51,404 nucleotides of DNA, from positions 1-51,404 of the forward strand of contig JAJOJL010000034.1 in NCBI GenBank assembly GCA_021208645.1. Reading direction: 5' to 3'. Below are positions 1-51,404 of the stretch, piece after piece; the first letter of the stretch is position 1; each line of letters begins with the position of its first letter. Below the pieces are notes generated by a model. It was not told the DNA's origin, searched no databases, and was given only the letters and a program-made list of their open reading frames with translations. The position numbers were made by a program, and so were the translations under genes. Source of the DNA: Bacillus sp. (in: firmicutes). GTDB taxonomy: Bacteria; Bacillota; Bacilli; Bacillales; Salisediminibacteriaceae.

Positions 1-124
1 GGTGTTCATGATAGCATTTCCCTACTGATTTTTTAATATCACAAAAATGTAAATTCTTACGGAAACAATAATCTGTCAGGGAATTTTACAAACATAAAAG
101 GATATTATTGAAAATAACCATAAG

Positions 125-160
125 AAAAAAGATGTTAAGGTAATTACCTTAAACATCTTC
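125..160 (-). terminator. intrinsic terminator of the dioxygenase gene
   Basis: On the minus strand AAGATGTT pairs with AACATCTT around the palindrome TAAGGTAATTACCTTA and is followed by a run of T. It lies 15 bases beyond the stop codon of the dioxygenase gene. The first 124 bases of the window hold no gene I can support. Confidence 0.85.
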
Positions 161-174
161 ACTATCATTTTAAT

Positions 175-1158
175 TTATTCCTTTGTATCTAACGGTTTAA
201 GCTTTGCTTCTATTGATTTCCTCTGGTCTTCAAAGTATGGAGGTAGGGCTAATTTTTCCCCTAAATGCTCAAAATCTTCATCCGTTTCAAATCCAGGCCC
301 ATCTGTAGCTAACTCAAAAAGTATTCCGTTTGGCTCCCTAAAATACAAGGATTTAAAATAATAACGTTCCACAAATCCAGAACTTTGGATGTTTCTTTCG
401 TTGAGATATTCTACCCATTTCCTTAACTCCGTCTCATTTTCAACTCTGAAGGCTACATGGTGTACACTGCCTCTTCCAGACTTTTCACGTGGTTGATCCG
501 TTATTTCCATTAAGTGAACCTCAGCACCTGTGCCCCCTTCACCTGTTTCAAAAACAAAGACTTCATTCTTCGTCCCTTCGACTGCTGTATAGTAGCTCCC
601 TTTTTCAGTAAATCCAAGGACATTAATTAAAGTATCTACAGTGCGTTTTAATCTGGAAACAGTTAAAAATACTGGTCCTAAACCAATAATCCCAACCTCT
701 TGAGGAACAGGACTTTTGGACCATACTTTCCCTCCTGGGACACCTTGATTATTTTCATCTGAAACTAGAATGAGTCGTTGACCCTCAAAGTCTCGAAAAG
801 TAAGGGTGGCACGACCACTATCTTTGGAGATCTTGTCATGATCGACTTTAAACTGTTGGAATCGTCCTTTCCAATAGTCTAACGCTGCATCATTTGGAAC
901 CCTTAATGAAGTTGCCGAGATGCTGTTAGTACCAGCATACGTTTTGCCTGCCATAGGAATTTCAAAAAATGTTAAATCTGTGCCAGGATTACCCCTTTCA
1001 TCAGCATAAAACAAGTGATACATAGACGTCTCATCTTGGTTCACTGTCTTTTTAACTAGTCTTAGTCCTAAAAGCTTTGTATAAAATTCATAATTCTTCT
1101 TAGCATTAGCAGTAATAGCTGACACATGGTGGATTCCCTTTAATGGTAGTAATTCCAT
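175..1158 (-). CDS. VOC-family ring-cleaving dioxygenase (MhqO/MhqA-like)
   Basis: This 327-residue protein is a tandem vicinal-oxygen-chelate protein of the glyoxalase/extradiol dioxygenase superfamily. The first module opens with GIHHVSAIT (about residues 8-16) and the second has SVHHVAFRVE (about 231-240) and ends in LFELATDGPGF. The His and Glu residues at these places are the usual metal ligands. Length and layout match the Bacillus ring-cleaving dioxygenases induced by quinones and catechols (MhqA, MhqE, MhqO type). The substrate is not visible from sequence. GAGAGGTG precedes the ATG. It is a single-gene unit with its own promoter and terminator, and a 15-bp palindrome just past the -10 box suggests a repressor site. 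Confidence 0.85.
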   Translation of the reverse strand: MELLPLKGIHHVSAITANAKKNYEFYTKLLGLRLVKKTVNQDETSMYHLFYADERGNPGTDLTFFEIPMAGKTYAGTNSISATSLRVPNDAALDYWKGRFQQFKVDHDKISKDSGRATLTFRDFEGQRLILVSDENNQGVPGGKVWSKSPVPQEVGIIGLGPVFLTVSRLKRTVDTLINVLGFTEKGSYYTAVEGTKNEVFVFETGEGGTGAEVHLMEITDQPREKSGRGSVHHVAFRVENETELRKWVEYLNERNIQSSGFVERYYFKSLYFREPNGILFELATDGPGFETDEDFEHLGEKLALPPYFEDQRKSIEAKLKPLDTKE

Positions 1159-1198
1159 GGTTTACACCTCTCATCAATTTTTTTCAATTAAAATAAAG

Positions 1199-1242
1199 TA
1201 TGTTACTAACATAATTATAGTATATAACTAGAATGTTGTAAA
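1199..1242 (-). promoter_or_regulatory. sigma-A promoter with overlapping palindromic operator
   Basis: Reading leftward, TTTACA (1242-1237) is separated by 17 bp from TATAAT (1219-1214), a near-consensus sigma-A promoter for the dioxygenase gene. Directly after the -10 box lies the perfect palindrome TATGTTA-C-TAACATA (1199-1213), placed where a bound repressor would block initiation. Known quinone-responsive dioxygenases of Bacillus are controlled by MarR/DUF24 repressors. That this palindrome binds one of them is inference. Confidence 0.7.
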
Positions 1243-1312
1243 TGTATTTACATAAAAATGGACAAATACATTTTGTGTTAAAATAGATTGAATGGTAAAG
1301 GGGTAATGTTAA

Positions 1313-2370
1313 ATGATTCGTCTTACTATGAAAATTATTGAGACCCTAGTTATTGGGGTCTTAGGTGGTTACATTTTTTCCCTCGGTAATCTACCATTAC
1401 CGTGGGTATTAGGTCCAATGGGCTTTGTTATGTTGTGGCAAGTACTCAGTAAACGGCAAATGATTTGGCCAACCTCCTTTAAAAATGGAGGATTGCTATT
1501 CTTAGGTATTTATTTTGGCTTGTATTTCACGAAAAACACTTTTATATCCGTGTGGCCATACCTTCTTCCCTTTTTAGTGATTACTTTTTTATTAATATTG
1601 GCAAGCATTGTTAACAGTACCTTCGTTACAAGGTGGATCAAAGTAGATAAGGTTACTAGCGCTTTCGGCTCCATTCCTGGTGGCTTGTCAGAAATGGTAG
1701 CAGCAAGTGAATCTCTAAGGGCCAACTCTTCCTTAGTTGCGATTTTTCAGACAGTACGGCTCCTAACAGTGTTGTTTCTTGTTCCCTTTATTATTGTTCA
1801 TTCTTTTACGAACGATCAAGGTATTAATGGTGTAGATTTATTTCATTCCTTTACTCTGGAATTAAGTTGGGCTTATTGGTTATTCATCGTTCCCATTTTA
1901 TTTGGAGTCTATTTTAGAACTAAATTACCTGCTGGAATTGTTATTATCCCTCTAACCATCACTGCCATACTAAATGTGGGTTTATTGGAACTACCTCCAT
2001 TACCTCCCCTCCTATTAATAGGAGCACAGGTGGCAGTTGGTATTGGAATGGGGAAAACATCTCTTTAACTGACTTAAAGGCTGGTGGAAAGTATAGTTTT
2101 GTTTATTTCTGTTTGACTATAGCCTTAATTGTTATTTCCTTTGCTCTAGGAGCATTATTATACTTGTTTACTAGTATTGATCTTCCAACTGCATTACTAA
2201 GTGTAGCACCAGGCGGATTAATAGAAATGGTATTAACTGCTTCTATAGTTGGTGCAGACCCGGCTATTGTAAGCGCTTTGCAACTTATACGCATTTTTAT
2301 CATTATTGTATTTGTCCCACCTATCTTGAAGTGGTATTTTAGAGGTTGGGATATAAACACTGCTGCATAA
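1313..2370 (+). CDS. AbrB-family (PF05145) membrane protein, one frameshift
   Basis: This is a polytopic membrane protein of about 352 residues, related to the family annotated as AbrB or putative ammonia monooxygenase regulator. It is not the DNA-binding AbrB. Two repeat halves are visible: the first carries SIPGGLSEMVAASE, the second VAPGGLIEMVLTAS, each after several hydrophobic helices. This internal duplication is typical of the family. AAAGGGG precedes the ATG. The frame breaks near 2056 in the run GGGGAAAA; adding one base joins the halves into a protein of normal length, so I treat the break as a probable base-call error. The function is unknown. Confidence 0.75.
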
Positions 2371-2374
2371 ATTA

Positions 2375-2411
2375 AGACAGGAGCGGAAAATGTCATTTTC
2401 CGCTCCTGTCT
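2375..2411. terminator. long hairpin between convergent genes
   Basis: AGACAGGAGCGGAAAAT pairs with ATTTTCCGCTCCTGTCT, a 17-bp stem with almost no loop. It sits between the stop codons of two convergent genes and probably ends both transcripts. No strong T run follows on either strand. Confidence 0.65.
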
Positions 2412-2431
2412 ATGTATATTAAATCTTCCAC

Positions 2432-3328
2432 TCATCTTTTGCTGATGTATTGGGGAGTTTTTTTTTGAAATGAGGAAAGTAACTTGTTTTCATTAGTGAC
2501 ACCCGTTCTTGTTAATTTATCCCACGTTTCCATCACCCAATATTTATAAAATGGAACCGTTTTTATATTTTCAGGCTTTGTATATGGATCGGAGATTCCA
2601 TTAGCAATTAAAGTGATTTTCAACTTTGAACCTTGCTCATTGATTAAATAACTCCCTAACTTAAAAATCTCCGCTTTGTGGAATAAATCATTAAGCCTTA
2701 AATTAATTTGTCTGAAGGCCTCCATATCAACATCCTGACCGTAACCAATATTAATAATAATTTGATTTCCTTCTGCAAAATCTGCAGGTAAATAAGGTGC
2801 TGATATTAAATATTTCAAAGGCTGATCAAATGACTCTCCCTCTATTGTTCTAACGAAAAGAGCTCCCTGTTTGTTCCTAATGAATGTTTTAATATCATGA
2901 ACATCAATATTTATCTCACCGGTCTGGTGGAGCATTTCCCTAACTGCTTGAATTGGAGCTTGCTCATATTGTTCAAAAAGTTGATTTGCTTTTCTAATGG
3001 AGGTATGCTTATCAAGCATGTCCATCATGCCTTCACTATAAAAGTAAATGATTCCATCAGCAGCTTCTTTTAACTGGTAATACTGATGTATAGACGTTTC
3101 CATCCTGCTTTTCCCTTCAAAACGGAAAGGAAATCGAAAAATAACAAATAGAATAATGCCACTTTCCTTTAGGCGGTAAAGATTCCTCAACAGTTCGTCT
3201 GTTTCACTAGGATTTCCCCCAACGAATCGAAAAAAGCAAATATTTTCCTTATCCATTTTCAAGAGGTACTCCAGATCGTTATTATTTAACTCCTGCTTAA
3301 TCTCGTAGATTATTATCGAATTATCCAT
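2432..3328 (-). CDS. divergent FtsZ/tubulin-like protein lacking the GTP-binding loop
   Basis: I recognise a distant FtsZ-type fold in this protein of about 298 residues. FPFRFEGKSRM matches the FtsZ segment P-F-x-F-E-G-R-x-R; HTSIRKANQLF, HQTGEINIDVHDIKTFI, GALFVRT and ITLIANGISDPY follow in the same order as in FtsZ (D-K-S-T/M-x-E-A, S-G-E-x-N-L-D-F-x-D-V-x-T-I, G-x-A-L-M-G and the C-terminal V-x-V-I-A-T-G-F). The N-terminal nucleotide-binding half is cut short, and the GGGTGTG loop position reads VGGNPSET. It is therefore unlikely to bind GTP in the canonical way. The start at 3328 follows GAGGGGG by 12 bases; GTG ten bases nearer or an ATG at 3358 are alternatives. No division genes are nearby. 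Confidence 0.6.
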   Translation of the reverse strand: MDNSIIIYEIKQELNNNDLEYLLKMDKENICFFRFVGGNPSETDELLRNLYRLKESGIILFVIFRFPFRFEGKSRMETSIHQYYQLKEAADGIIYFYSEGMMDMLDKHTSIRKANQLFEQYEQAPIQAVREMLHQTGEINIDVHDIKTFIRNKQGALFVRTIEGESFDQPLKYLISAPYLPADFAEGNQIIINIGYGQDVDMEAFRQINLRLNDLFHKAEIFKLGSYLINEQGSKLKITLIANGISDPYTKPENIKTVPFYKYWVMETWDKLTRTGVTNENKLLSSFQKKTPQYISKR

Positions 3329-3462
3329 TATTTTCACCAACCCCCTCTTCTCTACCATTATAGAGGGAATAATTAGAGAAACATGTCAAACGCCGTCGCG
3401 CATATCACAATAAATTTGTCTAATTTTCTACCTTCCCGTTGAAACGACTAGAAGAGAGGAAT

Positions 3463-4782
3463 TTAGCTTCTTTTTATCAGCATTCGAGTTCCTAACAACA
3501 TTGCCCAGACCTTACCACCTTTACGAAAAAACTGTAGCGGGCTGTCTGTAGTTTCAATAATAAGCATATCTTTCATTCCACTCTTTAACGAAAAAATAGT
3601 ACCGCCTATTTCCACAACGGGGGATTTATCATGAATGTATAAACTAGCAACAGACCCCTCTTTACAATCATATACTCCAATAAATTCCTGAAAAGTATCA
3701 ATATTTAAAGGTCTAGCCTTCAACTTAATTCGTTTTTCTTCAATTGGAAAGTTCAATGCTGTGTTAACTGCAGCCAACCAAAGATCCTTGGCAGACACAT
3801 TAGAAACATTTGTGAGAACAGAAACAACAAGGTCTTTTTCATATATAAATCCAAAATTAGAAGACACACCAGGCTGGCCTCCACCATGCTCCACGATAGT
3901 GTTGTGATGATAGTTTCTTGTAACTTGAAAACCATAGCCATAACCATGGTCATCAATTATTGAAAAAGGAGTTCGCCACATTTTCTTAGTTGTTTCTCCT
4001 GAAATTAACTTATTTCCATTTTTTATTCTTCCTTCATTTATGTATAGGTTCCCATATTTCAACAAATCAGTTACAGAGGACCTAATTCCTCCACCTACTT
4101 CATAATTTCCCAGTAACGGCCATTGTTTTTCTTCCAGTTGACTTTCAGAATTTATGTCGTAAGGAATGGAAACATCCGTATATTTGTTTATTTCTTCTAA
4201 ACTGTAGGTGGATCGATACATCTCTAATGGATTTAAGATTTCCTCTGTTATAAACCTGCGAAACAGTTTTCCAGTAATCCTTTCAATAATCGCTCCTAAT
4301 AAAATAAATGTATCATTACAATAACTAAAGTACTCACCTGGGTTACCTAATAATTCGTGCTCCTTTGATGAAACATAAGTGATGTGTTCACTTAATCTAT
4401 TTAAACTTTCCTTACGTTCCATTGGTGCTAGTCCAGTTGTATGGGATAAAAGATGATACACCTTAATAGCTTCCAAATTCTTTACTCCCGCCACATTAAA
4501 GTCTGGTAAATACTTTACAACAGGATCGTTTATGGATAGAAGCCCTCTTTCTTCCAACATTAGTATTCCTAATGCAGTAAACGATTTGCTTACGGAAGCT
4601 ATTCCAAAAATAGTATTAGGTGTAACTGGTACCTTGTTCTTTAAATCACGATAGCCAAACCCTTTTTCATAGATTAATTCACCCTGTCTAGAAACAGCAA
4701 CGGCAACCCCAGGTATCTTTTCTTCTTCCATTTTCTTTTCTACAAAGTTTTCAAATTCTCTCCATTTAATTGTTTCCACCAT
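3463..4782 (-). CDS. beta-lactamase-family serine hydrolase (PF00144)
   Basis: This protein of about 439 residues has the class C beta-lactamase/penicillin-binding fold. The nucleophile motif S-x-x-K reads SVSK in FGIASVSKSF (about residue 65), the Y-x-N motif reads YCN in FSYCNDTF, and the third motif is HGGG in VEHGGGQPG. There is no signal peptide, so it is probably cytoplasmic. Such proteins include esterases and D-amino-acid peptidases, so lactam hydrolysis should not be assumed. AAGGGG lies 5 bases before the ATG at 4782, which decides against an in-frame ATG at 4803. A C-terminal domain of about 90 residues follows the catalytic domain. Confidence 0.85.
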   Translation of the reverse strand: MVETIKWREFENFVEKKMEEEKIPGVAVAVSRQGELIYEKGFGYRDLKNKVPVTPNTIFGIASVSKSFTALGILMLEERGLLSINDPVVKYLPDFNVAGVKNLEAIKVYHLLSHTTGLAPMERKESLNRLSEHITYVSSKEHELLGNPGEYFSYCNDTFILLGAIIERITGKLFRRFITEEILNPLEMYRSTYSLEEINKYTDVSIPYDINSESQLEEKQWPLLGNYEVGGGIRSSVTDLLKYGNLYINEGRIKNGNKLISGETTKKMWRTPFSIIDDHGYGYGFQVTRNYHHNTIVEHGGGQPGVSSNFGFIYEKDLVVSVLTNVSNVSAKDLWLAAVNTALNFPIEEKRIKLKARPLNIDTFQEFIGVYDCKEGSVASLYIHDKSPVVEIGGTIFSLKSGMKDMLIIETTDSPLQFFRKGGKVWAMLLGTRMLIKRS

Positions 4783-4848
4783 AAACACCCCTTCATGACT
4801 CATTAATTAAGCTTACATGCATCTACCTGTCTATGTCTATGTTTTATA

Positions 4849-4941
4849 GAAGATCAGACTGTAGTTGTAGAAAGAAATCCGCCATTAATAGTACTTAAAA
4901 TCCATCCTGGAATCGACGATTATTACAGTAAATTCACTTAA
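4849..4941 (+). pseudogene. possible C-terminal gene remnant
   Basis: An open frame without a start runs into a stop at 4939 and encodes EDQTVVVERNPP followed by LIVLKIHPGIDDYY. It reads like real protein but belongs to no gene here. I do not recognise the family. It may be the tail of a deleted gene. Confidence 0.25.
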
Positions 4942-4975
4942 ACTTTAATTAAGAATAGCAAAGGAGAGGATTAAC

Positions 4976-5227
4976 ATGATTAAAGCATTTCTATCATTGC
5001 CAATTAAATCTATGGAGAAAATTAATCTACGATCAAATGGGAGTTCAACAGATTTAATTGAAGCTAAACTTGATAATGTTGTTTTTCATGAAAAGGATGA
5101 AAACTACCTTCCCCGTCAGGATGCACAGTATGCTAACAATCAAGACCTAGCTTGGGCATACCTTCTAAATGCCAAAAGATTTTTTTTAACTTATAAGAGG
5201 ACCGTCCCACAGAAAGCTAGTTATTAA
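4976..5227 (+). CDS. small protein of unknown function
   Basis: This 83-residue ORF has a good ribosome binding site (AAGGAGAGG, 7 bases before ATG). It starts MIKAFLSLPIKSMEK and has a hydrophilic middle rich in Asp, Glu and Asn. The last 13 residues follow a run of eight T at 5180; one T fewer would end the protein there, so the true C-terminus is uncertain. No motif or family is recognised. It lies between a gene remnant and the sulfite-oxidase-type gene, on the same strand. Confidence 0.45.
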   Translation: MIKAFLSLPIKSMEKINLRSNGSSTDLIEAKLDNVVFHEKDENYLPRQDAQYANNQDLAWAYLLNAKRFFLTYKRTVPQKASY

Positions 5228-5349
5228 CTTAAAAGAGACTGTCCTCTGCTTTCATTTCTATCCAGCTTTCACAAACCTTTTCGTTCTACGTGTCAATATC
5301 AATAATAAATTATCCATAAGAATACACATAAATTACTAGGAGGTATTTT

Positions 5350-6413
5350 ATGGAGGAGAAGATTATAAGACCGTTTTTAATAACACGGAGTTTACAACCT
5401 GAAAACCAAGAAACCCCTATCCGTTTTTTATCAAATAACGTCCCTACAGACTTGTTTTATTTAAGAAACCACTTTGATTATCCGGTATTAATGGAAAAAA
5501 TTATTTTCTAACCATAGTACCAAACGACTCCCAGCTAATTAGACTTCATCTATACGATCTTTTACAATTCCCCTTTAGAAAAATAAAATCTTTGCTTGAA
5601 TGTGCAGGTAATCAGCGTTCTAAATTCAAACCACAAGTATACGGCGAACAATGGGAAGATGGGGCCATAAGTCAAGGAATATGGGAAGGAGTAGCACTAA
5701 GGGACCTCTTTTCTGCCATTGCCCTTTCTCCGTCTGCACAAGAAATAGTATTTGAAGGGTGGGATCATGGAAAGGACCAGTCTAAAGGGATTACCACTTC
5801 CTTTAAAAGAAGTCTTCCTTTAACTAAGGCGTTACACGAGGATACGATTATTGCTTTAAAATACAACAATGAACCATTAACACGGAAACACGGTGCACCT
5901 TTTCGCTTAATTGTCCCACAATGGTACGGCATGGCATCAGTTAAATGGCTGAAGTCCATCGTAGTTACGAAAGATAACTTTTCTGGCCCCTATCAAACGG
6001 AGGATTATATGTATTATCCTCAGTCTGATACAAAAGAAGGGGCATTCCCAGTAACTACTGTCAATGTAAACTCCATCATACAACAGCCTTCAAATCTTTC
6101 CGTACTTAGATTAGGTAGACATACTATAACAGGTTTAGCTTGGACTGGATCAGGAACAATCTCAAAAGTCCAAATTAGCTTTGATGAAGGGAAAACATGG
6201 AATAATACAAACTTAAGTCCAATTACAACTACGGCTAAATATTGTTGGACTCAATGGTCTTATATTTGGGATGTTCAACAACGGGGAGAGTATAAAATAA
6301 TCAGTAAAGCCATTGACACTGTTGGAAACATTCAACCTCTAGAAGCCTTTTGGAATCAAAAGGGATATGGATACAACGCTTGTGGAGAATTATACGTTAA
6401 AGTAAATTCATAA
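5350..6413 (+). CDS. molybdopterin-dependent sulfite-oxidase-type oxidoreductase, one frameshift
   Basis: This protein of about 354 residues has the oxidoreductase molybdopterin-binding domain (PF00174) followed by the Mo-cofactor dimerisation domain (PF03404). The cofactor-binding Cys is seen in LLECAGNQRS. SFKRSLPLTKAL and RLIVPQWYGMASVKWLKSI are family landmarks, and GLAWTGSGTISKVQISFDEG marks the dimer domain. It oxidises a small substrate such as sulfite with molybdopterin; the substrate is not known. No Tat signal peptide is seen, so a cytoplasmic place is likely. AGGAGG precedes ATG at 5350. Near 5500 a run of six A should be seven; that restores the frame. Two of the nearby genes are unknown, so context adds little. 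Confidence 0.85.
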
Positions 6414-6539
6414 TTATTAACTCACTTTTCAACTGTTATAAAAGTAAATTTTAAACTATGAACCTTTAACGACAATTCACAAAACTGTCACAATTATATT
6501 GGGTTAAAGTGGGTATATTACTAGTAACAACAAAATAAA

Positions 6540-6845
6540 GTTAACGGCGTGGGAGACTCAACCATTGATAAGTTGGTTCCACTATAATAGTAACCCTTTC
6601 TTCATTGGGTTACGGATGACAAGACTTATTAACTGGAAATTGATGAGTCGTTGAAAACTGATTTAGTATCCCCTTTACTCAAGGATGTACTAAATCATTA
6701 AAAATAAAATAATTTTACAACCCACGGAAGCAATTAAACACATCGACCATTAATGTTGCATACACTTTTTTTGAACTACTAAAAAAGAAGGGGCTGCAAG
6801 TTAAGGGAGATGCTGTGTAATGGTTGGGTCCCCCTAGCCGTTAAC
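6540..6845 (+). ncRNA. candidate large structured RNA, tandem copy 1
   Basis: This non-coding segment of 306 nt is closed by a terminal stem of about 26 bp: GTTAACGGC at the 5' end pairs with GCCGTTAAC at the 3' end, and the GGGAGACTCAACCAT arm pairs with ATGGTTGGGTCCCCC. Inside are TGATAAGT/ACTTATTA, GTAACCC/GGGTTAC (10-nt loop) and GATTTAGTA/TACTAAATC. Conserved single-stranded blocks shared with copy 2 include CAACC-N-ACGGAA-N-CAATT. Non-Watson-Crick pairs in the terminal stem are G-U only when read on the plus strand, which gives the direction. A T-rich stretch follows. It matches no RNA class I know. Confidence 0.7.
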
Positions 6846-6865
6846 AACACGAGCCTTTCTTTTTA

Positions 6866-7151
6866 GTTAACAGTTGGGGAGACTCAACCATTAATAAGTT
6901 GATCCCGTTAGGAAGTAGCCATTTCAACATTGGGTTACAGATAACAAGACTTATTAAAAAAAATGAGTCTTCTTTATGGAATGAGTCTGGATTGGGTAGA
7001 AATAACCAAACAGATCAAAAGTTAAAACATTAATCAACCGACGGAATCAATTTGTTCATCCTGACAAGGTATTACCGAGATTTTAATGAAGTTAAATGGT
7101 AATATCACCATGATGGGTGGTTCAAATGGTTGAGTCCCCCTAATTGTTAAC
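6866..7151 (+). ncRNA. candidate large structured RNA, tandem copy 2
   Basis: This second copy of 286 nt starts 20 nt after the first. Its terminal stem (GTTAACAGTTGGGGAGAC with GTCCCCCTAATTGTTAAC) keeps pairing although several bases differ from copy 1: GGC/GCC became AGT/ATT. Both copies keep the same A-C mismatch. Inner stems are also kept: TTAATAAGT/ACTTATTAA is now perfect, and GTAGCC/GGTTAC contains a G-U where copy 1 has A-U. The middle differs most. TTTTTCTC follows the terminal stem and a strong terminator follows at 7222. No open frame or ribosome binding site is found here. Confidence 0.7.
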
Positions 7152-7221
7152 GACTTTTTCTCTAACAAAATTGTATAGTTTTCATTTTCGATGGGAGCGA
7201 TTTTAAATTGGCCTATCGAAT

Positions 7222-7266
7222 AAGAGGATGATTCAAAGATAAACTTCGAATCATCCTCTTTTTATA
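7222..7266 (+). terminator. intrinsic terminator after the tandem RNAs
   Basis: AAGAGGATGATTC pairs with GAATCATCCTCTT and is followed by TTTTTAT. It lies 70 nt after RNA copy 2 on the plus strand and is the natural end of a transcript carrying both copies. Confidence 0.8.
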
Positions 7267-7271
7267 TACAA

Positions 7272-7311
7272 GAGGGTACTTTTTCGATTAAATTCCACGA
7301 AAAGTACCCTC
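7272..7311 (-). terminator. hairpin after the CAP-domain gene
   Basis: GAGGGTACTTTT pairs with AAAAGTACCCTC, 25 bases past the stop of the CAP-domain gene on the minus strand. The T run is weak, so it may only stabilise the 3' end. Confidence 0.5.
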
Positions 7312-7336
7312 ACCTCAATAAATTATTATATAAAAA

Positions 7337-7968
7337 TCATCTAGCTCTAATAAATAATTGTACCCATGCTCCTCTGTAAAAGCCTACACCTATCGTATCA
7401 AATTGACCATTTAGAATATTTTGCCGGTGTCCTGATGAATTCATCCAGGAATTCATTACTTGCTCAGGTGTTGTCTGGCCTTTTGCAATATTCTCTGCAG
7501 CTGCCTGGTAACTAATACCATATGTTCTCATCATATCAAATGGCGAGCCGTAATTAGGACTGTTATGAGAGAAGTAGTTGGAATGTATCATATCTTCTGC
7601 TTTCCGATGAGCAACTCTCTTTAAATCAGCTCGGTGTTGCATTGGCTGTAACCCTCTGTTTTGCCTTTCCCGATTTACAAGTTGTACAACCTGGTCCTCG
7701 AATTGACTGTGATGCTCAGCTGATTCCTTTAAACGGATAACTTCCCCTACTTGCAAATTGTATGGATCAATTTCAGGGTTTAACCTCATTAGTTTTCGAT
7801 AGTCAACATTGTACCGCTGACCTATAAACCAAAAGGAATCTCCAGGATAAACCTTATAGTGTTCAAAAGGGGGTTCATCAAAAAACCTGACTTGTGCCGA
7901 AGACACATCAGCCATGACAGGGAAATAAACATCAAAGCAAGGACAGTTAAAAATACCTTTCTAATCAT
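7337..7968 (-). CDS. secreted LysM + CAP (SCP/YkwD-like) domain protein, one frameshift
   Basis: The protein has about 210 residues. It starts MIRKVFLTVLALMFIS, a signal peptide, then a LysM wall-binding module (HYKVYPGDSFWFIGQRYNV to LQVGEVIRL) and a C-terminal CAP domain with LVNRERQNRGLQPM, SNYFSHNSP, AAENIAKGQ and SGHRQNILN. Its architecture matches Bacillus spore-coat or wall-associated YkwD/SafA-like proteins. The frame breaks between signal peptide and mature part near 7914 (TCATGG should read TCAATGG). GGAGGT lies 5 bases before the ATG at 7968. CAP proteins in bacilli have no settled enzyme activity. Confidence 0.85.
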
Positions 7969-8180
7969 GCTTTACCTCCAATGTTGATTTATTTACATTA
8001 ATTAGTTTGGATTAAATAAATGTAAAGCATGTATATTTTTTTATCTTTTTTATGGTCATGTTTATTAGGGGTAATTAGAAAAAATTTAAAATAACAATAC
8101 TGATAAATGGTCCCCAAGAGATGTTTATATTTTCTCAAAAAAATATCTGGAGACGTATGCATGCCGTATTCCCACTTAAA

Positions 8181-8606
8181 TTAACTCGATCTATTTTTCC
8201 ATTTATATGACAATCTTTTCATTTGAAAGTAAAAAAAGCAGCCAATACAATACCCCATCACTGCCGCAGTTGCAGCAACGGTAACCATCCCAACCATTAA
8301 CCAAGCAAACCAATGTCCACTAATTACTAACACGATTAAAGCTGTGCCCAATAAGACTCCGGCGATACTCTGATTAAAGCGTGTAAGCTGAACTGCCTCC
8401 GTTTCATCTTTTGTTAAATCTTTTTTTGTCACTAACTTTGCTGTCTGGAAAGCTATATTTGCACTAGGACCAAATAATAAAGAAACAGCTATAATAACAA
8501 AGGCTAATCCAACTAACCAACTACTTTGAAACACTATTGCTAGAAGTGTCAACCCTATTAACATCAATTGATTGGCCCTAACTAAAGTAATAGGTATTTC
8601 TTTCAT
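8181..8606 (-). CDS. DUF4395 membrane protein
   Basis: This protein of 141 residues has four hydrophobic helices and the family signature P-x-x-V-R-A-N-Q near the start (PITLVRANQLML), FGPSANIAF in the middle, and a CxxC pair in GYCIGCFFYF near the C-terminus. DUF4395 (PF14340) proteins are often found near thioredoxin-like or rhodanese proteins, which suggests a redox or sulfur role, but no such gene is adjacent here. AAAGGGG precedes the ATG. Confidence 0.8.
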   Translation of the reverse strand: MKEIPITLVRANQLMLIGLTLLAIVFQSSWLVGLAFVIIAVSLLFGPSANIAFQTAKLVTKKDLTKDETEAVQLTRFNQSIAGVLLGTALIVLVISGHWFAWLMVGMVTVAATAAVMGYCIGCFFYFQMKRLSYKWKNRSS

Positions 8607-8821
8607 TGCAATCCCCTTTCTAATAATTCATATATGTTTACTATGAATTATCCTAAATTACATGAATTTTTTCAAGTCTTGAAATTCAGATATATTATTT
8701 CCCTATTTGAAAAAAAGTAAACTTCCTGTAAAATAATCATAATTGTGTGGAATAATTTGAACATATCATTATAATCAACATAATTTAAACTGTAAAAATG
8801 AATTTCAGAAAGGGGATTATT

Positions 8822-9340
8822 ATGTCTTACATTCCAATAGACTCCAAGGATAACATGGATAAAGAGGAGGTTATCGAGGAGCTAGAGGACTTAGAAATGC
8901 AGGTTTATCGTATGAGGGAAAATATGAAAGAAATAGCTAAAGAAAGTCAAATACTTGGAATTGATCAAACAAAAGAAGACAAATGGGTTATTGTTTATGC
9001 AAAGGACGATGGAAATGTCTGCAGAGTGATGCTACATGATTGCGAGACCCCCTATCGCGGCCATTGGGATTTCTCCATTCACGCCCAATATGCAGATGAC
9101 TATGTAATTCATATTGAAGATATACGTGGTGACGAAAACAGAGGATTTGGCTCCATTTGCATGAAATTCCTTAAGGAACATGCCATGGAACAAAATGTTC
9201 AATATATAACTGGTAAGCTAGTAGAGCGTGATTGGGGTCATATCGATCGCTTAAAACATTTTTATAAAAAACATAACTTTCAAGTTGAAGTAGAAGATGA
9301 TGAAAAATACGGTGAAATATTTTGGTCACCAGCCGTTTAA
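8822..9340 (+). CDS. coiled-coil plus GNAT-like acetyltransferase domain protein
   Basis: This protein of 172 residues has an acidic N-terminal helix (about residues 8-45, KEEVIEELEDLEMQVYRM) likely to form a coiled coil. A C-terminal domain with DIRGDENRGFGSICMKFL resembles the acetyl-CoA binding stretch R-G-x-G-I/S of GNAT enzymes, and HFYKKHNFQV fits the last GNAT strand. The substrate is unknown. AAAGGGG lies 6 bases before ATG at 8822, so an in-frame ATG at 8798 is not the start. Confidence 0.7.
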   Translation: MSYIPIDSKDNMDKEEVIEELEDLEMQVYRMRENMKEIAKESQILGIDQTKEDKWVIVYAKDDGNVCRVMLHDCETPYRGHWDFSIHAQYADDYVIHIEDIRGDENRGFGSICMKFLKEHAMEQNVQYITGKLVERDWGHIDRLKHFYKKHNFQVEVEDDEKYGEIFWSPAV

Positions 9341-9430
9341 TAAAAAAGCTCTGTTAGTCCTTCGCTACAGGAGCTTGCTTTCCACTGACAACCCTAATTT
9401 GAAAAGATAGAAACCATTAAAAGCGCTAAT

Positions 9431-9477
9431 AAAAAAAGGATGTCACCGAATGGGTACAAACCTTCGGAGACACCCTT
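9431..9477 (-). terminator. intrinsic terminator of the ykqA-type operon
   Basis: On the minus strand GGGTGTCTCCGAA pairs with TTCGGTGACATCC and is followed by seven T. It lies 10 bases past the stop of the small membrane protein gene. Confidence 0.85.
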
Positions 9478-9486
9478 TTGTTTTAT

Positions 9487-9783
9487 TTATTTTTCTCTTA
9501 AGAAGGCATTTCTTTTAAGTATATATTCATCTAAAGTAACGGTTATTAGGGGAATAGTAATTAAGGACGTTACAATCATCATTACACCTGCTCTAGCAAT
9601 AATCGCTTCAGTTCCGACACCAAAAATAATACTTATTAGAAGAAACATAACCCCTGTTAATAGTATTGTCCAAGAAGGAACGTACTTCAACCAACTTCTC
9701 TTGCATTTAGAATGCTCAACGTATGCTGCCCAAATCACTTGGAGTATCATTAAAAGCCCTCCGATTATTAAAAGAGAAGTCAA
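9487..9783 (-). CDS. small three-helix membrane protein of unknown function
   Basis: The protein of about 98 residues has three hydrophobic stretches and basic loops (HSKCKRSWLKY). I do not recognise the family. The likely start is TTG at 9783, 8 bases after AAGGAG; the ribosome binding site lies in the last codons of the upstream gene, so the two genes form one operon and are probably translationally linked. A GTG at 9792 overlaps the binding site and is a poorer start. Confidence 0.6.
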   Translation of the reverse strand: MTSLLIIGGLLMILQVIWAAYVEHSKCKRSWLKYVPSWTILLTGVMFLLISIIFGVGTEAIIARAGVMMIVTSLITIPLITVTLDEYILKRNAFLREK

Positions 9784-9788
9784 GCAGA

Positions 9789-10700
9789 TCACTCCTTAGA
9801 ATTACATGATTTTATTGTTGCCTCTAGAGACTCAACATCAACCCCTAGGTTAGCTATATATTCCTTTAAGTAACTGTAATACATTTCGGAAACTTCCCCC
9901 TTTGCACCTCGTAAGATTTCTAAAGCATAGTGGTCTGGTGGAGTAAGGTCTTCTTCTTTATTAATTACGGTAAAAGTCAAAACATCTGTTAGTACACTTT
10001 CGTCGTTTATTGTAATATCTAGAAAAATGGGACGATAAATGCTCCCATAAACACCTTCTCGTTCGAATAAATACTCTAATGCTTCCTTAGGAAGCAGATA
10101 AACAATCCCCTCTACTTTACCATATCCTTCTTTTATATCGGCTTTCCCTCCATCTGATGCATGCCTGGAAAAACAAATATGAAAGTTTTCTAACTCCCCT
10201 ACTCCAATTTGATCTTTAAATAAATGACCTACTCCTTGAACATGATACCGCTCATCGTCCATGCAAGACCCAAAAGCAAAATAGAAAAAGTTATCCTGGT
10301 TTCGTTTCAGAAATAAGTGTACCTTCCAATCACCAAATGGGATTTTTTCTTTTAAAAGGCCTTTCTTTGAAACGTCAATAATATATACGTATGCTTCAAG
10401 GGAAGAATCATCCGTGAAGACAGGCAGAATTCTACGTGCAAATAAATTTTCCTCCCGTCCGTCTTCATAACCTTCCAATACATCTAAAGCGGAAAGTTCA
10501 TCACTGGTAATCTCATATACTTCCCCGTATGTGACTTCGCCAGTCTCTATGTCCAGTGCTGGATAACCTAATCCAGTATCATAAAGTGTTCCATTCACCC
10601 ATGCCTGAGAATAGATCATTTTACTTTCCTTTAGTAAATCATGATTATAATCATGCTTCCTTAATGTACCATAAACGAAGATTCGTAGTGTTTGATTCAT
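9789..10700 (-). CDS. ykqA: two-domain gamma-glutamylcyclotransferase-like protein
   Basis: This 303-residue protein contains two gamma-glutamylcyclotransferase-fold modules. The N-terminal one has FVYGTLRKHDYNHDLL and GYPAL, the BtrG/YtfP-like type; the C-terminal one has YFAFGSCMDDERY and GYGKVEGIVYLL, the classic type. Proteins of this fold release 5-oxoproline from gamma-glutamyl amines or peptides. B. subtilis YkqA has the same double architecture, which is why I use that name. The real substrate is unknown. The gene leads a two-gene operon with a small membrane protein. Confidence 0.75.
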   Translation of the reverse strand: MNQTLRIFVYGTLRKHDYNHDLLKESKMIYSQAWVNGTLYDTGLGYPALDIETGEVTYGEVYEITSDELSALDVLEGYEDGREENLFARRILPVFTDDSSLEAYVYIIDVSKKGLLKEKIPFGDWKVHLFLKRNQDNFFYFAFGSCMDDERYHVQGVGHLFKDQIGVGELENFHICFSRHASDGGKADIKEGYGKVEGIVYLLPKEALEYLFEREGVYGSIYRPIFLDITINDESVLTDVLTFTVINKEEDLTPPDHYALEILRGAKGEVSEMYYSYLKEYIANLGVDVESLEATIKSCNSKE

Positions 10701-10831
10701 CTTTTCCCCTTTCTAAGAAATCAGTTTCATTAATAATATGTCTATGCTTAACTGTTAACTTAGGTACAAAAATGCAAATACCCTTGAAAGAATTTTAATG
10801 AATTTACTGAAAAATTTCCAGTAATGTAAAC

Positions 10832-10880
10832 GAAAAAGGATGAATCAACTGGGAATTAACCCCCATTATGATTCATCCTA
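10832..10880 (-). terminator. terminator of the pfl operon
   Basis: Reading leftward, AGGATGAATCA pairs with TGATTCATCCT and is followed by TTTTTCG. It follows pflA with one copy of a dispersed repeat between them. Confidence 0.7.
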
Positions 10881-10881
10881 T

Positions 10882-10936
10882 AAGCAATGTGCGAATGGGA
10901 CGAGCGGATCCCTTGCATTGCACTTATGAGACAGGC
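10882..10936. repeat. short copy of a dispersed intergenic repeat
   Basis: The ends AAGCAATGTGCG and TGCACTTATGAGACAGGC match the ends of two longer copies at 20899 and 23327. The centre here is short (GGGA and TCCC pair). All three copies lie beside a terminator hairpin at the end of a gene. Confidence 0.65.
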
Positions 10937-10947
10937 AATTTTACATT

Positions 10948-11709
10948 TTATGAAGAAGCTAATGCACTGGTTGGTCGGACTATTGGGTACAATTTCTTTT
11001 TCTGGCTCATGATTATTTCCAGAGCTTTCTTTACTTCCTCATCAGTAGGAGTTTTTATATCCTTCAGCGTATTAATAAGACCAAGTTGCTCCCATTTATA
11101 TTCGCCCATTTTATGATAAGGCAATACTTCTACCTTCTCTACATTACTTAACTGGGCTATAAATTGACCAAGTTTTTTCAACTGTAACAGATCACCAGTA
11201 ATCCCTGGAACCAAGACTTGCCTAATCCAGACTGGGACTCCTTTTTGTTCTAACAATTTTGCAAGCTTTAATGTGTTTTTATTAGATAGTCCTGTTAATT
11301 CCTTATGCTTCTCTTCATCGATATGCTTAATATCTAATAATACTAAATCCGTTACTTCTATAATTTTCTCCATTTGTTTAGGAATAACTGCACCAGAAGT
11401 ATCCAATGTCGTATGAATCCCTGCTTCCTTGCATTTAGTGAACAAGTCCAATACAAACTCTGGCTGCAATAACGCTTCTCCACCACTGACGGTTATCCCA
11501 CCATTTGAAAACTGCATGTAAGGGAGATACTCTTTTACATCTTGGATAATATCCTCAGTATCCATTGTTGCCCCAACGCATGGCCTCCATGTGTCTGGAT
11601 TATGGCAATACAGACATTTTAACGGGCAACCTTGTAAAAATAGTACATATCTGATTCCCGGACCGTCTACAGTACCGCATGTTTCTATTGAATGGACATA
11701 ACCTTTCAT
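10948..11709 (-). CDS. pflA: pyruvate formate-lyase activating enzyme
   Basis: This radical-SAM enzyme of 253 residues installs the glycyl radical on PflB. The [4Fe-4S]-binding motif CxxxCxxC is seen as GCPLKCLYCHNP (about residues 27-38), followed by GGITVSGGEALLQP (the GGE motif for SAM) and LLDIKHID. The start is ATG at 11709 (MKGYVHSIETCG, the usual family start); a GTG at 11718 overlaps the pflB stop codon. It is co-transcribed after pflB. It works only without oxygen, in line with the Fnr boxes upstream. Confidence 0.93.
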   Translation of the reverse strand: MKGYVHSIETCGTVDGPGIRYVLFLQGCPLKCLYCHNPDTWRPCVGATMDTEDIIQDVKEYLPYMQFSNGGITVSGGEALLQPEFVLDLFTKCKEAGIHTTLDTSGAVIPKQMEKIIEVTDLVLLDIKHIDEEKHKELTGLSNKNTLKLAKLLEQKGVPVWIRQVLVPGITGDLLQLKKLGQFIAQLSNVEKVEVLPYHKMGEYKWEQLGLINTLKDIKTPTDEEVKKALEIIMSQKKKLYPIVRPTSALASS

Positions 11710-11714
11710 ATTAA

Positions 11715-13940
11715 TCACAAACTTTCGTGGAATGTTCTATTTACAACATCGATTTGTTGTTCTTTCGTTAATTTATTAAAGTTAACAGCATATCCGGAAA
11801 CACGGATTGTCAGTTGAGGATACTTTTCCGGATGCTCCATTGCATCTAACAGCATTTCACGGTCAAATACGTTAACATTTAAATGATGACCGCCTTTTGA
11901 TACATAGCCGTCAAGAATAGAAGCTAAGTTAGACACTCTTGAATGATCATCTTTTCCTAACGCTTTTGGAATAATTGAAAATGTACAAGAAATTCCGTCT
12001 TGACAATCTTCATAAGGAATTTTAGATACAGAGTTCAACGAGGCCAAAGCACCTTTTTTTATCTCTTCCATGCATCGGGTTCGCACCTGGTGCAAATGGT
12101 TCTCCTGCTTTTCTTCCATCTGGAGTGTTACCTGTTTTTTTACCATAAACAACATTGGATGTAATAGTTAATACTGATAAAGTAGGAATAGACTCACGAT
12201 ATGTTTTTTGTTCCCGTAATTTATTCATAAAGTTCTTCACTACAGCCGTTGCAATCTCATCTACATTACGGTCATTATTACCGTATTTAGGGAAGTCGCC
12301 ATCTACTTCAAAGTCTTTCGCTAACCCATTTTCATCGCGAATTACTTTTACCTTGGCAAATTTAATTGCACTTAAGGCATCTGCTACTACAGAAAGTCCA
12401 GCAATTCCAGTTGCCATTGTTCTAATAATATCTCGATCATGGAGTGCCATTTCAATTCTTTCATAGCTATATTTGTCGTGATTATAATGAATGACATTTA
12501 ATGTCTTAATATAAAGCTCTGCAAGCCACCCTTGGATCGTTTCAAAATTCCTCATTACGTCGTCAAATTTTAGAATCTCAGAAGTAATTGGATCCATCTC
12601 AGGTCCTACCTGTAACCCTAGCTTTTCATCTACTCCACCGTTAATGGCGTATAACAATGCTTTTGCTAGATTTGCACGTGCTCCAAAGAACTGCATTTGC
12701 TTTCCGATTTTCATGGCTGATACACAACATGCAATACCATAATCATCGCCATATTCTTCACGCATGATATCATCATTTTCAAACTGTAATGAGCTTGTTT
12801 GAATAGATACTTTAGAAGCATACTGTTTAAATTTCTCTGGGAGGTCGTTAGACCATAATACTGTTAAATTCGGCTCTGGTGCAGGACCTAAGTTTACTAG
12901 TGTATGAATGAACCGGAAGGAGTTTTTCGAAACTAAGGAAACACCATTTAGCCCCATGCCACCGATTGATTCAGTTACCCAAGTTGGATCACCACTGAAC
13001 AATTCGTTATAATCAGGAGTTCTTAAAAATCTTACCATCCGAAGTTTCATGACAAATTGATCAACAAGCTCTTGTGCTTCTTCTTCCGTAAGTGTGCCCT
13101 CTTCCATGTCTCTTTCTATATAGATATCAAGGAAAGTAGATACCCTTCCTAGACTCATTGCTGCACCATTTTGCTCTTTAATAGCAGCCAAGTATGCAAA
13201 ATACAGCCATTGGAATGCTTCTCTTGCATTGACTGCAGGTTCAGAAATATCATAACCATACTTCTGCGCCATTTCCTTTAATTCACTGAGTGCTCTGATT
13301 TGTTCCGCCATTTCTTCACGATTGCGAATAACCGAGTCAGTCATATCCTCAAATTCTAATTCTCTTTTTTCTTTCAATTTATCTTCAATTAATTTATCAA
13401 TCCCATAAAGGGCTACTCTCCGATAATCACCAATAATTCTACCTCTGCCATAGGCATCAGGTAATCCTGTAATAATTCCTGCCTTACGAGCCTTTTTCAT
13501 TTCATCTGTGTAGACATCAATACACCTTGGTTATGTGTTTTACGGTATTCAGAAAAAATCTTACTGATTCCTTCATCTAGTTTAAAACCATAGGCTTCGC
13601 AAGCCTGCTCCATCATACGATTTCCGCCAAATGGTTGGATTGATCTTTTTAATGGAGCATCCGTTTGTAGACCAACAACTACCTCATTCTCCTGATCAAT
13701 ATACCCTGGGCCATGGGATGTAATGGTTGAGACTGTGTTTGTATCAATATCTAAGACACCATTCTTCAACTCTTCTGCCATCAGTTTTTTAACTTCTTCC
13801 CAAAGGACAATTGTTCTTTCTGAAGGTTTAACTAAAAAATCATCCCCACCATTATACGACTTTACATTTCGTAATATAAAATCCCTAACATTAATTTCGT
13901 CCATCCACTCTCCTGTTTGGTAACCTCTCCAAGCTTTCAT
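11715..13940 (-). CDS. pflB: formate C-acetyltransferase (pyruvate formate-lyase), two frameshifts
   Basis: This glycyl-radical enzyme converts pyruvate and CoA into acetyl-CoA and formate in mixed-acid fermentation. The restored protein has about 741 residues, the normal length. [12 protein letters not shown] is a typical start; the active-site cysteine pair is in [13 protein letters not shown]; the radical glycine is in [10 protein letters not shown] near the end. Two breaks are seen: near 13525 TT should be TTT (HNQGVF), and near 12053 a run of seven A should be six ([11 protein letters not shown]). Each is a one-base change in a short run, so base-call error is likely. AGGGGAG lies before the ATG. 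Confidence 0.93.
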
Positions 13941-14023
13941 CTTTTCATCTCCCCTATATTTTTATTTTCATCTCATCTGTTATATTAGTGTTATACTCTA
14001 TAATACAATACTGTTATATATCA

Positions 14024-14039
14024 TGTGATGTTCTTCACA
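14024..14039 (-). promoter_or_regulatory. Fnr box of the pfl promoter
   Basis: TGTGA-TGTTCT-TCACA is a perfect match to the Bacillus Fnr/CRP-type palindrome. Its centre (14031.5) would be near -41.5 of a start point around 13990, with an AT-rich -10 region (TATTAT) at about 14000 on the minus strand. This is the position of a class II activator site, so pflBA is very probably switched on by Fnr without oxygen. Confidence 0.8.
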
Positions 14040-14159
14040 TGTAGGTTTAATATTGTAGCAGAATAACCACTTAGTTTACGTTTAGTTTTTCTTCATCGGA
14101 AAAACAATAACCGCCAAACTAATTATAACTCTAGTAACAATAGAATTGTTTGACATATT

Positions 14160-14175
14160 TGTGAAATCAATCACA
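14160..14175. promoter_or_regulatory. second, distal Fnr box
   Basis: TGTGA-AATCAA-TCACA is another perfect Fnr-type palindrome, 136 bp upstream of the first. It may add to activation of pfl. The rest of 13941-14310 holds no gene. Confidence 0.65.
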
Positions 14176-14240
14176 TGGATGACAACAACATTTTCATATT
14201 TCTAAATGGCGAGCCAAATAAAAAATAGCTAGAAAAACAT

Positions 14241-14284
14241 AAAAAAAGACCTGACATTCAATGTGTTTCACATTAATGTCAAGC
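14241..14284 (-). terminator. terminator of the ssu-type operon
   Basis: On the minus strand GACATTAATGTG pairs with CACATTGAATGTC (one bulge) and is followed by AGGTC and seven T. It ends the ABC transporter operon before the pfl promoter region. Confidence 0.8.
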
Positions 14285-14310
14285 CCTGTTATAGTGTAAG
14301 TCCCATTAAA

Positions 14311-15321
14311 CTACTCAGAGACAATTCTATCTAATATGGACGTATCCACAAACCCATCTAGATCAGGATCTTTGTCCATAAACTTCAATTCATATGAAGC
14401 GTTTGCCCAAGCTTGCAGTGCATCTGCATGGGTTTCTGTCGTTACAACCATTCGCTCCCATGCCTTTTCTAAAACATGATCTGGAAGGCGAGTCTGGGCG
14501 AGTTGGAAAATTAACTCATTAACTGTTTCTAACGTATCTGTTGTATTTTCCTGAGTAAAATCAACTGCACGTTTATGAGCGCGAAGTGCTTGTTCAACTG
14601 CTTCTGGATTATTTTCTAGGAATTTATTGGTTGTGACAATAACTACACTAGCAAGTTCTTCACCTAGAAATACGTCATTCCATTCGGCAACCACATTTGC
14701 ATTATGCTCTTCCACTAATAACGTCCCCCACGGCTCAGGTGCTGCCGCTGCATCAATTTGACCTTGCTCAAAGAGGGCAACCATACTTGATGGGTTTACA
14801 CGGGATTGATGTTCCACCGTCCCACCTAGGCGATTGGACACTAAGCCAATTTCCTGAAGCATAATTTCCAGTTGTACATTGTGTGTGCAACCATTACCTG
14901 GCGTACAGAAAGATTTCCCATCAAAATCTTCTAGGGAATAGATTCCTGACCCTTCACGAGATACGATTAATGTAGCACCGTTTGCCGCTGCACCAATTAC
15001 AACCACATCTCCTCCTGCTAAAAAGTAGTTTATAGCAGGACCTGGTCCCACATAACCTAGTTGAATATTGCCCACATCTAGCGCATCAATAAAATCATTC
15101 CCGTTTGGAAAATGTGTGAATGATACATTGTAATCAGTCATTTCTTCTTCAAAAAATCCTTTTTCTTTACCGATAATACCTGCAGCATGGTCTAAATTAG
15201 GAAAATATCCGATGGTTACATCTTCTGCTTTCCCCGATTCTGTCTGTGCGTTCCCCTCTCCACAAGCGGATATGACAACCAATGCAATAAAAGCAAACAA
15301 GCTAACTAGTAATTTCTTCAT
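14311..15321 (-). CDS. ssuA: substrate-binding lipoprotein of an SsuABC/TauABC-type importer
   Basis: This protein of about 336 residues begins with a lipoprotein signal: a hydrophobic stretch ending in VVISAC, whose Cys is the lipidation site. The mature part is of the NMT1/SsuA type: VTIGYFPNLDHAAGII, GYVGPGPAINYFLAGGDVVV and GSGIYSLEDFDGKSF. It captures a sulfonate, taurine, nitrate or related anion outside the cell. The ligand cannot be told from sequence. FCTPGNGCTHNVQLE has an added Cys pair that most relatives I know lack. Start 15321 is chosen because AGGAGG lies 6 bases before it; an ATG at 15336 overlaps that site. Confidence 0.8.
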   Translation of the reverse strand: MKKLLVSLFAFIALVVISACGEGNAQTESGKAEDVTIGYFPNLDHAAGIIGKEKGFFEEEMTDYNVSFTHFPNGNDFIDALDVGNIQLGYVGPGPAINYFLAGGDVVVIGAAANGATLIVSREGSGIYSLEDFDGKSFCTPGNGCTHNVQLEIMLQEIGLVSNRLGGTVEHQSRVNPSSMVALFEQGQIDAAAAPEPWGTLLVEEHNANVVAEWNDVFLGEELASVVIVTTNKFLENNPEAVEQALRAHKRAVDFTQENTTDTLETVNELIFQLAQTRLPDHVLEKAWERMVVTTETHADALQAWANASYELKFMDKDPDLDGFVDTSILDRIVSE

Positions 15322-15350
15322 GATGCTCCTCCTCATATTTATGAACTTTT

Positions 15351-16117
15351 TTATTTAGCTAAACCCCAGCGAGATAGGACTCGTTGTTCAATCTTTCTAA
15401 AAACTAGGTATTCCATGATTAAACCAATAACAGAAATAATAATCATAATAGCAATAACTAATTCCATGTTAAAGAAATCTCTAGCATCCATCAATGTCCT
15501 TCCAAGGCCACCTCTACCGATCAGTTCCGCTGCCATAAGCGCACGCCAGGCAAAAGCCCAAGCTAATCTTGCCCCTGTTAAAGCCGAAGGAATTGATGCA
15601 GGTATCATTACTTTCCAAATTAATTCTGATCGATTATACCCCATTGTTTTTGCAGCCCTAATTAGAATTGGGGGAACGTTTTTTATTCCCATACGCATGT
15701 TCATGGTCATGGGCCAAGTACCTCCAAGGACAACAACGAATAAAATCGATGCTGTTCCACCTCCTAGCATTACCATTGCCAACGGAAGCCAAACGATACT
15801 CGGTACTGATTGTAAAGCAATTACTAATGTTCCTAACGTTTCATCTGCAAGCTTGGATACACCTATTAGAATTCCTAATATAGCTCCTATAATAAGGGCT
15901 AATGCAAAGCCTAAAAATATTCGCTGTGCACTCTCCGTTAAGGCCACCAATAAAATACCTGTTTCAAAAAATCCCCTATATAATTGAACTACCGATAAGA
16001 TGGGTGAAGGAAAATTAGTGGGAGCAAAAAATGTAATTCTAGATTTACTCTATATATGGTCTCCCAAATTGCGATTAGTGCCGTAAAGAAGAGAAGCCTT
16101 CTTACTATTGAAATCAT
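15351..16117 (-). CDS. ssuC: SsuC-type ABC transporter permease, one frameshift
   Basis: This permease has about 255 residues and six likely membrane helices. The EAA loop that contacts the ATPase is seen as RAAKTMGYNRSELIWKVMIP; AWRALMAAELIGRGGLG follows. The true start lies inside the end of ssuB: ATG at 16117 (MISIVRRLLFFTALIAIWET) with GGAGG nine bases before it. Near 16021 CCC should be CCCC, after which the frame continues LLPTNFPSPILSVVQLY into the permease core. The 68-base overlap with ssuB suggests linked translation. Confidence 0.82.
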
Positions 16118-16900
16118 CGCCCATTTCCTCCCTCATTACTTTTTCAATTTCGCCCCCTAAGATCGCCATGATATCTTCTTCCAACTGTAGAAACTCTGGA
16201 GAAGTCGGGATTCTCGGCCGAGGCAAATCAACTGGATAAATTTTTCGAATCCCCCCTGGTCTTGTTCCCATCAACACTATTCGATCAGACAGGAGAATAG
16301 ATTCTCGGATATTATGTGTTACAAAAATAATCGTTTTTTTCGTTTCTTCCCAGATAAATTGAACTTCCCGGTGAAGCATAGAGCGGGTTTGTTCATCTAA
16401 AGCCCCGAAAGGCTCATCCATTAATAGTATCTTCGGATCCATGGCAAGGGCTCTTGCAATAGCAACCCGCTGCTTCATTCCTCCTGATAGTTCATGAGGA
16501 TAAGAATCTAAAAATTTACTTAGATGAACAAGTTTTAAGTATTTTTTAGCTTGTTCACGCTGTTCCTCTTTGTTTTTATATTTCTTTTTTTATGGAGAAC
16601 ATAACATTTTTCAATTGCAGTAAGCCATGGCATTAATGCAGCCTCTTGAAAAACGACTCCCCTATCTGACCCAGGCTTTGTTACTTTCACATCCCCAACC
16701 AATACTTCACCATTAGTAGCTTGATCAAGACCGGCAATAATGTTAAGTAACGTAGATTTCCCACAGCCAGAAGGTCCAAGAAAGGAGATAAATTCACCTG
16801 GTTCTATTGATAGAGATATATCATCAAAGACAGTAAAACTTTGATGTCTCTCTTTATTTTCAAAGGTTTTACTGACTTGTTGGATATGAACCTTTTCCAT
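16050..16900 (-). CDS. ssuB: SsuB-type ABC transporter ATPase, two frameshifts
   Basis: This ATPase of about 282 residues powers the importer. Walker A is GPSGCGKST, the Q-loop is VFQEAALMPWLT, the signature is LSGGMKQR, Walker B is ILLMDEPFGALDE and the switch His is in IIFVTHNIRES. The middle is broken near 16590-16612: two A runs are each one base too long (AAAAA before TGTTATG, and the seven-A run that follows), after which IENVMFSIKKKYKNKEEQRE joins both halves. Start 16900 follows AGGGAGG by 7 bases; the ATG at 16906 is too close to it. It is the first gene of ssuB-ssuC-ssuA. Confidence 0.85.
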
Positions 16901-16936
16901 GTTCATTCCTCCCTAAACGTTAATAATCTATAATTC

Positions 16937-16994
16937 TTATATTTCTTATCGGAATTAATATGATTAGTATATGTCGTCAATTAAGTTAAGTCAA
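16937..16994 (-). promoter_or_regulatory. promoter of the ssu-type operon with possible CymR-like site
   Basis: TTGACT (16994-16989), 17 bp, TATACT (16971-16966) is a good sigma-A promoter reading toward ssuB. Just past the expected start lies ATTCCGATAAGAAAT (16955-16941), an imperfect palindrome that resembles sites of the sulfur repressor CymR in general form. The match to CymR is a guess. The remaining gap up to 17300 has a hairpin at 17137-17168 (TAAGTAACTA with TAGTTACTTA) and no gene. Confidence 0.55.
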
Positions 16995-17300
16995 CATAGT
17001 ACAAAAGGTTTTCACAAAAAATACTTCTTACTTAATTGAGAATGCATAAATACTAAAAAAACATACATGGATTTACGAATTTACATAAACAAAAAGCCTT
17101 CGGTTAAACTAAATACATGTTTTGATGTAGGTATGTTAAGTAACTATCATCTATCCTGTAGTTACTTACGACTCCTAAAAATGGTTTTGCATAGAAGAAT
17201 TTTATATTTTGTCACAGCTTTATTACATTAAGTATTTACCTTTTTAGTATGTTCAGTTATTGTATATTGTTGTACTAGAAAAAAGGAGAAGTGGTAACAC

Positions 17301-18839
17301 ATGGATATCGTTGAACAAATAACGAATTTACAGCTATTAAATCAATTTTGGATTATTTTATTTTTTCTTATCCCTATGGTCTTAATTTCTCGAACGGTTG
17401 TAGCAGGAACAAGATACTCACCAATTTTAATTATTGTTATCTTCGGTTTGTCCATGGGATATATACTTGTATTAAGTGACGTGGCAACACCAGGTTTACC
17501 TGAATTCCCATTTGTCAATTTAATGGCTAACACTACAATCATTGCCCTAACAGTCTCATTTTTTGTAGGGGGACAAGAATTAAGAAAAATTTTAGGTAAT
17601 AAAGAAATGGAAGCCGATGATTTCGTTGTACCATCAGATGAAGAAACAATGCTCGGTACTACCAGAACTCAGTTTATCTTTATAATACGAGCTTTTTTCT
17701 TACTTCTTGGGATAGAAGGTTTGTCAAGGGTCATTCTAGGTACTGGAGGCACTAGTATATTGAGCAGTTACTATCCTCTAATTGCTTATTTCGGTCTTAT
17801 CGGGTCCATTATATTCATTGATAACAAAGCAAAAATTAAAAATAAACGAATATACATTCGAAAAGGTATTCTAGAAATAACAAGTATTGTAATAATATTA
17901 CTCCTTTCCTTTCATATCGCTGGGGCTATACGACCTCTAATTGCATTGCCGCAAATCTTTTATGCCATGATGATTGCAGCTGCTTTAGGTGCGTTTTTCT
18001 ATAAGTGGACGTTCGGCCCAACTATTCGTTCCTTGCTGTTCGCTGGTATACCTATCGTGTTAGCAGGTAACTTTATGGTCGGTGGTTCACGAATTGGAGA
18101 AGCCTTCTCAATTGAAGGAATGAACGCTGTACTTGCATATGGTTTCTTCGGTCAGCTTTTCTGGATGTTTGGAGGTATTGCACTCCTTATGTTGTTTGCC
18201 AAAACAGCCAATGCAAGAAATCTTGCACCAGGAATGGCAGGGGCTTTATCCCATTCAGGACTAACTGGGGCTTGCACAGCTGGAGACTTTGGTAACACTG
18301 CAGCGAAAAGGGCACCTATTATGATAAACATACCTTTCTTTGGCCACATTTTTGTTTTCTCTATTCTTGCTATTAGTGCCGACCAAGGTAGTCTGTGGTT
18401 GTGGCCAAGCATTATTCTCGTTGCAATAGGAATAGGTCTTACTATTTATTCCCTTATGAACATGAGAAAAGCTGGAGGCAATGACAGAAAAGAAGTTAAT
18501 GCCCTAATGCAATTTTCCTTTGGCTGGCAGATTTGTGCAGTTTTTGGAGGATTAACACTTCTTAGTTTAAGCACCATGCCTTTTGATTATTCTGCAATGG
18601 CTCAATCTAGTGCCATTTCCCACTTTGGATTATTCGCAGCAATCCAAGGTGAAATGTTTGGTACAGAAGCAGCATTACTCATTCCATTTATATTTTCAAT
18701 GCCTTTCTTAGTTCATCCAATTGTATTCTTTATGTTCGGACGTGCAATGGAAAATAACGGTGAGATGCCAATTAAACCTGTTTATATATTGGCAGCACTT
18801 GGTGTTATCGGTGTTGTAGTTTCTTTATTCATCGCTTAA
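17301..18839 (+). CDS. large polytopic membrane protein, DUF5058-like, function unknown
   Basis: This protein of 512 residues has about 12-13 hydrophobic helices and looks like a secondary transporter. A cytoplasmic loop (about residues 95-120, ILGNKEMEADDFVVPSDEET) divides the N-terminal group from the rest. Motifs that might define the family are HSGLTGACTAGDFGNTA and GSRIGEAFSIEGMNAVLAYG. I cannot place it with certainty in a transporter class; DUF5058 is my best guess. AAAAGGAG precedes the ATG. It is a single-gene unit ended by a strong terminator. Confidence 0.6.
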   Translation: MDIVEQITNLQLLNQFWIILFFLIPMVLISRTVVAGTRYSPILIIVIFGLSMGYILVLSDVATPGLPEFPFVNLMANTTIIALTVSFFVGGQELRKILGNKEMEADDFVVPSDEETMLGTTRTQFIFIIRAFFLLLGIEGLSRVILGTGGTSILSSYYPLIAYFGLIGSIIFIDNKAKIKNKRIYIRKGILEITSIVIILLLSFHIAGAIRPLIALPQIFYAMMIAAALGAFFYKWTFGPTIRSLLFAGIPIVLAGNFMVGGSRIGEAFSIEGMNAVLAYGFFGQLFWMFGGIALLMLFAKTANARNLAPGMAGALSHSGLTGACTAGDFGNTAAKRAPIMINIPFFGHIFVFSILAISADQGSLWLWPSIILVAIGIGLTIYSLMNMRKAGGNDRKEVNALMQFSFGWQICAVFGGLTLLSLSTMPFDYSAMAQSSAISHFGLFAAIQGEMFGTEAALLIPFIFSMPFLVHPIVFFMFGRAMENNGEMPIKPVYILAALGVIGVVVSLFIA

Positions 18840-18863
18840 CAATTTGGATTTGTATATTGCTTC

Positions 18864-18910
18864 AAAAGTGTCTCTTAGGATAAGTTTGATTTCCTTTGAG
18901 ACACTTTTTT
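18864..18910 (+). terminator. intrinsic terminator
   Basis: AAAAGTGTCTC pairs with GAGACACTTTT and runs into TT. It lies 24 bases past the stop codon of the membrane protein. Confidence 0.85.
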
Positions 18911-19029
18911 GTATAGTTTAATATAGTTGATGATAGTTAAATTCAGAAAAATCGTATTATTTTTCTCGTGATTATAGTATAATAATTTCGTCAGTCGAAG
19001 TAACTACAAAATTGAAGGAGTTGATACCC

Positions 19030-20835
19030 TTGACAACAGGTTTAACAAAGAGAACAGATGTTTCAACCGAAGAGACATGGAACTTAGAAGACTTAATTTC
19101 CAAATCAGGAAGCATGGAAAAAAGCCCTTGAAACAGCAGAGGCATCTTTAACAGAAGTCACAAAATACAAAGGAACGTTTAATGATTCTGCAAATAACCT
19201 CCTTCAATGCCTTAAGGCACAGGAACAATTAACAGAAAAACTCATTCCTATTGGTACATATGCAAACCTTAAAATGGCCGAAGACGGCACCAATCCAGAG
19301 GCACAAAAAAACTACGCCATCATGAGTGCAGCACTGACAAGAATTAATACAGCCCTATCTTTATTGAATCTGAATTATTATCATTACCTGAAGAACGAGT
19401 GAAACAGTATTCCCAAGAAGAAAGAGAATTAGAATTATATAAAATTCCAATTAAAAATATTTTGGACAAGAAACCATACGCCCTATCTCCAGAGACAGAG
19501 GAAGTTCTTGCCTCATTAGGAGAAGTGACAGAAGCACCATACAGAATTTACTCCACTAGCAAATCTTCTGACATGACCTTTGACTCTTTCGTTGATGGTA
19601 AAGGAGATGAAAAAGCCCTTTCTTTCGCATTATTTGAAGATCAGTACGAGCTCTCACCAAACAAAGAGGAACGTAGAAATGCTTATGACTCTTTTGTCAC
19701 TACCTTAAAGAAATACGAAAATACGTATGCAACTGTGTATGCCACGGAAGTTAAGAAGCAAGTGGCTTTATCGAAAATACGTAATTATCCTTCAGTAACA
19801 GATATGCTTTTACAGCCACAAAAAGTAAGTAAAACACTTTATGAGAATCAATTAAACATTATCTATAATGAGTTGGCTCCTCATATGCAAAGATTTGCGA
19901 AATTAAAAAAGCGGGTTCTTGGCTTAGAAGAGATGAAATTTTGTGACCTTAAAGCGCCATTAGACCCTGACTTCCAGCCAGAAACAACGTACGAGAAAGT
20001 TTCAGAGCTTATCCTTGAATCACTAGAAGTTATGGGACCTGAATACGTAGAAATCATGAGAAAAGGGCTTACAGAACGTTGGATTGACAGGGCAGACAAC
20101 GTGGGCAAAGCAACAGGTGCTTTTTGTGCAAGCCCATATGGATCCCATCCATTTATTCTAATGACATGGAAAGATACGATGAGAGGTGCCTTCATCCTTA
20201 CCCACGAGTTAGGTCACGCGGGACATTTTTATTTAGCCAATAAACATCAACGTGTTGGGGATACTCGCCCATCCATGTACTTTGTTGAAGCTCCTTCCAC
20301 AATGAATGAGCTACTACTAGGTAATCACCTAATTAATAAGACAGATGACCCTCAAATGAAGCGATGGGTAATTCTTCAGTTCTTAGGAACGTACTATCAT
20401 AACTTTGTTACACATCTATTAGAAGGTGAATTTCAGCGTCGGGTATACAAACATGCAGAGGAAGGAAAACCACACACTGCTTCTACATTAACTGGATTAA
20501 AGCATGAAGTCCTTGCTGGCTTCTGGGGCGATACGGTGGAACTGGATGAGCATGCTGGTCTGACTTGGATGCGCCAGCCACACTATTATATGGGACTTTA
20601 CCCATATACTTACTCTGCAGGTTTAACAGCTTCAACTGCTGTGGCTAAAAAAATTCAAGAAGAAGGCCAACCGGTAGTAGATCGCTGGTTAGAAGTATTA
20701 AAAGCTGGTGGGACGATGAGCCCTGAGGAATTAATGCTCCATGCAGGCGTGGACATGTCCAACCCTGACTCTATCCGATTAGCAGTTGAATATGTTGGGT
20801 CACTTGTTGATGAACTAGAGAAGAGTTATCAGTAA
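19030..20835 (+). CDS. pepF: oligoendopeptidase F (M3B family), two frameshifts
   Basis: This cytoplasmic zinc metallopeptidase of about 601 residues cleaves peptides of moderate length. The zinc site HExxH is in LTHELGHAGHF, with a third ligand Glu in the following EAPSTMNE. The start is TTG at 19030, nine bases after AAGGAG. Two breaks are seen in the N-terminal third: near 19102 AAA should be AA (LEDLISNQEAWKKALE), and near 19360 TTT should be TTTT (TALSFIESELLSLPEE). With both corrected the length is normal for the family. Confidence 0.9.
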
Positions 20836-20850
20836 TTTACCCGTCCCTAT

Positions 20851-21005
20851 AAGAGGGTGACACAAAAGGATATTTTTTGCCCTTTTGCGTCAACATCTAA
20901 GCAATGTGCGTAGCCGTCGCAACCTTTAAAAAGCCTTATAGGAGCAGTTTTCTCCTATAAGGCGGGCGACGAGCAAAGCCATTGCGTTGCATTTATGAGG
21001 CAGCC
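20851..21005. repeat. terminator hairpin plus full copy of the dispersed repeat
   Basis: The first part (20851-20893) is a hairpin in which TGACACAAAAGG pairs with CCTTTTGCGTCA. The repeat proper (20899-21005) runs from AAGCAATGTGCG to TTTATGAGGCAGCC and folds around AGCCTTATAGGA/TCCTATAAGGC with outer CGTCG/CGACG. It lies between pepF and the ferritin-like gene. Confidence 0.7.
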
Positions 21006-21061
21006 CTTTTTATTTCATTGTCGATGAACCAAAACTATTTCGACGTTTTAACAATAACAAA

Positions 21062-21531
21062 TTATATATACCACTTATCATTAAACCGAAAATTCTCTTT
21101 CATTTTACGTTCCGTTAGAAATGCTAACACCCATACAGCATGATTTTGTTCGTCTGCCGCAGCTCGCCTGAACACCCTCCTAATATGGGATTGTAATGGT
21201 AAATCAGACAGTTCCAAATATTCATCAACTGCTTCTTGTTCTTTTTCAAAAACAACCTTCAGCATATCCAAATATTCTTCATGACTCTCTTCAACAAACT
21301 TAGGTGCATACTTTCTCCCTGTATAGGTTTCATAAAGATAAGAAAACTGGTCAAAGTGTTTCAATTCATCTTGACGCATCTCAAGTATTCGCTGCTTTTC
21401 ATGTTGGGTCGTGAATTATTTGCGAGCTTTTCATAACAATGAATTGCGTTGTATTTTCTGTTAATAATTTCCCCTAATCTTTCCAAAAACTGAGCAAAAT
21501 CATCTCCTCCACCAGAATTTGAATAATACAT
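21062..21531 (-). CDS. ferritin-like di-iron domain protein, one frameshift
   Basis: The restored protein has about 156 residues and four helices of the ferritin-like fold. Candidate metal ligands lie in EIINRKYNAIHCYEKLA, EMRQDELKHF, EKEQEAVDEYL and AAADEQNHAVW; two E-x-x-H-type pairs are visible. Its N-terminus is short and glycine-rich (YYSNSGGGDDF). AGGAGG precedes the ATG at 21531. Near 21397 a run of four A should be five, joining MKKQRILEMRQDELKHF. Related Bacillus proteins may act in iron handling or as rubrerythrin-like oxidases; no partner gene is adjacent. Confidence 0.7.
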
Positions 21532-21653
21532 CTTCTCCTCCTGAAACTTTATTTCTACTAGTATATGTACAGGAAAATGGGCCTGTGACTCCTCTCTTAC
21601 ACACATGAACTCGTCATCTAAGCTAATCCGTGTTATAATTTTCTAGACTTTAA

Positions 21654-23275
<1,622 letters not shown>

Positions 23276-23280
23276 GAAAA

Positions 23281-23434
23281 GAGGGTGACGAAAAAGGGAT
23301 GTTTTTGCCCTTTTGCGTCACCCTCAAAGCAATGTGCGAAGGCGTCGCAATATTTAAAAAGCCTTATAGGAAAGGGTTTCTCCTATAAGGCGCACGACGA
23401 GCTAAGCCATTGAGTTGCAATTCTGACTCAGCCG
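23281..23434. repeat. terminator hairpin plus full copy of the dispersed repeat
   Basis: GAGGGTGACG pairs with CGTCACCCTC (23281-23325), a terminator-like hairpin for the convergent genes. The repeat (23327-23434) follows and matches the copy at 20899: AAGCAATGTGCG, GGCGTCGCAA, AGCCTTATAGGA/TCCTATAAGGC, CGACGAGC and TTGAGTTGCA. Confidence 0.7.
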
Positions 23435-23459
23435 TTTATTTTGTTGTAACTATCAACTT

Positions 23460-24041
23460 TTATGAAACTGCTTCATCGCGGTCTTCAAAAAAAACAAATT
23501 CCCCTTGTTCATTTTTTTTCAAAACCCTAACAGCCTTTACCGCATCAATATTTAAATGACCATATATATGCGGAAACATTTGGCCTGCTTCATCTAAGTC
23601 TTCGTTTACGACTAAACTTTCTAAATCATTAGAGTAAATTTCCAGTAGCAAAATTTCTGACTCATCCTTAAACCAGTCGTTTCCATTTTTAATAATTTGC
23701 TCTTTCGTAGAACAATGGATAAAGCCGTCTGTATCTAAGGAATCTGGCCAATACATATCTTCCTTTAAGGCTTTTTCCCAATCTTCCTTACGTAATAATG
23801 GTAAATCATTTGAAAGCTCCCCCTCCAAAACATCATTTCCAACTTGATTATAAGGGTTTTCCTTATAAATGTGTATTCCTAAACAACAGATTTCACAAAT
23901 TAGTTGTTTAAATGTTACAACTTTATGAACATTTTTGATGTTGGAGTTAAGGTATAATTTTATATGTTCGTCCCTAATCATAAGGAATACATCTATAGAG
24001 CTTTCTACATTCTTACTAGAGATAGAAAACAATAATTTCAT
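23460..24041 (-). CDS. DUF952 domain protein with an unusual N-terminal extension
   Basis: Residues from about 82 on form a DUF952 (PF06108) domain: LLRKEDWEKALKEDMYW, DTDGFIHCSTKEQI, LLLEIYSNDLESLVVNED, FPHIYGHLNIDAV. DUF952 proteins are usually about 110 residues; here about 80 residues precede the domain and match nothing I know. The domain start LRKEDW lacks the usual I-Y-H-I-T lead. The long N-terminus may be a fusion or come from an upstream base-call error. The function of the family is unknown. Confidence 0.6.
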   Translation of the reverse strand: MKLLFSISSKNVESSIDVFLMIRDEHIKLYLNSNIKNVHKVVTFKQLICEICCLGIHIYKENPYNQVGNDVLEGELSNDLPLLRKEDWEKALKEDMYWPDSLDTDGFIHCSTKEQIIKNGNDWFKDESEILLLEIYSNDLESLVVNEDLDEAGQMFPHIYGHLNIDAVKAVRVLKKNEQGEFVFFEDRDEAVS

Positions 24042-24074
24042 ACTCCTCGAAAATAATATCCCTTCCGCTGAAAA

Positions 24075-25364
24075 CTAACTTGTAAATTGCTCTTCCTCTG
24101 TCGATCCTGTTAAGGCAGTTGTTGACGATTTACCACCAGAAACGATGGAAGAAACTAAATCGAAGTATCCAGTTCCTACTTCTCGTTGATGTTTTGTAGC
24201 TGTATACCCATCTTTTTCATTAATAAATTCTGCTTCTTGCAATCGGGAATAAGCAGTCATCCCACTTTCTTTATATCCTTTTGCCAATTGGAACATACTA
24301 TGGTTTAGGGCATGGAATCCAGCTAATGTAACAAATTGGAACTTGTATCCCATCTTCCCTAACTCCTTTTGAAACTTCGCAATCGTTACATCATCTAACT
24401 TCTTTTTCCAATTAAAGGATGGAGAGCAATTATACGCAAGCATTTTCCAAGGATACTTCGCATGTATTGCCTCTGCAAAGGCCTTTGCTTCTTCTAAATT
24501 CGGTTCAGATGTTTCACACCATATTAAATCAGCATATGGTGCATACGCCAACCCTCGATGAATTGCTTGATCCAACCCTGCTTTCGTACGGTAAAACCCT
24601 TCAGTAGTTCGTTCTCCCGTTATAAATGGATGATCGTACTCATCAATATCACTTGTAATTAAGTTGGCAGCATTGGCATCTGTTCTTGCAATAATTACAG
24701 TTGGAACGCCCATTACATCCGCTGCTAGCCTGGCAGATACAAGATTATTTACTGCCTGCTGGGTAGGAAGGAGTACTTTCCCTCCTAAGTGACCACATTT
24801 TTTCTCTGAAGATAATTGATCTTCAAAGTGAACAGCTGCTGCCCCCGCTTCAATCATCCCTTTCATCAACTCAAAAACATTGAGGGTGCCACCAAAACCT
24901 GCTTCTGCATCGGCCACAATTGGTACAAACCAATCTCGTTTTGCTCCACCTTCACTATGCTCCACTTGATCTGCACGCTGTAACGCTTGGTTAATACGTT
25001 TGACCACATGAGGTACGCTGTTTGCCGGATATAAGCTTTGATCAGGATACATATGTCCAGAAAGATTTGCGTCAGCTGCCACTTGCCAACCACTTAAATA
25101 AATCGCACGAAGACCAGCTTTCACTTGTTGAACTGCTTGATTTCCCGTAAGAGCACCTAACGCATTAATATAGTGTCCTTCATCCCCTTCTTTCAACATG
25201 TTCCAAAATTTTTCTGCACCTTGCTTAGCGAGAGTGTGTTCAATAGTAATAGATCCCCTAAGCTTTAATACATCCTCCATCGTGTATGGACGCTCTACTC
25301 CATGCCATCGTACTGATTCCCACTCTTGTGCCAATTCTTTTCCATTTTCCTTAAATGTAGTCAC
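24075..25364 (-). CDS. aceA: isocitrate lyase
   Basis: This 429-residue enzyme splits isocitrate into glyoxylate and succinate, the first step of the glyoxylate shunt used for growth on acetate or fatty acids. The active-site motif KKCGHLGGK (about residues 190-198) carries the catalytic Cys; [28 protein letters not shown]-like and [11 protein letters not shown] segments are conserved. The start is GTG at 25364 after AAAGGATG. No malate synthase gene lies beside it in this window. Confidence 0.93.
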
Positions 25365-25585
25365 TTCATTTCATCCTTTCATTTTAAATAAATTTAGCTA
25401 ATATGCTAATTAATTCTCCTTATCCCTTTCATTGAAGCTTCTTAACTCCAATCTGTTAAGCCCCTCCATGGAAAAAAGTGTTAAGCAACTATGAAAATAT
25501 CAATCCCTATACTCAATAATATTTCGTTTTTTGAGTTTCCCTATAGCTCAGAATCATAATAAGTTCATTAAATTGGTGACGTGTT

Positions 25586-25821
25586 GATGAGATCTTCTCG
25601 AACTCGCTTTCCGCGGGCAACGCCTCAGCCTCCTCGGGAAAACCCACCCTGCGGGGTCTTCTGTCTCTGCCTTCGTCGAGACAAATCGAAGCTTATTCAT
25701 GAAGCATGCGCTCTTGGCTGTTGCTTTTCCCGCAGGACTTTGAGATGCTTCCTCGAAATAGCCCACGCACGAAGAAAATGTGTAAGCATTTTCGAGGAGT
25801 CTCGTTCGCTCCGATCTCATC
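25586..25821. repeat. GC-rich palindromic intergenic repeat of Bacillaceae type
   Basis: This 236-bp element is far richer in G and C than its surroundings and is palindromic overall: GATGAGATC pairs with GATCTCATC at the ends. Typical blocks are CGCTTTCCGCGGGC, CAGCCTCCTCGG, CCCTGCGGGGTCTTC and TTTTCCCGCAGGACTT. I know similar blocks from intergenic regions of many Bacillaceae. ORFs that can be drawn across it are not genes. The rest of the gap between aceA and the next gene shows nothing clear. Confidence 0.7.
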
Positions 25822-25880
25822 TACACTTCAATTCAAAAATATGAATCTCATTCTGAGCAAAAGGGATACCCATATTTCGT

Positions 25881-26060
25881 TTAATCAATTCGCCCATTTC
25901 CAAAACAGTAATGACAATATACATGACCTGTATCATAACAACTCTCACAAACAACTAAATCACTTGAACTACTTTCCGCCATAAAATACCCCTTCCGTTG
26001 ACACTTGTAACATGTTACCTCACCATTCCCACTACACTTTTCACAATCCAATGAAAACAT
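25881..26060 (-). CDS. small DnaJ-type zinc-finger protein
   Basis: This 59-residue protein has four CxxC pairs: CEKCSGNG, CYKCQRKG, CESCYDTG and CHYCFGNG, in the spacing of the DnaJ central zinc-finger domain (C-x-x-C-x-G-x-G repeats). Two zinc ions are expected. It has no J domain. AAAGGTGG lies directly before the ATG at 26060; TTG at 26051 has better spacing (9 bases). It may be a tiny zinc chaperone or regulator; the function is unknown. Confidence 0.65.
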   Translation of the reverse strand: MFSLDCEKCSGNGEVTCYKCQRKGYFMAESSSSDLVVCESCYDTGHVYCHYCFGNGRID

Positions 26061-26199
26061 CCACCTTTCACATTTTGTATTATAACAGAATTTAATTATG
26101 TAATGTAATATATAACAGAAACTTGAATTTTGCAACCACTTTTTATAATTTTTTTAAAAAAACTAAAAAATTAAACAGCTACCTAGTTTAATCCAAAGA

Positions 26200-26232
26200 A
26201 AAAGCCACCCACTATGGGGTGACTTTTTTAAA
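26200..26232. terminator. bidirectional terminator after sbcC
   Basis: AAGCCACCC pairs with GGGGTGACTT around ACTAT, with T runs on both strands. It ends the addB-addA-sbcD-sbcC operon. Confidence 0.8.
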
Positions 26233-26239
26233 ACATGGT

Positions 26240-29200
26240 TTACATACTCTCTAATCCTACTAAGCTACCTTTTCCTCCTGCCTCTGCACGAGTAACAATC
26301 AATTTTCTAGGAAGTCGGTCTCTTAACTCTGGAACATGACTAATTACACCAACTGATAAATTATCCGTATGCAATTTTTCCAAAGCACTGATGACGATTT
26401 CCAATAATTCTTGATCTAATGTTCCAAAACCTTCGTCTAAGAAGAAAAATTCCAGTGGATGTTCCCCTTTTAATTGAATGGATGCCGATAAAGATAATGC
26501 CAAAGCTAAAGACGTTAGGAAGGTTTCTCCACCTGATAAGGTTGAAACAGGTCGACGCACACCACCATTGGCATCGTCACGAATAATAAATCCTCCTGAA
26601 GAATCCACTTCAATTGCATAACGTCCCCTTGTCAGGTGATGAAGCCGTTCCGAGGCAAGTCTACTCACTTGAACAAGTTGTTCCTCTGCAATATATTCTA
26701 CAAAGGCTTTGCCACGGAAAACATGATCTAGCTTAGCAAGCCTATCCAAGGCAACTTTCAACTGTTTTTTGGCAGCTTCTAATTCTTCACAACGCTTTAC
26801 CCGGTGTTCCAATTCCCCTAACCTCGCTAGGGCTCCACCACGTTCTGTGCCCAATTCCTCTAGCTTTTTCTTCGACTCATCAAAGTTGGTAACCGTCTGT
26901 TGGAATTGTTCAGAAGTAACATTTCTATCTCCTAACTCCTTTAGGCAATTTTCCCGTGCCACTTCGAGCTGTTGCTTTTTTCTCTTGAACTTGTCCACTT
27001 CCGATTCCAGTTCTTTCATTTCCGGTTCAGTGAGGCTTGCATTTAAAACTTCCTCCTCTGTTTGAAAGGAAGTTCGTGCTACTTGCTCTGACCAATTTAA
27101 TTCGGCTCTCGTGAATCTCTCTTTAGCATGTCGTAACGATTCTTGAGCAACAGAATAATGTTGCTCCAATTTCTTGAAGACATTACTGGCCTGATTCCAT
27201 TTTAACTCCCCTTGATTATAGCGGTTCAGGAGCTCGTCTAAATCTTTCTTCATTGCCTTAATTAAAGACGCCACATCCGTATCTCCCACAATTCCATAAA
27301 TACGATCTTTTTTCTCTGCACAACTCTTTTGCCGCTGTGTGAGCTCTGAACTAATTGATGTTTGTTCCACAAGGGATTGTTGGAGTCTTTCTCGTAGGTT
27401 GGTAATCTCCTTTTCCTTCTCTTCAATAAATGGAACACTCTTTTCTATTCTTTCCCGACAACCATCAGCTTGTTCTTCTTTTTTTCTGGAGAGTTACAAG
27501 GATAGCTTCCATCGTATCATAGGAAAACGAAGGATAAGAATCCTTCCATTTTTCCTGCAAACGCTCCAACACACCCTTCTCACCTATCAATTTTTTGTCT
27601 AATTCTGCTAATCTATCAATGTATCCCTTTTGGTTCGTCCGTTTCTCTTTTACAGAATCTTGTACAACTTGATAGTTTTTATAATAGTTGCCAACTGTAC
27701 TTAACAATGATTCTACCGTATCTTGTTCTTTCAACATTTTATTTTGGTAGTTATTCCAAGACACAGGGGATTCTATAGCAGACTCATCTAGTAATGTAGC
27801 AGAATGAACTTCCCCTGCAGCAAGGGGCCCAATATCGTCATTGGTAACTACGTCATTCAGCTTCCGTGTCCCTTCATCCAGCTTCCATTTAAGCCGCTCC
27901 AGATTCCTCTCTCCAACGAGTACTTCGTCCATGGTTGACTCAATCCATTGATAGGCATGGTCATCATGGGATGTGACTTTTGCATCTGTCTCTGTTAATG
28001 GATGATGCAACGATCCACAGACTGGACAAGGTTCGTCCTTTTGTAAATCCTCACGTAGCTGATTTGCTAAAAAGATGTCGTTTTTTCCTTTTCTAGCTCT
28101 TCCTTTCGTTCCTTAAGACGTTTGAAATAACGAGTTAACTCCCGTTCTTCATCTGAGATCCGTTCGTACCATTGGTAAAGCTGTTTGAAAACATGGATTA
28201 CTTCCCCTTTAAGCTCCTTTACGACTTTTTCTCTTTCTGTTACTTCCTGATCTACCATTCTCTTATTGTCCAGTAAGGTGGATTTCTCTTCCTCTAGTTC
28301 CTTCATTTTCTCAGCAGTTTGTAAGATAGTACGCTTCTCTTCCATGGCAGAGTAGGTTTGTCTTTTCACTTCTAAAGGAACCTCTAACTCCTTTAACTGA
28401 ACTTTCAAATCCTTTTGGGCGTTTTCAAACCGACGAAGGTCGTCTTCTCCTTTCGCCTTCTCTTGTTTCATCACTTCTATTTCTTTGTGAAGTTTTTCTA
28501 AACTAACCTGTAAAGCTTCCATTTCTTTTTCTTCCACATTGATGGTTTTTAATTCTTCGAGAATCCGAGAATACTCGTCTAGCTTCAGGCGTAAAGGAGT
28601 CTCCTGCTGTTCCTTAGCCACTTTTGCCTCTTTCCATTCCTTTTCCGCTGTTTCCAATGTTTCTTTTGCAGCAGTAAGTTTCCCTAACGTATCTGTAGCT
28701 TCCTTCTCTAAAGCAATCACAATGGATTTACTTTCTTTCAACTCATTTACATATGGAAGTAACACGGAAGCCTCGGCTGCTTTATTCAGCTTTGCCTGTA
28801 AGGTGTTTACTCGTTCCTCTTCCTGGAGTAATTTCGCGAGGGCATTTTCAACCCCTTCCATTTCCTCCATCCATTTTCGAACGACCTTTTCCTCTTCTAG
28901 TTGTTTCCCTAAGGCTTCATGTGACTTCCGCCAATCCTCCAGGTCTTTAGTAAGCTGAGCAACTTTTCCCTTTGCTTCCTCTAGCGCTTCTTGAGAAGCA
29001 TTTCCTAACCCCGATTGTTCTTTTTCTATCAATTCGATTTCATGTCTCGTGTTCATTAATCGGGTCCGAAGTTTTCCAATAAGTTCATCCCCGTATTGTT
29101 CTAGATGAAATAAACGCTGAAGCATTTGCCGGCGATCGCTTCCCTTTAGGGAAAGAAATTCGGAGAACTTCCCTTGAGGCAATACAACGGCACGGGTAAA

Positions 29201-29629
29201 GTCATCGATAGAAAGTCCTAATAAATCCTCTACAGCTTTCGTCACATCCCCGGCTTTGTCTGCAATGACTTCTGGTACCCCTGTTACATCAATAAATCGG
29301 CAAGTGGCTGACCGGATATTTGCTTCTCCAGATCGTTTAAAGGTCCGTTCCACCTCGTAACGCTTTGCTCTACCCCCATGTCCTAATTGAAAAGTGAAGG
29401 AAACAGCCAATGTATCTTCCCCATGGTTTAATATCCCTTGTGTATTGTTAGGTGCCCGCTCCACTTTTCCGTAGAGGGCCAGTGTCATGGCATCTAATAA
29501 CGATGACTTTCCACTACCTGTCGGACCAAAGATCCCAAACACGCCACCTTCACAGAGGGCTTCAAAATCAACCGTTTGTTTTTCCCTGAAGCTATGCAAG
29601 CCTTTAACAGTCAATTTAATCGGTTTCAT
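26240..29629 (-). CDS. sbcC: exonuclease subunit SbcC (Rad50 type), two frameshifts
   Basis: This SMC-like ATPase of about 1129 residues works with SbcD as a nuclease on hairpins and blocked DNA ends. The N-terminal half has Walker A FGPTGSGKSSLLDA. Long coiled coils follow, separated by a zinc hook with CPVCGSLHHP (about residue 540), and the C-terminal half holds the signature VSTLSGGETFLTSLALALSL and Walker B FFLDEGFGTLD. Breaks are seen near 28083 (a run of five A should be six: KEKNDIFLANQLRED) and 27482 (seven A should be six: LQKKEEQADGCRE). The start overlaps the sbcD stop by four bases. Confidence 0.93.
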
Positions 29630-30795
29630 TGGTCAGCCTCCTCTTCGTTAATCAATTCCAAAAATAACGATACTAACTCCGCCTCTGCTGCCGCTCCCCC
29701 AGTTTGTCTGGAGTAAAAACGTTTAAATAGTTCATCAATGGGAACCTGCCTCGAAGATTCTGTTGTGGCTGCAATTTGCTCTTCAGGAAAAACAGGACGG
29801 ATTGTTAATAAACCAGGGTACGCTTTTTTCATTTGATGAATCTCCTCGATGGAAGGTGTCTCCTCCATGTGTATTTCCAACTCAATCCAAGCATTTATAT
29901 CCCGTTTTTCGTCCATCCATTGGAAAACTTGAGGAATTCCATTCGTAGCTTTCCAACGAACTAGAGGTTTTCCAGCCCGTAACGGAAGCTCTTCCGCCAC
30001 TGCTTGTCCTCCTGGGGACACATCTACAATCGTCACAGACTTGGCATAGCCTGATTCAGAAAAACTAAAAGCCAATGGGGATCCAGAATAACGAGCTAAT
30101 TTCGGTGCCCGCTTCACCTCTTGTGGCCGATGCAGGTGGCCTAACGCCGTATACTGTACATTGTCAGGTAAATTTACGGCACGAATCGTATAAGCACCAC
30201 CTACTTCTATTGGTCGTTCTGACTCCGTACTGCTTCCCCCAGCCACAAATAAATGACTCATGGCCACATTAATGTCCTTCGGAGTAAATTCCTTCGTTAA
30301 TTGTTGAAAGATCCACTGGACCTTCTCATCATAAGCTTCCCGGAGAGCAAGCTCGTCCCCTTCTGCCACAAAACTCTCCCGCAGTCTTGATTCAGAAGGA
30401 TAAGGAAGAGCTGCTACATTTAAAAACAGATCCTGCTTTGGAACATGAACCCTCACTTTTTCCACCGTTGGATAACCTAATATCGTAATCCCTTGTTTTT
30501 TTATCAACGTCCTTGCAGCCGCCAACCGATCTGGATGGTCATGATTACCAGCTATCACTAAAATGGGGATGTTGCCACTATTGCTCAACCGTGCCATGGA
30601 CTCGTAAAACAATTCTTCTGCCTTCGCAGGTGGGTTCACAGAATCAAACACATCCCCTGCCATTAAAATGGCATCCACCTTTTGATCTATAATAATTTCC
30701 TGTAACTCATCAAAAAATTGCTCATGCTCCGAGAGGCGGTCCCTCCCCTCAAGGGTCCGCCCTAAATGCCAGTCTGCCGTATGGAGTAATCTCAT
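29626..30795 (-). CDS. sbcD: exonuclease subunit SbcD (Mre11 type)
   Basis: This 389-residue metallophosphoesterase is the nuclease subunit of SbcCD. Metal-binding motifs are in order: TADWHLG, MAGDVFD, IAGNHDHPDR, AMSHLF and LGHLHRPQ. The reading frame is intact. It overlaps addA and sbcC by four bases on each side, so all three are translated as a coupled operon. Confidence 0.95.
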   Translation of the reverse strand: MRLLHTADWHLGRTLEGRDRLSEHEQFFDELQEIIIDQKVDAILMAGDVFDSVNPPAKAEELFYESMARLSNSGNIPILVIAGNHDHPDRLAAARTLIKKQGITILGYPTVEKVRVHVPKQDLFLNVAALPYPSESRLRESFVAEGDELALREAYDEKVQWIFQQLTKEFTPKDINVAMSHLFVAGGSSTESERPIEVGGAYTIRAVNLPDNVQYTALGHLHRPQEVKRAPKLARYSGSPLAFSFSESGYAKSVTIVDVSPGGQAVAEELPLRAGKPLVRWKATNGIPQVFQWMDEKRDINAWIELEIHMEETPSIEEIHQMKKAYPGLLTIRPVFPEEQIAATTESSRQVPIDELFKRFYSRQTGGAAAEAELVSLFLELINEEEADQ

Positions 30796-33700
30796 GCTTC
30801 TTCCCCTTCTTTCATCGTAATCACATGCCCTCCATCAAAAAAGAAGACATGGGTTTCATCAATGGGAACATTCCAACTCTCTTCCAATGCTTCTTGATAC
30901 AAGGATATTTGAAGTTCATAGCGTTCTTTTAAAGTAGAATACGCTTCTGCAAATCCACCTGGAAATCTTCCTTCAATAGTATCTGTCTTGTAATCTAGCA
31001 ACACAATTCTACCAGATTTATCCTGAAACACACAGTCTACTACCCCTTGCATGAGCACCGTTTCATCCTTGCCCCCACTCCATGTTTTAAAAGCTCTCTG
31101 AGCAGGTATGCCTAAACTAAAGGGGATTTCTCTCTCGACCCATTGGGCAGACAACAACCGTTTACCAAGATCTGTTGCAAAAAAGCTAAGGACCTTCTCT
31201 ATATCAATGGCTTCCCCTTGTTCCTTCGTTAACAACTCGTCCTGCACCATCAGCAAAACTTTCTTCTCAATGGATTCCTTCGTAGGGATTTCTACTAGGG
31301 AGATATGCTGCATCAATGCGTGCATAACCGTCCCTGTTTCTGCTGGACTTAATGCTTTCTTTTGTAAAAACTTAGGCCTGTCAGCAAACTCTGAACGGAA
31401 TCCATCGGAAAGCGGTTTATCACTATATTCATCCATTAATTCCTTTTTCAGCTCACTCACTGTTTGTTTTGAACGATGAATGGCTGCAGCTTTGTATGGG
31501 TAACTCCACTCTAAGCGCTCTTTTACCTCACTTTGCTTCTCCGATTTAAACGGCACTGGCATTAGTTGGGCAATACGCTCTTCCATTTCCCCTGTCTGGA
31601 TAAACCCTTCTTCCGCTACTGTTTGAAGTTCATCTTGTTCCACCACGGACAAGGACCATTTTGCTGGATCATATTTTACAGCATCAAAGGAAGATTCTTC
31701 TTCTTCCAGTAAATAATCGATGGCAGCACGGTGTCTGAGGACCGCCGGGCCAACCCAGTCCAAATAGGAACTGCCCTTTTCCCGATCTACTGCCGGTAGA
31801 AGCCAGTCGTCTACAGACAAAAATTCTTTCCATTTATCTATGGATTTTTCTACTTCATTGACTGTTCCTACTAAATACAACTTCTCCTTAGCTCTCGTTA
31901 ATGCCACATACAAAACTCGCATTTCTTCGGCGATAGCTTCTAAATGCATGCGTTTTTTTAATGGCGATTTGAGGTAGTGAAGGATAAGCTACCCGAAGCT
32001 TCGGATCAATGTATTTCGAACCAAACCCCAAATCCTTATGCAGTAAATACTTTCCATACAAGTCCTGCATATTAAACTTTTTATTGGTACCTGCAATGAA
32101 AACAACAGGGAATTCTAAACCTTTACTTTTATGAATCGTCATTATTCTCACGACATCTTCCTGCTCTCCTAGTGCCCTTGCTGTTCCAAGATCGTCTCCA
32201 CGCTCCTGCATTCTCTCCACAAAACGTAAGAATCGGAACAAGCCTCGGAACGAGGTTGCTTCATAAGCACGAGCACGGTCGTACAATGCCCTTAAGTTTG
32301 CTTGTCGCTGCTTTCCGCCTGGAAGGCCTCCCACATAATCAAAATAGCCTGTTTCACGATATAACATCCAAATTAACTCGGATAGGGCACCAGCCCTAGC
32401 CTTCGAACGCCACCGCTCCAGTTTGCCAAGGAAGTTTTCCGCTTTCAACCGTAGCTCTTCTTCAGGCGACTCCACTGCCGTTTTCCTTAATGCATCATAA
32501 TACGAGCCGTGCCGGTCCATAATCCGAACATGGGCCAGTTGTTGCTCTGTTAATCGGTAAACTGGAGAACGCAAAACTGCTGCGACTGGAATATCTTGAT
32601 ACGGATTATCAATAACCTTTAAGAGGGACATCATTACTTGTACTTCTACTGCTTCAAAATAGCCTGTGGATAGGTCCGCATAAATAGGGATACCTTCTTT
32701 TTTACACTCATCCATCATCGTTGCCGCCCAAGGCATAGAGCGCATTAAAATAACAATATCCCGGTATGTTACGGGACGAGCTCCCTTAATAGTTTTATCA
32801 TACACTGGGTGTTTCGATTGAATCAGTTTTTGTATTTGCTGAATAATATAGCGAGTTTCCAATTGTGATGTTTCCAAATCCTCTTCTAAGGAAACCTGTT
32901 CATCTCCTGGCTCTTGAACAGCTATTGGCTTACCTTTATTAATAATAGCTAACTCCGCCTCCAAGCCATCCTGTTTAGGATAGTCTAAATTACCTAGTTT
33001 TAACTCAGCAGCATCATCGTAAGCAATTTCTCCTATAGTCTCATCCATAATTTGTCGGAAAATAAAGTTTGTGGCATCTAACACTTCTGAGCGGCTACGG
33101 AAATTTTTTGCCAAGTCAATCCGCCACCCTTCGCAATCCCCTTCCCTTTTATAAAGCTTATATTTCGTTAAGAACAAAGAAGGCTCTGCTAACCGGAAGC
33201 GGTAAATACTTTGTTTTACATCCCCTACCATAAAACGGTTATTCGCCTTCGCCAACAATGACAAAATCGTTTCTTGAACAAGGTTTGTATCTTGGTATTC
33301 ATCTGTCAGGACTTCATGAAAATGATCCTGGAATTCCTTTGCGGCAACAGTCGGCGTCCAGTTATGATCCGCCGTGTTTTTCTTCCCTAATACGGCTAAG
33401 CAATAATGCTCCAAATCATTGAAATCAACCGTTGCCTTCCCCTGCTTTGCTGCTGCATATCGTTGGGAAAATTCCTTCACTAACCGAACAATAGTGGCAA
33501 CAGACGGAGCCATTTCCTTCAGTTCTTCCACAAAGACAGATGGCTCTTTATTAAATAACTCCTTTTGCATGACTTCCAACTGTTTTTTTTGCACGGTCCC
33601 GTAACCCTTTTACTTGCTCCTTTAGGGATTCATCGACCGCATCTCTTTTTGATATGGTTTTTAATCGACCAAACTTCATCTGCTGGAAGGCATGGTAGAG

Positions 33701-34528
33701 GAGCTCCCACGACTCCACCTTTAGAAGGGATTCTACTAATGATATTTCCACTTCTAAGTTCTCACTGTATTTCGCAGGACCTGCAGGTTCCTTTGTCAAC
33801 TCCATTCCTTTTTGGAGCCAAGACAATATGCCTGTTAGCTGATGCTTTACGTCTTGAAACAAATCTTCTGTCCACGGCAGATCTTCGATTGTTTCTACAT
33901 TCTCAAGCTCGTACGTCTTTACCATTTCATCGAGCCAAGCGTTTGGATCAGGGTGAGAGCGAGAAAAGGTATACAACTTTCCAATTAGTGCCCTTAAGGG
34001 ATCGTCACTTTTATCACTACTGAAACGATCGACCGCATCAAAAAACAGGTCATTATTTTCTTTACCGTATTCCTCTTCAAACAAATCTTCCATTATTTCT
34101 TCCCGGATCAATTCCCCCTCCGTATCGTCTAAAATACGGAAATTTGGATCTACCTCCACGTCAAAGTAATATTGACGTACAACCTTCATACAGAAGGAGT
34201 GAAGAGTAGAAATATTTGCTCGGTTTAATAGTGTTAACTGACGTCGCAAGTGGAGGGAGGCAGGATTTTTCGTTAACTCTTTTTCAATGGCCTCCCCAAT
34301 CCGATTACGCATTTCTGCTGCGGCCGCATTAGTGAAAGTTACGATGAGAAGGCGATCCACATCAATTTGATGCTCGACTATTTTCCGGATGATCCGTTCT
34401 ACAAGTACTGCCGTTTTTTCCACTTCCCAGCCTGCTGCCGCTACTAAAATATTATTCCCTGTCGCATCAATGGCTTTCCACTGATCATCGGTCCATGTAG
34501 CACCTTCTGGCTTGGGGCTAATCTTCAT
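30792..34528 (-). CDS. addA: ATP-dependent helicase/nuclease subunit AddA, two frameshifts
   Basis: AddA is the UvrD-like helicase and nuclease subunit of AddAB, which resects double-strand breaks up to Chi. Landmarks are GATWTDDQWKAID, VTFTNAAAAEMRNRI, DVKQSIYRFRLAEPSLF, TIHKSKGLEFPVVFIAGT and the RecB-type nuclease motif IVLLDYKTDTI. Two A-run breaks occur near 33590 and 31952, each one A too many. The Walker A region is odd: expected VAAAAGSGKTA reads VAAAGWEVEKTA, explained by three one-base insertions that together keep the frame. As written, the ATPase site would be lost. The restored length is about 1243 residues, as in B. subtilis. Confidence 0.9.
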
Positions 34529-37500
34529 CCTTTTCCCCTCCTTCTTTACGGATTTTATCCAATACTTCTTCCTTCTTTAACTTCCCAACCCGGCGGTAAT
34601 CGTTTGTCTCCAATGTAGGATCAAACTGACAAACTGGTTTAAAGGAACAATAGGTACAAGCTACATGTTGTTTGTTTTTCACAGGTGTTATATCTATCTT
34701 ACCGTCTGTGATTGCAGAGCCTATTTCCTCTACTTTCTTTCTTAGAAATTGCTTTAATGCTACGTAATCTTCATCGGAGATGACCGATGAATCTTTATAG
34801 AATTCGCCACTTTCTTTAATTGCAGCAGGAATAATATTGGATCGTCCTCCAGTTTCTAAATTATGGTCCATAAGTTTTGCCACATCTGGATTAGCACTTA
34901 TGAGGCCTTTCATCTTAAACTCTTTGAAAAGTTCTTCTTCAATTTGCTCTACCGTAAGCTTTTCATTACGCTGTAAAAGTGGATTGTGTACATGAAAATA
35001 AAGAACGCCTGCAGGAGAGGCTTTAGCACCTAACCATTTTTCTGAGAAACTGATCACTACATCTAAATAAATAAGCATTTGTAATGATAAGCCGTAATAT
35101 ACGTCTGTTAATTGAACATCTTTTTTACTAGATTTATAGTCGATAACTCGAAGTAATAAGCCATTAGCCCCTTGTGACTTATCAACTCTGTCAATTCTCC
35201 CAACTAATTGTAGCTTCGATCCATTATCTAGTTGAAATTGTAACGGAGGTAGGTCTTGATTTGGACCAAAGGCCACCTCTAACCCTATTGGAGAAAACCC
35301 AGATGATTTAGATTGCTCTGCTAAAACAGAAGAGGCCCTTGCCACCACTTCCTCTAGTTTTTGTTTAATATAGTTATATCGATTCGAACTAAGCAAAATC
35401 TCCCGTTGGATTTTAGGCGCTAATTCTGCAACAATTGTCTTTGCCAATGTCTCACATTCTGCCTTCGTAAGCTGGGAAAAATCTTTTCCCGCCTTCCGCA
35501 AATGTTCGGCCATTTCCTTTAAAGCTGCGTGAAACAACGTCCCAATATCTGGCGCTTCTAACTTGTACGTCTCCCGGTCCCGTAAGCTAAGGCCATAGTT
35601 GGCATATTGAGCAAATGGGCAGGATTGGTATTGTTCCATTCTCGACACGCTTGTTTGTAATTCCGTTCCATATAATGTCTGACTCAATTCCTTAGATAAG
35701 GGCTTGGCTGTATTCTCATAAAACAAACTATGAAGAACCTGTTTCACTTGGAAATGCCAAGATTCATTTTCTACAAACCAATTATACGCATCCCACCAAA
35801 ACTCTGGTATTGGATAGCCTTTTTTTCCAAGCTTGAAGCTCGTACGTTAAGAAAGATAACGTTTTTCTTGGAGTGTTAATAAATCCTAATTGTTCATCAT
35901 CGGGCATATCTGTCGGTTCATGGAACCACAGCTTTTCTTCAACTTGTGGGAACATATCCTTTACACGTTTTAATACTATGGAAGGCTGTAAACTTTTTCC
36001 TTCATCATCCGCTAATGGATACGTTAAATACAGCCTTTCTGATGGCGTACATTGAGCCATGTAGATAAGGAATGTTTCATTTAATAGCTGACGGGTACTG
36101 CTTGGCGCTATAGAGAGCCCTTCCTTCTGCAAACTTTCCCGTTCTTCTTCTGAGACAATTCCCCCTTCATCAGGTTTAGCTGGAAGCACCCCTTCATTTA
36201 TTCCTAATAGGAAAGCACAACGAACATTAGATAATCGGGAATGCTCCATATCAGCAACGATAACTTGATCAATGGCTGGAGGAATAATAGAAAATTTCAT
36301 ACTTTCTAGCCCTGTATCAAGCATGTTATGAAACAAATCAAGACTTATCTTTTCTTCCCCTGTCATTTCTACCATTTGATCTAATAGTTCAATGACAGCC
36401 CCCCAGACTTGATCATGTTCTTTTGCTTCCTGTGGATGACCTTCATCTACAGCATGGTTACGTAACATTTCTATTTTTTTTGGAACGTGACAAGTTTCTA
36501 AATAGGAATAAAGTACTTCGCAACGTTCCTGTACGGTTTTTGCCCGTTTCATCCCCTTTTCAAGGGTAATAAGGGGGGTCGTTAAAAGGGCTCTTAGCTC
36601 ATTAATTTCTCTTTCAAAACGTTCCTCTTCTATTGTCCGGATTCGCTCTCCATCTGCAGAGGTGCGGACACGGCGGTATGTCCATGGGTCCTTTTGGTAC
36701 CATTTGCTCCCTTGGATTCCATAGGAAAGGACGTAATTTTCCAGTTGGTCTACCCGTTCACGCATCATTGTTACATTTTCTGATAGGGGAAAAAGCATAT
36801 CTGTTTTAAAGGCGCGAAACACTGCTTCATAACGCCAATGCCCTTGAATCACTTCTAATGACGAACGAATAAATTCAATAACTGGATGGTTGAGCATAGA
36901 CCGCTTTTGGTCCATAAATAAAGGAATTTCATAATCTGTGAAAATGGTATCTAATAGGTCAACATAATCTCCAAGGTTTCTTAATACAATGGCCATATCT
37001 TGAAAACGGTAATTTTCGTCCCTTACTAAATGAAGGATTTCCCTTGCTACCCCTTCTACTTCACTACGGCGATGAACGGCAGCAATCATTTCAATGCCGC
37101 TATGATCGTCCATGGTGACAGATGGGCGAACATCAAAATTAGCCTCTAAATGGGGTTAATGCAGAGACAGGAATCGATAGATCCTTTAGGACAACCGCCT
37201 CCTCTACCTTCACCTTAGTTCGGCTACACACATCACTTAGCTCTTGGTAGGTTTTCGCAGTTTCAAAGAACAAATCTAGTTCATTCAACCTCTCCTCCGC
37301 TCCATAAGGCCGGTCAAGGGTCAATGCTAGCTTCACATTCGTACAATTCATAAATAATTGCTCCAAAACAGAGAGCTCCAAAGGTGTAAAGCTATAGAAT
37401 CCGTCAATATAAATATCTGCATTCTTTAAATAAGCTGATTGTGAAATTTTCTCAGCTAGCAGCTTTAAAAAGTCTTCTGAACCTATATAATGATCGGCCA

Positions 37501-38030
37501 TTTCCATTTCTAACCTTTGAAAAACAAGATGAATATCATGTAACTTTTCTTGAAGAACTATATCCTGTGGACGCTTTTTTGTTTTGTTCTTTAAAGAGTT
37601 ATACTTTTCCATGAGCATGTCGTTGGAAACAGAATATCGTTTAAATTCACCAATAAATTGCTCAAGTTGTTCAATAAAACCATTCGTATCTGTCGCCTTG
37701 CCAAAATAGTAAAATTGCTTTTCTCTTTCTCTACTATTTTCCGAAGGAGCATGTGAATGCCTGATCGTTGTATATGATATTTTGAAATACCACCGGTTTC
37801 TTGCAAGATTCGTAAAGCTAATCTGGAAAAACTCAACACTTGAACCCTAGTTGTTCCCCGTTGTTTTGCTTGGATAATCTGCATTTCCGTTTGGAATGTC
37901 ATCTGATCTGGCACCAAGTAAATGATGGGATTTCCTCGTTGGATTTTCTTTTCGTTTTATTCATAACTTCCTTTAGGATAGTTGTGGTCTTCCCTGTACC
38001 TGTTCGTCCTAATATAAAGGAAATGGACAA
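34518..38030 (-). CDS. addB: helicase-exonuclease subunit AddB, four frameshifts
   Basis: AddB is the second nuclease subunit of AddAB. The restored protein has 1170 residues. It starts at TTG (38030, after GAGGTG) with SISFILGRTGTGKTTT, the Walker A of its inactive helicase. The C-terminal nuclease has the iron-sulfur cysteines: one in YQSCPFAQYANYGL and three in ACTYCSFKPVCQFD, plus VIDYKSSKKDV. Single-base breaks lie near 37933 (CCC should be CCCC), 37697 (TTTT should be TTTTT), 37157 (CCCC should be CCC) and 35822 (seven A should be six). The net length is divisible by three. An insertion sequence lies 157 bp upstream. Confidence 0.9.
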
Positions 38031-38109
38031 AACCTCTTCACCTCTTTATCTTTCCAGTCATAAGGGGAAAAACCCTCTTAGTATTAATCTATTAGTTTTA
38101 TGCTTGAAA

Positions 38110-38186
38110 AATAATAAATTCTTAAAGGCTCTTTTCGTAAACTTTGTTGCTTTTTCAGTAAAAGCTTGGTGGAGCGAAAGGCGGCG
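38110..38186. repeat. remnant of a Bacillaceae intergenic repeat cut by the IS
   Basis: AAAGGCTCTTTTCG, AACTTTGTTGCTTTTTCAG and GGTGGAGCGAAAGGCGGCG resemble one end of the GC-rich repeat family seen at 25586. The element stops exactly where the insertion sequence begins and does not continue on the other side. Confidence 0.5.
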
Positions 38187-38216
38187 TGTAACCGTCAAGT
38201 ACAATTAAACAGTTTT
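38187..38216. repeat. left terminal inverted repeat of the IS21 element
   Basis: TGTAACCGTCAAGTA begins the element and the first AAACAGTTTT block follows at its inner end. Confidence 0.75.
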
Positions 38217-38292
38217 TGATAAATAATTTTAAACAGTTTTCATCAATTAAGATTCAACACTTTGATACTTGATTTAATTAAGTGTTTTTGTT

Positions 38293-38329
38293 GATGCCAT
38301 AGATTTTTAAATCAAAAATCTATGGCATC
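38293..38329. terminator. perfect hairpin inside the left IS end
   Basis: GATGCCATAGATTTTT pairs perfectly with AAAAATCTATGGCATC. No T run follows. Its position between the IS genes and the left end suggests a barrier that stops transcription passing through the element. Confidence 0.6.
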
Positions 38330-38375
38330 GGCATAAATCATTGTTTTCTCTAACTTAGTGATTGGCTAACACTAC

Positions 38376-38702
38376 TTATATCCAAGTGTTCTTTCCTAGT
38401 AGCTTCTCAAGATCATACTTTTCGCTTTTTAAATCCTCAACTTCCTTTCTAAGTAAATCAACCTCTTCTAACAATCTACTAATTTTCGTTTGATCATCGA
38501 TGCCCTCCTCATATGCTGTACCTTTTACAATGCACCAATGATTATATCTAAGTAAATCATCCTCCATAGTTGGACGAATCTTATCAGAAGTATTTGCTTT
38601 CTTGTTGTTTTCCATGACCCATTCCCTTACCGACACTTCATCAACTCTAAACCCATATGACTTAAAAAACTTAATTACTTCTTCTTGGTTTAAAACACTC
38701 AT
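38376..38702 (-). CDS. third ORF of the IS21 element, coiled-coil protein
   Basis: This 108-residue protein lies after istB. It starts MSVLNQEEVIKFF nine bases after GAGGAG; an ATG at 38735 lies further upstream. The C-terminal part (ISRLLEEVDLLRKEVEDLK) forms a clear coiled coil. I do not recognise its function. It may be an accessory protein of this IS subgroup or a passenger. Confidence 0.65.
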   Translation of the reverse strand: MSVLNQEEVIKFFKSYGFRVDEVSVREWVMENNKKANTSDKIRPTMEDDLLRYNHWCIVKGTAYEEGIDDQTKISRLLEEVDLLRKEVEDLKSEKYDLEKLLGKNTWI

Positions 38703-38718
38703 TTTCGTTTTCTCCTCT

Positions 38719-39492
38719 CTAAGATTCAACCTCATTATTATCGAATATAGCTTTTCTGTATTTCATCCTAATGCTGTCTTGCTCTTCGCTAAAGGTCAAA
38801 ATCTCACTACGATGAAGGAGCCGATCTAGGATTGCTGTAGTTAGCGTCGGGTCTCCCAGGAACTTCCCCCATTCCCCTGGGCCTTTGTTAGATGTAAGGA
38901 TGAAGGCTGCCTTGTCGTACATTTCATAAATGAATTGAAAGAACAAGTGAGCATCCTGGGCTTCGTATGCCATATACATAACGTCATCAATGATGATGAG
39001 GTCGGACTTAATGATTCGCTTATACCTTGTCCTAGACTTCCCTATGTACTCTCTTGATTTGAGAACATAGATGAGGCGATCCATAGATATAAAAGATACC
39101 TGGTAGCCACTTTCAACGGCGTGAATACCTAAAGCAGTTGAGAGATGCGTCTTTCCCACACCAGTTGGTCCCATCATAATTAAGGTGAAACACTCATCGA
39201 TCCAAGAGAGTTGTTTTAATACATTTAATTGTTTTTCTCCAATCGCCGTTTGTTCTTCAAGGCGAAAGTTCTCAAATGTCAGAACATCTGGGAATTCTGC
39301 CCACTTCATTAGTTTCTCACTGTTTTTTCTCTCCCTACAGTTCATTTCATGACGTAGGATTTCATGTATAAACTCGTAATATGTCCATCCTTTTGCTTCT
39401 GCTTCTCTCAAGAATGTAGGAAGTTCTTTGGCTGTCTCGGCTAATCGCAAGGCCCGACACTTATCCTGTAGTATTTCATAGGGCTGATTCAT
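38719..39492 (-). CDS. istB: IS21-family ATPase IstB
   Basis: This 257-residue DnaA/DnaC-like ATPase assists the IstA transposase in choosing the target. Walker A is GPTGVGKTHLSTALG, Walker B is DLIIIDDVMYM, and ILTSNKGPGEWG is the sensor region. Its start overlaps the istA stop by four bases. Confidence 0.93.
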   Translation of the reverse strand: MNQPYEILQDKCRALRLAETAKELPTFLREAEAKGWTYYEFIHEILRHEMNCRERKNSEKLMKWAEFPDVLTFENFRLEEQTAIGEKQLNVLKQLSWIDECFTLIMMGPTGVGKTHLSTALGIHAVESGYQVSFISMDRLIYVLKSREYIGKSRTRYKRIIKSDLIIIDDVMYMAYEAQDAHLFFQFIYEMYDKAAFILTSNKGPGEWGKFLGDPTLTTAILDRLLHRSEILTFSEEQDSIRMKYRKAIFDNNEVES

Positions 39493-41055
39493 CTGTTTCT
39501 ACCTCCCTGAAGAACACTGAAATAGATGTCATCTTTTCGCTCTGGTGCTACTAGATCCTTATATTTTTCATTTACAGTTCCAGGGTCCTTTCCTTGCTTT
39601 CTGTTTTGGACCTCTAAAGAGATAGCGATATCCCGTAAATCATTCGCACTTGTCAGCCGTAGCCGTCTCATTTCATAAATTGCCTCTTCAGCGAAGGTTG
39701 GATACTTTAAGATGACAGATTGCACCACTTTAAGTTGATCAATTATATGACGAGGGTAATGCTCGGACAATAGATCGATTAACCACTTCGCAATTTCTTT
39801 ATCGTTTAACATTTCCTCCACCTGCCCAATCAAGAGGTCGCGCTTAGTCTGCTTACGAATCCGGTGAGAGGGGTCTGATATGAGCTCTCCTTTTCCTTTT
39901 GCGATTACATGTTTTGCCAAGACTTGTCCGTTTTTCTGTAGGCGTATATATACATATTCTCCATCAGTATTGACATAGGCAGTATTTGGTGCACCCTTAC
40001 GGTATGTACCTCGAGGTACACTATATCGGTTACCATCGAAACGAATGATATTGTCTTTGTGGATATCTCTTGATATACTGGAATCGAAGATATCTTCAAA
40101 AATGTAAGTTCCAGAGACCTTTTGAAGGTGTTGCTTTTCCAGGGCGTACACCTCAACGGGTCTTTTTTTTAGTATTATGATGAACCTTATAATTCCCTGT
40201 ACGTTTTAGCCATCTCATACACGAATTCTGCCAATCTATTAAATTATCAAAAGTTCGGTTCTTCGCAAAATTATTTTTCACATACTTCACTACTTGTTCT
40301 ATTTTTCCTTTGGACTCCGGATCGGATTTCCTACAGAGATATACTTTAAACTTTCTTGTCTGTTGGTACTTGGTAAATTCCGTTGTCATGATAAGATCCC
40401 CAGCATTTTCACTGACTGCCAATAAACGATCTTGGTCATAGACTATTTCAATAGACATTCCTCCAAAATGCCGGAAGGCATTCTCGTGCATTCGGATAAG
40501 GTCATGTGATTTAAATGGCCGGTCTAACCACTCAACGTATTTGTATCTAGAGTGTGCTAGCACAAACCCAATGAAGTAAAGCCTTTTGTATGTCCCATCT
40601 GTAGTAGGGAGCCTAATTTGACCAAAATCCACTTGAATCTGTAGCCCCATTGGTAGTTCAGGAACTGCACTAAAGTCCCTTTCTGAAAACACCTTCGGAA
40701 GATGATAAGCCTCTCGAATATCATTTACATAATTCCTCACTGTTCCTTCAGTGACAGAACTGACATTCAATTTATCCTCCAGCCAGTCAAATACTTGAGC
40801 TCCTGTTAAGTCAGGATGTTCCTTGATCCACTCTAGAATTTCCTCACGGTATGGATCAAGTTTCTTACTTCTTGTCTGTAATGAAATCGCAAATAAATAA
40901 AATTCTTCTGGCGTCATTTTTCCGTATTCAATCACCCTATTCCTTGAAATTTTTAATTTTCTGGCAATCGAGCTATTAGAAAACCCTTCGCTGCGAAGCC
41001 TATGAATCTCGTTGTATGTTATCAACTTTTCCACTTCCTGTTCCTCACTTTCCAT
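39489..41055 (-). CDS. istA: IS21-family transposase IstA, one frameshift
   Basis: The restored transposase has about 521 residues. An N-terminal helix-turn-helix (GFSNSSIARKLKISRNRVIE) precedes the DDE catalytic core with IQVDFGQIRL, IVYDQDRLLAVS and SDPESKGKIEQVVKYVK as the three acidic positions. A C-terminal beta-barrel with RYSVPRGTYRKG follows. The frame breaks near 40170 in a run of eight A that should be seven (HHNTKKRPVEVYALEK). The element may be active if that is a base-call error. Confidence 0.9.
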
Positions 41056-41141
41056 AGACTACTTAAAGTATATAGAAAGTGAACTATTTAAGGTAAACTG
41101 TTTAATCTTATTTGTTGAATTCTGTTTACTCTTATTTGTGG

Positions 41142-41171
41142 AAAACTGTTTATTCTAGTTTAACGTTTACA
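41142..41171. repeat. right terminal inverted repeat of the IS21 element
   Basis: Read leftward, TGTAAACGTTAAACTAG begins the element and AAACAGTTTT follows. Two more such blocks occur at 41082-41130. Confidence 0.75.
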
Positions 41172-41748
41172 AATAAGTGGTTTGATAAGAAGAATTATAT
41201 TATGAATGTGAAGCACTACACTTAAATGTAGTGTAGTGCTTTGAATTATATAAATGGCATTTTAGAATTATTTTCATATAAATTTCGTGCCCTTTCTAAA
41301 AGGTGATATAAGCACTGTGTCAATTGATTTGGAGCCTCTGCGGGTATGACTACGGAGCCAGCCAGGGGACCAGATGAAACTAAGGTTTTGGCTCAGCCAA
41401 ACTAGGCTATCATGCCGGCCACTCCAATTCAAGTGCATGTCTATATCAATGTTGGTTTTATACATAGAAAGCTTTTGTATAGCCAGGTTTCTTTTAAAAG
41501 CACTACAGAAAGTAACGGATGCGAGAGTTTAAGAGGCTCTAACTGATGTTATTGTACGAAGGTGGAGTTTAATTAACTAATATTTTTTAAGCTGCAATCA
41601 ATTTTGCAGCATTTTTTGCGCTTCTATACTGGAAATTGATGATAGACTTAATTTGAGACAGCATCATTATTTTTTCAAAATAACTGTAACTTTTATTGCT
41701 TTCATCCGTTGTAATGTGTAAATCCAGTACAGAAAGAAGGGTGAGATA
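41172..41748. other. intergenic stretch with no recognised gene
   Basis: A hairpin at 41210-41242 (AAGCACTACAC with GTGTAGTGCTT) lies just outside the IS end. The part 41320-41430 is richer in G and C (GGAGCCAGCCAGGGG, ATGCCGGCCACTCC) and could be a gene remnant or an RNA, but I can show neither. An open frame of 63 codons on the minus strand lacks a ribosome binding site. Confidence 0.4.
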
Positions 41749-42273
41749 TTGGAACAGGACTATATTAAACAAAAAGTGAATGATTGGTATCATGAATACA
41801 GTGATGATTTATATAAATATGTTTTCTTTATGATTGGGGATCATTATCAAACAAAAGATATATTACAAGATACATTTCTTCGTGCCTTTAATAGTTTCGA
41901 ATCTTTTCAAGGGACAGGAGAAAAAAGTTGGCTTTTTAGAATCGCACGGAATCTAACTATTGATTATATTCGGAAGAAGAAGCCTGTTGCCTATATAATG
42001 GAGGCATTTCCACAAATACAAACTTCAGAGAAAACCCCTGAACAGTTAGCGCTGTTTAATGAAACTGAAAAAGAATTATATGTGGGTTTAAGAAGGATAA
42101 AAAGGTCTTATCGAGATGTAATTGTGTTGAGAAAAATCAGGGGATTTACAATTTCGGAGACCTCGCAAATTCTTGGTTGGACAGAAAATAAAGTTAAAGT
42201 CAATTTGTATAGAGGTTTGAAAGCCCTGAAACACCAATTGGAAAAAGGGGGATATTTTCATGAGTCAATTTGA
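41749..42273 (+). CDS. ECF-type RNA polymerase sigma factor
   Basis: This 174-residue protein has sigma region 2 (YKYVFFMIGDHYQTKDILQDTFLRAF, then SWLFRIARNLTIDYIRKKK) and region 4 with a helix-turn-helix (RDVIVLRKIRGFTISETSQILGWTENKVKVNLYR). The start is TTG at 41749 after AAGGGTGAG. It is followed, with a 14-base overlap, by a one-helix membrane protein that is probably its anti-sigma factor. ECF factors usually drive their own promoter; no match was identified here. Confidence 0.88.
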   Translation: MEQDYIKQKVNDWYHEYSDDLYKYVFFMIGDHYQTKDILQDTFLRAFNSFESFQGTGEKSWLFRIARNLTIDYIRKKKPVAYIMEAFPQIQTSEKTPEQLALFNETEKELYVGLRRIKRSYRDVIVLRKIRGFTISETSQILGWTENKVKVNLYRGLKALKHQLEKGGYFHESI

Positions 42274-43009
42274 TGAAAACTTTAAATCGATGGATAACAA
42301 AGTAAAATTTGATGAAAAAGAGAAGCGAGAGCTATTTTTTCAAATTAATAATAAAATAAATACCAACAAAATAAAATTTCTCAAACTAATCATCAAGTGG
42401 AGATATTATTTAGCGTTATCCACAGCATTTTTATTACTAATTGTCTTATCCATTTCACATGTGACTAATGACAATCAAGACCGAACAAGTAGAATAGAAC
42501 ACAGCGAGGTTGTATTAAATACGGAATACCTTGCATTAGATGAATCGGCGAATAATGAAGAAGTGAAGCATTATTTAGCAGACTCATTAGAGATTGCGAT
42601 TGGGTCTTTGCCATTTCCTCTCATATTACCAGATGAAATACCAGGTTCATTTCATTCATTTGAGCCAGTTTATATTACTGACTGGAATGAATCTCATAGA
42701 GGAAGAGACATTAGTATAGAATTAGCAGCAACATCTACCGTTGGCAATGATGATAGGCTAGTAATATTTGCAAGGAACTTTGACATTAATGTATTATTAG
42801 ATGTTTTCAGAGGTGGCGAAGAGATAATATTAGATAACGAACAAGTTATTTATTTTACACACCCTGATGAATCAATGGCTTCGTGGCATTCAGCCACTAT
42901 GAGTTGGATTGCCGACGATGTATTTTATTCAGTTGAGTATAAGGGCAGTAATATAGATGCTAATGCTGTTAAACCTATTCTTCTAGACTTAGTTAAGCAG
43001 ATGCAATAA
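42260..43009 (+). CDS. probable membrane anti-sigma factor with outer DUF4367-like domain
   Basis: This 249-residue protein has a charged cytoplasmic N-terminus of about 47 residues, one membrane helix (YLALSTAFLLLIVLSIS) and an outer domain of about 170 residues whose end (ATMSWIADDVFYSVEYKG) resembles DUF4367-type domains of Bacillus anti-sigma proteins. The overlap with the sigma gene and this topology support the role. There is no zinc-binding HxxxCxxC motif, so it is not of the ZAS class. A released sigma factor would respond to an envelope signal. Confidence 0.7.
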   Translation: MSQFDENFKSMDNKVKFDEKEKRELFFQINNKINTNKIKFLKLIIKWRYYLALSTAFLLLIVLSISHVTNDNQDRTSRIEHSEVVLNTEYLALDESANNEEVKHYLADSLEIAIGSLPFPLILPDEIPGSFHSFEPVYITDWNESHRGRDISIELAATSTVGNDDRLVIFARNFDINVLLDVFRGGEEIILDNEQVIYFTHPDESMASWHSATMSWIADDVFYSVEYKGSNIDANAVKPILLDLVKQMQ

Positions 43010-43050
43010 TCACTTCGGGTTAGGAAGATGATTAATTTCATTTTTAGGTG

Positions 43051-43085
43051 AGCGAGAGTCGAAAGCTCTCGCTACTCTGTTTTTT
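43051..43085 (+). terminator. terminator of the sigma/anti-sigma operon
   Basis: AGCGAGAG pairs with CTCTCGCT around TCGAAAG; TTTTTT follows after ACTCTG. Confidence 0.65.
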
Positions 43086-43124
43086 ACTTTAGAAGAGATT
43101 GCGAGCTAATGGTGGTGTCGTACA

Positions 43125-43430
43125 ATGTATAACGAGTATTTAAATAAAACGGTAAAGGTGGTTGTAGATAGACCATTGGATTCAAAGCACTCTCGCTACA
43201 ACTTTTATTTTTCAATAGATTATGGTTGATTCCTTATACGAAAGCAGAAGATGGTGAAGAAAGAATAAGAAGGAACAGTTATTGCAGTTGTAAATAGGAA
43301 GAACGATGACGAGGATAAACTCGTTGTAACTAATCAAGATTACAGTGTTGCAGAAATTAAATCGCTAATTCATTTTCAAGAACAATTTTTTGAAATAGAA
43401 CTAATTAAGATGAATTTAAACATTCCTTAA
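43125..43430 (+). pseudogene. broken inorganic pyrophosphatase-family gene
   Basis: The frame starts MYNEYLNKTVKVVVDRPLDS, typical of the short Bacillus pyrophosphatase-like proteins, and ends GTVIAVVNRKNDDEDKLVV and FQEQFFEIELIKM. Near 43223 one T is missing (FSIDYGLIPYTK). Near 43262 the expected segment after DGEE (I-D/E-A-Y-V-L-G and following) is gone, a deletion of perhaps 12-15 codons that cannot be a base-call error. It is probably a true pseudogene. Confidence 0.65.
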
Positions 43431-43483
43431 TATGTGAAGAAGTGTACTTAACGGAGTAGCTTTAGTTACACAAATCATGAATA

Positions 43484-43541
43484 TAAAAGGTCCTAAATAT
43501 GCATAATTTTATTCATTTTATTGCATATGGGACCTTTTATT
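43484..43541 (+). terminator. terminator-like hairpin
   Basis: AAAAGGTCC and ATATGCA pair with TGCATAT and GGACCTTTT. It follows the pyrophosphatase remnant. Up to the res-like repeats (43936) no supported gene is seen. Confidence 0.6.
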
Positions 43542-43935
43542 ATGTAAAAAGAAACAGTAGGACTGAAGAAAGTTGAAGAGCCAACAGCTGTAATACGAAT
43601 ATTTGTTTAATATTTTATATGGGAGGCGCAGTTATTACAGATCCGTATTATTATCGAATAACTGGTCCAGCCAATCTTTCTTGTGCTGTTTTCATCTTAA
43701 CTGTTTTAACACCGTGTTCTTTAATTATATTTGAAAAAAAGTCAGGTTCTATTTTTTATTGGTTTTCGGGTAGGGTTTGGTTTGAATTTTTAGTTGCTTT
43801 TTTTACATCTTGAATCCCTCCAGTTATCCTTGTTTAATATGAAATATTTAGTTAAAGAAATGTTGTTTAAATAAATAAAGCACTTTACAAAAATTGTTAT
43901 CCGTCTGAAGTATAACTATCAAAATTAATATATAG

Positions 43936-44061
43936 AGTGTCTAAAAGTTTTAACTTTTAGACACTTAATAATATTGTTTCAAAACATACATATTTTGACT
44001 TTAAATTTGTCTAGAAGTTAGTCTATAATTAAATGTATATAAGATTGTAATCTTTTAGACA
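43936..44061. promoter_or_regulatory. resolvase binding sites (res-like) upstream of the recombinase
   Basis: The motif TGTCTAAAAG recurs as inverted pairs: AGTGTCTAAAAGTT with AACTTTTAGACACT (43936-43965), and TGTCTAGAAG (44008-44017) with CTTTTAGACA (44052-44061). The second pair is about 44 bp apart and ends next to the ribosome binding site of the resolvase gene. Serine resolvases bind such pairs in their own promoter for recombination and autoregulation. A TATAAT at 44024 lies between the arms. Confidence 0.6.
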
Positions 44062-44073
44062 GGAGGCGCTAGA

Positions 44074-44640
44074 ATGAAAATTGGCTATGCTAGAGTTTCT
44101 ACAGTTGGACAAGACTTGGCAACTCAAAGGGAACTATTGACAGAAGCGGGCTGCAGAAAAATTTTTGTAGAAAAAGTAACTGGAACGAATACTGTCAAAC
44201 GAGAGCAACTTGTAGAAGCGATTGACTTTATGGATGAAGGAGATACATTAGTTGTCACAAAAATTGACAGGTTGGCTCGTTCAATTATTGACCTTAATAA
44301 CATTGTTCAAAAATTAAATGAAAAAGGAATTGGTGTTCACTTCTTAAAAGACAACATGGAGTTTAAAGCTGGAAATGACACTAACAGCATCCAAACATTG
44401 CTCTTTAACATTTTAGGATCATTTGCCCAGTTTGAAAGGGACTTAATAGTTGAAAGAACTACGGAAGGCAGAGAGCGTGCAAAGAAGCAAGGAAAACATA
44501 TGGGGAGACCAGGTCAGCCCGCTAAAAACATTGAAAGAGCAATGGAGTTATATAGACAAAGAGATAGTAACGGAATGAGTGTTAATGATATTGTAAAATT
44601 GACTGGTGTTCCTCGAAGTACAATATATGCAAATAAATAG
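44074..44640 (+). CDS. serine recombinase (resolvase/invertase family)
   Basis: This 188-residue protein has the resolvase N-terminal domain with the nucleophile in IGYARVSTVGQD (Ser in RVST), LVVTKIDRLARS and GSFAQFERDLIVERT, then the C-terminal helix-turn-helix (MSVNDIVKLTGVPRSTIY). This is the Tn3-resolvase and Hin/Gin size class. AGGAGGCG precedes the ATG. Its upstream region carries matching inverted sites. It suggests that the accessory region came from a plasmid or transposon. Confidence 0.93.
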   Translation: MKIGYARVSTVGQDLATQRELLTEAGCRKIFVEKVTGTNTVKREQLVEAIDFMDEGDTLVVTKIDRLARSIIDLNNIVQKLNEKGIGVHFLKDNMEFKAGNDTNSIQTLLFNILGSFAQFERDLIVERTTEGRERAKKQGKHMGRPGQPAKNIERAMELYRQRDSNGMSVNDIVKLTGVPRSTIYANK

Positions 44641-44786
44641 ATTAATTACATTGACCTATTTTTTACCTCTGAATCACAAGATATAGGGAATTCATAATAC
44701 TTAACCGGGGAGTTTTTAAACTTTACCAGTAACTAATTAAATTACAAAGTACTTCAACTAATGTATTTTTATATTTCTTGAAGGGA

Positions 44787-44814
44787 TTTACAATTATTTG
44801 AAGAAATGTATAAA
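44787..44814 (+). promoter_or_regulatory. predicted promoter of the tcmP operon
   Basis: TTTACA (44787-44792), 16 bp, TATAAA (44809-44814), 63 bases before the tcmP start. The rest of 44641-44786 shows nothing clear. Confidence 0.5.
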
Positions 44815-44877
44815 AGTCGATTTGAGTATTATTTTGACTGTATTTGCTTAGTGAGTATTTTTTAGGGGGGGAAGGGA

Positions 44878-46079
44878 ATGAACCAGAATTTTTTTGATGA
44901 ACTGCAGCCGCATAGTGCCGCAAAACTAACTATTCTTAATAACTATGTAATACCTTGGATGAGAAAAATCGTACTAGGTAATCGGGCAATAGGTCGTTGT
45001 TTAATAATTGATGGTTTTGCAGGTGAAGGACTTTATGGTGAAGAGGGTAAAGAAGTTAATGGCTCACCATTCGTATTATTAGACCAAGCCATTGATTTTT
45101 ACAAACAAGCTAAAGCAAATAATTGGCCAGAGCCAAGAATTTTATTATTATTTAATGAATACAATCCAGACAGCTTTTTGTTACTTAAGGAAAACATAAA
45201 AAAAAGATACGGTCTTGATTATAACGAAGATAAATTTTATAACGCAATACCAGATTACCCTAGTGTAAAATTAGCTTTAATGAATGAAACTTTTGAAAAT
45301 GTTCTAATCTCCTTATTAGAAAGAACAAAAGGGAGAATGGTTCCCAGCTTCTGTTTTATTGACCCTTATGGATTTAAAGACACTCCACTACAGCTAATAG
45401 GTGAATATTTGAAAAGTAGAAGTTCTGAGATACTATTAAATTTTATTTATGAAGAAACAAATCGTTTTATAAGGAACAAAAATTCAAAAATAAGAGAACA
45501 TTTGATGAGTCATTTCGGGGTGGATACATTAGATGAGTTAATACAATTGATTGAAGGGAAGAAAAGTGAAGAGAGGAAAAAAGTTATTGTTAACTATTAT
45601 TCTAAACAACTTCAAGAACATGCTGGATATGTACTTAACTTTGATATTTATAAAAACGGACGCACCAAAATGATTTTGTTTTTTGGTTCAAATCATGCAG
45701 GTGGATTAAGAGAAATGAAAAATAGTATGTGGGATATAGACGGAACCGGAAGTTATATATTCAAAAAAGATACTAATGTGCAGGATATTCATTTTGACTT
45801 TATCTATGAAATGGAAGAAGAAGAAAGGCTAAAAAAAATTGGCAGATAGTATTTTTAATCGCTACAAAGGTGAAAATGGTATTCGTGAAGAAGAAGTAGA
45901 TGAACATATCCTTTTTAATACATCATTCCCACCTGATAAATTCTTAAAAAAGACATTAAGATGGATGGAAGAGAAAGGTTTATTGGCAAATGTAAAAAAA
46001 AAGAAATGGGAAAAATAGAAGACCCGGAACTTTTAACGAGGTATATATAGACTTTGATCAGGAACGTATGTTCCGTTAG
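44878..46079 (+). CDS. tcmP: three-Cys-motif partner protein TcmP, two frameshifts
   Basis: The restored protein has about 399 residues. [21 protein letters not shown] is the family landmark near the N-terminus and looks like a Rossmann, methyltransferase-like loop; [15 protein letters not shown] is a second. The C-terminal winged-helix-like part ([20 protein letters not shown]) and the end [17 protein letters not shown] are in other frames: a run of seven A near 45837 should be six, and nine A near 45992 should be eight. TcmP genes are known to pair with three-Cys proteins of the DUF5131 family, and one follows here after 41 bases. The biochemical role is unknown. Confidence 0.82.
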
Positions 46080-46120
46080 TTAGGTACATGTGGTACACTT
46101 GTATCAAGGAGGGATGTATC

Positions 46121-46840
46121 ATGGCTGGTAATTCCAGTATTGAATGGACTGAAGCCACTTGGAATCCCGTAACAGGATGTACAAAAGTTTCGGAAGGTTG
46201 CAGAAATTGTTATGCTGCTACCATGGCAAAAAGGTTGCATGCTATGGGTAATCCTCGTTACGAAAATGGGTTTAATGTTACCTTACAGCATGACTTAATT
46301 ATTAAACCATATGAGTGGAAAAAACCCAAAAGAATATTTGTTAACTCGATGTCAGATTTATTTCATGAAGATGTCCCATTAGACTTCATTCAAAGTGTAT
46401 TTAGAACAATGAACAATACTTTGCACCACACTTATCAGATACTTACAAAGAGACCACAACGCGTAGTACAATTAGCTAATAAATTAAACTGGTCTCCAAA
46501 TATTTGGATGGGGACTAGTGTAGAAAATCAAGAGACAGCATTTAGAATTAATTATTTAGGACAAGTTCCTGCTCACGTTCGCTTTCTATCATGTGAACCC
46601 CTTATAGGCCCTATATATAAATTAGACTTAGATAAGATAAATTGGGTTATAGTAGGTGGTGAAAGTGGAGCAGGTGCAAGACCGATGGAAGCTGATTGGG
46701 TAAGGGATATCCGTGATCAATGCCATGAACAAGCTATAGCATTCTTTTTCAAACAATGGGGTGGTGCTCAAAAGCACAAGAACGGAAGAATACTTGATGA
46801 AAGAACCTACGATGAATATCCCAAAATAGTTAACACGTAA
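46121..46840 (+). CDS. DUF5131 (phage Gp37/Gp68) family three-Cys protein
   Basis: This 239-residue protein starts [20 protein letters not shown] and carries the three-Cys motif as C-x7-C-x2-C (residues 20, 28 and 31 or so), reminiscent of a radical-SAM iron-sulfur site. [58 protein letters not shown] and FFFKQWGG are all family landmarks. AAGGAGGG lies 7 bases before ATG at 46121. It forms a two-gene unit with tcmP. Such pairs occur in phages and mobile islands. A role in nucleotide or DNA modification is only a guess. Confidence 0.88.
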
Positions 46841-47016
46841 GTCCTTTTGTGTTATTTCGGGTTAAACAGCGAAAATCTGGAACTCTAACCTAACTTAAAA
46901 AATCCACTGATAAATATCTTAAGAGTGGGAGAAATAGGACAGTAAAAATATACAATGACAAATAGACATCACTTCGTTTAAAATAGGAGTAGTGCCTTTT
47001 TTCTAGTTATTAGTTT

Positions 47017-47083
47017 GAAAAATAAAACCCTCGCCAGGACACAGCCCGCGAGGTTCGATAATCCGGAACGCAGTCTGATTATC
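47017..47083 (-). ncRNA. candidate DUF3800-associated small RNA, upstream copy
   Basis: Read on the minus strand, two hairpins follow each other: GATAATC pairs with GATTATC (13-nt loop), then CCTCGC pairs with GCGAGG (13-nt loop), and GGTTTTATTTTTC follows like a terminator tract. A TATAAT box lies just before it (47093-47088); no good -35 is seen. It is the inverted counterpart of the element at 48072 and points away from the DUF3800 gene. The two share GATAA-x-C, ACCTCGC, GGCTG-x-GTCC-x-GGCGAG. Confidence 0.65.
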
Positions 47084-47137
47084 TACTATTATATATATCC
47101 ATTAAAAATAAATATATTCCCCTTAAGAGGCGTTTTT

Positions 47138-48028
47138 ATGAAAAAATATTGCATTAGTTATCTAGATGAAGCAAAAATTTTTAATACAGGTCCCAATAAA
47201 TCAATTGATCATTATACTATCGTTAGTATCACGTTCGATAGAGATTATTATATCAATACTGTTGAACCGGCGTGGAATCAATTGCGCTTAAACAATGGCA
47301 TACCAGAAGGTCAAGCATTACATTTTACGGATATACGGAATCTTTTGGTCCAAAGATCTATTGAAAAATATAAACCAGAATGGCTTTCCATATTTACTAA
47401 AACTAATTCTCCGGTTAGTGTAGATATGGATTATCAGCGACTTCATGCATTTTTTACAGATGTTGTAGAATTTATTAATCAGTACAACTTTGTTATACAA
47501 GCGACCGGGATAAGATTCGACAAACAAGGGTTGGTTCGTAATATTAGTAATAAATATTTCAAAAACTCAACCTATCAGCCACCATATCATGCACTAAAGG
47601 AACACCTGAATCTCATGGGGGTTTATCTTCTTAATATCCCGGCAGGAAAATTCGACCCTAAAAGAGCAGTATTTTTATCAACAAAATTGAGATTTGACGG
47701 TGATATAGACTTAGGTGAAAGAGATGACCTACGAGAAGCGTTCAACCATTGCATTAGTTTGGGTACCCGCCATTTTAGACCTACTTTCACTAAAACAATC
47801 TTTGATGAAATTCGGTTTGTTGGAAAGGATGAAGTAGGGAGCACGGTCATTAGTCATGCAGGTAATGAAATTACCGATTTTATTACTACGATTATTTCCC
47901 GGCACTTATGGAATATAGATACTCACCTTATACCAGTAAGCATTTCTGGAATGCCTATAATAGAGACTCTGCCACCAATAATTGAAAAGTTGTTTAATAG
48001 CCAAAAAATAGATGATAACATATTTTGA
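47138..48028 (+). CDS. DUF3800-like protein flanked by small RNA elements
   Basis: This 296-residue protein resembles DUF3800 (PF12686): an early acidic motif in CISYLDEAKIF (usual D-E-S-G), GQALHFTDIRNLL in place of the E-L-H-A-x-D-I segment, FDEIRFVGKDE, and AGNEITDFITTIISRH as the C-terminal A-D-x-x-A motif. The family is thought to have an RNase-H-like fold with acidic active site, and its function is unknown. The Asp10/Glu11 and the late Asp residues are the candidates for catalysis. AGAGGCG precedes ATG at 47138, better than an in-frame start at 47015 that would run through the upstream hairpins. Confidence 0.7.
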   Translation: MKKYCISYLDEAKIFNTGPNKSIDHYTIVSITFDRDYYINTVEPAWNQLRLNNGIPEGQALHFTDIRNLLVQRSIEKYKPEWLSIFTKTNSPVSVDMDYQRLHAFFTDVVEFINQYNFVIQATGIRFDKQGLVRNISNKYFKNSTYQPPYHALKEHLNLMGVYLLNIPAGKFDPKRAVFLSTKLRFDGDIDLGERDDLREAFNHCISLGTRHFRPTFTKTIFDEIRFVGKDEVGSTVISHAGNEITDFITTIISRHLWNIDTHLIPVSISGMPIIETLPPIIEKLFNSQKIDDNIF

Positions 48029-48037
48029 TACCATGTG

Positions 48038-48065
48038 TTGACAAATAAAACATTACTGTTATAAT
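48038..48065 (+). promoter_or_regulatory. consensus sigma-A promoter of the downstream small RNA
   Basis: TTGACA-N16-TATAAT, both boxes perfect, begins 10 bases after the DUF3800 stop codon and ends 9 bases before the first hairpin. It is one of the best promoters in the window, and no protein gene follows it closely. Confidence 0.8.
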
Positions 48066-48071
48066 AAATTA

Positions 48072-48138
48072 TAGATAAGCGGGTCGAGAACCTGGCTTTT
48101 CGCACCTCGCAGGCTGAGTCCCGGCGAGTTATTTTTTT
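48072..48138 (+). ncRNA. candidate DUF3800-associated small RNA, downstream copy
   Basis: A transcript from the consensus promoter would start near 48072. It contains GATAAGC paired with GCTTTTC (one A-A mismatch, 14-nt loop), then CTCGC paired with GCGAG (13-nt loop), and ends in TTATTTTTTT, so the second hairpin doubles as an intrinsic terminator. The predicted RNA is about 65 nt. It is homologous to the inverted copy before the DUF3800 gene. Confidence 0.75.
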
Positions 48139-48239
48139 GTGTAAATTTAATTGTTATTAAATGCATGGAGACCTATATCATGCTTTTGCTTTGAGTTGAG
48201 AACTTTAAAATTTTTTTTTAAAAAAAATAGAAGGATTTT

Positions 48240-48291
48240 AAGCACAGTACGCAATAGTATATTTAAATATACTATTCGGCGTACTGTGCTT
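48240..48291. other. long near-perfect hairpin
   Basis: AAGCACAGTACGC pairs with GCGTACTGTGCTT, and between them AATAGTATATTT pairs with AAATATACTATT; only CG is unpaired. The 25-bp stem could be a terminator, a transposon end or a replication hairpin. Confidence 0.6.
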
Positions 48292-48440
48292 TTAATGGCT
48301 TTTTCATAATGTTGTGAAGTGTTTCACTTATGCTGAATAATAAATACGAGAATATAACAGAGATTTTGTTAAACAGAACTACGAAAATATTTAATAGCAA
48401 ATGATATATATATATTCAGATTCAATTGCGGAAGAACATT

Positions 48441-48488
48441 AGCCTAATTCCTCGGTGAGAATAACGAGGATTAGGCTTTTTTGTCTGT
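48441..48488 (+). terminator. intrinsic terminator
   Basis: AGCCTAATTCCTCG pairs with CGAGGATTAGGCT (one base bulged) and TTTTTT follows. No gene ends close upstream on this strand except the small RNA. Confidence 0.7.
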
Positions 48489-48683
48489 AGTCACTTTCTT
48501 AGTATTAACTAAGAATGATTAAAATTCTAAAAAAAAGAGAGAATTAAACTGGCCAAAAGTAAAATATTTATATACTAAAATAGGTGCTGATAGTAGTGAT
48601 ATTATGTGACTAAGTAATAGTTAACTCTTAGTGAAAAACTTTCAGTATAGTAGTAGAAAGAATTCTTCTAGTTCTCTTGCTAA

Positions 48684-48703
48684 TGTATTGTAATTATAAT
48701 ACA
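48684..48703. promoter_or_regulatory. palindromic operator candidate before the XRE gene
   Basis: TGTATT-N8-AATACA overlaps a TATAAT (48695-48700) 34 bases before the XRE start. This is a natural site for autoregulation by the XRE protein. Confidence 0.5.
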
Positions 48704-48736
48704 ACTAGGTATCTTACATCTTTGGAGGTTAGTGTA

Positions 48737-49348
48737 GTGGTAAAAGAAATAAATGACTTTACACATTTGGATAAGATTGATAATAAGGCAACAGGTCAAC
48801 GAATAAAATTCTTAGTCCAAACTGCAGGTTTTTCACAAAAAGAATTAGCAGAAGTTATCAGAAGAGATATTAAAACAATTTCAAATTACTATTGTGGAAT
48901 ATCCCTTCCTGATAAGAACGATTTACTTATACTTTCTAGGATTTTAGGTATCCCATATGATGAGATTTTGATATTTAAAGGGGATATAGAAGGGTACCAA
49001 AGGCTAGAATACTATTCAATTGAGTATAACGGACAAGATGGTGAAACTGTTAATGAAGCAATTGAAAGATCGAAAAGAGAGAGTAAATTATTTAATCAGG
49101 ATACTAAAGGACGAGCAAATATTCGTAATTTAGAAGAAGCTGGTTTTTGTTTACAATTTTTTTCAAAAGAAATAGAACAAGATATTCGTAAGAGAATGAT
49201 GGATGAGTTATTATCTGGAAGTGGTATTCATAGCATGTATATGTACCACATTTATGAGTTCTACATTTGGCGAAAATTATCAGATGAACAACAAGCAAAA
49301 AGTAAAAAGCAGTTTGCTTATTGGCGTGGTGAAGTAGAAAGTTGTTGA
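48737..49348 (+). CDS. XRE-family helix-turn-helix regulator
   Basis: This 203-residue protein has an XRE DNA-binding domain at its N-terminus (TGQRIKFLVQTAGFSQKELAEVIRRDIKTISNYYCG, about residues 18-52). The remaining 130 residues match nothing I know. The start is GTG at 48737, 8 bases after GGAGG; an ATG at 48677 lies before the promoter box and is rejected. A gene of unknown function follows after 33 bases. Confidence 0.75.
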   Translation: MVKEINDFTHLDKIDNKATGQRIKFLVQTAGFSQKELAEVIRRDIKTISNYYCGISLPDKNDLLILSRILGIPYDEILIFKGDIEGYQRLEYYSIEYNGQDGETVNEAIERSKRESKLFNQDTKGRANIRNLEEAGFCLQFFSKEIEQDIRKRMMDELLSGSGIHSMYMYHIYEFYIWRKLSDEQQAKSKKQFAYWRGEVESC

Positions 49349-49381
49349 ATATAAATTTTTAAAAAAGTTTGGAGCTACAAA

Positions 49382-49806
49382 ATGGATCAGCAAGAAATAC
49401 TAAAAAATACTATAAAGACATTTTCAAATTATTATGAAAAGCAAAGGTCATTTGAAAGTATAATTTCATATGATCCAGTAATATCAAAAGCACTAGAGGT
49501 TTTTGATGTTGATATGGAGGAGATGGCTCAGCGTGTTTTTGATTTAATGAAAATACCATTGAAGATTCTCCAAAGAAAAATGGAAGAGAAAATTGGACAA
49601 GAGATATCTGTTTAAGTTTAATTAAACTAGCAGCTGAGGAAGAAAAGTATATAGCCCCTGCAGTTGAATTAATAACCGATTGGAGAAATTTAAACGATTA
49701 TACATCAAAAGTTAAATCGCATACTTGGTTTTATCATTCTCAACTACTTGATGCACATTTAAGTGGGTATAAAGAGAATAGTAAGGAAGAAAAACAAACG
49801 AAATAA
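49382..49806 (+). CDS. unknown protein co-transcribed with the XRE regulator, one frameshift
   Basis: The first frame gives 77 residues (MDQQEILKNTIKTFSN to KIGQEI). A second frame without a stop continues LIKLAAEEEKYIAPAVELIT and LNDYTSKVKSHTWFYHSQLL to the stop at 49804. One missing base near 49605 joins them to 141 residues. The protein is helical and acidic. No family is recognised. With the XRE gene it forms a two-gene unit, a layout like many toxin-antitoxin and phage-regulator pairs, but nothing proves that. Confidence 0.5.
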
Positions 49807-49863
49807 AGGAAAAGAATTGTAAAGGAACGATCGTTAATCACCTTTGTACTTACTTATTTATTT

Positions 49864-49963
49864 TAGATACAGAATTTATTATTCTGTATCTATTTTCATG
49901 AGCTCAATGCTAAAATAGATACAGAACACGTTATAAAGTTTTAATAAATAGATACAGAATACG
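49864..49963. repeat. iteron-like repeats of TAGATACAGAA
   Basis: TAGATACAGAAT (49864) faces its inverted copy ATTCTGTATCTA (49881-49892), and two direct copies follow: TAGATACAGAACACG (49916) and TAGATACAGAATACG (49949), 33 bp apart, each followed by AAAGTTT-x-AATAAATA. The remaining stretch up to 50100 is AT-rich with no gene. Confidence 0.65.
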
Positions 49964-50109
49964 AAAAGTTTAATAAATACATAGAGTTCATAAGTCAATA
50001 TCTTTCTTTATCGAGAATGGTGTAATAAATAACATAATACGCTAAAATGTAAGTATTAGGAAACGACAACAGATGAAAGAGTAAAAATGTACTCTTTCAG
50101 GAAAGTCAG

Positions 50110-50396
50110 TTTATTTGGTCCATTGCCGAAATTTTACGGGGTGATTATAAGCAATCAGCCCTGTGTTTCCTCCTCAACACAGACAAAAGTAAAGTCTATG
50201 GAGGCGGACAATATTATTTGCGCTGATCATAGCCAAACATTAACGGTGGCTCTCCCCTTTGCATTTTCTGGCTAAATTCATTGCAATGAGTAGCTTAAAA
50301 CAATATATAGCTGGCTCAAGTTCTATGCAAAATTCAATATTATGCTTAACAGTATTACGCCGCTTAGATTGCGTATTAGAACATACAAAGGAGTGA
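50110..50396 (+). pseudogene. split remnant of type I restriction methylase gene hsdM
   Basis: 50110-50157 encodes FIWSIAEILRGDYKQS and 50346-50396 encodes LTVLRRLDCVLEHTKE and a stop. In HsdM proteins these two pieces are only about nine residues apart. Here about 190 bp of unrelated sequence separates them. The rest of hsdM is missing. The last codons provide the ribosome binding site (AAAGGAG) of the next gene. Confidence 0.65.
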
Positions 50397-50403
50397 ATAC
50401 AAT

Positions 50404-51280
50404 ATGGAGACAAGAATTAATACAGAAATCAGAAGGGTATTAGAGAAATTTGGTAATAAGTATTTTGTTGAAGGGAATTTAAATAAAAGTAAAGTCATTC
50501 AAGATCTAGATACATATGATAAAAATCTGTTAAGTGAATTTATCCAAAACGAAACAATTAAAGAGAATTTTACAATTGTTATCGAAGGACATAATGTCAT
50601 GCAAACAAATAAGCTTATTGAACTATTTGAAGCAGACGAATATTGGCAAGACTCGTATACAAAATACTCAAAGAAGATCGGCTTAACAGCTGGTGGAAAA
50701 TTTATTGATGAGTCAACTGATGTTGTATTGGATTTCCCTTATAAAGATACCGTATTAAAAGCAAGCATGAGTAAAGAAGATATAGATAGAGATGATTTAC
50801 GTCCAGATGAACCATTTTTGAACGAAGTGATTGCAAAGGAAGAGATTGATGTCTTATTAGATAAGAAGGTTTTAGTGAATGCAAAAAAGTATGATGAAGA
50901 TGGTGTGCATGGAGTAGATAGTTTTAGTGAAGAAGATAACTTGATTATAAAAGGAAATAACTTACTTGCGTTACATTCGTTGAAAGAAAAGTATACAGGG
51001 AAAGTAAAAACTAATATATATAGATCCGCCCTATAATTTAAAAGGTGATTCTTTTAAATATAATGACAATTTTTCAAAATCTACATGGCTAACTTTTATG
51101 AAGAGTAGATTAGAAGTGACAAAAGAACTATTGACAGATACTGGATCAATATGGATTAGTATTAGCGATAAAGAAATGCACTATTTGAAAATACTATCAG
51201 ATGAAATTTTTGGAGAAGGTTCTTTTGTTGGAACTTTGCCTCGTAAAACTCGAGATGGAAAATCAGATGTTCCGTTTTGA
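50404..51280 (+). pseudogene. type III restriction-modification methyltransferase (Mod), cut by an IS
   Basis: The N-terminal 291 residues of a type III Mod protein are present. The sequence METRINTEIRRVLEKF, then NLIIKGNNLLALHSLKEKY and, after a one-base correction near 51007 (five A should be four), LIYIDPPYNLKGDSF with the catalytic DPPY motif, is typical. TDTGSIWISISDKE and LPRKTRDGKSDVPF follow. Mod proteins have about 600 residues or more, so half is missing. The break falls exactly where IS-like terminal sequence starts (TGATTATAGCC at 51278). The res subunit may lie beyond the window. Confidence 0.8.
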
Positions 51281-51404
51281 TTATAGCCTTAGAATTGTAC
51301 CGCCCTTGCCATGTTTTTGGTCCACTTCTGACAAATAATTGTTCCACCTCTGCCATGCAGAGGTCCACCCTTCTATATAATTGAGATGCACCTGTTGGTG
51401 CGAA
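51278..51404. mobile_element. end of a second insertion sequence, running out of the window
   Basis: The sequence starts TGATTATAGCC and contains a row of similar blocks about 21 bp apart: CCGCCCTTGCCATG, TCCACTTCTGACA, TCCACCTCTGCCATG, TCCACCCTTCTATAT, GCACCTGTTGGTGCG. Multiple terminal repeats of this kind are typical of IS21-family ends, but it differs from the element at 38187. Transposase genes are not yet reached. Confidence 0.6.

Follow-up and report, generated by a model that had tools for sequence, protein, structure and literature searches.

A conserved two-hairpin RNA accompanies genes of the abortive-infection family AbiI and recurs in Lactococcus phages

Introduction

What kind of unit is formed by one gene for a putative nuclease and two small structured elements that lie on either side of it and point away from it? 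This question is raised by a locus on a Bacillus sp. contig (JAJOJL010000034.1, assembly GCA_021208645.1), of which we analyzed a stretch of 51,404 nucleotides, referred to here as the window. The gene product belongs to AbiI, a lactococcal abortive-infection family that, to our knowledge, has been known for decades while its mechanism was never settled. A figure legend in a review (PMC9952470) states that the protein disturbs the packaging of phage DNA. Among the matches listed for the open-access literature searched, none reports an RNA as its partner; most subscription papers lie outside that scope, so that novelty is unproven.

Results and discussion

Two homologous elements flank abiI in the window

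As an initial reading of the DNA (the sequence-only reading) had proposed, one gene is flanked by two homologous elements, both pointing outward; their length is ~62 nt (Table 1). In each, a short linker joins a GATAA-type stem to a CTCGC/GCGAG stem, which is followed by a T tract, and a regular-expression scan for CTCGC/GCGAG hairpins returned the two hairpin 2 positions listed in the table. Of the earlier description as two hairpins with a 13-nt loop, the hairpins and the T tract stand, but the apical parts consist of a short inner stem and an unpaired G and are not plain loops. The first stem of the downstream copy contains one U-U mismatch, and the minimum-energy structure of this copy, when folded alone, differs from the consensus fold.

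Table 1 Features of the abiI locus and its upstream neighbours (window positions).
Feature	Position	Strand	Evidence or detail
TcmP (three-Cys-motif partner), candidate defence gene outside the RNA-protein pair	44878..45849	+	TIGR04474 E 9.5e-43, PDC-M30A E 3.4e-52
DUF5131, candidate defence gene outside the RNA-protein pair	46121..46840	+	PF07505 E 9.2e-103, PDC-M41B/M30B
Upstream AbiI-associated RNA (up copy)	47022..47083	-	hairpin 1 47057-47083, hairpin 2 47030-47052, T tract
Possible weak -10 (TATAAT) of the up copy	47088..47093	-	4 nt before stem 1
abiI gene, 296 aa, predicted RNase H-fold protein of the DUF3800 superfamily	47138..48028	+	PADLOC AbiI, fold predictions
Consensus sigma-A type promoter TTGACA-N16-TATAAT of the downstream RNA	48038..48065	+	12/12; TTGACA 48038-48043, TATAAT 48060-48065
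Downstream AbiI-associated RNA (dn copy)	48074..48136	+	hairpin 1 48074-48101, hairpin 2 48106-48128, T tract

Family assignment and predicted fold of AbiI

Residues 3-258 of the window protein align with positions 4-258 of 295 in the PADLOC profile of the lactococcal AbiI (PDLC02346, E 7.5e-59), which makes it a member of the same family by HMM, and this profile was matched by 11/11 proteins of our alignment A2. The sequence-only reading had called the protein DUF3800-like, a view that survives at the superfamily level. No Pfam or NCBIfam family matched the window protein at E ≤ 1; the gathering score of DUF3800 (PF12686) was missed, with weak matches for three of the 11 proteins (best E 0.0014), and DUF3800 was therefore rejected as the exact family. 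A remote relationship is nevertheless indicated by the hhalign comparison of AbiI with DUF3800 (93.7%, E 2e-7) and by the top viral structure match in Foldseek, a DUF3800 protein (E 6.6e-11). The AF2 model has pLDDT 80 and pTM 0.84. We regard AbiI as a remote member of the DUF3800 superfamily, with which it shares common ancestry and a predicted RNase H-type fold.

The RNA element is linked to AbiI but not to DUF3800 at large

AbiI is rare. It was matched in 3/398 genomes of the class, one of these (G285, locus L004) being dropped as a 68-residue chance match inside another gene, in 3/395 genomes from the order to which an Enterococcus locus belongs and in 1/348 of the phylum. Querying the named genome collection with an alignment yielded 10 AbiI loci, and plasmid searches added eight Enterococcus faecalis records and one Planococcus record. 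Together with the window and G542, and with the E. faecalis records taken as one plasmid family, this amounts to 14 distinct loci, after leaving out L001-L003 as duplicates of the window and L007 and counting the identical L005 and L006 once. No Lactococcus AbiI locus was found in the plasmid searches, and the founding gene lies outside the 14 loci.

The RNA element is present at all 14 loci, including that of Planococcus, where abiI is matched in three fragments and its frame is broken, while the RNA is intact. Three layouts occur. Outward-facing pairs were found at five loci (window, Alicyclobacillus, Peribacillus, Heliorestis and Cohnella), with the upstream copy on the opposite strand 54-64 nt before the start codon and the downstream copy on the same strand 32-49 nt after the stop. 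In the second layout, seen at eight loci (E. faecalis, Streptococcus cuniculi, E. innesii, Tetragenococcus, Caryophanon, two Macrococcus and Planococcus), one or two opposite-strand copies lie just downstream, the nearest of them 3-13 nt from the abiI stop at the seven loci measured. The third is that of G542, whose single copy is on the same strand, ~133 nt beyond the open frame. Closeness to abiI, and not a fixed operon order, is therefore a property of the system. Two further regular-expression matches (L007:1391 and L012:2242) were dropped, as they have no partner stem.

The sequence-only reading had regarded homologous genes without the hairpins, together with a lack of transcripts, as evidence against such a pairing. 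None was found among the 14 AbiI loci, whereas the element was absent from all 13 ordinary DUF3800 loci of the same order; the link is therefore to AbiI, and the RNA as a general companion of DUF3800 genes (0/13) was rejected. In work by Weinberg of 2017, the RNA motifs DUF3800-I to -XI (Rfam) were reportedly described beside DUF3800 genes. These systems resemble that of AbiI in remote protein homology, the RNase H-type fold and a conserved structured RNA beside the gene. They differ in that AbiI scores below the Pfam cut-off and in that none of the DUF3800 RNA families matched at E ≤ 10 in the window stretch or the 14 loci. No Rfam family at all reached its threshold in the window. Elsewhere, snR83 (a snoRNA) over the Cohnella downstream copy (25.9 bits against a cut-off of 75, E 0.058) and SNORD19B over the copy of phage 949 (17.9 bits against 50, E 2.6) were taken as chance matches.

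Both hairpins are conserved in structure

We built covariance models on elements of AbiI loci. Model R1 was trained on 12 elements, which included the window's upstream copy and no same-strand downstream copy. It recovered six of seven independent non-training elements (E ≤ 2.1e-5 in 145 kb), among them the held-out downstream copy of the window at E 5e-8 (145 kb searched). The window's upstream copy scored 67.6 bits with R1, as a training member, and 69.4 bits with model R2, and the downstream copy 43.3 bits with R1 (held-out) and 61 bits with R2. The seventh element, the weak upstream copy of Cohnella, was missed by R1 at E ≤ 1, reached 19.9 bits with filters off and was left out of alignment A6 and the covariance models.

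Covariation was assessed in a refitted alignment of 18 distinct rows, for nested pairs only. Standard pairs occupy 95.6% of cells, and 14/19 pairs are changed on both sides. Double-change cells numbered 68; shuffles gave 22.0 +/- 4.4, and no slid control exceeded 11. These counts are favoured by fitting the alignment to the structure and inflated by related sequences. Further pair types were not above shuffles (28 versus 29.7; 445/500 shuffles as high). Across genera, stem 2 reads CTCGC/GCGAG, CTTAC/GTAAG or CTTGT/ACAAG. The two hairpins are built alike, with a short inner stem above an outer stem and a single conserved G left unpaired on the 3' side; the linker between them measures only a few bases, and the conserved element spans stem 1 to the terminator. 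At the level of sequence comparison, these data confirm the elements as a real conserved structured RNA.

Downstream copies with predicted promoters of their own

The TTGACA-N16-TATAAT noted by the sequence-only reading before the downstream copy proved to be a perfect match that ends 8 nt before the first stem, and 0/1000 shuffles of that 60-nt stretch reached its score. The six same-strand downstream copies have promoters of 12, 11, 10, 12, 9 and 12 of 12 positions, with the -10 ending 6-8 nt before stem 1; in five of the six, the score was reached by at most 4% of shuffles. Six of 10 opposite-strand downstream copies fell below 5% of shuffles (Str, Ein1, Tet1, Cary, MacL and MacC) and four did not (Ein2, Tet2, Efa and Plano). 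The promoters of the five upstream copies match 7-9 of 12 positions and were reached by 18-75% of shuffles; that of the window (8/12, 67% of shuffles as good) is not above chance.

One conceivable role of the elements is regulatory, either as terminators or as protein-binding sites for autocontrol by AbiI. T tracts are present, and the positions 3-13 nt from the stop codon at seven opposite-strand loci and 54-64 nt before the start codon for the upstream copies would suit this role. However, the same-strand downstream copies follow the gene and are preceded by consensus-like promoters of their own, and neither the covariation of hairpin 1 nor the orphan and phage copies described below are required of a plain terminator. 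We consider a purely regulatory role distinctly improbable.

Genome-wide occurrence and orphan copies

Genome scans for the RNA scored part of the first-look candidates (13 per genome for the class, 150 for host and homologue genomes) and may therefore miss diverged copies. The host genome (3.95 Mb, 76.6% complete; 150/606 candidates scored) contained no third copy, the two window copies being the only matches at E ≤ 1. In the 10 homologue genomes, 15 of 17 matches at E ≤ 0.1 were strong and located at the abiI locus, and two were weak (E 0.03 and 0.1) and located elsewhere. Ten of 398 class genomes had a match at E ≤ 0.01. Four of these matches were strong, namely those in the window's genome, in Alicyclobacillus (G306) and in the genomes G388 and G113; the six weak ones (E 2.5e-4 to 0.0099), like the two in homologue genomes, were not counted.

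The copies in G388 and G113 (58 bits each) are orphans, as neither genome has an AbiI profile match and tblastn found no abiI remnant in the surrounding 8-9 kb. Their occurrence is sporadic, with one case among 11 genomes of the G113 family; G388 is the sole genome available of its genus. At L040:3136-3543, the G113 orphan directly adjoins a short open frame whose CPVC zinc-ribbon motif is reminiscent of transposon-associated TnpB proteins, and an insertion at this site may have removed an abiI gene. In addition, near-identical weak matches (22-23 bits) in two species of one genus have both hairpins and a T-rich end with no AbiI nearby (L043:4140-4205, L045:3967-4032); they are possibly distant relatives of the RNA with another partner.

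The sequence-only reading had also considered a compact mobile element with the hairpins as its ends. Outward pairs at five of 14 loci, recombinases near some loci and the sporadic orphans would be in keeping with this idea. Against it, dispersed copies were not found in the 76.6% complete host genome, where both copies lie at the locus, no outward-facing pair was found at the other nine loci, and promoters and terminators point to a function as RNA. The hairpins as mobile-element ends were thus rejected, this reading being very improbable.

Lactococcus phages carry the RNA

The hairpin 2 pattern matched 20 viral contigs, of which three contain the complete two-hairpin element (38.6-40.5 bits) and are, by sequence, the Lactococcus phages 949, AM4 and WRP3. 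In the records of 949 and AM4 the element is unannotated and lies between tRNA genes. Among 10 phage stretches examined, six carry it, namely 949, WRP3, AM1, AM4 and AM5 (38.6-40.5 bits) and PMBT69 (26 bits), in which one stem-1 pair is changed on both sides and hairpin 2 differs; it is absent from P1048 and LW81 of the same genus and from D4446 and 56301. A 221-nt phage region was found in 12 records with at least 80% coverage and at least 96.8% identity, and the covariance model was applied to three of these (949, WRP3 and AM1). AbiI was not matched in any phage record at E ≤ 1e-3, and three further sequence patterns gave no additional phage case. The carrier phages are presumably virulent.

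In phage 949 (L071:11380-11640; element at L090:2972-3031), a partial match to skipping-rope RNA (RF02924) lies just upstream of the element, with 29 bits against a cut-off of 36.7 and cut by the stretch end. In 949-group phages, several non-coding RNAs may be gathered in the tRNA cluster.

A proposed latent nuclease held in check by its RNA

Altogether, the partnership of AbiI and the RNA is well supported and nearly certain. A ribonucleoprotein or RNA-controlled nuclease, as offered by the sequence-only reading, remains the best description, with a real RNA pair linked to a remote DUF3800-superfamily protein. The phage-borne copies suggest a direction, in which the RNA holds AbiI in check and phages may imitate it to escape. 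Inhibition is favoured because lactococcal phages would keep an inhibitor and not an activator, and there is a precedent in phage phiTE, which carries such an inhibitor as an RNA mimic, pseudo-ToxI (PMC3475682). The orphans fit an inhibitor or a remnant. We therefore lean, with a little better than even confidence, towards AbiI as a latent nuclease held off by a short-lived, independently transcribed RNA antitoxin, of which some 949-group phages carry a decoy.

In such a two-part system, a latent RNase H-fold nuclease would be accompanied by a separately transcribed ~62-nt RNA, which would form a pair of similar hairpins with one bulged G apiece and stop at its own terminator. In healthy cells, AbiI would be bound by the RNA and kept inactive. 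A phage that halts host transcription or destroys the RNA would deplete the short RNA before the protein; freed AbiI could then cut nucleic acid and abort the infection, and the 949-group copy among the tRNA genes would replace the lost antitoxin. The sequence data behind this proposal are the protein family and its predicted fold, the conserved and covarying RNA with its promoter and terminator signals, the tight linkage, and the phage and orphan copies. From these we infer that the RNA is transcribed, binds AbiI and inhibits it, as well as the nuclease activity, the trigger and the role of the decoy.

The opposite direction is also conceivable, with the RNA as an activating scaffold or guide, the AbiI-RNA complex as the active nuclease and the hairpins as a handle. 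RNase H and Argonaute rows among the fold matches and the close linkage of RNA and abiI speak for it, as does a link of DUF3800 proteins elsewhere to ncRNAs and Cas12a2 (PMC10910872). Yet no guide-like segment is seen in the element, which has only a linker of a few bases between its hairpins, and an RNA that activates a defence protein would not be expected in phages; we judge this reading unlikely. The RNA could also be a sensor or bait on which a phage protein or nuclease acts and thereby switches AbiI, the phage copies titrating that factor. The same linkage and phage data would fit, and the bulged G and the apical motif, conserved in either hairpin, point to recognition by a protein. But this demands a second, hypothetical ligand, and such a sensor is hard to separate from the antitoxin model by sequence; we consider it decidedly unlikely.

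Relation to known RNA antitoxin systems

The latent nuclease with an RNA antitoxin favoured here would work like, but is not, a type III toxin-antitoxin system, the category named in the sequence-only reading. The analogy with ToxIN, AbiQ and CptIN extends to the Abi family affiliation, the position of a small RNA next to a putative nuclease and, as in phiTE (PMC3475682), a phage-borne RNA mimic. By the definition in PMC5086642, type III systems have RNA and toxin in one operon under one promoter, with a terminator between the two, and an antitoxin of direct tandem repeats that is processed into monomers. The AbiI locus deviates from this definition: the RNA lies downstream or on the opposite strand with own promoters at five of six same-strand downstream copies in place of a single operon and shared promoter, and each element is one two-hairpin unit, with at most two spaced copies on one side, in place of tandem repeats. 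The variable strand, the two-hairpin RNA and the RNase H-type fold are further differences. AvcID, another phage-defence toxin with an RNA antitoxin (PMC10511110), is similar in these two parts, but its toxin is a deoxycytidylate deaminase and not an RNase H-fold protein.

In its widest form, our proposal states that AbiI and its RNA make up a novel type of suicide system under RNA control, with a non-repeat RNA antitoxin, that several phages of the Audreyjarvisvirus group infecting Lactococcus keep a decoy in their tRNA clusters, and that the same logic explains the RNA motifs beside other DUF3800 genes. We hold this tentatively, at somewhat less than an even chance. If true, bacterial immunity would gain an effector with an RNase H fold that is controlled by RNA, the DUF3800-linked RNA motifs could be read in functional terms, and phage RNA mimicry would have another natural case besides phiTE. 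The conserved RNA partner and its phage copy make the question of the AbiI mechanism directly testable.

Genomic neighbourhood

abiI looks like part of a defence island, which would also include TcmP and DUF5131 upstream, a serine recombinase (44074-44640) and, downstream, a piece of a type III restriction methylase. TcmP and DUF5131 lie side by side directly upstream of abiI (44878-46840; PADLOC candidates PDC-M30A/B, PDC-M41B) and form a candidate second defence unit. Further away, at 26240-38000, several long genes, which we take to be SbcC-like and AddA/AddB-like, are split over adjacent frames; this fits frame errors of the draft assembly (genome 76.6% complete) or decay. Downstream of the second RNA, a near-perfect palindrome of ~60 nt with A/T runs on either side (48236-48295) is a candidate bidirectional terminator or small repeat. 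abiI loci of other species adjoin defence genes as well: among 10 neighbour proteins scanned, Heliorestis has AbiH (E 4e-55; L009:2023-3117) and Macrococcus lamae has type I restriction genes (L015:1534-4291).
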